Source: Alphaproteobacteria bacterium
GTDB taxonomy: Bacteria; Pseudomonadota; Alphaproteobacteria; M2410
DNA: 58,345 nucleotides
Direction of reading: 5' to 3'
Assembly (NCBI GenBank): GCA_030614785.1
Contig: JAUWTJ010000016.1
Coordinates: 1 to 58,345, forward strand
Position 1 is the first letter of the stretch. Every line of letters begins with the position of its first letter. Below the pieces are notes generated by a model. It was not told where the DNA came from and did no database searches. It was given only the letters and a program-made list of their open reading frames with translations. The translations under genes and the position numbers were made by a program. This document shows positions 1-58,345 of this stretch, one piece after another.

Positions 1-575
1 TCGCAGGAAAGACATTTTTCCCTTGATCCGGCAGTTGCAAAAACAGTTGCGCCGCGCTGTTTGGCGATTTGAATAGCGGTGGTTCCAATGCCGCTTGAGC
101 CGCCGTGGATGAGGACGCTCTCGCCGGCTTTCAGGCCACCGCGATCAAAGACATTGGTCCAGACGGTAAAAAACGTCTCGGGTAATGCCGCCGCCTCGAT
201 GAAGGAAAACCCTTCTGGAATGGGTAGCAACAGGGGCGCATCGGCAACGCAATATTCGGCATACCCTCCGCCGCTGACGAGAGCGGCAACCTTGTTGCCG
301 ATGGCGGCCGTTGACACCTTGTCTCCAAGAGCGACCACCGTACCCGCAATCTCCAGGCCGAGCGTATCAGGCGCGCCGGGAGGTGGTGGATAGAGGCCGA
401 GACGCTGGACGACATCGGGACGATTGACCCCGGCTGCCGCCACCTGGATCAGGACCTGGCCCTCACCCGGGTGCGGGGTTTCGATGGATTTGATCTCCAG
501 GACCTCTGGCGCGCCCGGGGTCTCGATGTGGATCGCTTGCATGGTGGCGGGGATGTTTGTGTCGGTGTCAGTCAT
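1..575 (-). CDS. NAD(P)H quinone oxidoreductase, zinc-free MDR family (partial, cut by left edge)
   Basis: Only the first 191 codons are present; the 3' part lies outside the window. The reading starts at an ATG ending at 575, preceded by AAGGA about nine bases upstream. The product resembles zinc-independent medium-chain dehydrogenases of the PIG3/quinone oxidoreductase type. Visible motifs are GVNRPDVVQRLG (residues 49-60), the proline-rich PPPPGAPDTLGLE stretch and HGGSSGIGTTAIQ (157-169), the entry to the Rossmann fold. The cysteine/histidine zinc ligands of alcohol dehydrogenases are not seen. Such enzymes reduce quinones or enones with NADPH in the cytosol; the substrate is unknown. It is divergent from the DUF1192 gene. 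Confidence 0.85.
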   Translation of the reverse strand, partial: MTDTDTNIPATMQAIHIETPGAPEVLEIKSIETPHPGEGQVLIQVAAAGVNRPDVVQRLGLYPPPPGAPDTLGLEIAGTVVALGDKVSTAAIGNKVAALVSGGGYAEYCVADAPLLLPIPEGFSFIEAAALPETFFTVWTNVFDRGGLKAGESVLIHGGSSGIGTTAIQIAKQRGATVFATAGSREKCLSC

Positions 576-720
576 AGGGTTTTGTCCTTGGCCCATTGAA
601 AAGCGTGATTTACCTGTATGGACTCTTGTGGCAGGGCGAGGCAAAATTCAAGGGAATAAGGGATCTTTGGGAGTGATGTCACACCGGAGACTGCAAGCAG
701 ACGGAAGGAGTGTAGCGCCT

Positions 721-909
721 GTGACCATGGATGGAGACGATCCACGCAAGACGAACTATGACTTTGCCAAAGAGCCGCTCGACAGTTTGTCTATTGATGA
801 ACTGACGCACCGGATTGACCAGCTTCGCCTTGAAATTTCCCGCTGCGAGAATGAGATTGTGGCTAAACAGTCCACCAAAATGGCGGCCGACAGCTTCTTC
901 AAAAAGTAG
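721..909 (+). CDS. DUF1192 family small protein
   Basis: A 62-residue acidic protein with a central predicted coiled coil (SIDELTHRIDQLRLEISRCE) and a C-terminal FFK, typical of the alphaproteobacterial DUF1192 family, whose function is not established. I chose the GTG at 721 because AGGAG at 706-710 lies ten bases upstream; the ATG at 727 is sixteen bases away and is the alternative, giving 60 residues. The pairing of DUF1192 with DUF1465 (the next gene) is common in alphaproteobacteria. Confidence 0.75.
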   Translation: MTMDGDDPRKTNYDFAKEPLDSLSIDELTHRIDQLRLEISRCENEIVAKQSTKMAADSFFKK

Positions 910-1183
910 GCTGCGGACTGTTGTGGGACAGAAGGCCGAGTTCCCGGCAATTTCGGTTTCTCCCGCACCGACCTTTCAAATTAATTTACAAGAAGTTAAA
1001 GCAGAAAAGCACTCTAACTCTTTGGTTTTACGGAAGTTATTTTACTTTTCCGGAATCTGTTTCAGCTTGAGACAGATTCCCGGCTTCGACTCCGGCACGC
1101 TTCCTGCTAAGGTTGGGGAGTAAATGAAGGGGCCGCAATTGGCCGTGTTTGGGTAGTCTTTAAAATCAGGGTGGGTGTCCGGT

Positions 1184-1747
1184 ATGCGTAGCGATGACGA
1201 ATTAAAGGGTGACAGGGCGATCGCAACGATTGCTCCAACAAAGTGGCTGGCGGATTTTGATGAGCCTGTGCAGGATTTTGCCGGTTCAGAAATGTTTGCG
1301 CGATTGTTCAAGGATGGCATGGCGCTGGTCGAGGATACTGCCGCCTATCTCGATGGCCCAGGGCGTACCGAATCAAAGCTCCTGCCGCGCAAGGTTGCGC
1401 TCGCCTATGCCGGCGAGAGTATGCGCCTGACGACACGGTTGATGCAGGTTGCCTCATGGCTACTGGTTCAGCGGGCGATCAAGGAAGGCGAAATGGCGCC
1501 CGAAGAAGCGTCCGGCGACAAGTACCGCCTGAGCGCTCAGGAGATTTGCCAGGGACGATCAATGGATGCTGCAGAGCTTTTACCGCAGCGTTTGCTGGAG
1601 CTGCTTGAAGTGAGCGAAAAGATTTATGACCGGGTGGACCGGCTTGATGGTTCGATGTTCCGCAATCCGGTTGGCCGGACAGAAGTGACACTGGTGTCAA
1701 AACAACTGTCTCGCCTTGAAGAAGCCTTTGGCGGTCCTGTTCAGTAG
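1184..1747 (+). CDS. rcdA: DUF1465 family protein, RcdA-type regulator of CtrA degradation
   Basis: About 187 residues, all-helical in appearance, matching the DUF1465/RcdA family in length and in the segments LPRKVALAYAGESMRLTTRL and LLPQRLLELLEVSEKIYDRV. In Caulobacter RcdA acts with CpdR and PopA as an adaptor that brings CtrA to the ClpXP protease at the swarmer-to-stalked transition. I prefer the ATG at 1184, which has a purine-rich AGGGTGGG about eight bases upstream; a GTG at 1175 in the same frame is possible. A ctrA gene lies 50 kb away at 51126-51821. Function here is inferred from family membership. Confidence 0.8.
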   Translation: MRSDDELKGDRAIATIAPTKWLADFDEPVQDFAGSEMFARLFKDGMALVEDTAAYLDGPGRTESKLLPRKVALAYAGESMRLTTRLMQVASWLLVQRAIKEGEMAPEEASGDKYRLSAQEICQGRSMDAAELLPQRLLELLEVSEKIYDRVDRLDGSMFRNPVGRTEVTLVSKQLSRLEEAFGGPVQ

Positions 1748-1813
1748 TTGAACAGAACCGGTATTCGGAAGGGAGCCTGTTTCGCTATCCCCTGGAGTGA
1801 AACGGACATAAGC

Positions 1814-1849
1814 AAAAACGCCGCAGCTTTTACAGCGCGGCGTTTTTTT
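1814..1849. terminator. Bidirectional Rho-independent terminator between rcdA and the pssA end
   Basis: A 7-bp stem ACGCCGC/GCGGCGT with a 12-base loop, an A-run before it and seven T's after it, so it can stop transcription from both the rcdA and psd-pssA sides. Its sequence is almost the reverse complement of the terminator at 3601-3636. Confidence 0.8.
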
Positions 1850-1860
1850 CATTTGGGTGA

Positions 1861-1944
1861 TCAGCAAGGGACGATGACCCCAAATGTCTTGTCATAGACC
1901 GGGGCCCACCGGGCACAGGAGGATTGAATTGCCTTGATATCCAT
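1861..1944 (-). pseudogene. Short ORF resembling the N-terminus of phosphatidylethanolamine N-methyltransferase (probable pmtA remnant)
   Basis: A 27-codon frame begins one base after the pssA stop and ends just before the shared terminator. Its peptide contains CARWAPVYDKTFGVIV, which strongly recalls the YARWAPVYDxxFG opening of PmtA/UbiE-type SAM methyltransferases. Nothing resembling the SAM-binding core follows. PmtA methylates phosphatidylethanolamine to phosphatidylcholine, so its former position after psd and pssA would make biochemical sense. It may instead be a small real peptide; the identification rests on a short motif. Confidence 0.4.
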
Positions 1945-1945
1945 T

Positions 1946-2749
1946 TCAGGACTTTTTCCGTTTTGAAGGCGCTTTTCCTGCAAGCAAGGCCCATATGACC
2001 AGGCCAACGTAGAGCAGGGAAAGGGCGACCAGCGTGATCCATGCAAAGGTCAGGACTGCGGCGCCAATAAAGACAAAGCCAACGATGAGGAATTTCACAT
2101 TCTCGCGCGAGACCGTCATGGCTCTGAACGACCAGGTGGGAATGTGGCTGATCAGCAAAAGCCCGATGCCGATCATGTAAAAGCAGATGATACCCGCAGG
2201 CACAAGCGGTGCGTCCGCGATGGCGAAGGACGCGAACATGGGCATCATGACCAGCCCCGCTCCGGCGGGGGACGGCACGCCGGTATAGTAACCGCCATCG
2301 TCATTCTCAATATCAGATTTATGAACGACATTGAACCGCGCCAGGCGCAGAACGCAGCACACCGCAAAAATCAGCACAGAAATCCATCCGGCACTGGGCA
2401 TGTCCTGCAGCGCCCAGAAATAAATCACCAGCGGCGGCGCCACGCCGAAATTGACAAAATCGGCCAGGGAATCCAGCTCAGCCCCCATTTTACTGTCGCT
2501 CTTGAGCAAGCGCGCCAGTTTCCCGTCCAGTCCATCCAGGACACCAGCCGCCAGAACAAGCAGAACCGCGCGTTCATAATTCCCCTGAAATCCGAACCGG
2601 ATCGCGGTCAGTCCGGCGCAAATCGCAACGATGGTCAGCAAGTTGGGTAGAAGATGTATAATCGGGAGATCTGTTTTCAGCTTGCCCTGGTGGTTGCGCA
2701 GGGGAGTGTCTTGTTGTTTATCCGGGTGTTTGTCTGGCGGCTTTTGCAT
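1946..2749 (-). CDS. pssA: CDP-diacylglycerol--serine O-phosphatidyltransferase
   Basis: 267-residue integral membrane enzyme that makes phosphatidylserine from CDP-diacylglycerol and serine, the first committed step to phosphatidylethanolamine. The CDP-alcohol phosphotransferase signature DGx2ARx8Gx3Dx3D is complete (DGKLAR, then G, D and D in register) near residues 74-97. Several hydrophobic helices follow, including the FLIVGFVFIGAAVLTFAWIT segment. The N-terminus is a hydrophilic, Lys/Gln-rich tail of about 30 residues. It starts three bases after the psd stop, so the two are almost certainly cotranscribed as psd-pssA. Confidence 0.95.
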   Translation of the reverse strand: MQKPPDKHPDKQQDTPLRNHQGKLKTDLPIIHLLPNLLTIVAICAGLTAIRFGFQGNYERAVLLVLAAGVLDGLDGKLARLLKSDSKMGAELDSLADFVNFGVAPPLVIYFWALQDMPSAGWISVLIFAVCCVLRLARFNVVHKSDIENDDGGYYTGVPSPAGAGLVMMPMFASFAIADAPLVPAGIICFYMIGIGLLLISHIPTWSFRAMTVSRENVKFLIVGFVFIGAAVLTFAWITLVALSLLYVGLVIWALLAGKAPSKRKKS

Positions 2750-2752
2750 GGA

Positions 2753-3445
2753 TCAGTCCACCCTTCCTTCGCGTGCGTCTTCTGAAGATTGCAGATCCGC
2801 AAGAATTGATTCACCCGCCACCATGGTTTGGCCCAGGCTGACGTGCGGCTCCACGCCCTCGGGCAAATACACATCAAGCCGGGAGCCAAACCGGATCAGA
2901 CCAAATCGTTCTCCGGTTTTCACCTTTTGCTCTGGCTTAACAAGGCAAACGATGCGCCGCGCGACCAAGCCTGCGATCTGAACAACCGCGATTTGTCTGC
3001 CGTCATCCATCTTTATACAAAGGCTATTGCGCTCATTGTCAACGCTGGCCTTATCCAGAGACGCGTTAAGAAACTTTCCTGGTCGGTAAGAGATTGCCGT
3101 CACCTGTCCTTTGATCGGTGCCCGGTTCACATGACAATTGAACACGTTCATAAAGACGCTGACGCGGGTCAGTGCCTGTGATGACATTCCAAGTTCGACG
3201 GGTGGGACTGCTTTTTCGATCAACGAAACGATGCCGTCCGCCGGGCTGACAATCAGTCCTGCGCGCACCGGAGTGGTGCGCCTGGGGTCACGGAAGAAAT
3301 AGTAACACCAAACGGTCAGACCGACGCCGATCCAGCCAAGAAAATTTGACAGCAGGAAAAGTAACAAGGTGGCGACGGCAAAGACGGCGACAAATTTTCT
3401 GCCCTCCGGGTGCATCGGCTTCAGAAATGTTTCGAGCATTGTCAT
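2753..3445 (-). CDS. psd: Phosphatidylserine decarboxylase proenzyme, short type
   Basis: About 230 residues, the usual size of the short bacterial form (related to archaetidylserine decarboxylases). It converts phosphatidylserine to phosphatidylethanolamine at the inner membrane. An N-terminal hydrophobic segment ([20 protein letters not shown]) anchors it. The self-cleavage site is the GS of [11 protein letters not shown] close to the C-terminus, where Ser becomes the pyruvoyl group; [13 protein letters not shown] is the other family motif. The start could be the ATG at 3445 or the one at 3439; the longer upstream frame is not supported. Confidence 0.93.
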
Positions 3446-3600
3446 TGATGTTGTGCCTGGCAGGTTGTTTGAAACGGGGTTGTTGATCGGATCGTGAAAG
3501 TAGCATGGTACACTTGTCCCCGCCAAATACCATATCCGAACATTACACCGACACAATTCGCAGCGCCATTTGCCGTGTCGCGAAAGCGAAAAAACACAAG

Positions 3601-3636
3601 AAAAAACGCCGCGCTTTGACAAGCTGCGGCGTTTTT
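3601..3636. terminator. Rho-independent terminator downstream of rpmE
   Basis: Stem ACGCCGC/GCGGCGT flanked by A and T runs. It lies directly after the rpmE stop on the minus strand, and can also act in the other direction. Nearly the reverse complement of the terminator at 1814-1849. Confidence 0.8.
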
Positions 3637-3678
3637 CGGTGTTCTGCAGGCTTTGACCTTGCGCCTTCGCTAGCCCGA

Positions 3679-3903
3679 TTAGCTGGCGAGGAAACCTTCG
3701 AATTTCTTTTTGAATTTGCCAACGCGGCCAGCAGCATCGACGAGGTGGTGGCTGCCACCGGTCCACGCCGGATGGGAGGTCGGGTCAATATCAAGGGTCA
3801 GGGTGTCGCCTGCCGAGCCGTAGGTAGAACGCGTCTCGTAAGTGGTCCCGTCGGTCATCACAACGGTGATCATATGATAGTCGGGATGGATGTCTTGTTT
3901 CAT
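3679..3903 (-). CDS. rpmE: 50S ribosomal protein L31 (bL31)
   Basis: 74 residues, matching the alphaproteobacterial L31 pattern: KQDIHPDYH at the start, the [14 protein letters not shown] strand, and [13 protein letters not shown] in the middle, ending in a basic FKKKFEGF tail. No CxxC zinc ligands are present, as is usual for L31 in this class. L31 bridges the two ribosomal subunits. It is transcribed alone, ending at the terminator 3601-3636, and is divergent from the ABC transporter gene. Confidence 0.96.
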
Positions 3904-4174
3904 AACCTGAACTCCGGAAGGCCCGTTTGAGGGTGCTTTTTCTTACTCGAGCGCCAGTTGCATAACCGCAATGTCGCCAAAAACGAGCCCGGTATATACA
4001 GGCAGGCTATGGCCTCCGCAAGGGAAAAACCGGCTCGCCGCAGGGGAAAATTTCCCGCAATTGATCACATGTGGCGATTATCGTCTTGCATTGATGGCGC
4101 GAAGCACTGATTTTGGCCACGACGGGGCGAAAAGCTCCGGTTTGTGCGGGATTCAAACTTTTGAAGAGGACTTT

Positions 4175-6022
4175 ATGGCGAGACGTGGTTCAGGCAGCAA
4201 AGATCTCGAGGATCGCCCCACCTCGCGGAACGTCGGTGCCTTGCGCGGCCTTGTGCCCTTCGTTTTGAGATACAAGGCGCGCCTCGCCTTAATCTTTATC
4301 ATGTTGTCGGTGGCTTCAGCGGCGACGCTGGCGATGCCCTACGGGGTTGGCATCCTCATCGACAACGGGTTTTCGGACGGGCCGACCGGCGAAACTGCGG
4401 GTGATATTGATCAATATTTTGGTTTCTTTCTTGCCCTGGCGACGGTCCTGGCGCTGTCCTCGGCGGGGCGCTTTTACTTTGTTATGTGGATGGGTGAACG
4501 GGTTGTCGCTGACGTGCGCAAGGCAGTCTACAGGCATTTGATGGACCTGAGCCCGAGCTTCTATGAAAAGACCAAAACCGGAGAGATTCTCTCTCGGCTC
4601 ACCAAGGACACGACGCTTATTCAGTCAGTGGTGGGCGCCAGTGCCTCGATCGCGCTGCGCAATGTCTTCATGCTGATTGGCGCATTTGGCCTGTTGATTT
4701 ATACCAGCCCGAGACTTTCCGCCTATTTCGTCATTCTCGCGCCGATGGTCATCCTGCCGCTCATTGTTGTTGGCCGACGTGTCCGCGGGCAATCCAGCCA
4801 GGCACAGGAGAAAGTTGCCGACACAAGCGCGCTTGCCGGCGAAAGCCTCGCCGCCATCCAGACCGTGCAGAGCTATACGCAAGAAAAAAGAGAGGCGGCC
4901 CGGTTCGATGACTATACCGAATTTGCTTTCAAGGCGGGCAAGCGGCGCATTTCATCGCAGGCTGCCTTGACGGCCACCATCATCTTCCTGGTTTTCGCAG
5001 GCATCGTTGGCGTGCTATGGGCCGGCGCTCGACTTGTTGCCTCCGATCCTGATTTCACCGGCGGTACTCTTGCCCAGTTTATTCTCTACTCGGTGCTTGC
5101 TGCCAGCTCTATGGGCGCGCTCAGTGAGGTCTGGAGCGAAGTTCAAAGGGCGTCCGGGGCTGCCGAGCGTCTGATGGAACTGCTGAAGATACCGAGTGAT
5201 ATTGTTGCGCCGGAGAAACCCGAGACATTGCCTGACCGGGTCGAGGGTGCACTGGTGTTTGACAATGTCACCTTCAAATATCCAACTCGTGATCATGTGG
5301 AGGTCTTAAGGGAGTTCTCCCTCAAGATTGCGCCGGGCGAAAAGATCGCGCTGGTTGGTCCCTCGGGCGCGGGCAAGACCACGGTCTTCCAACTGCTGTT
5401 ACGATTTTATGATCCGCGCAAGGGGTGCATCACCATCGAGGGCAGGGATCTGCGCACCCTTGATCCGGTTGATCTGAGAAATCAGTTTTCGGTGGTCTCG
5501 CAAGACCCGGTTATTTTTGGAACGACGGCGCGCGCGAATATTCTTTATGGCCGTCCCGATGCGAGCGATGAGGAGGTCGAGGCGGCGGCCGAGGCTGCAA
5601 CGGCTGACCGGTTTCTGGAAGCTTTGCCGCAAAGCTATGACACGGACCTCGGCCCCAACGGCGTCACGCTTTCGGGTGGGCAACGCCAGCGCGTGGCGAT
5701 CGCCCGGGCCGTGCTACGCGACGCGCCTATTCTCCTGCTCGACGAGGCGACCAGCGCTCTTGATTCAGAAAGTGAGAGCCTCGTGCAAGGTGCCCTTGAC
5801 ACGTTGATGGAAGGCCGCACGACACTGATCATTGCGCACAGGCTTTCAACGATCCTCAAGGCTGACCGGATCGTGGTTCTCGACGAAGGGCGGATCGTTG
5901 ATATCGGGCGGCATGACGAACTGGTGGCAAAAGGCGGCCTTTACGCCCGGCTGGCAGAACTCCAGTTTAATGCTAAGATAACCGATATTCGCGCCCATAC
6001 GACAGGGGACACAAGAGGGTAA
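4175..6022 (+). CDS. ABC transporter, fused transmembrane and ATPase domains (MsbA/ABCB-like exporter)
   Basis: 615 residues. The N-terminal half (about 30-330) is an exporter-type six-helix membrane domain; the C-terminal half is the ATPase with Walker A GPSGAGKTT, signature LSGGQRQRVAIARA, Walker B ILLLDEATSALD and the switch histidine in IIAHRLST. One half-transporter is encoded, so it should work as a homodimer. The ATG at 4175 is chosen because GAAGAGGA ends four bases before it and the family's N-terminus begins soon after; the frame is open further upstream. The substrate cannot be read from sequence; lipid or drug export is typical. It is followed after 47 bases by the paraoxonase-like gene. 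Confidence 0.9.
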   Translation: MARRGSGSKDLEDRPTSRNVGALRGLVPFVLRYKARLALIFIMLSVASAATLAMPYGVGILIDNGFSDGPTGETAGDIDQYFGFFLALATVLALSSAGRFYFVMWMGERVVADVRKAVYRHLMDLSPSFYEKTKTGEILSRLTKDTTLIQSVVGASASIALRNVFMLIGAFGLLIYTSPRLSAYFVILAPMVILPLIVVGRRVRGQSSQAQEKVADTSALAGESLAAIQTVQSYTQEKREAARFDDYTEFAFKAGKRRISSQAALTATIIFLVFAGIVGVLWAGARLVASDPDFTGGTLAQFILYSVLAASSMGALSEVWSEVQRASGAAERLMELLKIPSDIVAPEKPETLPDRVEGALVFDNVTFKYPTRDHVEVLREFSLKIAPGEKIALVGPSGAGKTTVFQLLLRFYDPRKGCITIEGRDLRTLDPVDLRNQFSVVSQDPVIFGTTARANILYGRPDASDEEVEAAAEAATADRFLEALPQSYDTDLGPNGVTLSGGQRQRVAIARAVLRDAPILLLDEATSALDSESESLVQGALDTLMEGRTTLIIAHRLSTILKADRIVVLDEGRIVDIGRHDELVAKGGLYARLAELQFNAKITDIRAHTTGDTRG

Positions 6023-6069
6023 TCGGGGAGATCCGGGCGCATCTGATCTTCCAAAAAGGGGGAGTTTTT

Positions 6070-7170
6070 ATGCGTGCGGGCGGTGTTATTCTCAGTTTGT
6101 TGATTGTCGGCGGATGCCTTGGGGGGATCCGGGTCTTTGGGACGCTGAAGGCCGGCGGCGCCTTTGCCACAGTTGAAACCAACTATGATTTGAGCTGTAC
6201 GCAGGTGCTGGGTGTGCCTGGCACTGAAGATCTTGTCATTGATCGCAGCACCGGTGTGGTTTTTGTTTCTTCCCATGACAGGCGGGCCGAGCTTGCCTTT
6301 GGGGGTGAGAAAAACGACCTCCGCGGCGGTATCTATGCCTACGACCCCGGGCGGCCGTCTTTGGGTTTTGCAGAACTGACAGCCGTGAATAAGGACGGTG
6401 CAGGTCCACAGGGATTTCGCCCGCACGGACTTTCTCTGTATACGGCGGCAGATGGCACCAGGACGCTCATGGTCGTCAATCATCCCGATGGCGTGGAAAA
6501 CACAGTCGAAATCTATGATGTGATTGACGCAGATGATAAAGAAAATGGACTGCCGCGCCTTGCCTATCGGATTACGGTGACCAGTCCTTTGCTCGTTAAC
6601 CCCAATGATCTTGTGGCTCTTGATGCGGTGCGGTTTTATGCCACCAATGACCATGGTTCAAAACATCCCACGGCGCGCATGCTGGAAGATTATTTGAGGC
6701 TCAATCTGGCTTCGGTGGTTTATTTTGACGGTGAGGTATTTCGCACAGCACTTGGCGGGCTGACTTTCGCGAATGGTATTGAGGTCAACGGGTCAGGTGA
6801 TGAGATCTATGTTGCGGAGACCACGGATGGCCGGGTTGGTTCGTATACCATCGATCCTGAATCCGGGGATCTGGAATTCAAGCGCAAGTGGGATCTGAAA
6901 TACGGCGTTGACAATATCGATGTTGCTGCCGACGGCAGCCTGTGGATCGGCGGGCATCCGAAATTACTGGATTTTGTGGCTCATTCACAGGACCCTCGCG
7001 TCCTGTCAGCGGGCAAGGTCGTTCGTATTGATCCGGCCAGCAAGGAAGAGCCGAAACGCATTTTCCAGACCGATGGTGATATTATTTCAGGACTCTCGGT
7101 CGCGGCTGAATACGCTGGCAAGATTGTCATGGGGCAGGTTTTTGGTGACGGTCTGCTTGTTTGCGAGTGA
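6070..7170 (+). CDS. Paraoxonase/arylesterase-like beta-propeller protein
   Basis: 366 residues with an N-terminal hydrophobic segment (VILSLLIVGG followed by Cys), which could be a membrane anchor or lipoprotein signal (VGGC). The body has PON/SMP-30 propeller motifs: FRPHGLSLY, NPNDLVAL, RFYATNDHG and FANGIEVN, where the Asn and Asp residues bind the catalytic calcium in the family. PON-type enzymes hydrolyse lactones and aryl esters. It probably shares a transcript with the ABC exporter upstream, and ends tail-to-tail, three bases from the OmpA-like gene. Confidence 0.8.
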   Translation: MRAGGVILSLLIVGGCLGGIRVFGTLKAGGAFATVETNYDLSCTQVLGVPGTEDLVIDRSTGVVFVSSHDRRAELAFGGEKNDLRGGIYAYDPGRPSLGFAELTAVNKDGAGPQGFRPHGLSLYTAADGTRTLMVVNHPDGVENTVEIYDVIDADDKENGLPRLAYRITVTSPLLVNPNDLVALDAVRFYATNDHGSKHPTARMLEDYLRLNLASVVYFDGEVFRTALGGLTFANGIEVNGSGDEIYVAETTDGRVGSYTIDPESGDLEFKRKWDLKYGVDNIDVAADGSLWIGGHPKLLDFVAHSQDPRVLSAGKVVRIDPASKEEPKRIFQTDGDIISGLSVAAEYAGKIVMGQVFGDGLLVCE

Positions 7171-7173
7171 AGG

Positions 7174-8208
7174 CTAACGCTCGGTCAGCTTGAATTCGAT
7201 GCGGCGATTGCGGCGCAGCGCCAATTTGGTCCCGGAGGTATCGAGTGGCTGAAATTCACCAAAGCCGGCGGCAACCAGATGGTTCGGATCGACATCTTCG
7301 CCCACGAGAAAGGTGACCACGGAAATTGCGCGGGCGCTTGACAGGTGCCAGTTTGACGGAAATTGCGGCGTCTTGATCGGCACGGCATCGGAATGGCCAT
7401 CGACCCGCAGCACCCATTTGATGTCATCCGGGATGGTCATTGTGATTTCGCGCAGGGCCCCCGCGATCTTCTTCAGTTCAGAGCGACCGGCCGGGTTAAT
7501 GTCTGCTGATCCGGAGTCAAACAGAACCTCCGACTGCAGAATAAAGCGATCTCCAACGACCTCAATATCGTCGCGGTCACCCAGAGCTGTTCTGAGGCGG
7601 CCAAAGAATTCGGAACGATAGCGGGCCAGTTCCTGAACCTTTTGGGCCAGAGCAGCATTGAGACGTTTGCCCAGGTTGGCAATCTCGGCCTGAGAGGCGG
7701 TGTCGCGTGCCTCCGAGGCATCCAGAGTTGCTTGCAGGCTGGCGATCTGTTGGCGCAGGGCCGCCATCTGCTGATTGAGCAGTTCGACCAGTGCCCGGGC
7801 TTCCGCAGACAATGCTTTTTCATCATCAACGGTACTTTCAAGACCGCGAATGTCGCCTTCGGCTTCGGCCAGAAGTCCCTGAAGGTGGATGATCCGAGCG
7901 TTGGCGGCATCGCTGGTATCGTCGGATGATACGAGCGTCGCGGAGAGCTGCGCCATTTGCATCTCATAGCCGCTTGCCCGGTCCTTTTCCAGATCGAGCA
8001 GTTCGGCGAGTTCGGCAATGCGGGCATTCAGCCGTTCCATGGCCTCATCGCGGCCGCTTAACGCCTGGCCGAGGAAAAACTGGGCCAACACAAAGATCGA
8101 GAGCAGGAAAATTAGAACCAGAAGAAGCGTTGTCAGGGCATCGACGAAGCCTGGCCAATAGTCTGCGGAAAAGCCGCGGGATCGTCTGGTTCGGGCGCTG
8201 CGAGCCAT
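7174..8208 (-). CDS. OmpA/MotB-like peptidoglycan-binding membrane protein
   Basis: 344 residues: a short basic N-terminus, one membrane helix (ALTTLLLVLIFLLSIFVLAQFF) preceded by the MotB-like DALTTLLL motif, a long heptad-rich coiled coil (about 50-190), and a C-terminal OmpA domain. The last contains LFDSGSADINPAGRSEL, RVDGHSDAVPI and the NWHLSSARA and RRNRRIEFKL segments that bind peptidoglycan. The membrane Asp in a MotB-type position is D-A-L-T-T. It starts five bases after the stop of the MotA/ExbB-like gene. The pair resembles an ion-driven stator, but is not next to flagellar genes; the role is unknown. Confidence 0.85.
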   Translation of the reverse strand: MARSARTRRSRGFSADYWPGFVDALTTLLLVLIFLLSIFVLAQFFLGQALSGRDEAMERLNARIAELAELLDLEKDRASGYEMQMAQLSATLVSSDDTSDAANARIIHLQGLLAEAEGDIRGLESTVDDEKALSAEARALVELLNQQMAALRQQIASLQATLDASEARDTASQAEIANLGKRLNAALAQKVQELARYRSEFFGRLRTALGDRDDIEVVGDRFILQSEVLFDSGSADINPAGRSELKKIAGALREITMTIPDDIKWVLRVDGHSDAVPIKTPQFPSNWHLSSARAISVVTFLVGEDVDPNHLVAAGFGEFQPLDTSGTKLALRRNRRIEFKLTER

Positions 8209-8213
8209 GGATG

Positions 8214-9173
8214 TTACCTCTGGCGATGATCGCTATCGAAATGGGCGATGGGGTCTTCTGCAGCTTTGACAAGACGATCAATGGCGGGCTTCAATGTCTC
8301 GGTACTTTCCTTGCTCGATGATGCGGTCATTCCCGTTATCGTATGCTCCAGCGATCGGATTGCGCCATAAAGCTTGTTGATGGCCTCGTGATTGAGCCCG
8401 CCGCCGCCGGAAGGAGACCCGCCGTCGGTACTGACTTGCGTGCGGGTCGATAAATATTCCTCAAGTTCGTTGTAGAACCGGTTTTGCGCCTGGCCCGCCC
8501 GCAGATCTAGGAAACCCAAAATCAGAGAACCCGACAGTCCGAAGAGAGACGATGAGAAGGCAATGGCCATGCCGCTCAGGGGCGCTTCAAGGCCGGCGAT
8601 GAGTTCTTCAAACACGGACTGTGAGGCGCCGGCAGCAGGTGTCAGGGCACGGATGGATTCAGAGACAGCGGTAATTGTCTGGAGCAAGCCCCAGAAGGTT
8701 CCCAGCAGTCCGAGGAACACAAGCAACCCGATCATATAACGTGAAATCTCGCGGCTCTCGTCAAGGCGCGATCCGATGGAATCAAGAATTGAGCCAAGGG
8801 CTGTTGCCGAAAGCGAGGTTGCTCCGCTGCGGTCGCGCAACATGGCGGCCATGGGGGCGACGAGTTCCGGCGGCGCATAATCGTGATGGCTCCCGATCCG
8901 GCCGGGTGCACCGTGGTCATCCATGCGGAAATTCTCGATCCAGTGAACCGAAGGTGTGAGGCGAAAGACCTGAGCGAATGTGTAGATGATGCCGACAACG
9001 AGGACACCCAGGATCAGGCCATTGAGAAAGACATTGGCATCAAAGGCCTGCACGATCCGGTCAAACAGGGCGGCGGCGATCAAGCTGGCGATAATGAGAA
9101 AAAGCACCATGCCTGCCGCATAACGGCTCGGTCGGGTCATCCTGAAATAGTCACTGTCATCTCTTCGGGCCAT
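8214..9173 (-). CDS. MotA/TolQ/ExbB-type proton channel family protein
   Basis: About 319 residues. Two N-terminal helices (AAGMVLFLIIASLIAAALF; LILGVLVVGIIYTFA), then a long cytoplasmic region, then the family's paired helices around MIGLLVFLGLLGTFWGLL and LSGMAIAFSSSLFGLSGSLILG. These are the MotA/ExbB signature helices forming the ion channel. The start at 9173 is chosen because GGAGGAAAG precedes it. It is the upstream partner of the OmpA/MotB-like gene, five bases apart, so the two most likely form one envelope complex that couples ion flow to peptidoglycan-linked movement. Confidence 0.83.
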   Translation of the reverse strand: MARRDDSDYFRMTRPSRYAAGMVLFLIIASLIAAALFDRIVQAFDANVFLNGLILGVLVVGIIYTFAQVFRLTPSVHWIENFRMDDHGAPGRIGSHHDYAPPELVAPMAAMLRDRSGATSLSATALGSILDSIGSRLDESREISRYMIGLLVFLGLLGTFWGLLQTITAVSESIRALTPAAGASQSVFEELIAGLEAPLSGMAIAFSSSLFGLSGSLILGFLDLRAGQAQNRFYNELEEYLSTRTQVSTDGGSPSGGGGLNHEAINKLYGAIRSLEHTITGMTASSSKESTETLKPAIDRLVKAAEDPIAHFDSDHRQR

Positions 9174-9327
9174 GAGCTTGTCTTTCCTCCATGCAAAGGC
9201 GTGCAAAGGTATGGCTTTCGTGCACAACAATAGCGGCGAAACGCCCCGATTTGGCACCCAAAGGGCGCCTGGCGTGTCGCATAACCATCATGCTGCAAGA
9301 CTGTGGCCACATCCAGGCTGTACCACT

Positions 9328-9396
9328 AAATGGGGTCAGGCACTAACTGCATTCAACATGGTACCATGATTTGCCAAATGGTGTCTGACCCCATTT
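9328..9396. repeat. REP/REPIN-like inverted repeat with nested palindrome
   Basis: Arms 9328-9345 and 9379-9396 are inverted copies matching at 16 of 18 positions and carry the GGGGTCAG/CTGACCCC core. The centre holds a perfect 12-bp palindrome, CATGGTACCATG, at 9357-9368. This layout resembles repeats mobilised by REP-associated tyrosine transposases, although no transposase is in the window. It lies between the MotA-like and suhB genes. Confidence 0.6.
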
Positions 9397-9411
9397 TGGA
9401 AATACATGGTA

Positions 9412-10212
9412 TCAGGCTTTGGCGGCGGCCATGATGAGATCGGTGAGCGGTTTTTGCAAGGTCCCGTTGGTCGCTATGACGTTACCCGTCTCCAGCGTTC
9501 TGGGCTGACCTTCGGTGTCGAGGACGGTGCCGCCGGCCTCACGGACCAATAGAATGCCTGCCGCAATATCCCAGCGGTTGAGACCACGTTCCCAGAAGCC
9601 GTCGTAACGTCCGGCGGCCACGTAAGCAAGGTCAAGTGCTGCGGAGCCAAACCTGCGGATACCTGCCACGGCGGGCATGATGGTTTTCAGTTCATTTTGA
9701 AACGCAGCGTGTCCCGGTCTGCCGGAGAACGGAATGCCGGTGGCGATGAGGCAGTCGGCAAGATTGTTTCTTGACGAGACCCGCAAGCGGCGGTCGTTCA
9801 GAAAGGCGCCCTTGCCGCGTTCGGCCCAGTAGAGTTCTTCCGTAATCGGATTATAGATCACACCGGCAACAAGCAGATCCTCGCGCTCGAGTGCGATGGA
9901 AATGGCAAAGTGGGGTATGCCATGCAGAAAGTTTGTTGTGCCGTCGAGCGGATCGACGATCCAGCGATGGGTCTTGTCAGGCCCTTCGGTCTCGCCGGAT
10001 TCTTCCATGATAAAACAATAACCGGGGCGGGCGCGTTCCAGTTCCTCGCGCAGGATCTCTTCGGCCTTAATGTCGGCAGCAGAAACGAAATCTGCCGGTC
10101 CCTTGCGTGAAACCTGAAGGTTTTCGACCTCGTTAAAGTCCCGGGTCAAGCGGCGCCCGGCCTTGCGGGCCGCGTTGACCATGACTTGAAGGGTCGCAGA
10201 ATGTAGCGCCAT
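9412..10212 (-). CDS. suhB: Inositol monophosphatase family protein SuhB
   Basis: 266 residues with the metal-binding motif A DPLDGTTNFLHG and motif B WDIAAGILLVREAGG, plus the upstream EESGE glutamate. Family members dephosphorylate inositol-1-phosphate; in Enterobacteria SuhB also works in ribosomal RNA antitermination. It is the last gene of the minus-strand run tkt-gap-pgk-thiE-efp-suhB, 49 bases after efp. A separate CysQ-type member of the same fold is at 43514-44302. Confidence 0.92.
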   Translation of the reverse strand: MALHSATLQVMVNAARKAGRRLTRDFNEVENLQVSRKGPADFVSAADIKAEEILREELERARPGYCFIMEESGETEGPDKTHRWIVDPLDGTTNFLHGIPHFAISIALEREDLLVAGVIYNPITEELYWAERGKGAFLNDRRLRVSSRNNLADCLIATGIPFSGRPGHAAFQNELKTIMPAVAGIRRFGSAALDLAYVAAGRYDGFWERGLNRWDIAAGILLVREAGGTVLDTEGQPRTLETGNVIATNGTLQKPLTDLIMAAAKA

Positions 10213-10242
10213 TTTTTGGATCCGATTTCAGTTGCTGGAGGA

Positions 10243-10272
10243 TATCCAGAGCTATCCAGAGCTATTCAGAGC
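10243..10272. repeat. Three tandem copies of a 10-bp unit at the efp 3' end
   Basis: TATCCAGAGC at 10243-10252 and 10253-10262, and TATTCAGAGC at 10263-10272. The third unit overlaps the efp stop codon. Probably replication slippage; no function implied. Confidence 0.7.
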
Positions 10273-10825
10273 GTTTCAGGTATTTTGAGTCAGCGGTCTG
10301 GACAACGATCCTCTCGCCAACGCCAATAAACGGCGGGACCATGACACGGACACCATTTTCGAGCACTGCGGGTTTGAAGGAGGAGGTTGCCGTCTGCCCC
10401 TTGACCGAGGGTTCCGTCTCGGTGATTTCAAGGATCACCTGTTCGGGCAGTTCGATACCCAGCGCCCGGCCCTCGTGCATGTTGAGGCGAACGGTCATGC
10501 CATCCTGCAGATAGGCGGATTGTTCACCGACAAATTCCTGTTGAAGTTCGATCTGCTCATAATTTTCGTTGTCCATGAAAACCAGCATGTCACCTTCGGC
10601 ATAAAGGAACTGATGATCCTTTTGTTCAAGCCGGACGCGCTCGACGGTTTCGCTGGACCGAAACCGCTCATTAAGCTTGGTGCCTGACTCGAGGTTTTTA
10701 AGCTCAACCTGTGCGAAGGCCCCGCCTTTGCCAGGCTTGACTGCATTAATTTTAACCGCGATCCAGAGGCTGTCCTGATGCTGGATAATATTGCCCTGGC
10801 GAATTTCGTTACCATTGACCTTCAT
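10262..10825 (-). CDS. efp: Translation elongation factor P
   Basis: 187 residues with the three EF-P beta-barrel domains. EF-P binds stalled ribosomes between the P and E sites and promotes peptide bond formation at polyproline stretches. The tip lysine lies in KPGKGGAF, the site that receives beta-lysine in organisms with EpmA/EpmB, so a modification system is likely elsewhere. The C-terminal signature [16 protein letters not shown] is intact. It lies about 100 bases after thiE. Confidence 0.96.
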
Positions 10826-10927
10826 GAACGTTCACTTTGATAGATTGTTGTGAGGGTTTCGGGGTCTTCCCGGATTTTGCGGGACCCTATCAACAAGGGT
10901 CAACGGATTCAATTGAAAGGAGCCGTT

Positions 10928-11614
10928 CTAGCTCGCAAATATCTCGTTAAAAGCCTTAACGGCTGCGGCGGGTCCGTCTTTGTGGGACCAGACCCCGCCC
11001 GAGACGGCCACGAAATCGGCTCCGGCCTCGATCAGGGGCTGCGCGTTATCTGGCATAATGCCGCCGATGGCTACGCAGGGGATCTCGAAAATCTGGCTCC
11101 ACCAGGTCAGGATTTCCGGCTCGGCGCCGCCTTTGGCCTGTTTTGTCTGTGTCGGGTAAAAGGCGCCGAAGGCGACATAGTCTGCGCCTTGCTCGCCGGC
11201 GTCCATGGCCAAATGCTTCGATGCGTGGCATGTCACACCGATAATGGCGTCATCGCCCAGCATCTTGCGAGCATCGTGATAGCCCATATCGCTTTGCCCG
11301 ATGTGGACCCCATCGCAGCCCATTTCGCGGACCAGGTCCGGTCGGTCATTCAGAAGGAAGGCGATATCAGCATCCATGGCCACGGGCATAAGGGCCTCGA
11401 TGGCACGGCGGACGTCGTCATCGGAGGCTGAGGTCTCGCCAGTTTTCAGGCGCAGCTGGAAGCAGGCGATGTCACCGCCATCCGCGGCGCGCTTGAAGTC
11501 TTCCGTGAACGCTGCAAGCTGGATGGACGGCGGCGTAATGAGATAGAGACGGCACGGTTCGACCTTGATGGGCTCTGGTGGCACGGGGCCGGTTGTCTTG
11601 CGCTTCCTGGTCAT
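10928..11614 (-). CDS. thiE: Thiamine phosphate synthase
   Basis: 228 residues, a TIM-barrel enzyme that joins the thiazole and pyrimidine moieties to make thiamine phosphate. Motifs are RLYLITPP near the start, [18 protein letters not shown], the phosphate-binding [10 protein letters not shown] and [13 protein letters not shown], and AVSGGVW. The first 20 residues are a basic extension not usual in the family. It starts three bases after the pgk stop, so it is cotranscribed with the glycolytic genes, an arrangement that may link thiamine diphosphate supply to transketolase upstream; that link is inference. Confidence 0.92.
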
Positions 11615-11617
11615 TGC

Positions 11618-12811
11618 TCAGCTTTCAAGTGCCTTGACGCCTGGCAGGTCCTTGCCCTCAAGCCATTCAAGGAAGGCGCCGCCTGCGGCCGAGATATAGG
11701 TGAAGTCTTTTTCAACACCGGCAGCGATCAGGGCTGCCATGGTGTCACCGCCGCCGGCAACGGAAATAACCCGGTCTGCCTTTGTCAGCAAGGCGACATG
11801 GCGGGCCGCAACATTGGTGCCGTTGTTAAAGGGTGGAATTTCAAAAGCGCCAAGGGGACCGTTCCAGACAACCGTGCTGGCGGTTTCAAGCCGCTGCGCG
11901 ATGTCGCCCAGGGTTGCGGTGCCCACGTCGAGGATCATGTCATCGTCCGACACCTCGCTGGCGGAGATGGTTCGGGCCGCTGCGCCTGCCTTGAATTCAG
12001 AAGCGACTACTACGTCGGTCGGCAGCAGAATTTCACATCCTGCTTCACTGGCGCGGGCCAGAATATCGCGTGCTGTGTCAGCCAGATTGTGTTCGCACAG
12101 TGATTTGCCGACGGGTTTGCCCAGTGCTGCGAGGAAAGTATTGGCCATGCCGCCGCCGATCACAAGCACATCAACTTTGGTAACGAGGTTGCCGAGCAGC
12201 TCCAGCTTGGTTGAAACTTTCGCACCGCCGACAAAGGCAACAACCGGGCGCTTCGGTTCGGTTAGAGCAGCGGCGAGGGCCTTGAGTTCGGCCTCCATGG
12301 CACGGCCTGCTGCGGTCGGCAGAATATGGGCGAGGCCTTCAGACGAGGCGTGAGCCCGGTGGGCGGCGGAGAAGGCATCGTTGACGTAGATGTCGCCATT
12401 GGCGGCGAGCTCCTTGGCAAACTCTGGATCATTCTTTTCTTCGCCCACATGATAGCGGGTGTTTTCAAGGACAAGAATGTCACCGTCCATCATCGCGTCC
12501 ACGGCGATTTTGGCCGGAGCGCCAATGCAGTCCGAGGCAAAACGCACGCGCCGGTCCAGAATGTCAGAACAAGCCGAGGCGATAGGCTCAAGGCTAAACT
12601 CGGGAATCCAGTTGCCCCTGGGGCGACCAAAATGGGCGAGGAGGATGACCTTCGCGCCCTTTTTTGACAGCTCGTGGATTGTCGGGGCGACCCGCTCAAT
12701 GCGTGTGGCATCAGTAATTTTTCCCTCAGACATCGGAACATTGAGGTCGACCCGAACGAGAACGCGCTTTCCGGTAACATCGAAGTCGTCGAGAGTTTTG
12801 AAGTTGGACAT
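11618..12811 (-). CDS. pgk: Phosphoglycerate kinase
   Basis: 397 residues, full family length. Catalyses 1,3-bisphosphoglycerate + ADP to 3-phosphoglycerate + ATP. Motifs are [46 protein letters not shown] and the nucleotide-site [11 protein letters not shown]. It follows gap, with the 119-base folded element at 12832-12950 lying in the spacer, and overlaps the tkt-gap-pgk Calvin/glycolysis grouping common in alphaproteobacteria. Confidence 0.97.
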
Positions 12812-12831
12812 TTAAGTGACCTGCTCTAAAT

Positions 12832-12950
12832 CGTCACCCCGAATGCATTGCAGCACGAAGTGATGCAATGCTGGTCCGGGGCCTGTATCTTCCAATTGGG
12901 TCCCGGACCAGCGGAGCAACATTACATGTTGCGCCGCATCCGGGATGACA
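12832..12950 (-). repeat. 119-base cloverleaf-like palindromic element, copy A (between gap and pgk)
   Basis: Read on the transcribed strand it has an outer 15-bp stem (three G-T wobbles) that encloses three hairpins: GCAACAT/ATGTTGC, the 11-bp GCTGGTCCGGG/CCCGGACCAGC, and a CATTGCA-containing arm with a TTC loop. It begins nine bases after the gap stop and ends twenty bases before the pgk start. Copy B at 34596-34714 is also 119 bases, lies in the same orientation relative to its operon, and differs by paired changes in the stems and by indels only in loops. Confidence 0.85.
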
Positions 12951-12959
12951 CTGAATTAC

Positions 12960-13967
<1,008 letters not shown>

Positions 13968-13986
13968 GATGTTCTCCTTGAGAGAT

Positions 13987-15957
13987 TTAAAGCTGCGATT
14001 TGGCCGCCGCGACGACGGCCTCGGCTGTTATTCCAAAATGAGCGTAGAGATCCTTGATCGGGGCGCTGGCACCGAAACCGGTCATGCCGACAAAGCGGCC
14101 TGACTCGCCGATGAAGCTTGTCCAGCCCAGAGAGACGGCAGCTTCGACGGCGACACGGGCCGGGGCGTTGCCAATCACCTCGCGCTGATACTCTTCTTCC
14201 TGTTCAAAAAAGAGCTCAAAGGATGGCACCGACACGACGCGCGCCGGGGTCCCTTCGCCTTCGAGAATTTCCCTGGCAGCAAGGGCGATTTCAACTTCCG
14301 ATCCCGTCGCGAACAGCGTGACTTTGGCCTCGCCTGAAGCGGCTTTGAGTTCATAGGCCCCGTGAGCCGAGAGGTTTTCGCTGGTGTGCTCGGTGCGAAC
14401 TGTGGGCAAGCCCTGGCGCGTGAGAGCCATGACGCTCGGGCGATGCTCAGATTCGAGCGCAGCCTGCCAGCATTCAGCTGTTTCAACAGCATCAGCGGGG
14501 CGGAAGACCAGCAGGCCCGGCATGGCGCGCAGGCTGGCCAGGTGTTCGACTGGCTGGTGGGTCGGCCCATCTTCGCCAAGGCCGATGGAGTCATGGGTCA
14601 TGACGTGGATGACCCGCTGATGCATCAGCGCCCCGAGGCGTATGGCGCCGCGCGCGTAGTCGGAGAAGACCAGGAAGGTGCCGCTGTAAGGGATGAAGCC
14701 GCCGTGCAGGGCGAGGCCGTTCATGGCGGCGGCCATGCCGAATTCGCGAATGCCGTAGTAGATGTAGCGGCCTTTCAGATTGCCGCGGCCGACAACCTCA
14801 AGATTTTTGGTTTTGGTGTTGTTGGATCCGGTGAGATCGGCGGATCCGCCAATGGTCTCCGTGAGGGCCGCGTTGATCACTTCAAGCGCCATTTCCGAGG
14901 AAGAACGTGTTGCGGTCTTCGGCTGATCGGCAACGAGCTGTTTTTTGTAGGCGTCGATTGCTGCATCAAGACCTTGAGGCAGCTGGCCTTGCTGGCGACG
15001 GGTGAATTCAGCTTTTGCATCCGAGGCGTCAAGCCTTGCTTCCCACTCGGTGCGTGCGCCTTCGGATCGTTTGCCTGCGCCGCGCCACGCGCCAAGAATA
15101 TCCTGCGGAATGTCGAAGGCTTCATGGGACCAGCCAAGTGCCTTGCGGGTGGCGGCAACTTCATCGGCGCCCAGTGCGGCGCCGTGGGTTGCGGATGTCC
15201 CCTGCTTGTTGGGGCTGCCGAAACCGATGGTGGTTTTGCAGGCAATGAGCGATGGCTTGTCGGTCTTTTGGGCCGCGAGAATGGCGGCTTCGACCGCGTC
15301 AGGATCGTGGCCGTCGACAGAGGCGACATCCCAGCCGGATGCTTTAAAGCGGCAGATCTGGTCGGTTGAATCTGACAGTGACAGTGGCCCATCGATGGTG
15401 ATGTCATTATCATCGAAGAGAACGATGAGTTTTGACAGCTGCAGGTGACCGGCGAGGGCAATGGCCTCGTGGCTGACCCCTTCCATGAGGCAGCCATCGC
15501 CCGCAGCGACATAAGTGAAGTGATCGACAAGTTCATCGCCGAAGTCGGCATTGAGCAGGCGTTCGCCGAGCGCAAAGCCGACGGACGTTGCCAGGCCCTG
15601 GCCGAGCGGGCCGGTGGTCATCTCGACGCCCTTGGCAAACCCGTACTCCGGGTGGCCGGCGGTTGCGGAGCCCAACTGGCGGAAATCCTTGATCTCCTGC
15701 ATGGTCATGTCCTCGTAGCCCAGCAGATGGAGCAGCGAGTACATCAACATCGAACCGTGGCCGGCGGACAGAATGAAACGGTCCCGGTCGGCCCAGTCGG
15801 GCTCAGACGGGTCAAACTTCATGATCCTGGTGAAAAGTACGGTTGCAACATCGGCGAAGCCCATCGGCATGCCGGGATGTCCGGAATTGGCGCGTTGTAC
15901 GGCGTCCATTGCGAGGGCGCGGATGGCATTCGCCATATCCTTGTGTGGTACTGTCAT
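13987..15957 (-). CDS. tkt: Transketolase
   Basis: 656 residues with the N-terminal thiamine-diphosphate domain ([28 protein letters not shown]), the middle pyrimidine-binding domain ([20 protein letters not shown]) and the C-terminal domain. Transfers two-carbon units in the pentose phosphate pathway. It is the first gene of the minus-strand run through suhB, so the operon's promoter should lie in 15958-16290, where I could not pick out a convincing -35/-10 pair on the minus strand. Confidence 0.96.
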
Positions 15958-16293
15958 CGGATTTGCTGTTCTTCCTGGATTTGCCGCTTGCCCGGCGCTC
16001 GAATTGGCTCGTGGAAACCTCTATCGTGATTCCCCGTTTTCGGGTTTCTGCTGTATAGTGCTTCACGGGGTCGCAGTATGACGGGCTGCTTGCACCGATT
16101 GTTCAGGCAAGTCGCCCAAAGACTGCTGCCGAGAAGTTCTGCGTCCTGAATTCGGCGCATTAATGCCGCTCTGAAGAGGCTCCGTCAAGGATCTTTCATG
16201 GCTCTCGGAGGAGTTCCCGCCGAATTGCTGACCGACAAATACCTGAGTCGGGCACTGGGAAATCGGTTGATGGCGTTACAGCGGTGAGAAAGG

Positions 16294-16322
16294 TTGACGG
16301 CAGAATGGCTTGCAGCCTATTT
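16294..16322 (+). promoter_or_regulatory. Candidate sigma-70 promoter for the DUF4164-zapA transcript
   Basis: TTGACG at 16294-16299, a 17-base spacer, and CTATTT at 16317-16322. It lies in the 448-base divergent gap between tkt and the DUF4164 gene; I see no further gene in that gap. Confidence 0.45.
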
Positions 16323-16405
16323 TTGAAGTCAGGACTCGTGAGTCTTCGCCTTTCGGGATGGAGATGTGGTAGAGAACGAGCTGGATAACAGGATTGGTGC
16401 AGGCA

Positions 16406-16675
16406 ATGAGCAGCCTCGAAGTTTCACTGGAAAAATTTCTCGATGCCCTGGGCACGCTGGAGCGGGCTGTGGATCGCCGGTTTGCGGCTGAAGCCGATGG
16501 GCCCGATAGCAGTGCTTTGGTCGAGGAACTGGATGGACTTCGTGCAGACAAGGCCTCTCTGGCCAGTGAACTGGAACGCGTCAGAACACAAAACCGGACT
16601 TTGGAAGCGCTGACCGATGACGTTAATTTGCGTCTGGATGGTGCAATTGGCGAAATTCGCGGTGCGCTCAAATAG
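16406..16675 (+). CDS. DUF4164-like short coiled-coil protein
   Basis: About 89 residues, nearly all heptad-rich coiled coil (LEKFLDALGTLERAVDRR; DKASLASELERVRTQNRTLE). The position directly before zapA and the composition fit the alphaproteobacterial DUF4164 family, often found there, with no proven function. A link to Z-ring assembly is plausible from context only. I start at the ATG 16406; upstream in-frame codons are TTG/GTG only. Confidence 0.7.
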   Translation: MSSLEVSLEKFLDALGTLERAVDRRFAAEADGPDSSALVEELDGLRADKASLASELERVRTQNRTLEALTDDVNLRLDGAIGEIRGALK

Positions 16676-16733
16676 AGCGCGGGCAATGCCACAGAGCGGC
16701 AAGCGCCAGCAATAGAACAGGACAGGAAAACCA

Positions 16734-17126
16734 ATGGGTCAGCTCAACCTCCAGATTAACGGACGCAGCTACGAAGTTGCCTGTGATGACGGTCAGGAAG
16801 AACATCTCACAGAGCTTGCCGAATATGTGGCGAAACAGGCGGAAGGTCTGGCCGGGTCTCTGGGTCAAATTGCCGATTCCCGTTTGCTTTTGATGACCTC
16901 GCTGGTGATCGCCGACGAGCTTGGTGAAGGCCTTGCCCGGATCGACGCGCTTGAAGAGGAGCTCGAAATGCTTCGCTCGGCCAAGCGGCCGTTAATGAGT
17001 GGTCAACCAACAGGAGCTTCGGAAACCGGGGCCTCGGCCAGTGAAGATAGTGCCCGGCTGGCGGAAATCCTTGATCGGGCAACCACCCGCGTCCAGGACA
17101 TTGCGGTTCGCGTCGCAAACGCCTAG
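16734..17126 (+). CDS. zapA: Cell division protein ZapA
   Basis: 130 residues. The N-terminal ZapA fold is visible in LQINGRSYEVACDDGQEEHL and the central helix MTSLVIADELGEGLARI; ZapA crosslinks FtsZ protofilaments. The Ser/Ala/Gly-rich linker (MSGQPTGASETGASASE) and extra C-terminal helix are longer than in E. coli. It precedes the 6S RNA gene and the cyclo-ligase gene, the conserved zapA-ssrS-ygfA order. Confidence 0.9.
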   Translation: MGQLNLQINGRSYEVACDDGQEEHLTELAEYVAKQAEGLAGSLGQIADSRLLLMTSLVIADELGEGLARIDALEEELEMLRSAKRPLMSGQPTGASETGASASEDSARLAEILDRATTRVQDIAVRVANA

Positions 17127-17130
17127 TATA

Positions 17131-17306
17131 GGCAGTGGCGGGCTCTGCCCTGTTTGTCAGGAAGCCCTTTCCCTGAGGCCTTAATCTTCTTCTCGGGAGC
17201 TGTACCTTGTTTGGACCGTGGTCCTTACGACACGGCGCCCACCTGCTGAGTGCAGGCCCACGAGGAACTCTCGCTTCCAACGGTTACGGTGGACCCGCCA
17301 CTCCTC
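17131..17306 (+). ncRNA. ssrS: 6S RNA
   Basis: A gene-free stretch between zapA and the cyclo-ligase gene, the classic 6S RNA locus. The ends pair perfectly (AGTGGCGGG at 17134-17142 with CCCGCCACT at 17294-17302), giving a rod of roughly 170 bases. Inside are CCCTGAGGCC and a late GGTTACGGTGG segment that resemble conserved 6S parts. TAGTAT at 17123-17128 could be its -10. 6S RNA mimics an open promoter and sequesters sigma-70 RNA polymerase. Exact ends are estimates. Confidence 0.75.
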
Positions 17307-17338
17307 TCCATACCGCAGGCTCAAACGACGGGAAATTA

Positions 17339-17911
17339 ATGGCTGGTCCGGATCTTCTGAAAGATGAATCAAGACGGGCTCTGCGAGAAGCGCGAGCCCT
17401 TCTGTCAGATGAAGATCACAAACGGATGTCAGACCTGGCGATCCGGCGGTTTCTTGCCAGTATTCCTTATAAAGATTACCAGCGGATTGCCCTTTATTGG
17501 CCTATCGGGGCCGAGCTCAATCCGCTTGGACTTGCCCGGAGCCCTGAGCTGGCGGATCATACTTTTGCACTTCCCATCATTGAGGCAGAGGAGAGCCCGC
17601 TGGGGTTTCGGCGTTGGGCTGTCGGCGATGAGGTTGTCGCGGCTGACTTCGGCGGTTCGGTCCCGCGCTCTACGGAGGCCCTCGTCCCGGACCTCGTTGT
17701 CGTGCCCCTTGTCGGATTTGACCGGCAGGGACACCGGCTCGGCCAGGGCGGCGGCTTTTATGACCGAACTCTGGCGGAATTGCGCGCCAATAGCAAAATT
17801 CTCGCTGTGGGGCTGGCCTTTTGCGTCCAGGAATGCTTGAACATCCCGCACGAAGATCACGATGAGCTGCTTGACCAGGTTGTTACCGAGCAAGAGGCCA
17901 TCGAGTTTTGA
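17339..17911 (+). CDS. 5-formyltetrahydrofolate cyclo-ligase
   Basis: 190 residues of the 5-FTHF cyclo-ligase (YgfA/MTHFS) family, which converts 5-formyl-THF to 5,10-methenyl-THF with ATP. Motifs are the N-terminal ALREARALLSDED, ALYWPIGAELNP, and the glycine-rich phosphate site RLGQGGGFYDRTL followed by AVGLAFCVQE. The ATG at 17339 lies directly after the 6S RNA. A terminator follows the stop. Confidence 0.92.
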   Translation: MAGPDLLKDESRRALREARALLSDEDHKRMSDLAIRRFLASIPYKDYQRIALYWPIGAELNPLGLARSPELADHTFALPIIEAEESPLGFRRWAVGDEVVAADFGGSVPRSTEALVPDLVVVPLVGFDRQGHRLGQGGGFYDRTLAELRANSKILAVGLAFCVQECLNIPHEDHDELLDQVVTEQEAIEF

Positions 17912-17916
17912 GGCTG

Positions 17917-17942
17917 CGCGGCGCATCGGGTGCCGCGTTTTT
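17917..17942 (+). terminator. Rho-independent terminator after the cyclo-ligase gene
   Basis: Eight-bp stem CGCGGCGC/GTGCCGCG (one G-T pair), five-base loop, then five T's; starts six bases after the stop codon and precedes ymdB. Confidence 0.75.
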
Positions 17943-17968
17943 GATAAAATGTCAGGGCTATTGATTAA

Positions 17969-18781
17969 ATGCGCATCCTGTTTCTGGGCGATATTGTTGG
18001 AAAGACCGGCCGCGACGGCGTGGTCAGGCTGTTGCCAGGTCTGCGCGACACGCTGGCCCTCGACTTCGTCATTGTGAACGGGGAAAACGCGGCGCACGGC
18101 TTCGGCATTACGGCCAAAATTTGTGATGAACTGTTTGAGTGCGGGGTTGATGTCATCAGTACAGGGAACCACATCTGGGATCAAAAAGAGGCTCTGAGTT
18201 TTATTGAACGCGAGGACCGGCTCCTGCGGCCGGTTAACTATCCCAAGGGGACGCCCGGTAAAGGCGCTGGCCTCTACCAGACAGCGAGCGGGGGCAGCGT
18301 TCTTGTGGTCAATGTGATGGGGCGTCTCTTCATGGATCCGCTGGATGATCCGTTCGCCGCGGTCGAGCGTGAAATCGAGGCCTGCCCGCTTGGTGCGGCG
18401 GCAGATGCCATCGTGATCGATGTCCATGCAGAAACAACGTCGGAGAAAAATGCCATGGGGCATTTCACCGATGGCAGCGTAAGTCTTGTGGTTGGCACGC
18501 ATACCCATATCCCGACGGCCGATACGCGCATCCTTGCGGGCGGCACGGCCTATCAGACCGATGCGGGCATGTGCGGCGACTATGACAGTGTGATTGGCAT
18601 GCAAAAGGAAGAAGCGGTCGCGCGGTTCATGCGTAAATACTCGCTCGAGCGTTTGCAACCCGCTGATGGCCAGGCGAGCGTCTGCGGGGTTGTTGTCGAA
18701 ACCGGACCGGACGGTCTGGCAAAGCGTGTTGCGCCGGTTCGCGTTGGCGGGTCTCTCACACAGATCATGCCGGATTGGTAG
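17969..18781 (+). CDS. ymdB: YmdB-family metallophosphoesterase
   Basis: 270 residues, the TIGR00282/YmdB family of dinuclear-metal phosphodiesterases. Metal ligands are visible in FLGDIVGKTGRD, IVNGENAAHGFG, TGNHIWDQ, VDVHAETTSEK and GTHTHIPTAD. In Bacillus YmdB hydrolyses 2',3'-cyclic nucleotides and affects motility/biofilm choices; the alphaproteobacterial role is not established. Ten bases separate it from the yeiH-like gene. Confidence 0.92.
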   Translation: MRILFLGDIVGKTGRDGVVRLLPGLRDTLALDFVIVNGENAAHGFGITAKICDELFECGVDVISTGNHIWDQKEALSFIEREDRLLRPVNYPKGTPGKGAGLYQTASGGSVLVVNVMGRLFMDPLDDPFAAVEREIEACPLGAAADAIVIDVHAETTSEKNAMGHFTDGSVSLVVGTHTHIPTADTRILAGGTAYQTDAGMCGDYDSVIGMQKEEAVARFMRKYSLERLQPADGQASVCGVVVETGPDGLAKRVAPVRVGGSLTQIMPDW

Positions 18782-18791
18782 GACAAATCTC

Positions 18792-19889
18792 ATGCCTCAG
18801 ACAGAACACGAACTTGAACGCAGGGTTCTGGATCTTGAGAAATACGCTCACCTTGATTCTCTGGAAGGTGTGACGCTTGTTGAGCCGAAACTTCCAAAGC
18901 TCACCAGTATAGCAGGCATACGGCGGATTTTCCCCGGAACACTGACGGCGATTGTTATCGCTCTGGCGGCAAGTTTTCTGGCTTCGCATTACGGCGCGCC
19001 GGTGATGTTCTTTGCACTGCTGATCGGTCTGGCGTTTGATTTTCTAAGCCAGGAAAAATCCACGCAGCCGGGCATTGAGTTTTCCGCGCGCACCGTGCTG
19101 CGCTTCGGCGTTGCCTTGCTCGGTGCGCGTATTACCTTCAGTCAAATACTGGATCTGGGTATTGGCAATGTGCTGGCGGTGATTTGCGCCGTCATTTTCA
19201 CCATTGTGTGCGGTGCGATCCTGGCGCGGCTGATGGGGCTGTCGAGGGAGCAGGGCCTTCTGTCCGGCGGTGCGGTGGCGATCTGCGGCGCCTCGGCGGC
19301 GCTGGCGATTTCCTCGGTGATGCCAAAGAGCAAGGACCTGGAGCGCAACACCATTTTCACCGTGGTGTCGGTCACGACGCTCTCGACTATTGCGATGATC
19401 GTCTACCCGATTTTCACAGGGCTCATGGGCTTTTCGGATCACGAGTCCGGGATTTTTCTGGGCGGCACAATCCACGATGTGGCGCAGGTCGTCGGCGCGG
19501 GTTTTTCGGTCAGCCAGGAAGCGGGCGATACATCAACCATCGTCAAGCTCCTGCGGGTCACCATGCTGCTGCCTGTGGTTCTGGTTTTCACCATGCTGTT
19601 CCGCAATGATAAAGGGGCCGATGGCGAACGTGCCACGACGGTGCCGACCTTTTTGATCGCCTTTGCTGCGCTGGTGGCCATCAATTCGGCGGGGATCGTC
19701 CCTGATGTCATCATGAGCACGCTCAGCGATGTCTCGCGCTGGTGCCTCATTACCGCGATTGCGGCGCTTGGCATGAAGACATCCTTCAAGGCGCTGGCCC
19801 TTGTCGGCTGGCGGCCGGTCCTGCTGGTTATGGCCGAGACCCTGCTGATGGCCGGGTTTGTGCTGGGCTATCTGCTGGTTATGGCGTAA
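18792..19889 (+). CDS. YeiH-family putative sulfate exporter, membrane protein
   Basis: 365 residues with about ten hydrophobic helices, preceded by a hydrophilic 40-residue N-terminus. Family motifs are RFGVALLGARITFSQI, SGGAVAICGASAALAISSV and GGTIHDVAQVVGAGF. This family (UPF0324/Cons_hypoth698) is annotated as putative sulfate exporters; substrate evidence is thin. The ATG at 18792 is the first good start after ymdB; upstream extension of the frame only overlaps ymdB. Confidence 0.88.
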   Translation: MPQTEHELERRVLDLEKYAHLDSLEGVTLVEPKLPKLTSIAGIRRIFPGTLTAIVIALAASFLASHYGAPVMFFALLIGLAFDFLSQEKSTQPGIEFSARTVLRFGVALLGARITFSQILDLGIGNVLAVICAVIFTIVCGAILARLMGLSREQGLLSGGAVAICGASAALAISSVMPKSKDLERNTIFTVVSVTTLSTIAMIVYPIFTGLMGFSDHESGIFLGGTIHDVAQVVGAGFSVSQEAGDTSTIVKLLRVTMLLPVVLVFTMLFRNDKGADGERATTVPTFLIAFAALVAINSAGIVPDVIMSTLSDVSRWCLITAIAALGMKTSFKALALVGWRPVLLVMAETLLMAGFVLGYLLVMA

Positions 19890-19982
19890 GCGCCGCAAAA
19901 ACCCTTGAAAATCTCGCCATTTTCGTTAGAAGCCTTGGCTTGAACCACAAAAATGTGACGCGTAATCGGGTCGGAGGAAATC

Positions 19983-20732
19983 ATGGCAGGTCATTCCCAG
20001 TTTGCTAACATCATGCACCGCAAGGGTGCGCAGGACAAAAAGCGGGCGAAGATCTTCTCCAAGCTGGCCAAGGAAATTACTGTGGCGGCCAAGATGGGCG
20101 CGCCGGATCCGGACATGAACCCAAGGCTGCGCCTCGCCATCCTGCAGGCTCGCAAGGCCAATGTGCCCAAAGACAATATCCAGCGAGCGATCAAGAAATC
20201 TCAGGCAGTTGGCGAAGCCAACTTTGACGAAATGCGTTATGAGGGCTTTGGCCCCGGCGGCATTGGCGTGATCGTCGAGGCGTTGACCGACAACAAGAAC
20301 CGCACGGCAGGCGATGTGCGCGCTACTTTCACAAAAAATGGTGGAAATCTGGGTGAGAGCGGATCTGTGAGCTTCATGTTTGACCGGGTTGGCGCCCTTG
20401 AATTCACTGCTGACGTTGGTACAGCAGACGCGATCATGGAGGCTGCTATTGAAGCGGGCGCTGAGGATTGCGAGTCAGACGAGAACGGCCACACGATTTA
20501 TTGCGAGAGTGAGGCGCTTCATGAAGTCAAGGAAGCGCTGGAAAAGGATCTCGGTGAGGCTGAAAGCGTCAAGCTGATCTGGAAGCCGCAAAACACCATT
20601 GAACTTGATGTCGACAAGGCTTCGACCCTGATGAAGCTCTATGAAGCGCTTGAAGATAATGACGACGTTCAGGCCGTCTATGCGAACTTCGAAATTTCTG
20701 CGGAAGTTATGGCCGAGTTGGCTGCGCAGTAG
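19983..20732 (+). CDS. yebC: YebC/PmpR family regulatory protein
   Basis: 249 residues with the family's N-terminal [20 protein letters not shown] and central [21 protein letters not shown]. Long considered a transcriptional regulator, YebC homologues are now also linked to relief of ribosome stalling (TACO1/YebC). It precedes ruvCAB, a conserved alphaproteobacterial neighbourhood. GGAGGAAATC upstream is a strong ribosome-binding site. Confidence 0.95.
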
Positions 20733-20821
20733 CTTTTGTTCCCCTTCTGTTTCCTTTTCGGTTTCCTTTCAGCGCCGAATCCTGCAGTGTTGCGAAAAGC
20801 GCAACATGTTCGGAATGGCCC

Positions 20822-21349
20822 TTGCAAAATCCAGTCAGAGTTATGGGAATTGATCCCGGACTTCGGTTCACCGGCTGGGGCATTATTGAGTCTGATGGCT
20901 CGAACCTGCGCCATGTGGCCAACGGGACCGTGGCATCGGATGCGGCGCTGGATCTGTCCGAGCGGCTGTTGCAGCTTCATGTCGGGCTCAGTGAAGTTAT
21001 CCGCAGTTTTGCGCCTGATGAAGCGGCTGTTGAGCAAACCTTCGTCAATCGGGACGGGGCCGGGACCCTGAAACTGGGCCAGGCGCGCGGGATTGCGATG
21101 CTGGTGCCGGCGCAGGCCGGGCTACGGGTGGCGGAATACGCGCCCAACAAGGTCAAGAAATCTGTTGTCGGTGCGGGCCATGCAGGCAAGGATCAGGTGA
21201 TTGCCATGGTCAAGATGCTGCTGCCCTCATGTGATATTCATTCTGCGGATGCGGCGGACGCGCTGGCCATTGCGATTTGCCATGCGCATCATCGCGGCGC
21301 TGACGACAAGGTGGCGATGGCACTGCTTAAAGAGGTGGGCGGAGTATGA
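20822..21349 (+). CDS. ruvC: Holliday junction endonuclease RuvC
   Basis: 175 residues with the catalytic acidic residues in GIDPGLR (N-terminus), [10 protein letters not shown] and the C-terminal [14 protein letters not shown]. RuvC nicks Holliday junctions migrated by RuvAB. The TTG at 20822 is used because the first beta strand needs residues before GIDPG; the ATG at 20843 would begin directly at that motif and leave the strand short. It overlaps ruvA by four bases. Confidence 0.93.
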
Positions 21350-21960
21350 TTGGCAAGCTGAAGGGTCTGGTTGATTCCGTGGGCGATGACTGGGTCATCA
21401 TTGATGTCGGCGGCGTTGGTTATCATGTGCAATGCGCATCGCGGACGCTGGCGTCGTTGCCGGGGATTGGCGAGGCGACTTCGTTGGCCATCGAGACCCA
21501 TGTTCGCGAAGATATGATCCGGCTCTACGGGTTTGCGTCAGGGCATGAGCGCGACTGGTTTCGTTTGTTGCAAAGTGTGCAGGGGGTTGGTGCGAAAGTG
21601 GCACTGGCGATCCTGAGCACGCTGACGACAGAGGAGTTGACCAGTGCGATTGTCTTTCAGGACAAGACAGTTGTAGGGCGGGCCTCGGGCGTTGGCCCCA
21701 AGCTGGCTGTGCGGATTGTCAATGAATTGAAAGACAAGGCGCCAACGTCGGGGATTGTTATTGAAGGCGGTGTCACGTCTGCCGGGGATGCTCCGCAAAC
21801 AGATCATGCGTTGCAAATCGAGGCAGTTTCGGCGCTGGTCAATCTGGGTTATCAACAGGCGCAGGCCGCCGGCGCTGTCAGGGGGGCTTCGGGAAATCTT
21901 GGCGACGGGGCAGGGCTTGACGAGCTTATTCGTGAGGGCTTGAAACAGCTTGCGAGTTAG
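21346..21960 (+). CDS. ruvA: Holliday junction branch migration protein RuvA
   Basis: 204 residues: OB-fold N-terminal domain ([20 protein letters not shown]), helix-hairpin-helix motifs ([37 protein letters not shown]) and a C-terminal three-helix domain that contacts RuvB. Tetramers hold the four-way junction. Its ATG overlaps the ruvC stop; ruvB follows after 26 bases. Confidence 0.96.
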
Positions 21961-21986
21961 ACCCGATGAGGAGAGAGTAAGCCTTC

Positions 21987-23042
21987 ATGGCAGACGCACA
22001 AGAAGACAGGCTCCTTGACGGGGCGCCAAAATATGAAGATGCAGGCGAGACCAGCCTTCGCCCGCTTAGTCTTGCGGATTTTACGGGCCAGGCGCGGGTG
22101 CGCGAGACCCTTGAGGTGTTCATCAAGGCGGCACGGGCGCGCGGCGATGCGCTGGATCATGTGCTGTTTGCCGGACCTCCGGGGCTTGGCAAGACGACAC
22201 TGGCGCAAATCGTGGCGCGGGAACTCGGGGTTAATTTCCGGGCAACGTCAGGGCCGGTTATTTCGAAAGCTGGCGACCTGGCGGCGCTTCTCACCAACCT
22301 GCAGGAAAACGATGTCCTCTTCATTGACGAGATCCACAGGCTCTCTCCGGCGGTGGAGGAAATTCTCTATCCGGCGATGGAAGACTTTCAGCTTGATCTG
22401 ATTATTGGCGAGGGACCGGCGGCACGATCTGTACGGATCGATCTGGCACCTTTCACGCTTGTCGGGGCGACGACCCGGTCGGGCATGATCACGACGCCCT
22501 TGCGCGACCGGTTTGGCATTCCGCTGCGACTTAATTTCTATGAATATGACGAGCTGAAATCGATCATCACGCGCGGCGCATCGGTGCTCGGGATCGAGAT
22601 TGACGAGGGCGGTGCCAGCGAGATCGCCCATCGCTCACGGGGCACGCCGCGTATCGCCGGGCGGCTGCTCCGCCGTGTGCGCGATTTTGCGGCGGTGTCC
22701 GGGCACGGCGTGATTGACGAGGGCATTGCCGATGCCGCTCTTGGCCGCCTCGAGGTCGACAAGCGCGGCCTTGATCAGATGGACATGCGCTATCTTTCCA
22801 TGATTGCGGGTAACTTCGGCGGCGGCCCGGTCGGGGCGGAGACCATTGCCGCCGCGCTCAGCGAACCCAGGGATGCAATCGAGGAAATCATCGAGCCCTA
22901 TCTGATCCAGCAGGGCTTTGTACAGCGCACGCCGAGGGGGCGCCTGCTGACCGGCCAGGCCTTCAAGCATCTGGGCCTTGATGTCCCGACAGGGGTTCGG
23001 GAACAAGGCCAGCTGTTTTCTGAAGGGAATAGTGATGAGTGA
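21987..23042 (+). CDS. ruvB: Holliday junction branch migration ATPase RuvB
   Basis: 351 residues, AAA+ motor. Walker [10 protein letters not shown], Walker [10 protein letters not shown], sensor 1 VGATTRSG, arginine finger region [11 protein letters not shown], and the winged-helix C-terminus with [12 protein letters not shown]. The C-terminal end overlaps the ybgC start by eight bases. Confidence 0.97.
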
Positions 23043-23511
23043 TCCGGACTTCACCCGGCAAGCCCCGCTGGCGGAAAATGATATCAACGGTTATCTGAGA
23101 GACGGCGAGCACCATCAGCCGGTCCGGGTCTATTACGAGGACACGGACGCCTCGGGCATTGTGTTTTATGGCAATTATGCGCGGTTTATCGAGCGCGGCC
23201 GGACCAATTTTCTGCGCCTTCTGGGGGTCCATCATCAGGACCTCTTCGCGCTCGAAGAGCCGATTGCCTTCACCGTGACACGGCTGGAGATGGATTACCT
23301 CAGGCCCGCCCGTCTCGACGATACGCTCATGGTCAAAAGTCGCTACACCAAGGTGACGGCAGCCCGCATCTTCGGGCTTCAGTCGGTCTGGCGCGGCGAG
23401 GAAGAGCTGGTCCGTGCCAGGATCCAGGCCGCCTGCATCAATCTCGACGGCAAGGCGCGGCGGATCCCCGGATATGTGGGGGATTTGATGGCGCCGTATA
23501 TTTCGGAGTAG
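23035..23511 (+). CDS. ybgC: Acyl-CoA thioesterase YbgC of the Tol-Pal cluster
   Basis: 158 residues, hot-dog fold thioesterase. The active-site segment [18 protein letters not shown] carries the catalytic Asp. In E. coli YbgC belongs to the tol-pal operon and acts on short acyl-CoA or acyl-ACP linked to phospholipid enzymes. The ATG at 23035 is preceded by GAAGGGAAT and overlaps ruvB by eight bases. Here a WD40 gene separates it from tolQ, where direct adjacency is usual. Confidence 0.92.
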
Positions 23512-23513
23512 AG

Positions 23514-23589
23514 GGGTCGGAGCGAGCACGTGCACAGGGAAGTTCAGGGTTTTCCCATATCGGTCTTGTGCACGTGCTCGCTCCGACCC
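23514..23589. repeat. Perfect 23-bp inverted repeat (REPIN-like) after ybgC
   Basis: Arms 23514-23536 and 23567-23589 are perfect reverse complements around a 30-base loop, with a CACGTG-containing core and GGGTCGG ends. No T-run follows, so it is not a standard terminator. It begins three bases after the ybgC stop and 100 bases before the inserted WD40 gene. Confidence 0.75.
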
Positions 23590-23689
23590 GTTCTTGCGGG
23601 CTGAACCCCCTCATGCTAAAACAACTTCCTGTTGGCGGTGCGTTGTGCGTGTCGTCCGGGGGTAAGAATTTGGCGAGCGGGGGCATGCC

Positions 23690-25468
23690 ATGATTTCATG
23701 GAAGAGACTGAAACTGCTGGGCCTGGCCGCCCTGTTGCTCGGCGCCGGCTGGATCGCCGTCGATGAAATTCAGGACCGCGGCGCACTCGCCTCAAAACAG
23801 CTGGCGATGGCGGCACGAGAGGCGATTGAGCGAGGCGAACATGACCTTGCGATGTTGCTGGCGCTCGAGGGCGTTCCAGCGGGTAAGGGGCAGTTTCTTC
23901 ACATGGACAGCCTTCAGGCGCGGTTTGTGCTGAACGAGGCGCGGCTGAAGATTTCTTCAAGTGGCGGTTCGCAGACTTTGCCCAAAGTAAAAGTAGCCGA
24001 AGGTCCACTTTGGAAAACTGATACCTATGATCAACCGTGGATTCTCAAAGGGCGTGAGCATTGGCGAGATCACTCCGACTTTTCCAAAGTAGATGCCAGT
24101 GGGGAAATTGCGACCAGTCTTGATCAGGACGGCAATTTGATTCTTCTGTACCTACCTTCTTTTGAACAGCTGACCAGTTTATCGCTATTTGATCAGACCG
24201 AAGGAAGTGTTCAATTCTCCAGTGATGGGAGGAGTGTGATTGTGTTTTTAGATTCCAGAACGGAGTTAGTGTACAATTTGGGGGCAGATCGCAAGTTGGA
24301 GGGAAATGCGGATATTGCGAGGTCAAGTATCCACCATGATAGCTATTTCTTTAATAAGGCCGCATTTGTTGATGAGCGTACAATTGTTCTGTTTGAGGAG
24401 TGTTTCGATGAATTCCACATATGGGATCTGGAATCCAATACACTGGAGACAAAGACCTTTCACGATAAAGAACTGATTCATTGTAGTGAAAACCAAAGGG
24501 TTTTGATTCGCTCTGATGGTGTTGAAGATGATGAAACGGATGTCTTTGTTTACAATCTCGCTTCACGTGAAAGTTTGAGGCTTGAGGAGCCGGAAGAAGA
24601 TTGGTTCTTGTTTCACGATGAGCTCATCTTCTCAATGTACGGTCGATGGATTGTTGTGCGAAGTGAAACCCCAATAGTTGATTCCGGTAATTTGGTTGTT
24701 TGGAGTCGTGAGAGCGGCAAGTTGGTCGCGAACCTCCGTCTGGCGGAAATGACCGAATTGCTATTCTTTGGGAGCGACGGATATGTTGCCTATGAACCCA
24801 AGTCGACCAATCTTGTTGTTGGCAAGTTTTCAAGTAATGAGCAGCCGGAAAATCGCAAGATTGAGTCAGGACTGAAGTCAGTGCTCTATGTGAATCAAAC
24901 GGGTTCCCATATTATCTTCTCAAGATCAGATCATTCTCTAGTCCATTTTGACCTCGAGAGAAATGAGGTTTTGCAGGAGTTTGTCGGCCACAGTGATACG
25001 ATCCATGCTGCGGTAGTTGGTGAGGAAAAGGACGTCCTGATAACCTCATCGGCTGATGGAACTGCCAGAGTGTGGGATCTACTAAGCGGAGAAATGATCC
25101 ATACTTTGGATGGTCATGAGAACGCGCGGGGAAGTGTTCTGATGTACGACATTGAGACGGATGGCTTTCGTGAGTACATTATTGAGTACTTGCAGGATAG
25201 TCCTTGGAGAATACGGTGGTTAGGCGATGGAACTATTCTATTGGGCGAACCTGCAGCATTGGGGGTAGAAGTTTGGGACATCTCCCATGATAACGAAATG
25301 ATTGCAGAGGCCTGCGCTTCGCTTCCCCAGGGCCGCCGTAATCTCACGCCTGAGGAAAACTCCCGCTACGGCTTCAGGCCCCGAAAAAAGGGTCCCTGCG
25401 AACGCCTTGGCCCGCTCAGCCCCGATTTCTGGCGTGAGAAAGCTGAAAGCCCTGGTTTTCTGCAATAG
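23690..25468 (+). CDS. Membrane-anchored WD40-repeat protein, orphan
   Basis: 592 residues. One N-terminal membrane helix (LLGLAALLLGAGWIAVDEIQ), a short helical stretch (REAIERGEHDLAMLLALEG) and then a beta-propeller region with weak WD motifs that are clearest at VGHSDTIHAAV and SSADGTARVWDLLSGEMIHTL. The tail ACASLPQGRRNLTPEENSRYG resembles the C-terminal ends of WD40 STAND proteins, yet no NTPase or effector domain is present. The middle part is AT-richer than its neighbours: one 60-base line of it counts 43% GC against 58% for one from ruvB. It interrupts ybgC-tolQ and was probably acquired. Function unknown. Confidence 0.75.
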   Translation: MISWKRLKLLGLAALLLGAGWIAVDEIQDRGALASKQLAMAAREAIERGEHDLAMLLALEGVPAGKGQFLHMDSLQARFVLNEARLKISSSGGSQTLPKVKVAEGPLWKTDTYDQPWILKGREHWRDHSDFSKVDASGEIATSLDQDGNLILLYLPSFEQLTSLSLFDQTEGSVQFSSDGRSVIVFLDSRTELVYNLGADRKLEGNADIARSSIHHDSYFFNKAAFVDERTIVLFEECFDEFHIWDLESNTLETKTFHDKELIHCSENQRVLIRSDGVEDDETDVFVYNLASRESLRLEEPEEDWFLFHDELIFSMYGRWIVVRSETPIVDSGNLVVWSRESGKLVANLRLAEMTELLFFGSDGYVAYEPKSTNLVVGKFSSNEQPENRKIESGLKSVLYVNQTGSHIIFSRSDHSLVHFDLERNEVLQEFVGHSDTIHAAVVGEEKDVLITSSADGTARVWDLLSGEMIHTLDGHENARGSVLMYDIETDGFREYIIEYLQDSPWRIRWLGDGTILLGEPAALGVEVWDISHDNEMIAEACASLPQGRRNLTPEENSRYGFRPRKKGPCERLGPLSPDFWREKAESPGFLQ

Positions 25469-25630
25469 TGCAGAAGCCCGCGCCACGCCACTCAAACACT
25501 GGCACCCGTGGCCAAATCACCATAAAATATAAAGTTTGATACCCTATTTTGGTCAAATTGGTGGCCTATAGCGCTTTGTTATGGCCATAATGCACTCAGT
25601 AACCTTGGGGGAAGAGGGGACAGAATTACG

Positions 25631-26374
25631 ATGACTTCTGCACTATTTGTAGGCGGCGCGGCCTTTGGCGCGGGCCTTCCACTGGCTGTGACGACCGATT
25701 TCAGCCTTGTCGGGCTCTTTATGAACGCCGACATTGTGGTCAAGGCGGTGATCGTGGGGCTCGGGCTGGCAAGCCTGTGGTCCTGGGCCATTATTATCGA
25801 CAAATGGCTGAAAGTCGGCTCGCTGTCGCGCAAGGCTGACAAGTTCGAGGATATGTTCTGGTCGGGCAAGTCGCTGGACGATCTTTACAAGAACCTCGGC
25901 CACAAGCCGGCCCATCCGATGGCCGTGGTCTTTGTGTCTGCCATGCGGGAGCTGCGGCGCTCGCTTGAGCGGCGCGGTGTCGACAACGGCAAGTTCCTCA
26001 CTGTTCACGACCGGATTGAAAAGGTTATGAATGTTACGATCGCCAGAGAAATGGCATCGACCGAAAAACATCTCGGGTTTCTTGCTACCGTCGGCTCCAC
26101 GGCAACCTTTGTCGGTCTGTTCGGAACGGTCTGGGGCATCATGAATGCCTTCAAGTCCATTGCTGCGTCACAGGACACGTCTCTTGCGGTTGTTGCACCG
26201 GGTATTGCCGAGGCGCTTTTTGCAACGGCCCTTGGTCTTCTGGCAGCGATCCCGGCGGTGATTTTCTACAACAAGTTTACCAATGATCTGAACCGCTATG
26301 CGGTGCGGCTCGAGGGCTTCGCGGATGAATTCTCTGCAATCCTGTCGCGCCAGCTTGAAGAACGGGGTGCGTAA
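25631..26374 (+). CDS. tolQ: Tol-Pal system proton channel subunit TolQ
   Basis: 247 residues with three membrane helices: an N-terminal one (VVKAVIVGLGLASLWSWAII) and the paired TolQ/ExbB helices around FLATVGSTATFVGLFGTVWG and EALFATALGLLAAIPAV. TolQ and TolR use the proton gradient to energise TolA, which pulls the outer membrane in at division. First gene of tolQRAB-pal-cpoB; four bases to tolR. Confidence 0.96.
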   Translation: MTSALFVGGAAFGAGLPLAVTTDFSLVGLFMNADIVVKAVIVGLGLASLWSWAIIIDKWLKVGSLSRKADKFEDMFWSGKSLDDLYKNLGHKPAHPMAVVFVSAMRELRRSLERRGVDNGKFLTVHDRIEKVMNVTIAREMASTEKHLGFLATVGSTATFVGLFGTVWGIMNAFKSIAASQDTSLAVVAPGIAEALFATALGLLAAIPAVIFYNKFTNDLNRYAVRLEGFADEFSAILSRQLEERGA

Positions 26375-26377
26375 ACC

Positions 26378-26812
26378 ATGGTTGCATCAATTTCGAAGAA
26401 GGACGGTCGGGGGCGCTCGCATAGCCGGCCGATGAGCGAGATCAATGTGACGCCGTTTGTCGATGTCATGCTTGTGCTGCTTGTGGTTTTTATGGTCACA
26501 GCGCCGCTGCTCGCAGTCGGTGTGCCGGTTAATCTGCCGGATACGAAAGCGCCGCCTCTGACGGCCAGTGAAGAGCCCTTGACGATTACGATCGATTCCG
26601 GCGGGCAGATTTTCCTGCAGGAAACCAATATCGAGCTGGGTGAGCTGGTGCCGCGCCTGCTTGCTATTGCCGAGAACGGCTATGAGGAACGGATCTATAT
26701 TCGTGCGGACCAATCAGTTGATTACGGGACGGTCATGGTTGTTATGGGCCATGTGAACGCTGCCGGGTTTACCCGTCTGGGCCTCGTCAACGATCCAGCG
26801 CAGACGGAGTAA
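26378..26812 (+). CDS. tolR: Tol-Pal system protein TolR
   Basis: 144 residues, ExbD/TolR family. A single membrane helix contains the essential Asp in VTPFVDVMLVLLVVFMV, followed by a periplasmic domain. The N-terminus is basic (KKDGRGRSHSR). It starts three bases after tolQ and ends four bases before tolA. Confidence 0.95.
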   Translation: MVASISKKDGRGRSHSRPMSEINVTPFVDVMLVLLVVFMVTAPLLAVGVPVNLPDTKAPPLTASEEPLTITIDSGGQIFLQETNIELGELVPRLLAIAENGYEERIYIRADQSVDYGTVMVVMGHVNAAGFTRLGLVNDPAQTE

Positions 26813-26816
26813 GTGC

Positions 26817-27695
26817 ATGCGCTTTGGATTCTTCCTTTCTGTGCTTGCCCATGTCGCCATTGTCATGGCTGCGGTGGTGACGCTGCCGTCGATGTTTGAC
26901 GGGGCGGAAGAATTCCAGATGCTGCCTGTTGAAATACTCGAAATTGGTTCGGAGACAAATGTTCGCGCTGCGGCTCTTAAAATTGCCGAGGCGCCCGAGC
27001 CCGAACCTGTCAAGGAAGAAGAGCCGAAGTTTGCCGAGGCGCCGCCGCCTCCACCGCCGCCAGCCATGAATGAGCCCGTCGCCGATGACGCCATGCCGGC
27101 TCTGGCAAAGGCGAGCGATCCAAAGCCCAAACCGAAGAAGGCCGAGAAGACGTCGGTGAAAAACACCATGCCAAGGCGCAAGCCTAAACCTCCGGCCCCT
27201 CAGAGTAAGGATGAACTCGATCTGGGCGAGTTGCAGGCTCTGCTCGACAAGGCTCCAAAAGATGAGCCGAAACCTCAACCGCAGCAGTCGGACGATGCGC
27301 TGGATTCTCTTGATGATTTTCTGGCCGAGGATCAGGCAGATCTGCCGCGCCGCGCGATTGGTCTGGGCGATGGACTGACAATCAGCGAGGTTGATGCGCT
27401 CCGGCAGGAAATGCAAAAGTGCTGGCGGCCCCCGACGGGTGCGGCCAATCCCGAGGAGTTGATCGTCGAGCTCAGAATTTTTCTGAAAGAGGACGGGTCT
27501 CTTGTGCGAGCGCCGCGGATCGAACGGTCAGGCACTTCGACATTTGGCAAGAATTCCTTCACAATGGCAGCAGAAGAGGCGGCGCGCCGGGCTGTGGTGA
27601 TGTGCGCGCCGTATGATTTTCTTCCTGCCGACAAATACGAGCGGTGGAAGGAAGTAACGGTTACTTTCGATCCGGCCAGTATGGTTGGTTATTGA
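26817..27695 (+). CDS. tolA: Tol-Pal system protein TolA
   Basis: 292 residues: N-terminal membrane helix (FFLSVLAHVAIVMAAVVTL), a long Pro/Lys/Glu/Ala-rich periplasmic linker (about 55-170) and a C-terminal TolA/TonB-type domain with EMQKCWRPPTGAANPEELIV. TolA spans the periplasm and contacts TolB-Pal. Shorter than the E. coli protein, as is usual in alphaproteobacteria. Confidence 0.92.
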   Translation: MRFGFFLSVLAHVAIVMAAVVTLPSMFDGAEEFQMLPVEILEIGSETNVRAAALKIAEAPEPEPVKEEEPKFAEAPPPPPPPAMNEPVADDAMPALAKASDPKPKPKKAEKTSVKNTMPRRKPKPPAPQSKDELDLGELQALLDKAPKDEPKPQPQQSDDALDSLDDFLAEDQADLPRRAIGLGDGLTISEVDALRQEMQKCWRPPTGAANPEELIVELRIFLKEDGSLVRAPRIERSGTSTFGKNSFTMAAEEAARRAVVMCAPYDFLPADKYERWKEVTVTFDPASMVGY

Positions 27696-27743
27696 ACGTG
27701 TTTGGTTTTGAGTAGTTTCATGGTTTTGACAAAGGGTAGAGCA

Positions 27744-27824
27744 ATGCAATTGGCAGATTTGAAGATGGCGCGGAAAAGCTTTGCAAGGGGGCTCGCTGCA
27801 GCAGCGGTTCTGGGACTTTTGTAA
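27744..27824 (+). other. tolB signal-peptide leader frame ending in an in-frame TAA
   Basis: From the ATG at 27744, with AAGGG twelve bases upstream, a frame encodes a basic start followed by the hydrophobic core ARGLAAAAVLGLL and then stops at TAA 27822-27824. The same frame continues through [17 protein letters not shown] into TolB. If the TAA were a sense codon, this would be one ordinary signal peptide with an ARA-EE cleavage site. It is thus either a nonsense mutation, a sequencing error or a read-through/reinitiation case. Confidence 0.7.
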
Positions 27825-27830
27825 TCGGTT

Positions 27831-29138
27831 TTGCCAGCCACGATGCGGATCAGTGCTCCGGCCCGGGCAGAAGAGCCGCTTCATATCGTCATTGATCAGG
27901 GCAAGGTTGAGCCGCTGCCGATCGCGCTGCCGGGTTTTATCGGAAAATCACAGGCCGAGCGCGATACCGGGACCAATATTGCGAAAGTCATTTCCGATGA
28001 TCTGGAGCGTTCGGGCCTGTTTCGGGCTCTGGATCCACGAAGCTTTATCGAACGGTCGATGGATTTCGACACCTTGCCGCGCTTTAATGACTGGCGGATC
28101 ATCAATACCGAGGCTCTGGTGACGGGGCAGGCGGTTATTCAGGATGACGGCCGCCTGCGGGTCGAGTTTCGCCTCTGGGACGTGGTGCGGAACCAGCAGC
28201 TGCGCGGGAAAAAATACTACACAACCCCGGAAAACTGGCGGCGCATAGCGCATCTGGTCTCTGACGAGATTTACACTCGCCTGACCGGCGAGACCGGTTA
28301 TTTCGATACCCGGGTGGTTTTTGTGCAGGAGAGCGGTTCCAAGATCGCCCGTCGCAAACGCCTTGCCATTATGGATCAGGACGGGGCGAATGTGAGCTTT
28401 CTTACCGATGGCTTCGATATGGCGCTGACGCCGCGATTTTCGCCTACGGCGCAGGAAGTGACCTACCTGTCGTATTTTAACAACAAGCCGAGAGTTTATT
28501 TACTGAATATAGAGTCCGGCCAGCAGGAAGTGGTCGGGGACTTCCCCGGTATGACATTCGCGCCAAGGTTCTCTCCGGACGGCGGCAAGATCATTATGAG
28601 CCTCGACACCCGTGGTAATTCGGACATCTATGTGATGGACCTGCGGAACCGTCGTCAGACCCGTTTGACCGAACATCCTGCGATTGATACCGCTCCGTCC
28701 TATGCACCCGACAGTCGTGCGATCAGTTTTGAATCGGATCGTTCCGGACGCCAGCAGCTCTATGTCATGCGCAGCGATGGCACCGATATTCGGCGGATTT
28801 CATGGGGTGAAGGGCGATATGCCACGCCGGTGTGGAGCCCTCGCGGCGACCTCATCGCCTTCACGAAAATGCTGCGCGGACGGTTCTATATTGGTGTGAT
28901 GCGCCCTGATGGCGATCCGAAAACAGAGCGCCTCTTGACCGAAAGTTTCCTTGATGAGGGTCCGACCTGGGCACCCAATGGTCGGGTGTTGATGTTTTTC
29001 AGGCAGACGCCAAATCGTAGAGATGGATCAGGTGGCACGGTAAGGTTGTGGTCTGTGGACCTTACTGGCTATAATCTGAGGGAAGTTCCGACCCTGGGGG
29101 ATGCGTCTGACCCTGCATGGTCACCCTTGATAAAATAG
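27831..29138 (+). CDS. tolB: Tol-Pal system periplasmic beta-propeller TolB (start disrupted)
   Basis: The body is a complete TolB: the N-terminal domain ([29 protein letters not shown]) and a six-bladed WD40-like propeller with repeats such as [19 protein letters not shown] and [20 protein letters not shown]. In the cell TolB is periplasmic and binds Pal. Starting at TTG 27831 or ATG 27843 gives no hydrophobic signal core; that core lies upstream in the same frame behind the TAA at 27822-27824. Everything after 27831 is open for 435 codons, so the protein looks under selection. See the leader feature. Confidence 0.9.
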
Positions 29139-29421
29139 CAAATCAAGGTTAACTTGCCTGCGATGCGGTGAAGCAGGGGGTGAAACTGCCATTTTGGAAG
29201 TTTCATTGAGGCCTTTTCGGGGGATTCTTGGCTGCCAGTCGTTGATTGCGAGAATAATTTATTGGGGTGAATTAATCCAGGAAGGGATCGAGTTTCAGGG
29301 GGCTGATAGCGCTAATGCTATTCAATTCATTTGCAAATAATTCATGCAATGGTGGTAACGGTCTCATTGGAAGTTTGGTTTTGACCAGAAATTTGGGGAT
29401 TGTCCGGAAGGAGTCTTTTTG

Positions 29422-29922
29422 ATGAGAATGTTACGTTTAAGCAAAATCGCAGGTTTGGCCGTTGGAGCATTACTGCTCGCCGCATGTTCGGGATACAACG
29501 GTACGTCTTCTGTTGCATCGGATTCATATGCGGATCCATCGGGTCCGGTTGCGGGTTCGCAGGAAGATCTTGAGGCCAATGTAGGTGATCGCATCTACTT
29601 TGCCTTTGATCGCTATGATCTCAACGACGCTGCACAGGCAACGCTGCGCCGTCAGGGTGCATGGATGAAAATGCATCCTTCTGTGACGGTTCTGGTCGCC
29701 GGTAACTGCGACGAGCGCGGTACACGCGAATATAACCTTGCTCTTGGTGCACGCCGGGCAAACTCCGCCAAGGACTTCCTGACAAGTCTCGGCGTTGATC
29801 CGGCTCGTGTTTCCACGATCTCTTACGGTAAGGAACGTCCGACCTGCATGGGTTCCAATGAGGAATGCTGGGCGTTAAACCGGAATGATATTACTTCGGT
29901 CACCGGCGGTCCTGCTTCTTAA
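29422..29922 (+). CDS. pal: Peptidoglycan-associated lipoprotein Pal
   Basis: 166 residues. Signal peptide with lipobox LLAAC (Cys lipidated), a Ser/Gly linker, then the OmpA-like peptidoglycan-binding domain: IYFAFDRYDLNDAAQATL, AGNCDERGTREYNLALGARRA, SYGKERP and the terminal ECWALNRND. Pal tethers the outer membrane to peptidoglycan. The 283-base gap after tolB holds no gene I can support; it is AT-rich and may carry a pal promoter. Confidence 0.96.
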   Translation: MRMLRLSKIAGLAVGALLLAACSGYNGTSSVASDSYADPSGPVAGSQEDLEANVGDRIYFAFDRYDLNDAAQATLRRQGAWMKMHPSVTVLVAGNCDERGTREYNLALGARRANSAKDFLTSLGVDPARVSTISYGKERPTCMGSNEECWALNRNDITSVTGGPAS

Positions 29923-29950
29923 GACCCGGTCGATGTGATAGCGACTTTTG

Positions 29951-29984
29951 GGCGCCCTTGCTTCATTGCAGGGGCGCCTTTCGT
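29951..29984 (+). terminator. Terminator after pal
   Basis: GGCGCCC (29951-29957) pairs with GGGCGCC (29972-29978), extended by TTGC/GCAG, then a short T-rich run. Weak T-tract, so possibly partial. Confidence 0.55.
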
Positions 29985-30142
29985 CGTTTCTTTACCGCTT
30001 GTATGGTATTGAGATCATCCGAAATTGCCCTCGCCCTAATTTGGGCGAAGTTGCGAGATAGTGTGTTGGTGAAATCAACCGTGGCAGAGATGTGAGATCT
30101 CATTTTTGTTGCACGGTTTCTTTGTTACGAGGATTTAGGCAA

Positions 30143-31045
30143 ATGACTGGTTTGCGATTGAACAAAAAAGCTCCCGTAGTAGCTGTGATCACGGCGTTGG
30201 CGGTGACACTCTTTTCAAGCACGGCAAGCTTCTCTCAGCGCAACCGGGATGATCAAGTGGATGCCCTGAACGCGCGGCTCGACTGGATGGAACAGTCCCT
30301 GATCGAGCTGCAAAGCGCCGAAGGCAATTACAGCGGGTCGCCGATGAACACGGCAGGTTCTTTTGATCAGCAGGAAGATCCCGCTGTTACAAGGGTTCTG
30401 ACAAGACTTGACGATCTGGAAAACCAGATCCGCTCTCTCACCAATCAGCTGGAGCAAACGACGTTCCGAATTGAACAGGCGAACCGCGATCTCCAGTCGC
30501 TTTCAAAGGATGCTGACTTCCGTCTGCGTAGTCTTGAGCAGGGCGGCGCGGCCGCGCAAGGGGGGCAGCAAGGCATGCCGCCAGCCCGCTCTGCCCCGAT
30601 GCCGCAGTCAACGCCCGAGGAACAGAGCCTGGGAACCATTCCGGTTGATCCGGCTACGGGCAATTATCAGGAAGATTATGACGGGGCGCTATCGCATCTG
30701 CGCCGCGGCGAGCATGAAAACGCGGAGCAGGCGCTGCGTCTGTTTCTCGATAATCACAGCGATTCGGAACTCGCCGGCAATGCGCAATATTGGCTCGGTG
30801 AAAGCTACTATGTCCGCGAAATGTGGCGACCGGCCGCTCAGAGTTTTCTGATCTGTGTACAGAAGTACAAGAACGGCCTCAAAGCGCCGGATTGTATGCT
30901 GAAGTTGGGCATGTCGCTTGGGGCTATGGGTGAAAAGAAAAAGGCGTGCAAGACCTTGAGCGAAATCACACGGCGTTTTCCGGATGCGTCACAGACCATC
31001 CAACAACGCGCACGTTCAGAGCGACAACGGAGCGGGTGCACCTGA
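30143..31045 (+). CDS. cpoB: Cell division coordinator CpoB (YbgF), Tol-Pal accessory protein
   Basis: 300 residues: an N-terminal signal/hydrophobic segment (VVAVITALAVTLFSSTASFSQ), a coiled-coil trimerisation region (DALNARLDWMEQSLIELQ; TRLDDLENQIRSLTNQLEQT), a Gln/Pro/Gly linker and C-terminal TPR repeats (YDGALSHLRRGEHENAEQAL). CpoB links Tol-Pal to peptidoglycan synthesis. The ATG at 30143 is preceded by a GAGG; the frame is open further upstream without support. Confidence 0.9.
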   Translation: MTGLRLNKKAPVVAVITALAVTLFSSTASFSQRNRDDQVDALNARLDWMEQSLIELQSAEGNYSGSPMNTAGSFDQQEDPAVTRVLTRLDDLENQIRSLTNQLEQTTFRIEQANRDLQSLSKDADFRLRSLEQGGAAAQGGQQGMPPARSAPMPQSTPEEQSLGTIPVDPATGNYQEDYDGALSHLRRGEHENAEQALRLFLDNHSDSELAGNAQYWLGESYYVREMWRPAAQSFLICVQKYKNGLKAPDCMLKLGMSLGAMGEKKKACKTLSEITRRFPDASQTIQQRARSERQRSGCT

Positions 31046-31070
31046 CCGGCTTTAAATTACTGAAATGTGA

Positions 31071-31102
31071 AATGCCGTGGGCTCTGCCTGCGGCATTTTT
31101 TT
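31071..31102 (+). terminator. Rho-independent terminator after cpoB
   Basis: AATGCCG/CGGCATT stem, extended by inner GGC/GCC pairing, followed by seven T's. Ends the tol-pal transcript. Confidence 0.8.
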
Positions 31103-31134
31103 GTTACCTGGCCTGACTTATAATCCAGAGCGCC

Positions 31135-31167
31135 TATATGATACCTTAAGGTGTCAATATGATACCT
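31135..31167. promoter_or_regulatory. Candidate operator: 21-bp-spaced repeats ahead of the XRE cassette
   Basis: The sequence ATATGATACCT occurs at 31136-31146 and 31157-31167, two helical turns apart, and GATACCTT at 31140-31147 forms an imperfect palindrome with AAGGTGTC to 31155. A TATAAT at 31119-31124 precedes it. Likely bound by the cassette's own regulator. Confidence 0.45.
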
Positions 31168-31200
31168 GCTATTCTCTATTATTGAGCAGGAGGGCGTAGA

Positions 31201-31686
31201 ATGACTGAAACCCCGGGTTTTTCGGCGGAACAGTTTTCAAACCGGTTTTTGACCCGTTCTGCATACGCCTTGCTGCTGGTTGCGGTGGGATACAGTGCAG
31301 AGGCGGCAGAGCCCTATGTTTCAGAGCCGGTCGTTCAGGTGCTCGACTATCTGGGCATGGCTGCCAGTGCCGCTATTTTCATTTTACTGCTCCCGCTTTT
31401 TGCTACCTATCTGAAGCATTGCCGTGGCAAGGGGGGTGACTTTGAAGGATTTGTCTCGGAGATATTCAAGAAGGCCTGTGTCCGGGCTTTTGAAGTGACG
31501 TTCATTTTTTTGCTGATCCTGGAAGTTCTGGCGCGATCCGTTCTGGAAAACATCCCCGCAAAGACGTTTTTGCAGGTGGCGGTTGCCGTCTGCGTCGCGT
31601 CCATGGGGTTGACCTTCTGGATCCTTAACCGTCAGGCCAGAGGCGATGGGGTCGACGAGGATGATTTTGATGAGGACCTTGAATGA
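31201..31686 (+). CDS. Four-helix integral membrane protein of a regulator cassette
   Basis: 161 residues with about four hydrophobic helices (AYALLLVAVGYSA; AASAAIFILLLPLFATYL; VTFIFLLILEVLA; VAVAVCVASMGLTFWIL) and an acidic C-terminus (DEDDFDEDLE). I do not recognise a family. Its stop overlaps the start of an XRE regulator (ATGA overlap), and a small two-helix protein follows, so the three form one operon. AGGAGGGCG upstream is a good ribosome-binding site. Confidence 0.75.
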   Translation: MTETPGFSAEQFSNRFLTRSAYALLLVAVGYSAEAAEPYVSEPVVQVLDYLGMAASAAIFILLLPLFATYLKHCRGKGGDFEGFVSEIFKKACVRAFEVTFIFLLILEVLARSVLENIPAKTFLQVAVAVCVASMGLTFWILNRQARGDGVDEDDFDEDLE

Positions 31687-31901
31687 TGTCTTCAAAACTC
31701 GACAATCGCATCAGGGTTTTTCGAGCTGAACATCGAATGAGTCAGGGTGATCTGGCGGAGAAGATTGGTGTGTCGAGAAAAACCATAAGCACGATTGAGG
31801 TCGGGCGCTTTGTCCCGTCTACCATCATTGCACTGAAGATTGCACAATATTTCGACGTTCCGGTAGAAGATATTTTCTCATTAGTTGCAAGCAACGATTG
31901 A
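31683..31901 (+). CDS. Small XRE-family helix-turn-helix regulator
   Basis: 72 residues, almost only the HTH domain: RVFRAEHRMSQGDLAEKIG, then VSRKTISTIEVGRFVPST as the recognition part. Resembles the compact YgzD/Cro-like regulators usually encoded with membrane proteins. It begins at ATG 31683, overlapping the previous stop; ATG 31686 is equally possible. It is a natural candidate to bind the repeats at 31135-31167. Confidence 0.85.
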   Translation: MMSSKLDNRIRVFRAEHRMSQGDLAEKIGVSRKTISTIEVGRFVPSTIIALKIAQYFDVPVEDIFSLVASND

Positions 31902-31911
31902 AGGAGTAATT

Positions 31912-32088
31912 ATGTTGAAAATTCTGAAGAATTCATATGGTGGCCATGTCGGAAACGCCATTGTCTGGGCCGCTGTTATGTTGGCAAGCGCGATAGTGAC
32001 CAGGGGCACCGAGGCATCGGGCGATCTTCTGATTATTCTGATAGCCGGGTGGTTTGCCTCTTCCACTCTTTTTGTCGGAAAGAAGTGA
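31912..32088 (+). CDS. Small two-helix membrane protein
   Basis: 58 residues; helices around NAIVWAAVMLASAIV and LLIILIAGWFASSTLF, ending in GKK. Preceded by AAGGAG six bases upstream, ten bases after the XRE regulator stop. Family not recognised. Ends tail-to-tail, four bases from the class V aminotransferase. Confidence 0.6.
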   Translation: MLKILKNSYGGHVGNAIVWAAVMLASAIVTRGTEASGDLLIILIAGWFASSTLFVGKK

Positions 32089-32092
32089 TGGT

Positions 32093-33226
32093 TCAATCAA
32101 GCGCCGCAAGCAGGCGATCAATGTCTGCGTCGGTGTTGTAGAGATGCGGTGTGACGCGCAGGGATGTGCCTCTGAGGGAGACGTATATCTTGTGCGCTGC
32201 GAGGCGCTCGACAAGGCCTGCCGGCACGTCGCCGGGAAAGCGCAGGCCCAGGTAATGACCCGCGCGCAAGTTATCCGGTGCGGCTTTCAGGCCCAGCGGT
32301 GCGGCCCGCTCAACAATGTCTTTGCTCTTTGCTTTCAGGGTTTCGTGAATGTCTTCGATGCCCCACTCGAGCAATTGTGTGAGCGCTGCTTCAGCCATTG
32401 GCATGAGGTGAAAGCTTGAGCGTTCGCCCATATCAAAGCGCCGGGCGCCCGGCTGATACCCGTCCTTGTAGTCGACCAGGCCAGCGAAATCCTCACTGTC
32501 CTCGCGTGCCAGCCAGTTTTGTTCCAGCGGTTTGCCGCTGTCGCGCCATTTGTCGGCGACATACATGTAACCGAGTGTGTAGGGCCCCATGGCCCATTTG
32601 TATCCGGCGAAGACGGCAAAGTCAGGCTGGACTTCTGCCATGGAAATTGGCAACGCGCCAGCTGACTGGGTGAGATCAAGCACCAGCGCTGCGCCAACCT
32701 CGCGGGCGCGTTTGCCAATGGCGACAAGATCGATGAGCGCTCCGTCTGTCCAATGACAGTGGGGCAGGGCGACAATGGCAGTTTTCGCATCAATGGACTC
32801 CAGGATGGTAGCAGTCCAGTCGCCGTCCTGACGTTTGGGAAGCAGTCTGAACTCGGCACCGGTCTCTTTGACACGTTCTTTCCAGATGTAAATGTTTGAC
32901 GGGAATTGATCCTCAAGCGCGATGATGTTCTGCCCGCTTTCCAGCGGCAGGTTCAGGGCAGCGGTTGCGAGCGCATAGCTGACAGCAGGGACGAGCGCCA
33001 TATTTTCCACGGAGGCGTCAATAATCTGCCCGGCCAGAGCTCTTGTGCTCTCGGACTTTGTGAAAAAATCTTCCGGGCTAACGGTCCACGGGTGCACCTT
33101 GGCCTGATTGGCGGTGCTACCAGCCTCGGCCACATGTTTCATCAGCGGCGACATGTAGGCGCAGTTCAACCAGGTGATGTCCTCGGGAATATCGAACAGG
33201 TGGCGCTGGCAGGGAATGAGGGGCAT
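32093..33226 (-). CDS. Class V aminotransferase (cysteine desulfurase/kynureninase-like fold)
   Basis: 377 residues, fold-type I PLP enzyme. The PLP-lysine is probably in FAGYKWAMGPYTLG; other motifs are FPSNIYIW, LVLDLTQSAGALP and GERSSFHLMPMAEAAL. It is annotated only to superfamily level; isopenicillin-N epimerase-like is another label for such proteins. No sulfur-carrier genes are nearby. It is divergent from serC, which has the same fold, sharing a 183-base intergenic region. Confidence 0.8.
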   Translation of the reverse strand: MPLIPCQRHLFDIPEDITWLNCAYMSPLMKHVAEAGSTANQAKVHPWTVSPEDFFTKSESTRALAGQIIDASVENMALVPAVSYALATAALNLPLESGQNIIALEDQFPSNIYIWKERVKETGAEFRLLPKRQDGDWTATILESIDAKTAIVALPHCHWTDGALIDLVAIGKRAREVGAALVLDLTQSAGALPISMAEVQPDFAVFAGYKWAMGPYTLGYMYVADKWRDSGKPLEQNWLAREDSEDFAGLVDYKDGYQPGARRFDMGERSSFHLMPMAEAALTQLLEWGIEDIHETLKAKSKDIVERAAPLGLKAAPDNLRAGHYLGLRFPGDVPAGLVERLAAHKIYVSLRGTSLRVTPHLYNTDADIDRLLAALD

Positions 33227-33360
33227 GGGCGGTCCAAAGTTTTTTCTGAAGAGAATCTGTGAGGAGATTCAAGGCATTGAGCCCACAGAGCAAGGGAAAG
33301 TTACTTCGCAGGTGCAACATTGGTGTTGACGGCATCAGTCCCCGCGCCTATATCGGCGGT

Positions 33361-33408
33361 GGGCCACGCTCCCCCAACGGAGTGCAACTATTCTGTGAGG
33401 AATAGCCA
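33361..33408 (+). ncRNA. serC-motif-like RNA, two hairpins before serC
   Basis: Hairpin 1 is CGCTCC/GGAGTG (33367-33384) with a six-base loop; hairpin 2 is CTATTC/GAATAG (33388-33405), and its loop and 3' side carry GAGGA, the ribosome-binding site of serC. The location, two-hairpin layout and RBS overlap match the alphaproteobacterial serC RNA motif described ahead of serC-serA operons. Its ligand is not known to me. Confidence 0.65.
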
Positions 33409-33409
33409 T

Positions 33410-34579
33410 ATGACTGGTATTGCAAAGCCTGAGGCACGCCCTCAGCGACCTTACTTCTCTTCAGGACCCTGTGCCAAGCGGCCAGGATGGGATCTGAAAA
33501 ATCTGGCAGACGCAGCGCTCGGGCGCTCGCACCGCGCCAAAATTGGTAAATCCAAACTCAAAGAAGCTATCGATCTGACACGCGAGATTCTCGGTGTGCC
33601 GGAAGGCTACCGGATTGGCATTGTGCCAGCCTCGGACACCGGTGCTGTCGAAATGGCGCTCTGGTCGCTGCTCGGCGAACGCGGTGTCGATCTGCTGGCC
33701 TGGGAAAGTTTCGGCTCCGGCTGGATTACCGACGTGGTGAAGCAGCTCAAGCTTGAAGACGTCCGCAAGATTGAAGCGGACTATGGCAAAATTCCTGATC
33801 TTTCCTCGGTTGATACGGACCGCGACGTGGTTTTCACCTGGAATGGTACGACGTCCGGTGTTCGGGTTCCCAACGCTGACTGGATTGCGAGTGACCGCAA
33901 GGGTCTGACGATTTGTGATGCGACCTCGGCGGCCTTTGCTCAGGAACTCGACTTTGAAAAGCTCGATGTGGTGACGTTCTCGTGGCAGAAAGTTATGGGC
34001 GGAGAAGCGGCGCATGGTATGCTGATCCTCTCTCCGCGCGCAGTGGAGCGGCTTGAGAGCTATACGCCGCCGTGGCCGTTGCCAAAGATCTTCCGCATGA
34101 CCAAGGGCGGCAAGCTCATCGAAGGTATATTTGTTGGCGAAACCATCAATACGCCGTCCATGCTTGCGGTTGAAGACTATCTGGATACGCTGAAATGGGC
34201 AAAAAGCCTTGGTGGCGGTAAGGCGATGCGGGATCGGGCGGATGCCAACGCCGCAGTTCTCACCCGGTGGGTGGAAGGGGCGGACTGGATTGATTTCCTG
34301 GCCGCAGATCCGGCATTGCGCTCCAACACCTCTGTTTGCCTGAAGATTTCCGATAAAGCGGTGGCCGCTTTGCCGGATGACGAACAGGCAAAGTTCGCCA
34401 AGTCGATTGCCGCACTTCTGGAAGAAGAGGATGTGGCTCTCGACATTGGCGCCTATCGCGATGCGCCTTCGGGGTTTCGGATCTGGACAGGCTCGACGAT
34501 TGAGACTTCTGACGTCGAAGCCTTGACGCCATGGCTGGACTGGGCCTTCGAAACCGTCCGCCAGCGGAATGAAGTGTAG
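33410..34579 (+). CDS. serC: Phosphoserine transaminase
   Basis: 389 residues, class V aminotransferase of the TIGR01365 type (rhizobial/Methanosarcina form). N-terminal motif [18 protein letters not shown]-lysine in [26 protein letters not shown] and [13 protein letters not shown]. Converts 3-phosphohydroxypyruvate to phosphoserine. The ATG at 33410 follows the RNA hairpin that holds its ribosome-binding site. It is cotranscribed with serA across the folded element at 34596-34714. Confidence 0.93.
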
Positions 34580-34595
34580 CAGCAGAACAAGATAA

Positions 34596-34714
34596 CGTCA
34601 TCCCGGATGCGGTGCAGCATGACAATGCTGCTCCGCTGGTCCGGGACCCAAATGCCCCAATAGGCCCCGGACCAGCAAAGCGGCACTTCGCGCCGCATTG
34701 CATCCGGGGTGACG
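34596..34714 (+). repeat. 119-base cloverleaf-like palindromic element, copy B (between serC and serA)
   Basis: Outer 15-bp stem CGTCATCCCGGATGC/GCATCCGGGGTGACG (one G-T pair) enclosing three hairpins, including GCAGCAT/ATGCTGC and the 11-bp GCTGGTCCGGG/CCCGGACCAGC. It starts 16 bases after the serC stop and ends 19 bases before serA, so it fills the spacer. The serA ribosome-binding site AAAGGAAAAG lies just outside it. Confidence 0.85.
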
Positions 34715-34733
34715 AAAACAAAGGAAAAGAAAA

Positions 34734-36320
34734 ATGCCCAAAGTTCTTATTTCAGACAAGTTGAGTCCACGCGCCGCCGAGATCTTCAAGGCGCGCGGTG
34801 TTGATGTTGATGTCAAGGTTGGCCTCACGCCGGAAGAGCTGATCGAGATAATCGGTAAATACGACGGTCTTGCGGTTCGCTCCGCGACGAAGGCAACGGC
34901 CGAGATTATCGAGGCGGCGGCCAATCTCAAGGTGATTGGCCGTGCCGGTATTGGCGTTGATAATATCAATATCCCGGCGGCGACCAAAAAGGGGATCGTT
35001 GTCATGAACACGCCGTTCGGCAATTCGATTACGACGGCCGAACATGCCATTGCCATGATGTTCGCAGTGGCCCGCCAAATCCCCAAGGCGAATGAAACGA
35101 CGCATGCAGGAAAATGGTTGAAGTCCGACTATATGGGCGTCGAACTCACCGGAAAGATCCTCGGCCTGATTGGCTGCGGCAACATTGGTTCGATCGTTGC
35201 CGCACGCGCGATCGGGCTTAAAATGCGCGTGTTGGCGTTTGACCCCTTCCTGACACCGGAACGGGCGCAGGATATTGGTGTGACCAAGGTCGATCTGCCC
35301 GAGCTCTTTGCCAAGGCAGATTTCATTACCCTGCACACGCCTCTGACGGACCAGACGCGCAGTATCATCGATGCAGATGCTCTGGGCCAAATGAAAGACG
35401 GTGTGCGCATTATCAATTGCGCGCGTGGTGGTCTGATTGTTGAATCCGCTCTGAAGCTTGCGCTTGAAAGCGGCAAGGTCGCCGGTGCGGCGCTTGACGT
35501 CTTTGAAGAGGAACCGGCCCGGGAAAATGCCCTCTTTGGTATGGCCAATGTGGTCGCAACGCCGCATCTTGGAGCCTCGACCTCCGAGGCGCAGGAAAAT
35601 GTTGCCCTGCAGGTCGCCGAACAAATGGCGGACTATCTGGTCGACGGCGCGGTCTCCAATGCGCTCAATGTTCCGTCGGTGACTGCAGAAGAGGCGCCGA
35701 TTCTCAAGCCCTACATCCAGCTTGGTGAGCTGCTTGGGAGCTTTGCCGGGCAATTGACCGAATCGGGCATTGATGAAATTCGGATTGAATATGAAGGTCA
35801 TGTGGCTGAATTGAATACAAAGCCGCTCACGGCTGCGATTATCGTCGGCGTTCTCAGGCCGCTTCTCGCCGAGATCAATATGGTCAGCGGGCCCCAGGTG
35901 GCCAAGGATCGCGGGATTACCATCAGCGAGACCACACGGGATCAACAGGGTGTTTTTGAAAGCTATATTCGCCTAACTCTTGTGACCGAGCGGCAAGAGC
36001 GCTCTGTCGCAGGGACGATTTTCTCTGATGGCAAGCCGCGGCTCATTCAGGTCAAGGGAATCAATATGGACGCCGAATTCGGTCCGCACATGTTGTATGT
36101 GACCAATGAGGACAAACCCGGCTTTATTGGTAATCTCGGCTCTGTGCTGGGTGCCGCCGGGGTCAATATCGCGAGCTTTAATCTTGGCCGGAAGGCAGAG
36201 GGCGAGGATGCGATTGCGCTGCTGGAAGTCGATGGCCCGGTGGCTGACACTGTGTTGAAAGAGGTTGCCAACCTGCCTCTGGTGACACAGGCAAAAGCCT
36301 TGTCATTCGACGCGGTTTAG
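34734..36320 (+). CDS. serA: D-3-phosphoglycerate dehydrogenase
   Basis: 528 residues, the long form with an ASB domain and a C-terminal ACT domain (LYVTNEDKPGFIGNLGSVLG) that binds serine as feedback inhibitor. The NAD-binding site is GLIGCGNIGS; catalytic residues lie in NCARGGLI (Arg), the GAALDVFEEEP Glu and PHLGASTSEAQ (His). Oxidises 3-phosphoglycerate as the first step of serine synthesis. Second gene of serC-serA. Confidence 0.96.
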   Translation: MPKVLISDKLSPRAAEIFKARGVDVDVKVGLTPEELIEIIGKYDGLAVRSATKATAEIIEAAANLKVIGRAGIGVDNINIPAATKKGIVVMNTPFGNSITTAEHAIAMMFAVARQIPKANETTHAGKWLKSDYMGVELTGKILGLIGCGNIGSIVAARAIGLKMRVLAFDPFLTPERAQDIGVTKVDLPELFAKADFITLHTPLTDQTRSIIDADALGQMKDGVRIINCARGGLIVESALKLALESGKVAGAALDVFEEEPARENALFGMANVVATPHLGASTSEAQENVALQVAEQMADYLVDGAVSNALNVPSVTAEEAPILKPYIQLGELLGSFAGQLTESGIDEIRIEYEGHVAELNTKPLTAAIIVGVLRPLLAEINMVSGPQVAKDRGITISETTRDQQGVFESYIRLTLVTERQERSVAGTIFSDGKPRLIQVKGINMDAEFGPHMLYVTNEDKPGFIGNLGSVLGAAGVNIASFNLGRKAEGEDAIALLEVDGPVADTVLKEVANLPLVTQAKALSFDAV

Positions 36321-36338
36321 TCTAGGAAAAACTGCAAG

Positions 36339-36370
36339 AGCCGGGGCGTGACTTGCGTCCCGGCTTTTTT
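36339..36370 (+). terminator. Rho-independent terminator after serA
   Basis: AGCCGGG (36339-36345) pairs with CCCGGCT (36359-36365), with inner CG/CG pairing, followed by six T's. Confidence 0.85.
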
Positions 36371-36422
36371 GTGTTTGGGGTGGATCCGCTCCGAATCACG
36401 TCAAAAACAGAGGATGAGGCGC

Positions 36423-37715
36423 ATGGCGAACGTTGCTGTGATTGGTTCCCAGTGGGGCGACGAAGGCAAGGGCAAGATCGTTGACTGGCTGTCGGAGAAG
36501 GCAGATGTCGTGGTTCGCTTTCAGGGCGGCCATAACGCAGGTCATACGCTTGTTGTTGATGGCGCTGTCTACAAAACCTCAGCTTTGCCGTCGGGCGTGG
36601 TGCGCAAGGGCAAGGTGTCTGTGATTGGCAACGGTGTTGTTGTTGACCCCTGGGCGTTCATTGACGAGATTGAGCGACTGCGCGGGCAGGGGTTGGACAT
36701 TGGCCCGGAAAATCTGAAGCTGGCGGATAACGCACCGCTGATTCTCCCGATCCATCGCAACCTTGATGAAATGCGCGAGTCCTCGAACAGTATACGGAAA
36801 ATCGGAACGACCAAACGCGGTATCGGTCCGGCCTATGAAGACAAGGTTGGACGCCGCGCCTTGCGGGTGATTGATCTGGCCGACCCGGACACCCTTGAAG
36901 ACAAGGTCGCTGCGCTGCTTGATCACCACAATGCCCTGTGCCGCGGCTATGGGCGCGAGGAGCTTGATGGAGCAGACGTTGTTGCAAAGCTGAAAGCCAT
37001 CGCGCCGCAAATCCTTCCCTATATGGACCGTGTCTGGAACTATCTTCATGAGGCCAAGCTTGCGGGCAAGAAGATCCTGTTTGAGGGCGCGCAAGGCATC
37101 CTTCTCGACATTGACCATGGTACGTACCCCTATGTGACCTCATCGAATATGGTTGCGGGACAGGCGGCGACTGGCAGCGGTATGGGACCACGGGACGTAT
37201 CCTACGTGCTTGGCATCACCAAGGCCTATACGACCCGCGTCGGCGAGGGGCCGTTTCCGACCGAGCTGTTGGATGACGTAGGGCAGTATCTCGGCGAGAA
37301 GGGCCACGAGTTCGGGGTTGTCACGGGCAGATCACGGCGCTGCGGCTGGTTTGACGCGGTTCTGGTGCGCCAGACGGTGATCACCGGAGGCATCGACGGT
37401 ATTGCCCTGACCAAGATCGATGTGCTCGACGGGATGAAAGAGATCAAGATTTGCACCGGCTACAAGCTTGATGGCAAGGTCATCGATTATCTGCCAGCCA
37501 GTGCGCCGGAACAGGCCCGTGTGGAGCCGATCTATGAAAGCTTTGAAGGCTGGGAAGGCACCACCGCAGGGGCGCGGTCCTGGGCAGAGCTGCCGGCACA
37601 GGCGGTCAAATATGTCCGCCGTATCGAAGAGCTGATCGGCGCGCCTGTTGCGTCCGTCTCGACGTCGCCGGAACGCGAGGATACGATCCTGGTGAAGGAT
37701 CCTTTTCAGGACTAA
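36423..37715 (+). CDS. purA: Adenylosuccinate synthetase
   Basis: 430 residues. GTP site [15 protein letters not shown] at the N-terminus, GGHNAGHT, the [13 protein letters not shown] loop, [20 protein letters not shown] and [11 protein letters not shown]. Joins IMP and aspartate to form adenylosuccinate. The ATG at 36423 begins the family's MANVAVIG; an in-frame ATG nine bases upstream is an alternative. Monocistronic, after the serA terminator. Confidence 0.97.
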
Positions 37716-37848
37716 AGTTCGAACTGCTTGCCAGGATGCCAGGTTTCGAAGCCGGAACGCCATTGATCCAAAATATCTCGGCGCATTAACACCGCCTTAG
37801 CGCCGCGCCTATACCCTGTGGGAATATACGGAACACAGGGGACTTCAG

Positions 37849-38310
37849 ATGGCGTTGGCGGACAAGGGTAAATCGATGTTGAGCGACAATTTCTTTGATG
37901 AGATTGGCGGTTACCCTTGTCTTAGACGTGTTCACAACCTGCTTTATACCAAATTGTTTACCCACCCCTGGCTGAAAGGTTTCTTCGCTCACACAAAGCG
38001 TGATGTGGTTGAATCTCAGCAAACGGATTTTTGGGCATCCCTGATGGGAGGGCCAAAAATCTACGGGGGTCGGTCGCCGCGCGACGCTCATGTCCACATG
38101 TTTTTGCCGGGCGAGGTTTTTGCCATTCGTCACGATCTGTTGGCAGAGACCTTGGTGGAAGCCGGCGTTGCGCCTCTTCTGCGTGAAAAGTGGCTGGCAC
38201 TCGATGCCCAATTCGAACGCGCGATTGTCAATAAATCACTCGACGAATGTCACGGACGCTATCGCACGGAAGCTGTCATTATTGTGCCCCGGCCCGCCGA
38301 CGGTAAGTAA
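37849..38310 (+). CDS. Truncated hemoglobin-like globin
   Basis: 153 residues with the truncated globin plan: EIGGYPCLRRVHNLLYTKLF, FWASLMGGPKIYGG and RDAHVHMFLPGEVFAIR, where His81 is the likely proximal haem ligand (His83 is an alternative). Such small globins bind O2 or NO. Best match by pattern is the group I/II 'TrHb' fold; I cannot fix the subgroup. Its role is unknown; neighbours give no clue. Confidence 0.75.
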   Translation: MALADKGKSMLSDNFFDEIGGYPCLRRVHNLLYTKLFTHPWLKGFFAHTKRDVVESQQTDFWASLMGGPKIYGGRSPRDAHVHMFLPGEVFAIRHDLLAETLVEAGVAPLLREKWLALDAQFERAIVNKSLDECHGRYRTEAVIIVPRPADGK

Positions 38311-38350
38311 GCAGATCCATTAAGTCACAGCATTCCCAGGGTGTCCAGGT

Positions 38351-39727
38351 CTAGTGCGGCGCGAGGGCCAGATCTTCTTTCACGTGCCGACTGGCCATCC
38401 AATAGTGGAAGACGCACCAGAAATTGAACAGTGTGACAATGATGATGAGGGAGTATCGGACATTGTCGATGCCCACCACAGGCTCGAGAAGATCTGCGAC
38501 AATCCCGACAATCACGGGGCCACAGCCCAGGCCAATTATATTCAGCACAAAGTATAGAACTGCTGAAGACATGGCACGCATACGCAGCCCGACAAGGCCG
38601 TGTGCCAGTGCCAGATTTGGTGCCAAATACATAGAAAACGTCAGAGCCGGAACAAATTGCAGGATCAGGACGGCCAGGGTGTTGTTCCAGCTATATATGA
38701 TCAATGAGAACGGCAGCGTCAGGATGGTCGAGGCCATCGGCACCCACAGATACCAGCGCACGTCGCGGCCAACCAGCCGGTCGGTCGTTACGCCGCCCAA
38801 AAAGGTCCCGGCAGCACCGAAAAGGCCAGCTACAGCCAGCCAGGTGCCCATTGCACCAGTGACAAGACCGTGGTTCTGGTTCCAGAAGATCGGAGCAAAG
38901 CTGGCTGCACCGTACCCGATGAAGGCATGCAGCCCGGCGGCAATTGCCATATGACGGAAGGACTTTTTTGTCAGTAGAAGCTTCGCGGTGTCCAGCATAC
39001 TGGGCGCATCTTCGACCGTCTTTATCTTTTCAGCAAAACCGCGCGGCGGCTCCTGAACCGTGAAACGAAATAGAAGCGCATAGGCGACGCCGGGAAGGCC
39101 GACGACGAGAAAAGCGACGCGCCAGCCGAAGAATTCTGCAATCCAGCCACCCAAAAGGAAGCCAAGCAGGCTGCCGATGTTGATGCCTGTCGAATAAATC
39201 GAAAGGGCTGTGGCGCGTTCTTCCTTTTTGAAAATGTCGGAAATCATGGAATGGGCAGGCGGGCTGCCGCCAGCTTCACCAACGGAGACACCGATCCGTG
39301 CCAACAGCAACTGGCTGTAGTTCATGGCTGCGCCGGACAAAGCGGTCATGCCGCTCCAGACAATGAGGGCGATTGTGATGACATTTCTACGGTTGCCCCT
39401 GTCAGCAATCCGGGCAATGGGAATGCCGGCAATCACGTAAAACAGGGCAAAAGTAAAGCCGGTCATCATTCCGAGCTGGGTGTTGCTGAGATCGAATTCT
39501 GCCTTGATCGGCACCTGAAGGATATTCAGGATTTGGCGGTCAATGAAATTGAATGTGTAAACACCGGTCAGAATGGCGAGCACATACCAGCGATACCAGG
39601 ATGTGTCATATTTGCCGACAGCATCACTTTGGCCAATATCTCTGGTTTCTGCGGATTGAGTTGTTGTGGCCGTAACGCCGTCGCTGGCCGGTTGTTTACC
39701 GGTCCCGGGTTCTTCTTGTTCTGTCAA
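38351..39727 (-). CDS. Major facilitator superfamily transporter, spinster-like
   Basis: 458 residues with twelve predicted helices and a hydrophilic, Thr/Ser-rich N-terminus of about 45 residues. The MFS motif is seen in GIPIARIADRGNRRNV after helix 2, and the spinster-type YTFNFIDRQILNIL and GEAGGSPPAHSMISD segments are present. Substrate unknown; spinster-like members in bacteria are usually annotated for hydrophobic or aromatic compounds. Standing alone on the minus strand. Confidence 0.85.
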   Translation of the reverse strand: MTEQEEPGTGKQPASDGVTATTTQSAETRDIGQSDAVGKYDTSWYRWYVLAILTGVYTFNFIDRQILNILQVPIKAEFDLSNTQLGMMTGFTFALFYVIAGIPIARIADRGNRRNVITIALIVWSGMTALSGAAMNYSQLLLARIGVSVGEAGGSPPAHSMISDIFKKEERATALSIYSTGINIGSLLGFLLGGWIAEFFGWRVAFLVVGLPGVAYALLFRFTVQEPPRGFAEKIKTVEDAPSMLDTAKLLLTKKSFRHMAIAAGLHAFIGYGAASFAPIFWNQNHGLVTGAMGTWLAVAGLFGAAGTFLGGVTTDRLVGRDVRWYLWVPMASTILTLPFSLIIYSWNNTLAVLILQFVPALTFSMYLAPNLALAHGLVGLRMRAMSSAVLYFVLNIIGLGCGPVIVGIVADLLEPVVGIDNVRYSLIIIVTLFNFWCVFHYWMASRHVKEDLALAPH

Positions 39728-39812
39728 TTGGGTCTTCCTCCACCTGAAGGAGCATCTTTAACTGAAAAGTTCGAATAGGCAAGCCGATGTGGGGGGCGTT
39801 AGCTGATACGCC

Positions 39813-40355
39813 TCAGAGATTTGTACTGAGGCGGTCAACTGTGAGGGCACCCGGCGCGATCTCGGTCACGGTCATCTCGGAGACCGTTTTGGCCGGAGCT
39901 ACAAGATGCCGTTTGGTTGCGGGTGCACTATCGGTTCTTGCCGCGATGGCATAAGTTGTACCGGGTGCACTCTCTTCGACTTTGTATGAAGACGAAGAGG
40001 CGAGGCGCCAAGAGGATCTGACTTTTTTGGTGATACGAAAATTACCTATTTGTGAGAGAAAGCTGCGACCGCCGCCATATTTGAAAGTCAGCCACACCAT
40101 GCCCTGATCATAATTGACGCCCGGTCTAACCTGGGAGAAAGCCCGCTCGGTTCGCGTGAAATCGAGTGGCACGCCGCGGAGATACTTGTCGAGAGCCACA
40201 GTCGCCAGCGTAAATTCGAGAGCGGGCACACGGACAAAAGTATCTTCGTCAAGGTGAAGTGTTTGAGACTGGGCGTAGCTCTGCGAAGCCCCGGCTTCAC
40301 AAAGCAGGAGGCCCAAAAGAGCGGCGGAACTGAATGCACGTAGACGATTTTTCAT
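39813..40355 (-). CDS. Secreted protein of unknown function
   Basis: 180 residues with a signal peptide (FSSAALLGLLLCEAGASQSYA, likely cut before QSQTL). The mature part has alternating beta-like segments (VPALEFTLATVALDKYL; GMVWLTFKYGG) and no motif I recognise. The basic start KNRLR supports export. Neighbours (MFS transporter, rpoH) do not suggest a role. Confidence 0.65.
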   Translation of the reverse strand: MKNRLRAFSSAALLGLLLCEAGASQSYAQSQTLHLDEDTFVRVPALEFTLATVALDKYLRGVPLDFTRTERAFSQVRPGVNYDQGMVWLTFKYGGGRSFLSQIGNFRITKKVRSSWRLASSSSYKVEESAPGTTYAIAARTDSAPATKRHLVAPAKTVSEMTVTEIAPGALTVDRLSTNL

Positions 40356-40499
40356 GACACAATCTCCTTAACCGTTGGAGATTATGGAATGAATGTATTG
40401 AGGCGGCTTGAACCCCGGCGCTGAAAATCAACTAAAATTCATCTAAAGATTCCGAAAAAACCGATGCATTTTCGACTTTAGACCGCGGAAATCCTGGGG

Positions 40500-41381
40500 T
40501 CAGGCCTCCTGCACACGCTGATCGCGCGCCATGCCCCGAACAGATTTTTGAACTTTTTCAAAGGCACGAACCTCGATCTGGCGCACGCGCTCTCTGGAAA
40601 TACCGTAGTGCTGGCTTAGTTCTTCAAGGGTCGAAGGATCGTCAATTAGCTTGCGCTCGGTAAATATGTGTTTTTCGCGCTCGTTCAGTTTGTCCATCGC
40701 GGCGCTCAGCATTCCCCTGCGGTCGGCGAGTTCTTCCTGATTGGCCAGAAGGGTCTCTTGATCGGTTTCCTCATCGACAAGAAAGTCCTGCCATTCGCCT
40801 TCTGAATCGGCCTTGAGGGGCGCGTTGAGCGAGTGATCGTGGGCCGCAAGGCGGCGGTTCATATTGACCACTTCTTCTTCAGAGACGTTCAGGCGCGTAG
40901 CGATTTTGGTTACGTTTTCGGGGTGGAGATCACCTTCCTCGATAGCCTCGATCTGACCCTTGATCTTGCGCAGATTAAAGAAGAGCTTTTTCTGTGCGGC
41001 CGTCGTGCCCATTTTGACCAGCGACCAGGATCTCAGGACGTATTCCTGAATGGCTGCACGGATCCACCACATGGCATAGGTCGAAAGGCGAAACCCCTTT
41101 TCAGGCTCGAAGCGCTTGACCGCTTGCATAAGCCCTACATTGCCTTCAGAAATGATTTCGTTGGTCGGCAGCCCGTAGCCGCGATAGCCCATGGCGATTT
41201 TGGCGACGAGGCGCAGGTGGGAGGTGATCAGCCTTTGGGCGGCATCGGTGTCACCATGCTCTTTCCAGGCCTTGCCGAGCATGTACTCTTCTTCGGGCTC
41301 CAACATAGGGAACTTGCGGATTTCCTGAAGATATTTGTTGATGCCGCTTTCGCTGGACAGTGCCGGAAGGTTCGAAGCCAT
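40500..41381 (-). CDS. rpoH: RNA polymerase sigma factor RpoH (sigma-32)
   Basis: 293 residues. Region 2 with EGNVGLMQAVKRFEPEKGFR, the RpoH-typical LSTYAMWWIRAAIQEYVLR and the box QKKLFFNLRK, and region 4 with the HTH HYGISRERVRQIE. Directs heat-shock transcription. The ATG at 41381 has AAGGGGAA just upstream and gives the family length; the frame extends further without support. It lies after rluD, as in many alphaproteobacteria. Confidence 0.93.
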   Translation of the reverse strand: MASNLPALSSESGINKYLQEIRKFPMLEPEEEYMLGKAWKEHGDTDAAQRLITSHLRLVAKIAMGYRGYGLPTNEIISEGNVGLMQAVKRFEPEKGFRLSTYAMWWIRAAIQEYVLRSWSLVKMGTTAAQKKLFFNLRKIKGQIEAIEEGDLHPENVTKIATRLNVSEEEVVNMNRRLAAHDHSLNAPLKADSEGEWQDFLVDEETDQETLLANQEELADRRGMLSAAMDKLNEREKHIFTERKLIDDPSTLEELSQHYGISRERVRQIEVRAFEKVQKSVRGMARDQRVQEA

Positions 41382-41516
41382 ACAATTCCCCTTAAAGTTC
41401 TTTCGCCGACACAGTTGCGGCAAGCCCTCCTCGTGACTTGCCGTGTGTTGCATGCCAGTCCCTTATTAGAAATGGGGATTTCTGCTCCCATTTAAAGGTG
41501 CAGGCGTCACACTTTT

Positions 41517-42500
41517 TCAAATCTCAAAACATTTCAGTAACGCACTGAAATCACTTGGTAAATCAGATTCAAACTGGAGTTTTTCTCGGGATTTGGGATG
41601 GATGAAGCCGAGCAGGCGGGCGTGCAGGGCCTGGCGGTCAAAGGCGACAATGGCATCCGCAATTTCATCACCAAGTTTCTTGCGCGAGCCCTGGCGCCCC
41701 CTGCCATAGAGTGGGTCGCCAACCAGCGGATGGCCGAGTTTGGTGAAATGGACCCTGATCTGGTGGGTTCTGCCGGTTTCGAGGCGGCAATCGACAAGGC
41801 TTGCAAAGGGTTCGGACGGGGGCCCGAAGCGCTTCAGAACCTTGTAATGGGTGCGGGCGTGTTTGCCGCCCGACTTGACTACGGCCATCTTCTTACGGTT
41901 CGCAGAACTGCGGTTAATATTGCCTTCAATGGTGCCTGTTGCAGAGGCCACATTGCCCCAGACAAGGGCGGTATAGGCGCGCTCTATGGTGTGTTTCTCG
42001 AATTGTCTGGCGAGGCCCTGGTGGGCCGCGTCATTCTTGGCAGCCACGATCAGGCCACTGGTGTCCTTGTCGATCCGATGAACAATCCCGGGGCGCATGA
42101 CGTCGCCAATGCCGGATAACGACGATCCACAATGGGCGATAAGCGCATTGACCAATGTGCTACCAGGGTTGCCCGCCGCCGGATGGACCACCAGGCCGGC
42201 CGGCTTGTCGATGACAATAAGATAGTCATCCTCAAAGATAACATTGAGCGGGATGTTCTCGGGCTGCGGCAGGGCAGGTGCTGGCGGAGGCAGGGTGATT
42301 GTTACCTCGAAGCCCTGTTTGACCCGCCGCGCCGGGTCGACTATCGTCGCGCCGCCGAGGGTCACCTGACCCTTTTCTATGAACCTTTTGATGCGCGTGC
42401 GACTGAGATCAGGAAAAATCTCTGCAAGAGCCAGGTCAAGGCGCAAGCCGTCAGCCGTCTCAGCCAACGTCGTAGTACGCATTTCATATTGCTCGGACAT
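41517..42500 (-). CDS. rluD: RluA-family 23S rRNA pseudouridine synthase (RluD-like)
   Basis: 327 residues: N-terminal S4 domain (LDLALAEIFPDLSRTRIKRF), the catalytic motif RPGIVHRIDKDTSGL with the active Asp, and the late ETGRTHQIRVHFTKLGHPLVGD. Modifies uridines of 23S rRNA; RluD acts at helix 69. An ATG at 42482 could be used instead of 42500. The start is only nine bases from the divergent DUF6476 gene. Confidence 0.88.
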   Translation of the reverse strand: MSEQYEMRTTTLAETADGLRLDLALAEIFPDLSRTRIKRFIEKGQVTLGGATIVDPARRVKQGFEVTITLPPPAPALPQPENIPLNVIFEDDYLIVIDKPAGLVVHPAAGNPGSTLVNALIAHCGSSLSGIGDVMRPGIVHRIDKDTSGLIVAAKNDAAHQGLARQFEKHTIERAYTALVWGNVASATGTIEGNINRSSANRKKMAVVKSGGKHARTHYKVLKRFGPPSEPFASLVDCRLETGRTHQIRVHFTKLGHPLVGDPLYGRGRQGSRKKLGDEIADAIVAFDRQALHARLLGFIHPKSREKLQFESDLPSDFSALLKCFEI

Positions 42501-42509
42501 GCCATCGCT

Positions 42510-42911
42510 ATGACAGATTTAAACGCCCCTGAGAACCCGAATTCCCCGTTAGGCCAGAATTCCCCCGGCGGCAAGATTTCGAATGTGCCACTGCCGCTGA
42601 AGATTGCCGTCTACGGAATGGGCCTGGCGCTCGGTGTCATGTTGCTGCTTGTCGGGACCAGGTTCATGGACCGGCAGGCAGAAAACCGGACGGCAGCCGT
42701 TACTCAGGGAGTTCCCTGGGATATTGACCTGGGGCTTGTTGATCCGGGAGTTGCAGATCCAGGTATTTCAGTTATCGGAGACATTAAAAGCGCAGTGATT
42801 GAAGGTCGCATTCTGACCGTTGTTGTTGATGGACCGTCAGGAGATCAGGTGATTTTGATCGACACAAGAAAAGGCAAGGTTGTCGGCAGGGTTCGGCTGG
42901 TGACACCGTAA
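42510..42911 (+). CDS. DUF6476 family single-helix membrane protein
   Basis: 133 residues: a Pro/Asn/Gly-rich N-terminus, one membrane helix (IAVYGMGLALGVMLLLVGT) and a C-terminal beta domain (VIEGRILTVVVDGPSGDQVILIDTRKG). The same divergent position relative to rluD occurs in other alphaproteobacteria for DUF6476. Function not known. Ends tail-to-tail with the XRE regulator, five bases apart. Confidence 0.75.
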   Translation: MTDLNAPENPNSPLGQNSPGGKISNVPLPLKIAVYGMGLALGVMLLLVGTRFMDRQAENRTAAVTQGVPWDIDLGLVDPGVADPGISVIGDIKSAVIEGRILTVVVDGPSGDQVILIDTRKGKVVGRVRLVTP

Positions 42912-42916
42912 GGCAT

Positions 42917-43333
42917 CTATTCGGGGGTGTCTGCGATAGCCTCAAAGAGGCCGGCCAGGTACTTGCGTGTCTTCCCGTCCGTGATATTTGCGAAGGCTCG
43001 ATTCAACTCAATGCCCTCATCGCTTGAGGCTGAGGTCAAGACATCCTGCACGGCGCTGGCGCTGAATTTTCCGGCACCTTCGGTGAGCCCGCTTGCGGTC
43101 GCCATATCCTCTTCTTCCATCCCATCAAAAAAGTATGAAATTGGAACATCGAGCGTGCCTGAAATCAGGAAGAGTTTGGAGGCAGAAATCCGGTTGGCGC
43201 CGCGTTCATACTTTTGAACCTGTTGAAAGGTAAGATCGAGAGACCCCGCCAGATCCTGCTGGGTCATCTTCATGTCTTTGCGGCGGATCTTGACACGGTT
43301 GCCGACATAAACGTCAATTGAATTGAAACTCAT
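42917..43333 (-). CDS. XRE-family transcriptional regulator (PraR/PhrR-like)
   Basis: 138 residues: an N-terminal HTH with RRKDMKMTQQDLAGSLDL and QQVQKYERGANRISASKL, then a helical C-terminus with a hydrophobic face (FSASAVQDVLTSASSDEGIEL). This is the alphaproteobacterial pattern of PraR/PhrR-type biofilm/stress regulators. The ATG at 43333 gives the family's MSFNSIDVYVGNRVKIRRK opening. Confidence 0.8.
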   Translation of the reverse strand: MSFNSIDVYVGNRVKIRRKDMKMTQQDLAGSLDLTFQQVQKYERGANRISASKLFLISGTLDVPISYFFDGMEEEDMATASGLTEGAGKFSASAVQDVLTSASSDEGIELNRAFANITDGKTRKYLAGLFEAIADTPE

Positions 43334-43513
43334 ACAAACTGCCCCATTTGCCGGGGGTGCCAAATCCCCCGAAACTTATTGATATCAACAAGATATTGCC
43401 CCGGTTGCCTTTTTTTCAATTGCTGTCCACCAAGTTGTTTCCGGTGCACGTTTTAAGGCACTACAGGTTGTAGTTTGAAATGCAGCCTTTGACAATCCTC
43501 GATCCCAATAAAT

Positions 43514-44302
43514 TCACCCGAGATGGCCTTTGGCAACAAAGAATGAATTGGCAAAGCCTTCGTCCACCTTGCCGTAAAGGAAAGCACTGCCATCGAGCCC
43601 GGTGACCTCGCCGCCGGCGGCGCCGAGGACGGCGTGACCGGCTGCGGTATCCCATTCCATGGTTCTGCCGTGTCTCGGATAGATGTCTGCCTCGCCGGTT
43701 GCAACCAGGCAAAATTTGAGTGAAGAACCTGCGGCAACGATTTTGCTGATATTGTAGTGGCTCAGATATTCCTCTGTATTGGCGTCGCGGTGAGAGCGAG
43801 ATGCAATTGCAATTAGTGGTTTTCCTCTCGCATCACGTACTTTGATTGATTGTTTTTCAGACAATTGACTGTCTTCAACCTTGTACTGGGCTGCGCCGGT
43901 TTGACTATTGCCGGTGAACATGCGGCCAATTGCAGGGGCATAGACCACCCCGGCAATCGGTTTGCCTTTTTCAATGAGCGCAATATTGACAGTGAATTCG
44001 CCGTTTTTGTTGATGAATTCCTTTGTGCCATCAAGCGGGTCAACCAGATAAAACAGATCGCCGATCTGCGGGATATTTCCGTCGCTGGCGGCTTCTTCTG
44101 CAACAGCGGGAATATCGGGTGTGAGTTTTGCGAGCTCTGCAAGGATGACGTCTTCAGCCGCCTGATCTGCTTCGGTTACAGGGGAGCGGTCTTCTTTCTG
44201 TGTGACAGGAAATTCGCGCGCGTAGATTGTCATAATCACATCGCCAGCTTCGATGGCGATCCGAGCAAGATCGGTGGTGAGGTTTTCAAGGTTTATAGTC
44301 AT
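43514..44302 (-). CDS. cysQ: 3'(2'),5'-bisphosphate nucleotidase CysQ
   Basis: 262 residues of the inositol monophosphatase superfamily. Metal motif A is VDPLDGTKEFINKNGE and motif B is WDTAAGHAVLGAAGG, with EEAASDG as the upstream Glu region; the KEF variant points to CysQ rather than SuhB. It clears 3'-phosphoadenosine 5'-phosphate in sulfur metabolism. Monocistronic; no sulfate genes nearby. Confidence 0.9.
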   Translation of the reverse strand: MTINLENLTTDLARIAIEAGDVIMTIYAREFPVTQKEDRSPVTEADQAAEDVILAELAKLTPDIPAVAEEAASDGNIPQIGDLFYLVDPLDGTKEFINKNGEFTVNIALIEKGKPIAGVVYAPAIGRMFTGNSQTGAAQYKVEDSQLSEKQSIKVRDARGKPLIAIASRSHRDANTEEYLSHYNISKIVAAGSSLKFCLVATGEADIYPRHGRTMEWDTAAGHAVLGAAGGEVTGLDGSAFLYGKVDEGFANSFFVAKGHLG

Positions 44303-44360
44303 TGGTGACGGTCATCTCCTGTTTCCGATCAGGTTTTATTTTGATCGCTGATTTTTATGG

Positions 44361-44375
44361 TTAACATTTCGTAAA
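44361..44375 (+). promoter_or_regulatory. Candidate CtrA box upstream of chpT
   Basis: TTAA at 44361-44364, a seven-base spacer and TAAA at 44372-44375, one mismatch from the TTAA-N7-TTAA CtrA consensus, with GG before it as in Caulobacter sites. It lies 84 bases before the chpT start. Confidence 0.4.
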
Positions 44376-44458
44376 TGCAAATGGGGGAAAAGACTTACTA
44401 CGACCAGTATCGCCGTTAGATGGTCGACAGTGCAGCCTATCCTGGAGAAACCAGAACT

Positions 44459-45088
44459 ATGGACGATCTCAAACTCGCAGCCCTTATGTGCTCAAAAATC
44501 TGCCACGACCTTATAAGCCCGGTTGGGGCACTTGCCAACGGTCTTGAGGTTCTGGCTGAAGATGATGATCCGGAGATGCGTCAGCATGCCATGACCTTGT
44601 TGGAGACGAGCGCGGCGCAGGCTGCGGCCAAACTGAAATTTGCTCGTCTTGCCTACGGTTCGTCAGGGAGCAAAGGAACTGAAATTGATCTTCGCGAGGC
44701 GGAGGTGGCGGTCAGGGAACTTCTGGGTGGAGGGAAAATCAATATCCAGTGGGATGCACCGGCCGCTCCGTTCAACAAGGATGTTGTGAAAGTCCTTGTT
44801 AACCTCGCGCATACGGCGTGCGATACGATCCCGCGTGGCGGGGATCTCAAGGTCACAGTTGCCTCCGGCAATACCGGGGGCAGCGTCAGCCTCACCGCAA
44901 CCGGCCCGAGGGCCAAATTGGCGGACGAGACGCGGGCCGGACTGGATGGCGGTGTTGCCAGCGACGATCTGGATGTGCGGACCGTTGTGCCATGGATTTG
45001 CGGTGTCCTGGCTCGAGAATTTGGTCAGGGCATTGATGTTTCTGTTGAGAAGGAAACAGTTAAGTTTTCCTTTACCTTTTCAGCCTGA
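44459..45088 (+). CDS. chpT: Histidine phosphotransferase ChpT
   Basis: 209 residues. The phosphorylated histidine lies in SKICHDLISPVGALANGLE near the N-terminus, followed by the dimer helices and a degenerate HATPase-like domain (AVRELLGG; VVKVLVNLAHTACDTIPRGG). ChpT passes phosphate from CckA to CtrA and CpdR in the alphaproteobacterial cell-cycle relay. The ATG at 44459 has GGAG about eleven bases upstream; the in-frame ATG at 44420 lacks one. The che operon starts 140 bases downstream. Confidence 0.88.
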   Translation: MDDLKLAALMCSKICHDLISPVGALANGLEVLAEDDDPEMRQHAMTLLETSAAQAAAKLKFARLAYGSSGSKGTEIDLREAEVAVRELLGGGKINIQWDAPAAPFNKDVVKVLVNLAHTACDTIPRGGDLKVTVASGNTGGSVSLTATGPRAKLADETRAGLDGGVASDDLDVRTVVPWICGVLAREFGQGIDVSVEKETVKFSFTFSA

Positions 45089-45228
45089 CGGCCGGGTTTG
45101 AATACCGCGAAATCTTCAGCGGGCTCTCAAATCAATCTTAACCTATTTCCACCACACTGCCCCTCTGAGGTCGCAATTGGCGACGTCGCTTAAAACTCAT
45201 GCGATGCGCCTTCGGAGGGCAATAGGAA

Positions 45229-47940
45229 ATGGATGATCTGCTAAAAGAATTTCTCATGGAAACGTCGGAGAGTATTGATCTTGTCGATGAAGAGCTTGTG
45301 GTGCTTGAGCAGGAACCTGACAACAAGAAGGTTCTCGACAATATCTTTCGACTCGTTCACACAATCAAGGGAACCTGCGGTTTTCTGGGATTGCCTCGAC
45401 TTGAGGCTGTGGCTCATGCATCGGAGAACGTACTTGGCAAGTTTCGCGACGGTGTCGTCGATGTAAATTCGGATTGTGTCACGCTGATCCTGAAGTCCCT
45501 CGATCAGATTAAAGCCCTGCTTACCTATCTGGAAGAAAACGAAGTTGAGCCGCAAGGCGAAGATGGCGAACTGATCGCGCAGCTCAACCGTGCTGCTGAC
45601 GGTGAACTCAGCGGCGGTGCAGCGACAGTTGCCCCCATTGTGGTTGAAGATACACCTCCCGCCAGCGATGATGATCTGGTGATTGGCGACAAGGTGCTTG
45701 TACAGAAGGAAGTACGTCCTGGTGAAGTTTCTCTGGAAGACCTTGAGGCGGCCTTTATGGCGGCTGATGGTCCCGATGAAGAGACATCCGAGCCTGAGCC
45801 GGTGGTTGAAATTGAGCCCGTCGCACCAATTGTCGCCGTAGCAAAGGAAAATGCAGGACCCAGCATTGCCAACCAGTCTATCCGTGTGAATGTAGACGTT
45901 CTTGAAGATCTGATGACGATGGTTTCGGAACTTGTTCTTACGCGCAATCAGTTGATGCAGATGGTGCGTAATCAGGAAGACAGTGAATTCAAGGTTCCAC
46001 TTCAGCGCCTTTCCGGCGTCACGACGGACCTGCAGGAAGCGGTCATGAAAACGCGGATGCAGCCTGTCGGTAACGCATGGAAAAAGCTGCCGCGTGTCAT
46101 TCGCGATCTTGGTCATGAACTGGACAAGAAAATTCACCTGGAAATGCTCGGTGCCGATACCGAACTTGATCGCCAGGTTCTGGAACTGATCAAGGACCCA
46201 CTCACTCATATGGTTCGCAATTCCGCTGACCATGGACTGGAAACTACGGCCGAACGGATTGCCGCCGGCAAACCTGCAGAAGGTCGGGTTGTGCTCAGAG
46301 CTTATCATGAAGGTGGCCATATCATCATCGAAATCAGCGATGACGGTCGGGGTCTGCCAGTTGACAAGATCAAGGCGAAGGCTCTGGCCAATGGTCTTGC
46401 AACCGAATCTGATCTAGAGAAGATGTCAGAGAATCAAATTCTCAAATTCGTCTTTGCCGCAGGTTTTTCTACTGCTGAAAAGGTCACCAGCGTTTCAGGA
46501 CGCGGTGTTGGTATGGATGTTGTGCGGACCAACATTGAAGTTATCGGTGGATCGGTTGATGTACGGTCGACGCATGGTAAGGGATCAACGTTCACAATCA
46601 AAATCCCGTTGACCCTTGCTATTGTGTCTGCACTGATTGTTGAAAGTAGTAAACAGCGTTTTGCGATACCGCAGCTGAGTGTTGTAGAGTTGGTGCGCAG
46701 TCGCGCAGGGTCTGACAGTCAAATCGAGAGGATCAATGGAACGCCGGTGCTTCGACTTCGAGATCGATTGCTTCCTCTGGTTCAAATGTCAACCCTGTTG
46801 AAACTTGAGAATCCCTCGGATCTTGAGAACGCCTCTTCGGAAAGCGGAGATACGATGAGCGATGACAGTTTCATCATCGTCAGCCAGGTTGGTGCCAACA
46901 CTTTCGGTATTGTCGTTGATGGTGTCTTTGATACCGAGGAAATCGTGGTCAAACCGACTGCGACACTCCTTCGCGGTATTCCATTGTTCTCGGGCAATAC
47001 CATTCTTGGTGACGGCAGTGTTATTATGATTGTTGATCCGAACGGTGTTGCCGCTTCCATTGCGACGGCAGGTTCCGCAGAAGCTGAAGCGATTGAGGCG
47101 GAAGAGAAGAAACGATCAGGGGACAATGACGACACAATCTCGATGCTGGTCTTCAATGCAGGTTCTCCGGAACCTAAAGCCGTTCCGCTGTCTTTGGTTA
47201 CGCGGCTTGAAGAGATTGAAGTTGAGCGGATTGAGATTGCTGATGGACAGCACGTTCTTCAATATCGCGGCAATCTGATGCAGGTTGTTTGCCTGTCGCC
47301 GACCCAATCCTTCAAGGCGGAAGGGCGTCAACCGATACTTGTCTTTACAGATGCTGATCGTGCGGTTGGTCTTGCGGTTGACGAGATCGTCGATATTGTG
47401 GATGAGAAAATTTCCATTGAAATCAACTCTCAGACCCAGGGTGTTGTTGGAACCTCGGTCATTCGGGAGTTGGCAACGGATGTGATCGATGTTGGCCACT
47501 ATCTCCTGCAGGTCTATCCGGACTGGTTCGAGCGTCTTGAGGAAAGAACTGAAGTTGGCGACAAGCGGATACTCTACGTTGATGATAGCCGCTTCTTCCG
47601 TCACCTGATCTCACCGCTTTTGATGGCCGCCGGTTACCAGGTGGTGACGGTATCAAGTGCAGAAGAAGCGTTGGAACTCAAAGACAAGGGCGAGATCTTT
47701 GATATTATCGTCAGTGACATCGAGATGCCTGGCGTCAATGGTCTCGGTCTGGCCAAGCAGCTCAATGAAGAGGGGGCATGGGCGGGCATTCCGAAGATCG
47801 CCCTTTCCTCCAACAATTCACCGTCGGACATTCAGAAGTCACTGTCGGTCGGTTTCCTGGAGCATGTGAGCAAGGCAAATCGTGATCGCCTGCTTGAGAT
47901 TGTGAATGCAACACTTATTGAGAGCGAGGATGCAGCATGA
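45229..47940 (+). CDS. cheA: Chemotaxis histidine kinase CheA with two CheW-like modules and a receiver domain
   Basis: 903 residues. Hpt domain with His44 in RLVHTIKGTCGFLG; dimerisation helices around 225-290; HATPase with N box HMVRNSADHGLE, G1 DDGRGL and G2 GFSTAEKVTSVSGRGVGMD; a CheW domain (about 460-600), a second CheW-like domain (about 625-760), and a C-terminal receiver whose Asp lies in IIVSDIEMPG. No P2 domain is evident between Hpt and the dimer region. The array kinase that phosphorylates CheY/CheB. Longer than E. coli CheA (654). Overlaps cheW by four bases. Confidence 0.94.
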   Translation: MDDLLKEFLMETSESIDLVDEELVVLEQEPDNKKVLDNIFRLVHTIKGTCGFLGLPRLEAVAHASENVLGKFRDGVVDVNSDCVTLILKSLDQIKALLTYLEENEVEPQGEDGELIAQLNRAADGELSGGAATVAPIVVEDTPPASDDDLVIGDKVLVQKEVRPGEVSLEDLEAAFMAADGPDEETSEPEPVVEIEPVAPIVAVAKENAGPSIANQSIRVNVDVLEDLMTMVSELVLTRNQLMQMVRNQEDSEFKVPLQRLSGVTTDLQEAVMKTRMQPVGNAWKKLPRVIRDLGHELDKKIHLEMLGADTELDRQVLELIKDPLTHMVRNSADHGLETTAERIAAGKPAEGRVVLRAYHEGGHIIIEISDDGRGLPVDKIKAKALANGLATESDLEKMSENQILKFVFAAGFSTAEKVTSVSGRGVGMDVVRTNIEVIGGSVDVRSTHGKGSTFTIKIPLTLAIVSALIVESSKQRFAIPQLSVVELVRSRAGSDSQIERINGTPVLRLRDRLLPLVQMSTLLKLENPSDLENASSESGDTMSDDSFIIVSQVGANTFGIVVDGVFDTEEIVVKPTATLLRGIPLFSGNTILGDGSVIMIVDPNGVAASIATAGSAEAEAIEAEEKKRSGDNDDTISMLVFNAGSPEPKAVPLSLVTRLEEIEVERIEIADGQHVLQYRGNLMQVVCLSPTQSFKAEGRQPILVFTDADRAVGLAVDEIVDIVDEKISIEINSQTQGVVGTSVIRELATDVIDVGHYLLQVYPDWFERLEERTEVGDKRILYVDDSRFFRHLISPLLMAAGYQVVTVSSAEEALELKDKGEIFDIIVSDIEMPGVNGLGLAKQLNEEGAWAGIPKIALSSNNSPSDIQKSLSVGFLEHVSKANRDRLLEIVNATLIESEDAA

Positions 47941-48416
47941 GTGATGAACTTATGGAACTTGAAAACGACCACAGCGAGAGCACGGAATTTGTGACGGTCT
48001 ATATCGCGGATCAACTGTTCGGAATTCCTGTCGAACTCATTCATGATGTTTTCCAGCCCGAAGCGATTACGGAGGTTCCCTTGTCGGGACCGGATATCGG
48101 CGGTGTCCTGAACCTTAGAGGCAAGATTGTCACAGCGATCGATGTTCGCCACCGTCTTGGGCTGGCAGCTCGTGAGAGAACACAAAAGTGCATGGCGGTC
48201 GGGATTGAAAAGAACGGTGAAAGCTACGGCGTGCTTATCGACCGGGTCGGAGAAGTTCTGCGCCTGCCGCACGATACCTTTGAGAGAAATCCGGCTAACC
48301 TGGATTCAAGGTGGCGCGACTTTTCCAAGGGTGTTTATCGTCTCGATAATGAACTTCTTGTCATTCTTGATGTCGAACTCGTGTTGGTTGTCGATATTGA
48401 AGTTGTTGCTGCCTGA
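47937..48416 (+). CDS. cheW: Chemotaxis coupling protein CheW
   Basis: 159 residues, one CheW domain: EFVTVYIADQLFGIPVELIH, GVLNLRGKIVTAIDVRHRLG and the acidic N-terminus. Couples CheA to chemoreceptors. The ATG overlaps the cheA stop. The cheY ribosome-binding region follows after 40 bases. Confidence 0.94.
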   Translation: MSDELMELENDHSESTEFVTVYIADQLFGIPVELIHDVFQPEAITEVPLSGPDIGGVLNLRGKIVTAIDVRHRLGLAARERTQKCMAVGIEKNGESYGVLIDRVGEVLRLPHDTFERNPANLDSRWRDFSKGVYRLDNELLVILDVELVLVVDIEVVAA

Positions 48417-48456
48417 TCGGATAACAATATCCTGATCTTCGATACGGAGTGAAAAA

Positions 48457-48822
48457 ATGAAAAAGTGTCTTGTCGTCGATGACTCTAGAGTTATTCGAAA
48501 GGTAGCACGTCAAATTCTGGAGGAACTTGACTTCGAAATCTCTGAAGCAGGGGATGGTCAGGAGGCCCTGGAATATTGTCAGGCGGAAATGCCGGACGCA
48601 ATTCTGCTGGACTGGAATATGCCAATTATGTCCGGCATTGACTTTCTCAAGGCATTGAGAGAAGAAAGCAACGGACATGAGCCTGTTGTTGTTTTTTGTA
48701 CAACGGAAAATGATATGAAGCATATCACTGAAGCAATCAATGCCGGAGCCAATGAGTATATAATGAAGCCGTTTGACCGAGACATTCTTGAAGACAAGTT
48801 TTCAGAGGTTGGTCTTGTCTAG
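48457..48822 (+). CDS. cheY: Chemotaxis response regulator CheY
   Basis: 121 residues, single receiver domain with VVDDSR (acidic pocket), the phospho-acceptor in AILLDWNMP, the Thr in CTTEND and the conserved Lys in YIMKPF. All functional residues are present. Signals to the flagellar switch. The stop codon adjoins the cheB ATG directly. Confidence 0.95.
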   Translation: MKKCLVVDDSRVIRKVARQILEELDFEISEAGDGQEALEYCQAEMPDAILLDWNMPIMSGIDFLKALREESNGHEPVVVFCTTENDMKHITEAINAGANEYIMKPFDRDILEDKFSEVGLV

Positions 48823-50001
48823 ATGGTCGCAACAGCCCGGTCATTGCCCCCGGCTCGATCCGGAGCCACGATTGCCAATCCCTATCGGGTTGTCATTATC
48901 GAAGACTCTGCTGTGATCAGGGGCATGATGTCCCGCTGGCTGACAGAAAGCGGCGACTTTGAAGTTGTGGCACGATATGGGACCGGTGCAGGTGCGCTCG
49001 GCAAATTGGCAGATATAGAGGCAGAAGTCGTGATACTGGATGTTGATGCGCCAAAGCTGGATGGAGTGGATTTGTTGCCAAAGTTGATTGAAAGCGATTC
49101 TGCGATCAAGATTTTGGCCATTACAACGTCCAGGACGGATAAGGTCAGAGGCGAGTCTGTACTGAGGGCCATTGGTGCAGCAGGGGTTCTGGAGCGTTCT
49201 TCTGTGATGCGAGAGGTTACGACGTCGAAGGACTTTCCGGTTGATTTGATCCGGACAGTGAAGAGCCTTGGTCTCGCATTTCGCAATGACAATAAGGGGC
49301 CACGCTCGAAAAAACGTTCTGTACCCGCATTCAAAGCAAATGTTTCAAGTGGGACAAGGAGTCCCACGTCAGTCCCCATTGAGGGTCCGGGTTATTCTCT
49401 GGCTAAACATTCCTCGATGAAGCCGCAAATTCTTGCTGTCGGGTCGTCTACAGGCGGGCCGAAGGCTCTCTATGAGGTTTTCTCCAGTATGAAAACCATG
49501 TTGGATGTGCCCGTTGTGATTACGCAGCATATGCCCCCCCTGTTTACAAGTATTTTGGCAGAACATCTGACAAAAGCCTCTGGCATGTCTGCCAGAGAAG
49601 GTGAGCATGGAGAGCGAGTATTGCCGGGCCGAATTTATGTTGCCCCTGGCGATAAACATATGGTGCTGACGGGCACGCAAAGCGATCTGCGAATTGAGCT
49701 CAATCAGGGGCCGGAGGAAAACTTCTGCCGGCCCTCGGTCGATCCTCTGTTTCGCAGTGTTGCCAGAATTTTCGGGAACAGGTCACTGTGCCTTGTCTTG
49801 ACGGGTATGGGGCAGGATGGCTGTAGCGGTGCGAAGGACGTTGTTGCCGCGGGAGGAACGGTAATTGGGCAGGACGAAGAGACCAGTGTGGTGTGGGGGA
49901 TGCCAGGCGCGGTAGCGAAAGCTGGATTATGCGCGGAAATAATTCCACTGACTAAAATTGGACCAAGAGTGACAAGCTTATTGAAGGGCGTGGTCAAATG
50001 A
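48823..50001 (+). CDS. cheB: Protein-glutamate methylesterase CheB with degenerate receiver domain
   Basis: 392 residues. The C-terminal methylesterase has its full catalytic triad: Ser in VGSSTGGPKAL, His in ITQHMPPLF and Asp in TGMGQDGCSGA. The N-terminal receiver has the acidic pair in VVIIEDSA and Asp in ILDVDAPKLDG, but the usual Lys region reads AAGVLERSS, so the catalytic Lys is replaced. A Ser/Lys/Thr-rich linker (about 150-185) joins the halves. Removes methyl groups from receptors. It overlaps cheR by four bases. Confidence 0.92.
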   Translation: MVATARSLPPARSGATIANPYRVVIIEDSAVIRGMMSRWLTESGDFEVVARYGTGAGALGKLADIEAEVVILDVDAPKLDGVDLLPKLIESDSAIKILAITTSRTDKVRGESVLRAIGAAGVLERSSVMREVTTSKDFPVDLIRTVKSLGLAFRNDNKGPRSKKRSVPAFKANVSSGTRSPTSVPIEGPGYSLAKHSSMKPQILAVGSSTGGPKALYEVFSSMKTMLDVPVVITQHMPPLFTSILAEHLTKASGMSAREGEHGERVLPGRIYVAPGDKHMVLTGTQSDLRIELNQGPEENFCRPSVDPLFRSVARIFGNRSLCLVLTGMGQDGCSGAKDVVAAGGTVIGQDEETSVVWGMPGAVAKAGLCAEIIPLTKIGPRVTSLLKGVVK

Positions 50002-50921
50002 ATACAGATGATTTTAAATTTCTGGTCGACAGGATCAAGGATCGATCCGGTATCGTTTTGTCGGCTGACAAAGGGTATTTGATTGAGAGCCGACTGGTTC
50101 CGGTAGCCCAGCGCAATGGATTGACCACAGTAGAGGAATTGGTCAAGAAAATGCGCGCTACGCCGAATGCTGCCCTCATGGAAGAAGTCACCGAAGCGAT
50201 GACGACGAACGAGTCTTTTTTCTTTCGCGACAAAACACCATTTGATTTTCTGAAAGATTATATTGTCCCGCAATTCTTGCAGTCGCGGGGGAGTAACAAG
50301 AGATTGAATATCTGGTGTGCGGCTGCCTCAACCGGCCAGGAACCCTATTCGATCGCAATGGTTCTCAAGGAAATGAATGCCAAAATGCCTGGTTGGTCAT
50401 ACAAAATTCTGGGTACAGATTTGTCTAATGATGTTTTGGAAAAGGCAAAGACCGGCACCTACAGCCAATTTGAAGTCCAAAGGGGCTTGCCGATCAACCT
50501 TCTAGTCAAGTATTTCAAACAGACCGGGGAGACCTGGATGATTGATCCGGCCATTCGTGCGATGGTGGAATACAAGTATTTCAATTTGTTGGAGAGTTTT
50601 GCTCCACTGGGAAAATTCGATGTCATCTATTTGCGAAACGTGTTGATCTATTTTGATCGCGAGACCAAGAAAAGTATTCTGGAAAGAGCTGCGCAACTGC
50701 TGGCTCCGGATGGCTATATCATTCTTGGTGCAGCCGAGACGGTCATTGGCATTACCGATGCGCTGCGCCCTCTGAAGACCCATCGCGGGCTTTATGAACG
50801 CAATTCAGCGGCTGCCGGCACAGGTTTGGCAGGTAAGGCAACATCAACTCTGGCCGGGGCCACATCGAGCCGTCCGTCCTCGGTGCTAAAGACATCCGGA
50901 ACCGCTGCAGGGCGGCGATAA
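49998..50921 (+). CDS. cheR: Chemotaxis protein methyltransferase CheR
   Basis: 307 residues: N-terminal helical domain, then a SAM methyltransferase with WCAAASTGQEPYSIAM, ILGTDLSNDVLEKAK and DVIYLRNVLIYFD, and FFRDKTPFDFL before it. Uses S-adenosylmethionine to methylate receptor glutamates. The C-terminus is a Ser/Thr/Ala-rich tail of about 30 residues. Last gene of the che operon. Confidence 0.94.
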   Translation: MNTDDFKFLVDRIKDRSGIVLSADKGYLIESRLVPVAQRNGLTTVEELVKKMRATPNAALMEEVTEAMTTNESFFFRDKTPFDFLKDYIVPQFLQSRGSNKRLNIWCAAASTGQEPYSIAMVLKEMNAKMPGWSYKILGTDLSNDVLEKAKTGTYSQFEVQRGLPINLLVKYFKQTGETWMIDPAIRAMVEYKYFNLLESFAPLGKFDVIYLRNVLIYFDRETKKSILERAAQLLAPDGYIILGAAETVIGITDALRPLKTHRGLYERNSAAAGTGLAGKATSTLAGATSSRPSSVLKTSGTAAGRR

Positions 50922-50943
50922 AGTCGTTCGCCAATTGATTTGG

Positions 50944-50980
50944 AAAAGGGTCGGTGTCCTCGATGGCACCGGCCCTTTTT
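50944..50980 (+). terminator. Rho-independent terminator after cheR
   Basis: AAAAGGG-CGGTGTC pairs with GGCACCG-CCCTTTT around a CTCGAT loop, then T's. Ends the che operon. Confidence 0.85.
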
Positions 50981-51066
50981 GGTTTGTTTTTTATTGGTTG
51001 GTTTGTTTTGCCCGGCAGTTCGCGGCCGAATTCGCGGCCCGGTGGGTGGACTACTTTATGACGGGC

Positions 51067-51094
51067 AAAGAAAAAGGCCCGGAAAACCGGGCCT
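51067..51094 (-). terminator. Rho-independent terminator after ctrA
   Basis: AGGCCCGG/CCGGGCCT eight-bp stem with a four-base loop (51075-51094), followed on the minus strand by five T's. Stops ctrA transcription, facing the cheR terminator. Confidence 0.85.
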
Positions 51095-51125
51095 GAATCT
51101 AGTGGTGTGTAACAGCCTATCTGGT

Positions 51126-51821
51126 TCAGGCAGCGACGTTGGCTTCCGCCGGATCGCGCAATACATAGCCGCGGCCCCAGACCGTTTCGATGTAATGTGC
51201 ACCATCTGTGGCTGCGGCCAGCTTCTTGCGCAGTTTGCAGATGAAGACGTCAATAATCTTGAGTTCAGGCTCGTCCATGCCGCCATAAAGGTGGTTGAGG
51301 AACATTTCCTTGGTGAGAGTGGTGCCCTTGCGCAGCGAGAGCAGCTCCAGCATCTGATATTCCTTGCCGGTGAGGTGAACACGCTGGCTGTCAACTTCCA
51401 CGGTCTTGGTATCGAGGTTCACGGTCAGCTTGCCGGTTGTGATGACGGATTGTGAATGACCCTTGGAGCGGCGTACGACGGCGTGAATGCGTGCAACGAG
51501 CTCGTCCTTATGGAAGGGCTTGGTCATGTAGTCGTCGGCGCCAAAGCCAAGACCGCGGACCTTGTTGTCGATGTCTGCGAGGCCTGAAAGGATCAGGATG
51601 GGCGTTGAAATCTTGGCAAGACGCAAGGTCTTGAGGACTTCATAGCCACTCATGTCCGGCAGGTTCAGATCCAGCAGAATGATGTCATAATCATAAAGCT
51701 TTCCGAGATCGATCCCCTCTTCGCCGAGGTCGGTTGTGTAGACATTAAAGCCGTCAGACTTGAGCATAAGTTCAATGCTCTGGGCTGTGGCGCTGTCATC
51801 TTCAATTAGCAAAACGCGCAT
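51126..51821 (-). CDS. ctrA: Cell cycle response regulator CtrA
   Basis: 231 residues, exactly the length of Caulobacter CtrA. Receiver domain [18 protein letters not shown] with Asp in [13 protein letters not shown] and Lys in [12 protein letters not shown], then an OmpR-type winged helix with [14 protein letters not shown] and [21 protein letters not shown]. The C-terminus ends in the ClpXP-style degron AEANVAA. Master regulator of motility and the cell cycle. The ATG at 51821 is preceded by GGAGAG; a GTG at 51836 is less likely. Divergent from fliI. Confidence 0.96.
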
Positions 51822-51890
51822 TTTTCTCTCCGTCACTGGTCACATCTGCAAATCCCATGTCCTGACGCACTCACTCGATTACTGACATGG

Positions 51891-51936
51891 TTAACTTCAG
51901 GCTTAAATCTAGTCTGAAATACTTAACAAACCTTAA
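51891..51936. promoter_or_regulatory. Cluster of TTAA half-sites upstream of ctrA
   Basis: TTAA occurs at 51891, 51903, 51923 and 51933. On the minus strand one pair reads TTAA-N8-TTAACC and the other TTAA-N6-TTAA, one base off the N7 CtrA spacing. This may allow autoregulation. The 358-base gap around it shows no gene. Confidence 0.35.
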
Positions 51937-52092
51937 TCGTGCGAAAGAAAGTCACACTTTTTCTGTAATGGCTCGTTAGAGCTCCCGAATATAAAGTTTC
52001 AAAACCGAAGGGCCTGTAAAGCGCAGGGCATTTTTTCCCCGCAGAAAACCTTGATAAAGCTGTGAATAAAAACAAATCACTTTATTCATGAG

Positions 52093-52107
52093 TTTACCCT
52101 ACCTTAA
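52093..52107 (+). promoter_or_regulatory. Candidate CtrA box upstream of fliI
   Basis: TTTA at 52093-52096, exactly seven bases, then TTAA at 52104-52107, one mismatch from TTAA-N7-TTAA. It lies 72 bases before the fliI start, fitting CtrA control of flagellar genes. A nearby inverted repeat TGAATAAA/TTTATTCA spans 52063-52088. Confidence 0.45.
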
Positions 52108-52179
52108 GCGCTTGAGGCAAAGATAGTTATCCGAATTAAGTGAAACTTCTGCCAGAAGGCATAAATCAAGGACAAAAAT

Positions 52180-53550
52180 TTGTCAGTTCTCTCCGTCTTG
52201 CCATCCATCGAAAGATTGTCGCGGACCCACCAATACGGTCGGGTCGCGAGTGTTCAGGGGCTTCTGGTTGAAGTTGTTGGTGCCATGAACACGCTTGGCA
52301 TTGGCGCCCGTGCGTCGATCGAGTGTGGCCCGGACAATCTGGTTCCCTGCGAAGTCGTGGGTTTCCGGGACGACCGGGCGTTGCTCATGCCCTTTGGCGC
52401 GCTGGAAGGTGTGCGGATGGGATGCAGGGCTTTCATTGGTAGTCATGAGCCGTCGATCTATCCGAGCGAGGGGTGGCTCGGCCGGGTGGTCAACGCCTTT
52501 GGTGAGCCGATTGATGGAAAGGGACCTCTTGATACAGGGATGGTGCCTTTCGCCTTGAGGTCCTCCCCGCCTGCTGCGCATCAGCGCGGTCGTGTCGGCG
52601 GCAAACTTGATCTCGGGGTGCGTGCCCTCAATACGTTTTTAACGTGCTGCGAGGGGCAGCGGATGGGGATTTTCGCAGGCTCAGGCGTGGGTAAGTCAGT
52701 TTTGCTGTCGATGCTCGCGCGTTATACGGCGTCCGATGTCTCGGTAATCGGTCTGATCGGGGAGCGGGGTCGGGAGGTTCAGGAATTTATCGAAGACGAT
52801 CTGGGAGAACTGGGGCTCGCACGGTCAATTGTGGTTGTTGCAACGTCGGACGAAAGCGCTCTGATGCGCCGCCAGGCGGCCTATTTGACGATGTCGCTTT
52901 CGGAGTACTTCCGTGACCAGGGTGCACAGGTTCTGTGCCTTATCGACAGTATCACGCGCTTTGCCATGGCACAGCGCGAGATCGGCCTTTCCTGCGGTGA
53001 ACCTCCGACGACCAAGGGTTATACGCCGACGGTTTTCTCGGAATTGCCCCGGCTGCTTGAAAGGGCGGGGCCAGGACTTGTCGGGTTGGGATCCATTACG
53101 GGTCTCTTCACGGTTCTCGTCGATGGCGATGATCATAACGAACCTATTGCTGATGCCGTGCGCGGGATCCTTGACGGACATATTGTTATGGACAGGGCGA
53201 TCGCGGAGCGCGGGCGTTTTCCGGCGATCGATATTTTGAAATCTGTTTCTCGCACGATGCCCAAGTGTAATACTTCTCAGGAGCAAGGGCTTGTGACTGC
53301 GGCGCGGCAGCAGTTGGCGACCTATGAAGACATGGCGGAGCTCATTCGGCTTGGTGCCTATAGACGCGGTACGGACTCGGCCGTGGATCAGGCTATCCAC
53401 TATTATCCGCAAATTGAGGCCTTCCTTGGCCAGGTGAAAGAGGAGCATACGGACCTGGCCAGCTGCTATCAGCTATTGGCGGAAATCCTTTCGAATGCGG
53501 ATGGATCTGGTGCCGCAAACCCGGACTTGTCCGACCCGAGCGAAAGTTGA
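52180..53550 (+). CDS. fliI: Flagellar export ATPase FliI
   Basis: 456 residues, rotary ATPase related to F1-beta. Walker [14 protein letters not shown], Walker [20 protein letters not shown], and the N-terminal beta-barrel and C-terminal helical regions. It powers export of flagellar subunits. The TTG at 52180 is used, with AAGGA seven bases upstream; the next Met would remove the barrel. fliJ follows after eight bases. Downstream of the ctrA-fliI divergent region. Confidence 0.95.
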
Positions 53551-53558
53551 CCTGATCG

Positions 53559-53981
53559 ATGAAAACAAGAGCGGCATTGATCCGATTTAACGAGTGGCAG
53601 GTTGACGAGAAACGCAAGGCCCTTGCGGATCTTTTTGCCGCCATCGACATGCTCGAACGTGATGAGGAATGCCTCACGGTCACGACCTCCCTGGAGCAGG
53701 TGAAGGCTGCCGAGAATGAGATCGGGCGGATTGGTTATCCTGGGTTTGCCAAGGGCGTCATCGCCAGGCGCCATAATATTGAGCAGTCCCGCATGGAGCT
53801 TGAGGCGCAAATAGACAGCGCCAAGGAGGCTCTGCAGCTGGCCTATCAGGAGCTCAAGAAGATCGAGATCATGGAAGAGCGGCGCAAGAAAAAGCAGCGT
53901 AAGGAGCTGGACCGGCGAGAGCAGGCAGAACTTGATGAGATCGCGCAGAACCGCTTTACCTCCAAATCAGGCGACCACTAG
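53559..53981 (+). CDS. fliJ: Flagellar export chaperone FliJ-like protein
   Basis: 140 residues, nearly all charged coiled coil (RFNEWQVDEKRKALADLFAA; SKEALQLAYQELKKIEIMEE), ending in a basic RRKKKQRKELDRRE stretch. Composition, length and position directly after fliI identify FliJ, which sits in the FliI hexamer and escorts chaperones. Sequence is poorly conserved in this family, so the call rests largely on context. Confidence 0.8.
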   Translation: MKTRAALIRFNEWQVDEKRKALADLFAAIDMLERDEECLTVTTSLEQVKAAENEIGRIGYPGFAKGVIARRHNIEQSRMELEAQIDSAKEALQLAYQELKKIEIMEERRKKKQRKELDRREQAELDEIAQNRFTSKSGDH

Positions 53982-54113
53982 GTCCGTATTTATCCCGGAT
54001 GCTGTTTGACAGGTCTATCTACAAGATTGACCCGCTGTGCAAATATGCTAACCCTGACGGCTCAAATTACCTGCCTTCATCGGGCAGACCTACAAGTCGG
54101 GAGGTATCCAGCC

Positions 54114-54599
54114 ATGCCATCATTTGATATTGTTTCGAAAACCAAGATGCCGGAAGTGGACAATGCTGTCGCCAATGCTTCGCGCGAGATTGCCCAGCGC
54201 TATGATTTCAAGGGGTCGAAATCGACCATTACATTTGAGAACGATGAAATACTGTTGTTTGCCGACGACGACTTGAAGCTGCGCCAGTTGCACGAGCTGT
54301 TGCAAGGGCATCTTGCCAAGCGCGGCATTGAAGTTGGTGTGCTTGATTACCAGAAGGCGGAGCAGGCCGCAGGGCAATCGGTGCGGCAAAAGGTTTTAGT
54401 CAAACAGGGCATCGACAAGGAACTGGCCAAGCAGATCGTCAAGGACATCAAGGCGAAGAAGCTGAAGGTGCAGGTCGCCATTCAGGGCGACGAGCTGCGT
54501 GTCACGGCCAAGAAGCGCGATGACCTCCAGGCGGTTATTCAGTTCTGCAAGGATATGGCGCTGGAGCAGCCGCTGCAGTATGACAATTTTCGGGATTAA
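54114..54599 (+). CDS. yajQ: YajQ family cyclic di-GMP-binding protein
   Basis: 161 residues: PSFDIVSKTKMPEVDNAV at the N-terminus and the RYDFKGSKSTI, QRVKVLVK-like VRQKVLVKQGI and RVTAKKRDDLQ motifs. YajQ homologues bind c-di-GMP in Xanthomonas; the alphaproteobacterial role is not settled. The ATG at 54114 is preceded by GGGAGG; the frame is open further upstream. Tail-to-tail with the DUF2207 gene, seven bases apart. Confidence 0.93.
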   Translation: MPSFDIVSKTKMPEVDNAVANASREIAQRYDFKGSKSTITFENDEILLFADDDLKLRQLHELLQGHLAKRGIEVGVLDYQKAEQAAGQSVRQKVLVKQGIDKELAKQIVKDIKAKKLKVQVAIQGDELRVTAKKRDDLQAVIQFCKDMALEQPLQYDNFRD

Positions 54600-54606
54600 T
54601 CCGAAG

Positions 54607-56553
54607 CTACCAGCCACCACCGCCGCCACCACCGCCGCCACCTCCGGAGAAGCCGCCGCCGCCTGAAAAACCACCGCCACCAAACCCGCCGCTGCTTGTG
54701 CCGGTGGAGCCTGGTGGCAATGCTGAAGAGGCGATGGCAGTCGAGAAGGATGAGCCGAGATCGCTTGAAAATGATCCCGTGTCGCTGCTGTGCCAATGAT
54801 GGCCGTGATACCAGTGCGGTTGGTATTCTCGTCCCTCCGCTGACGCCGTTGCAAAGACCTCGGTGAATTGCTCGCTCCATTCATTATCGACATCAAGGGC
54901 GAGGGCAAACGGCAGGAACCTTTCAAAGAGTTCGGGCGTCTTTTCAGGCGGGTTCAGTTGGTTGAGCCGGTCGCCTTCTGCTGTGGTGAGGTAGAGGCGA
55001 AACCCCTCGATCTCATCGAGAATATTGCGACCAAGCCGGGTCGGCGCTTTTAGCAATACGTAAAAGACACCGTTGGCGAGGCCGATCAGCGCTGCCAGGA
55101 ATGGAATTGCGAAGCCGACAAACCCGCTCAGGACCGCGCTCAGGATGACCTGTGGAAAGAAGAACACAAAAATGATTGCGTATTGGACCGGCTTTGCCAG
55201 CCAGCCACTGAACAATCCTCCAATACCGACCAGTGGGCTGGTCCGACGGGCGATATAGTTCAGGGCCAAAATGCCGGTGCCGGCCGCAAGCAGGGCAACG
55301 ACGCTCTGTGAGATGAGAGAAGCAGGAAAGCTCGCGGTGTCCCCTGATGTCAGGGCGACAGCCAGGATCGCAAGAAACGAAAGTGATGCACCGGTCAGGA
55401 AAGTGCTGAGGTTGGTGACAAAGTAGATGTGTTGATACTCGGATTTCAAACCGCTTTCAAATGCTGAAATGGCTTTTGAAATGGTCTTGTGGTTTTCGTT
55501 CACCAGCGTGATTTCATCACTGGCACTAAACAGCCGGGAGGCAATTCTGCGCTCACCGTTGGTCAGCATTTTGTCTGACGTTCCGATGACTTTCAGTTTG
55601 TATTCATCATCAGTGTCATCGATCTCCAGGTAACCCTTGACCGCCATGTTGATGATCGCAGAGGAAAAGGCTGTTCGGTCATAGGACATGCGGTAGACAA
55701 AGCGTGCGGCTGCTGGCGAAAAGCCCTCCGGTGGTTTGAATCGGGGGATAATGGCTCCACCATCGGGGTCCCGGCCGCGACGATCCCAGCTGAAAATGTA
55801 GAATCCCAATACACTCAACAGGCCAACAAGGCCAACAAAGGCGCCGACATTGTCGCGAAAGAACAGAAGAATGCGATCCATTCCGGTGGGCTTGTAGACG
55901 AGCCCGGACGGGAATGAGACTGCAACGGTGAGCCCTTCCAGTCTGGCGAACGGGCGAGTTGATTCAATCAGAACAAGGCCTGGCGTGTCGGTTTTGACCT
56001 CGTAACTTGTCCCCTCACTGCCATAATAACCGGTGGAGCCGGCTGTGCGCAGCGCCTTGGCGTGTTGGGGTAAATGGAGCGAGTAGCTTACGCTGTCGAT
56101 GGGGAGGCGCCAGCCGTTTCCTGTTACATTCCAATAGAGTTCATCGAAGTCTTCGTAGTAGGCGATCTGGCGGTCCGTTCGATAAGTTATTTCAAATCGG
56201 TGTGTTCCAGCTGAAAGGAATTTGTTCTTCTCCCCGATATAGAGTTCGATTCCGTTGCTGCGTTTTTTGGTAAACCAGGGTTCCGGAGTGCCGTTGCGTT
56301 TGACGCTTTCGACTTCGAAGGCAACCTTGTATCGATGGCCCAGTTTATCTTTATATGTTGTAGGGAACTCACGAACGATACCGCGTCTGATTTCCCGACC
56401 TTCGGCACTGACAATAATTGTCTCTGCGACCCTGAGGCTTGCGTCCTCCAAAATGGTAACATCGGAGTCGAAAGACGTAATGGCTTCGCGGGCGCTGGCG
56501 GCCCCGGAGGTAAGGGTAAGGCAGAGCGCGAGGAGACCGAATAGTCGGTGCAT
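54607..56553 (-). CDS. DUF2207 family membrane protein with Gly-rich C-terminus
   Basis: 648 residues. Signal peptide (LFGLLALCLTLTSGAASA), an extracytoplasmic N-terminal beta domain with the DUF2207 pattern (REFPTTYKDKLGHRYKV; ITYRTDRQIAYYEDFDELYWNVTG split across it), one helix near 250 (VGLVGLLSVLGFYIFS), more helices at about 385-515 and a C-terminal run of Gly with scattered Phe/Ser ending in Trp. Family function is unknown. Follows lemA by 17 bases, a common LemA-DUF2207 pairing. The longer upstream frame overlaps lemA and is not used. Confidence 0.85.
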   Translation of the reverse strand: MHRLFGLLALCLTLTSGAASAREAITSFDSDVTILEDASLRVAETIIVSAEGREIRRGIVREFPTTYKDKLGHRYKVAFEVESVKRNGTPEPWFTKKRSNGIELYIGEKNKFLSAGTHRFEITYRTDRQIAYYEDFDELYWNVTGNGWRLPIDSVSYSLHLPQHAKALRTAGSTGYYGSEGTSYEVKTDTPGLVLIESTRPFARLEGLTVAVSFPSGLVYKPTGMDRILLFFRDNVGAFVGLVGLLSVLGFYIFSWDRRGRDPDGGAIIPRFKPPEGFSPAAARFVYRMSYDRTAFSSAIINMAVKGYLEIDDTDDEYKLKVIGTSDKMLTNGERRIASRLFSASDEITLVNENHKTISKAISAFESGLKSEYQHIYFVTNLSTFLTGASLSFLAILAVALTSGDTASFPASLISQSVVALLAAGTGILALNYIARRTSPLVGIGGLFSGWLAKPVQYAIIFVFFFPQVILSAVLSGFVGFAIPFLAALIGLANGVFYVLLKAPTRLGRNILDEIEGFRLYLTTAEGDRLNQLNPPEKTPELFERFLPFALALDVDNEWSEQFTEVFATASAEGREYQPHWYHGHHWHSSDTGSFSSDLGSSFSTAIASSALPPGSTGTSSGGFGGGGFSGGGGFSGGGGGGGGGGGW

Positions 56554-56570
56554 GGTCGTTGCCTCGTTGG

Positions 56571-57128
56571 CTATGAGGAGAAACTTACCTCGGGAACGGC
56601 ACGATCGGAGGCCTCTTCGATCTCGAAGAACTCGGCTTTTATAAACTTGAACCATCCGGCAATGATATTGCTCGGGAAGCTCTCAACCTTGATATTCAGA
56701 TTGCGAACCGTGCCATTGTAGTAGCGGCGGGCGAGCTGAATTTGATCTTCGGTTTCGCTGAGTTCGCCCTGCAGCGAGACGAAATTTTCATTGGCCTTGA
56801 GATCCGGATAGGCCTCAGCCACAGCCATGATCCCGCCGATGGCGCGGGTGAGCAGGCCTTCGGTTGCCGCACGGTCGGCGATCGACCCGCCCTCCAGCGA
56901 GCGGGTTCTCAGTTTTGTTACTTCCTCAAAGGCCGACTTCTCATGAGTAGCGTAACCTTTGACGGTTTCGACCAGGTTGGGAATGAGATTGGCGCGTCGC
57001 TTGAGCTGGGTTTCGATGCCGCTCCAGCCTTCCTCGACCATATTGCGAAGGCGAACCAGAGCATTATAGGCTGACATGACCCAGAGGCCGATGAGAACCA
57101 GGACACCGATGAAAATCAGAAACTCCAT
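56571..57128 (-). CDS. lemA: LemA family protein
   Basis: 185 residues: N-terminal membrane helix (FLIFIGVLVLIGLWVMS) followed by the LemA helical bundle with YNALVRLRNMVEEGWSGIE, LKRRANLIPNLVETVKGYA, NENFVSLQGELSETEDQIQ and RRYYNGTVRNLN. Function unclear. First gene of lemA-DUF2207. Confidence 0.93.
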   Translation of the reverse strand: MEFLIFIGVLVLIGLWVMSAYNALVRLRNMVEEGWSGIETQLKRRANLIPNLVETVKGYATHEKSAFEEVTKLRTRSLEGGSIADRAATEGLLTRAIGGIMAVAEAYPDLKANENFVSLQGELSETEDQIQLARRYYNGTVRNLNIKVESFPSNIIAGWFKFIKAEFFEIEEASDRAVPEVSFSS

Positions 57129-57204
57129 AACCAGCTCCTTGCCTGATATGTGGGTGAGGCCAAATATGAAGTGATTTGCGAGCCTTTGGCAAGGCGCACA
57201 GAAA

Positions 57205-57232
57205 AACCCCGCCCTCTGATGAGAGCGGGGTT
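57205..57232 (-). terminator. Rho-independent terminator after the 57.3-57.6 kb gene
   Basis: AACCCCGC/GCGGGGTT with CTCT/AGAG inside; on the minus strand it is followed by five T's. Separates the small membrane protein gene from lemA. Confidence 0.8.
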
Positions 57233-57266
57233 GCGCTGAAATTCGAGTTTTTTTACTCGGTCACGC

Positions 57267-57617
57267 TTATGAGCGTCTGAATATCGACTTGAGCAACGAT
57301 ACGACGATCAGTGCTGCAACAAAGAATATCGCCCTGTTGACGATGATGAACATGTTCTCGCCATGAGCCGTAACAATACCGATTGTGTAATCCAGTGCGC
57401 CGGCGAAGTTCATTTCATTGGCATAGATCTCCATTCCCAGTGGAACGACCAGGAGATCAAGCACGAGCGCGATCAATACATAGTAGATCAGTTGTCCGAA
57501 GCGCGACATCATGAAGCCGACGAGCAGCGCTATGATGGCGCCTTGAATAAGTAGATTGGTATCGACCTGAAATGATTCAATCACCACGTCGATTACAGGC
57601 TGTAGTTGTTCTGGCAT
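57267..57617 (-). CDS. Small integral membrane protein of unknown function
   Basis: 116 residues with helices LLIQGAIIALLVGFMMS, LIYYVLIALVLDLLVVPLG and NRAIFFVAALIVVSLLKSIF, and a basic end (FRRS). No family recognised. The ATG at 57617 has GGGGA five to six bases upstream; an in-frame ATG at 57629 is possible. Ends at the terminator 57205-57232. It faces the MinD/FlhG-like gene across a 120-base AT-rich gap. Confidence 0.7.
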   Translation of the reverse strand: MPEQLQPVIDVVIESFQVDTNLLIQGAIIALLVGFMMSRFGQLIYYVLIALVLDLLVVPLGMEIYANEMNFAGALDYTIGIVTAHGENMFIIVNRAIFFVAALIVVSLLKSIFRRS

Positions 57618-57749
57618 AAGTATCCCCATTTCCCATTGTCAAACACACGCCCCCCCACGCGATAGATGCATGGATGACGCCCCAACAGGTAGAACATTAC
57701 AGCAAATTAATAATTAATGAAAGCGTCGCGACAGACTTGACCTAAGTCT

Positions 57750-58345
57750 TTATAATTTCACAGCTTTTTCCGCAATCAGGCGAACATCCTTACCGGCGCG
57801 CGACAGCGGGTAGCGATTGATGATCGGTGCCTGCTGCCGGATTGACTGTTTGACATCAGGGTCGCGGTGAATGATGCCGGCAAGCTTTGGCTCAAAACTG
57901 AGAAAATTCTCGCAGGCTTTGGCCAGAGTTGCGAAAGTCCGGCGCCCTTCAGCGGTGTCCTCCGCCATATTGACGACGATCTCGATCGGGATATCGGGAT
58001 ATCGCATGGCCATGACCTTGATATAGGCGTAGGCGTCCGTGAGGGAGGTAGGCTCGTCGGTCAGGACAACATAAATCTTACCGCTCGGCGTGCTCAGTAT
58101 TTTGCAGGCATTGTCGATACCGGCAGCCAGATCGCAGATCACATAGTCATAATGTTCCGCGATGCCTTTGAGACTGTGAGCCAGGTCGCCAAGCTGATTG
58201 CGTGACAGCGAGCCGAGTGTCCCGGAACCGGAGCGCCCGGCAAGGACATCAAATCCTGCGGTACGACGGACGGCTTCAGGAGTGCCGTCGTCGATGATGG
58301 AGGAGGCACCACCTTCAAACGGTGTCACGGCTTCTGAAAAAGGAA
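57750..58345 (-). CDS. MinD/ParA-like ATPase, FlhG type (partial, cut by right edge)
   Basis: The 3' 198 codons are present and the frame continues past the right edge, so the Walker A lies outside. Visible parts are HYDYVICDLAAGID (deviant Walker-type Asp), VVLTDEPTSLTDAYAYIK, IEIVVNMAEDTAEG, a Cys at ACENFL and the closing SIRQQAPIINRYPLSRAG. This is the FlhG/FleN pattern of flagellar number control; a general MinD-like call is safer. Confidence 0.8.
   Translation of the reverse strand, partial: PFSEAVTPFEGGASSIIDDGTPEAVRRTAGFDVLAGRSGSGTLGSLSRNQLGDLAHSLKGIAEHYDYVICDLAAGIDNACKILSTPSGKIYVVLTDEPTSLTDAYAYIKVMAMRYPDIPIEIVVNMAEDTAEGRRTFATLAKACENFLSFEPKLAGIIHRDPDVKQSIRQQAPIINRYPLSRAGKDVRLIAEKAVKL

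Follow-up and report, generated by a model that had tools for sequence, protein, structure and literature searches.

The DNA analyzed here, a window of 58,345 nucleotides from an alphaproteobacterial contig (JAUWTJ010000016.1), carries a similar 119-base element in two gaps between genes, one between gap and pgk and the other between serC and serA, which raises the question of what this element is and how it came to both places. The first-pass annotation described it as a cloverleaf with a 15-bp outer stem and three internal hairpins, and offered as explanations a mobile palindromic repeat or an mRNA processing or stability element, with a link to 3-phosphoglycerate through the genes downstream. 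Its account of the positions is accurate. Copy A (12832-12950) and copy B (34596-34714) are 83% identical, with B on the opposite strand; read on the minus strand, the end of gap is followed by 9 bases, copy A, another 20 bases and the start of pgk, and on the plus strand copy B begins after 16 bases from the end of serC and is followed by 19 bases before the start of serA. The compensatory stem changes between the two copies are likewise real, and both copies fold far more stably than shuffled versions of themselves (z = −8.1 for A and −9.6 for B, with 0 of 200 shuffles as good). In an Rfam search of the window the element matched no family, the sole matches being a 6S RNA (RF00013, 51.1 bits) at 17139-17299 (+) and a serC leader RNA (RF00517, 49.6 bits) at 33357-33410 (+), ahead of serC and upstream of copy B. 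The features are collected in Table 1.

Table 1. The two copies of the element, their constituent units and the adjoining genes, in window coordinates.
Feature	Position	Strand	Description
Copy A	12833..12949	-	Two long-loop CGTC-type REP units, paired head to head, between gap and pgk; conserved ends GTC...GAC
Copy A, REP unit 1	12900..12949	-	Tag TGTC; stem ATCCCGGA / TCCGGGAC; structured loop of 31 nt
Copy A, REP unit 2, inverted	12833..12882	+	One stem change, GAATGC for GGATGC
Copy B	34597..34713	+	Two long-loop CGTC-type REP units, paired head to head, between serC and serA; conserved ends GTC...GAC
Copy B, REP unit 1	34597..34647	+	Tag CGTC; stem ATCCCGGA; loop 1 base above the usual length
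Copy B, REP unit 2, inverted	34664..34713	-	Tag CGTC; stem ACCCCGGA / TCCGGGGC
pgk, phosphoglycerate kinase	11618..12811	-	After copy A; identified by translated sequence
gap, glyceraldehyde-3-phosphate dehydrogenase	12960..13967	-	Before copy A; identified by translated sequence
serC, phosphoserine aminotransferase	33410..34579	+	Before copy B; start as called by script
serA, phosphoglycerate dehydrogenase	34734..36320	+	After copy B

The conserved structure of the element is a pair of separate 50-nt hairpins arranged head to head. The three-hairpin cloverleaf corresponds to the minimum-energy RNA fold of copy A, but copy B folds as one long imperfect hairpin; the palindrome is imperfect and has these two folds as alternatives. 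The proposed 15-bp outer stem is not the pairing that the family conserves, which lies inside each half. Every half-unit consists of a GTC tag, an 8-bp stem, a 1x3 internal loop, a 4-bp stem, a 1x1 mismatch, a 7-bp stem and a 3-nt loop, and the stems come in two main flavors, CGGA/TCCG and CGTG/CACG. In 61 heterodimers, inner stem pairs are kept within halves in 101/122 cases and across halves in 2/61. Across 65 units, 94.7% of the stem cells are paired, and 166 are changed on both sides versus 56.5 in shuffles. An excess of compensatory change is thus also present when more copies are compared (covariation score 0.379, compared with 0.180 for shuffles and no more than 0.137 for slid controls), and it is located inside each half-unit. 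Wobbles on the tag strand are more often G-T than A-C (38 vs. 19, p = 0.016, a figure that is suggestive, the copies being related), a lean that is not explained by a single transcript, as the tag strand of one half is opposite to that of the other. Because the compensatory changes lie within half-units of opposite tag strand, they are easier to reconcile with each unit being recognized as a DNA hairpin than with selection acting on a single transcript.

The element is a dispersed repeat of its source genome. A sequence search of the assembly (3.86 Mb in 148 contigs, 99% complete) yielded eight near-full copies plus many partial matches, and a covariance model built from the eight placed the repeat at approximately 27 distinct sites. 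No two full copies are identical. In length the copies group at about 51, 116-120, 128, 136, 151-156 and 204-225 bases, the ends being fixed and the differences arising from extra hairpins within loops or stems. In one group of source-genome loci (L046-L051, L037-L040), the copies contain a hairpin of about 37 nt (CTCTAC...GGGCGTGC...GCACGCC...GAGAG), in either arm, and a AACGCATTTTCAGTGAAAATGCGTT module of about 90 nt. Among named genomes, an exact pattern scan matched 74 DNA stretches, mostly from Parvularculaceae and Hyphomonadaceae, with Marinicaulis, Ponticaulis and Amphiplicatus as carrier genera. The covariance model gave strong matches in 7/385 sampled genomes of the class, and the repeat family is therefore patchy; it is absent from the three other genomes searched from the source organism's family, and a plasmid search with copy B returned no match. 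Two further hits, in a viral contig (L131) and a Fibrobacteria locus (L113), look like chance pattern matches in which the second unit is missing.

These properties point to a known class of repeats. CGTC-tagged REPs, described by Di Nocera, De Gregorio and Rocco in 2013, carry a CGTC or TGTC tag (CCTC occurs too), a stem of 8-9 bp beginning with AT, a loop that, three species excepted, measures 4-5 nt, and a tail that is mostly CCA (PMC3733652). They form mostly head-to-head dimers, often heterodimers, and are found mainly in alphaproteobacteria, in intergenic positions near gene 3' ends and between unidirectional or convergent genes; Neisseria dRS3 and Rickettsia RPE-4 and RPE-6 belong among them, and, as they have no linked dedicated transposase, their mode of movement was left open (PMC3733652). 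The window element resembles them in its tag, its AT-initial 8-bp stem, its head-to-head (hetero)dimers and its intergenic location at gene 3' ends. The tag is TGTC or CGTC in 44/46 units of the source genome and in 171/181 units elsewhere, in a search that demanded GTC and left the first base free. The 8-bp stems ATCCCGGA/TCCGGGAT and ATCCCGTG/CACGGGAT, together with covarying versions of them, conform to the CGTC-REP stem, with the outermost A-U pair missing in 14/65 units, and the 92 parsed dimers have their tags outside. The tail varies, being CCA or CTA in 21/46 source-genome units and mostly other triplets elsewhere; next to the 8-bp stem of long-loop units it is often not CCA. It is the loop that differs, at 31 structured nucleotides in 151/227 units (in a search spanning loops of at least 12 nt) and more where hairpins are nested within it. 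Since loop length departs from the published definition, the window element is a long-loop variant of the CGTC-tagged REPs. Long, self-complementary loops are also known from the GTAG-14 repeats of Bradyrhizobium (PMC3733652). A second hairpin module of approximately 46 nt (GCGCGC...GACCGCC TTCGCGGTCGG) occupies the REP apical loop in several species (L107, L067, L091, L104), and a comparable module is present in a short-loop REP that lies upstream of a nuclease gene (L172).

The gap-pgk site is empty in two genomes (G002, G003), in which the genes are adjacent at a distance of approximately 20 bases, and likewise in more distant genomes; between serC and serA, eight relatives have a short gap that lacks the element, two of them (G041, G047) being carriers of the repeat. 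Marinicaulis relatives share the element at other orthologous sites, with differing internal hairpins (134 bases in L063, L090 and L097 versus 180 in L107). In the orthologous Ponticaulis elements (L074 4267-4393 and L083 6733-6859), the two stem flavors are assigned to the halves the other way round in one than in the other, as would result from an inversion of the element or a swap of its halves at the site. Both comparisons indicate that loops are gained or swapped on an element whose ends remain stable. The dispersal over approximately 27 sites, the empty sites of relatives and the match to head-to-head CGTC REP dimers together bear out the mobile palindromic repeat. The 3-phosphoglycerate link had to be dropped: it concerns two of about 27 copies, which sit at many different sites, and it looks like coincidence.

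Two other origins have to be weighed at this point. That the element is an RNA structure kept between cistrons for mRNA processing or stability, its spread being secondary, would account for the stable folds and covariation and for the placement of copies, which often lie 8-40 bp from stop codons and are depleted at divergent promoters. By gene calls from a simple coding-potential script, 29 elements lie between convergent genes, 51 between codirectional genes, 8 between divergent genes and 6 inside a called gene, convergent placement far exceeding divergent (29 vs. 8, p = 0.0008), in a sample that is not fully random as the named loci were picked by an exact pattern for one half. We nevertheless consider this origin very unlikely, as orientation to transcription, the refuting test set beforehand, proved random: in codirectional gaps of the source genome and named loci, 22 elements are sense and 29 antisense (p = 0.40), and the source-genome copies alone show no bias either (5 sense, 8 antisense). 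The wobbles lean to each unit's own tag strand, these strands being opposite, and the sites are empty in relatives. Copies may still have a secondary effect on mRNA, since they avoid divergent promoters. The other possibility, mobilization of the repeat as a REPIN by a RAYT (a Y1 tyrosine transposase), as for GTAG-tagged REPs, draws on an identical architecture of inverted REPs, namely a hairpin pair with an unpaired tag (PMC3116915, PMC2817692), and on the presence of three Y1 genes in the source genome. It is even less credible, and indeed highly improbable: the tag is GTC, no Y1 gene in the source or carrier genomes has the element in its flanks, a Y1 match is absent in 10/14 carrier genomes, including the isolate Amphiplicatus metriothermophilus, and the same missing linkage is reported for CGTC REPs at large (PMC3733652). 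The element also resembles MITEs, which likewise are short, gene-less, bounded by terminal inverted repeats, stably folded and dispersed between genes, but among the copies examined there is neither an insertion sequence sharing their ends nor a duplicated target site. In the source genome, a search for an autonomous (DDE) insertion sequence with the element's ends found none, and nowhere do two ends lie 0.5-5 kb apart in a way that would allow them to enclose a transposase gene, although gaps in the assembly might conceal one; target-site duplication is likewise not consistent at the borders of full copies.

A gene of a different kind is linked to these repeats. In one locus (L087), a GIY-YIG gene of approximately 95 codons lies between two copies of the element, and genes of the same type lie between or beside copies in L103, L115, L093, L105, L066 and L080. 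These loci had been selected for holding the element, and tests without that selection were added. When all PF01541 genes in 15 genomes were listed, none of the 14 UvrC genes had a REP within 100 bp (one has a REP at 115 bp), nor did any of 12 other standalone GIY-YIG genes in carriers have one close by; most genes of the subfamily ending in WKxxLIExxNPxWxDL have close REPs, of several types. With a profile of 22 subfamily proteins, the nuclease was found in 47/144 alphaproteobacterial genomes, and 85 genes were analyzed with their flanks. A hairpin detector placed a CGTC-type REP within 200 bp of 56 of these 85 genes, and on both sides of 37, versus 16/330 distant windows of the same loci (5%) and 1/54 pgk windows (odds ratio 23.7, p = 9e-37); at the other 29 genes the script detected no REP, though some of these show REPs by eye. 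Matching inverted repeats flank 48/85 genes, compared with 0/26 pgk genes, 0/57 shifted windows and 10/400 mismatched flank pairs. When any 3-nt tag was allowed, TGG (complementary to the CCA tail) and GTC came out as the two most frequent of the 64 possibilities, and CCA is by far the commonest tail of the REPs beside nuclease genes (101 cases). The median distance of the REP is 33 bp upstream of the gene and 15.5 bp downstream, and the gene sits mostly in the spacer of a head-to-head REP dimer. Some CGTC-type pairs thus surround a small nuclease gene much as in a REPtron, the enzyme linked to GTAG REPs being a Y1 HUH transposase and that linked to the CGTC type a GIY-YIG nuclease. In Amphiplicatus metriothermophilus (L093 1-3100), long-loop REP dimers cluster densely around a nuclease gene, with many units in a few kb.

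The linked protein belongs to the GIY-YIG superfamily by its PF01541 score (52-56 bits), its profile match to 1zg2 (E = 1.6e-11) and the residues Y6, Y17, G19, R27, E64 and N83, which are invariant or nearly so in 22 proteins. It shares its domain, with the conserved catalytic Tyr, Tyr, Arg, Glu and Asn, with standalone GIY-YIG or UPF0213 proteins (PDB 1zg2, 1ywl) and with homing GIY-YIG enzymes, and differs from them in comprising the catalytic domain and the short WKxxLIExxNPxWxDL tail, with no separate DNA-binding domain, and in being flanked by REPs on two sides. A search of a phage collection with the nuclease gave no match. The REP-flanking gene is a strong candidate for the missing enzyme that moves the CGTC REP class.

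Gene and REPs appear to travel together. Two genomes of one genus (L226, L238) have in common 371 bp that start and end with REPs, between unrelated neighbors, and two other pairs of loci (L190/L199 and L171/L173) have the nuclease gene and at least one REP in common, but not their surroundings. Minimal REP/GIY-YIG gene/REP units of approximately 370-500 bp occur in L226, L238, L216, L225, L275 and L230, the smallest units measuring about 370 bp. One genome (G139) has ten nuclease paralogues beside several different REP types. Long-loop REPs adjoin 6/7 members of one nuclease clade (support 100/97); conversely, of the nine nucleases next to long-loop REPs, six belong to this clade and three lie elsewhere in the tree, on which the long-loop trait requires 5 changes versus 8.8 when shuffled (0/500 as few). 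Similarity of the REPs is correlated with similarity of the proteins (rho 0.20, 1/999 permutations as high). The source genome has two genes of the subfamily (contigs C37 and C45), each bordered by REPs of other types, and in this 99% complete assembly none of the clade associated with long-loop REPs; the matching clade is also missing from several long-loop carriers, many of them draft genomes. Because the matching nuclease is missing there, the long-loop copies of the source genome are probably relics, or else depend on a gene missing from the assembly.

Among named records, the pattern recurs in Sinorhizobium meliloti, Rhizobium, Shinella, Neorhizobium, Novosphingobium, Sphingobium and Azospirillum lipoferum and also outside the class, in Aeromonas caviae and, with dRS3-like repeats, in Neisseria gonorrhoeae; no clear REP pair was seen at the nuclease gene in Photobacterium or Rhizobium tumorigenes. 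The REP beside the Shinella gene is multicopy, with 598 places in 222 plasmid records. On Azospirillum lipoferum plasmid AZO_p3 (255506-255799, L304), a REP-flanked GIY-YIG gene splits sufB from sufC, genes that are normally adjacent in one operon. On Planktothrix agardhii plasmid p1 (L312), a subfamily gene lies among GTCATTCTGAG repeats, between a MmeI-type restriction enzyme and the DISARM gene drmA.

Homing endonucleases are found among the GIY-YIG enzymes, and the nuclease might then be a free-standing homing-type gene for which REPs, spread by other means, serve as landing sites. Consistent with this, the REPs of some units are one-sided, and some genes lie between complete REP dimers and not in the spacer of one. 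We regard this as unlikely, given that, in 26/37 two-sided cases, the gene is carried as cargo inside a single dimer whose tags face outward, that the L226/L238 pair carries the gene and both REPs together at sites without other homology, and that REPs and proteins diverge in a correlated manner. The account that joins REP dimers, mobilization by the linked nuclease and the window copies as non-autonomous relics is probably correct. Under this account, the nuclease would recognize its cognate REP hairpin, as a single strand or as a cruciform, and nick it near the GTC tag, a reaction that is plausible because GIY-YIG enzymes also include structure-selective nucleases such as SLX1. Such nicking would spread both the REP-gene-REP unit and gene-less dimers, with the window copies as non-autonomous derivatives comparable to MITEs. 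Copies would survive close behind genes because insertion is tolerated there, and any effect on gap-pgk or serC-serA mRNA would be incidental. What the comparisons establish is positional linkage, orientation, joint occurrence of gene and REPs at unrelated sites, a partly parallel divergence and the catalytic residues; cleavage and mobilization by the nuclease are inferred, and the loci compared revealed neither a new insertion event nor a target-site signature. Whether the REP-gene-REP units, with two CGTC hairpins and one nuclease gene, are a new type of autonomous mobile element, the source of proteobacterial CGTC REPs with gene-less dimers as MITE-like offspring, is a proposition on which we are evenly divided.

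For the window, the idea of a metabolite-linked RNA element is replaced by that of a mobile-repeat relic. The link between nuclease and REPs is of wider interest than the element itself and, as far as the literature searched shows (subscription papers and preprints being outside its scope, and priority unproven), it has not been reported. CGTC REPs are widespread small repeats of alphaproteobacteria (PMC3733652). A nuclease family is now tied to them by position, orientation and parallel divergence, which makes the question of their movement directly testable in the laboratory. The link also offers a possible function for many small proteins that at present bear no annotation beyond "GIY-YIG nuclease family protein" or "excinuclease ABC subunit C", and would suggest that DNA can be moved with a GIY-YIG enzyme alone.
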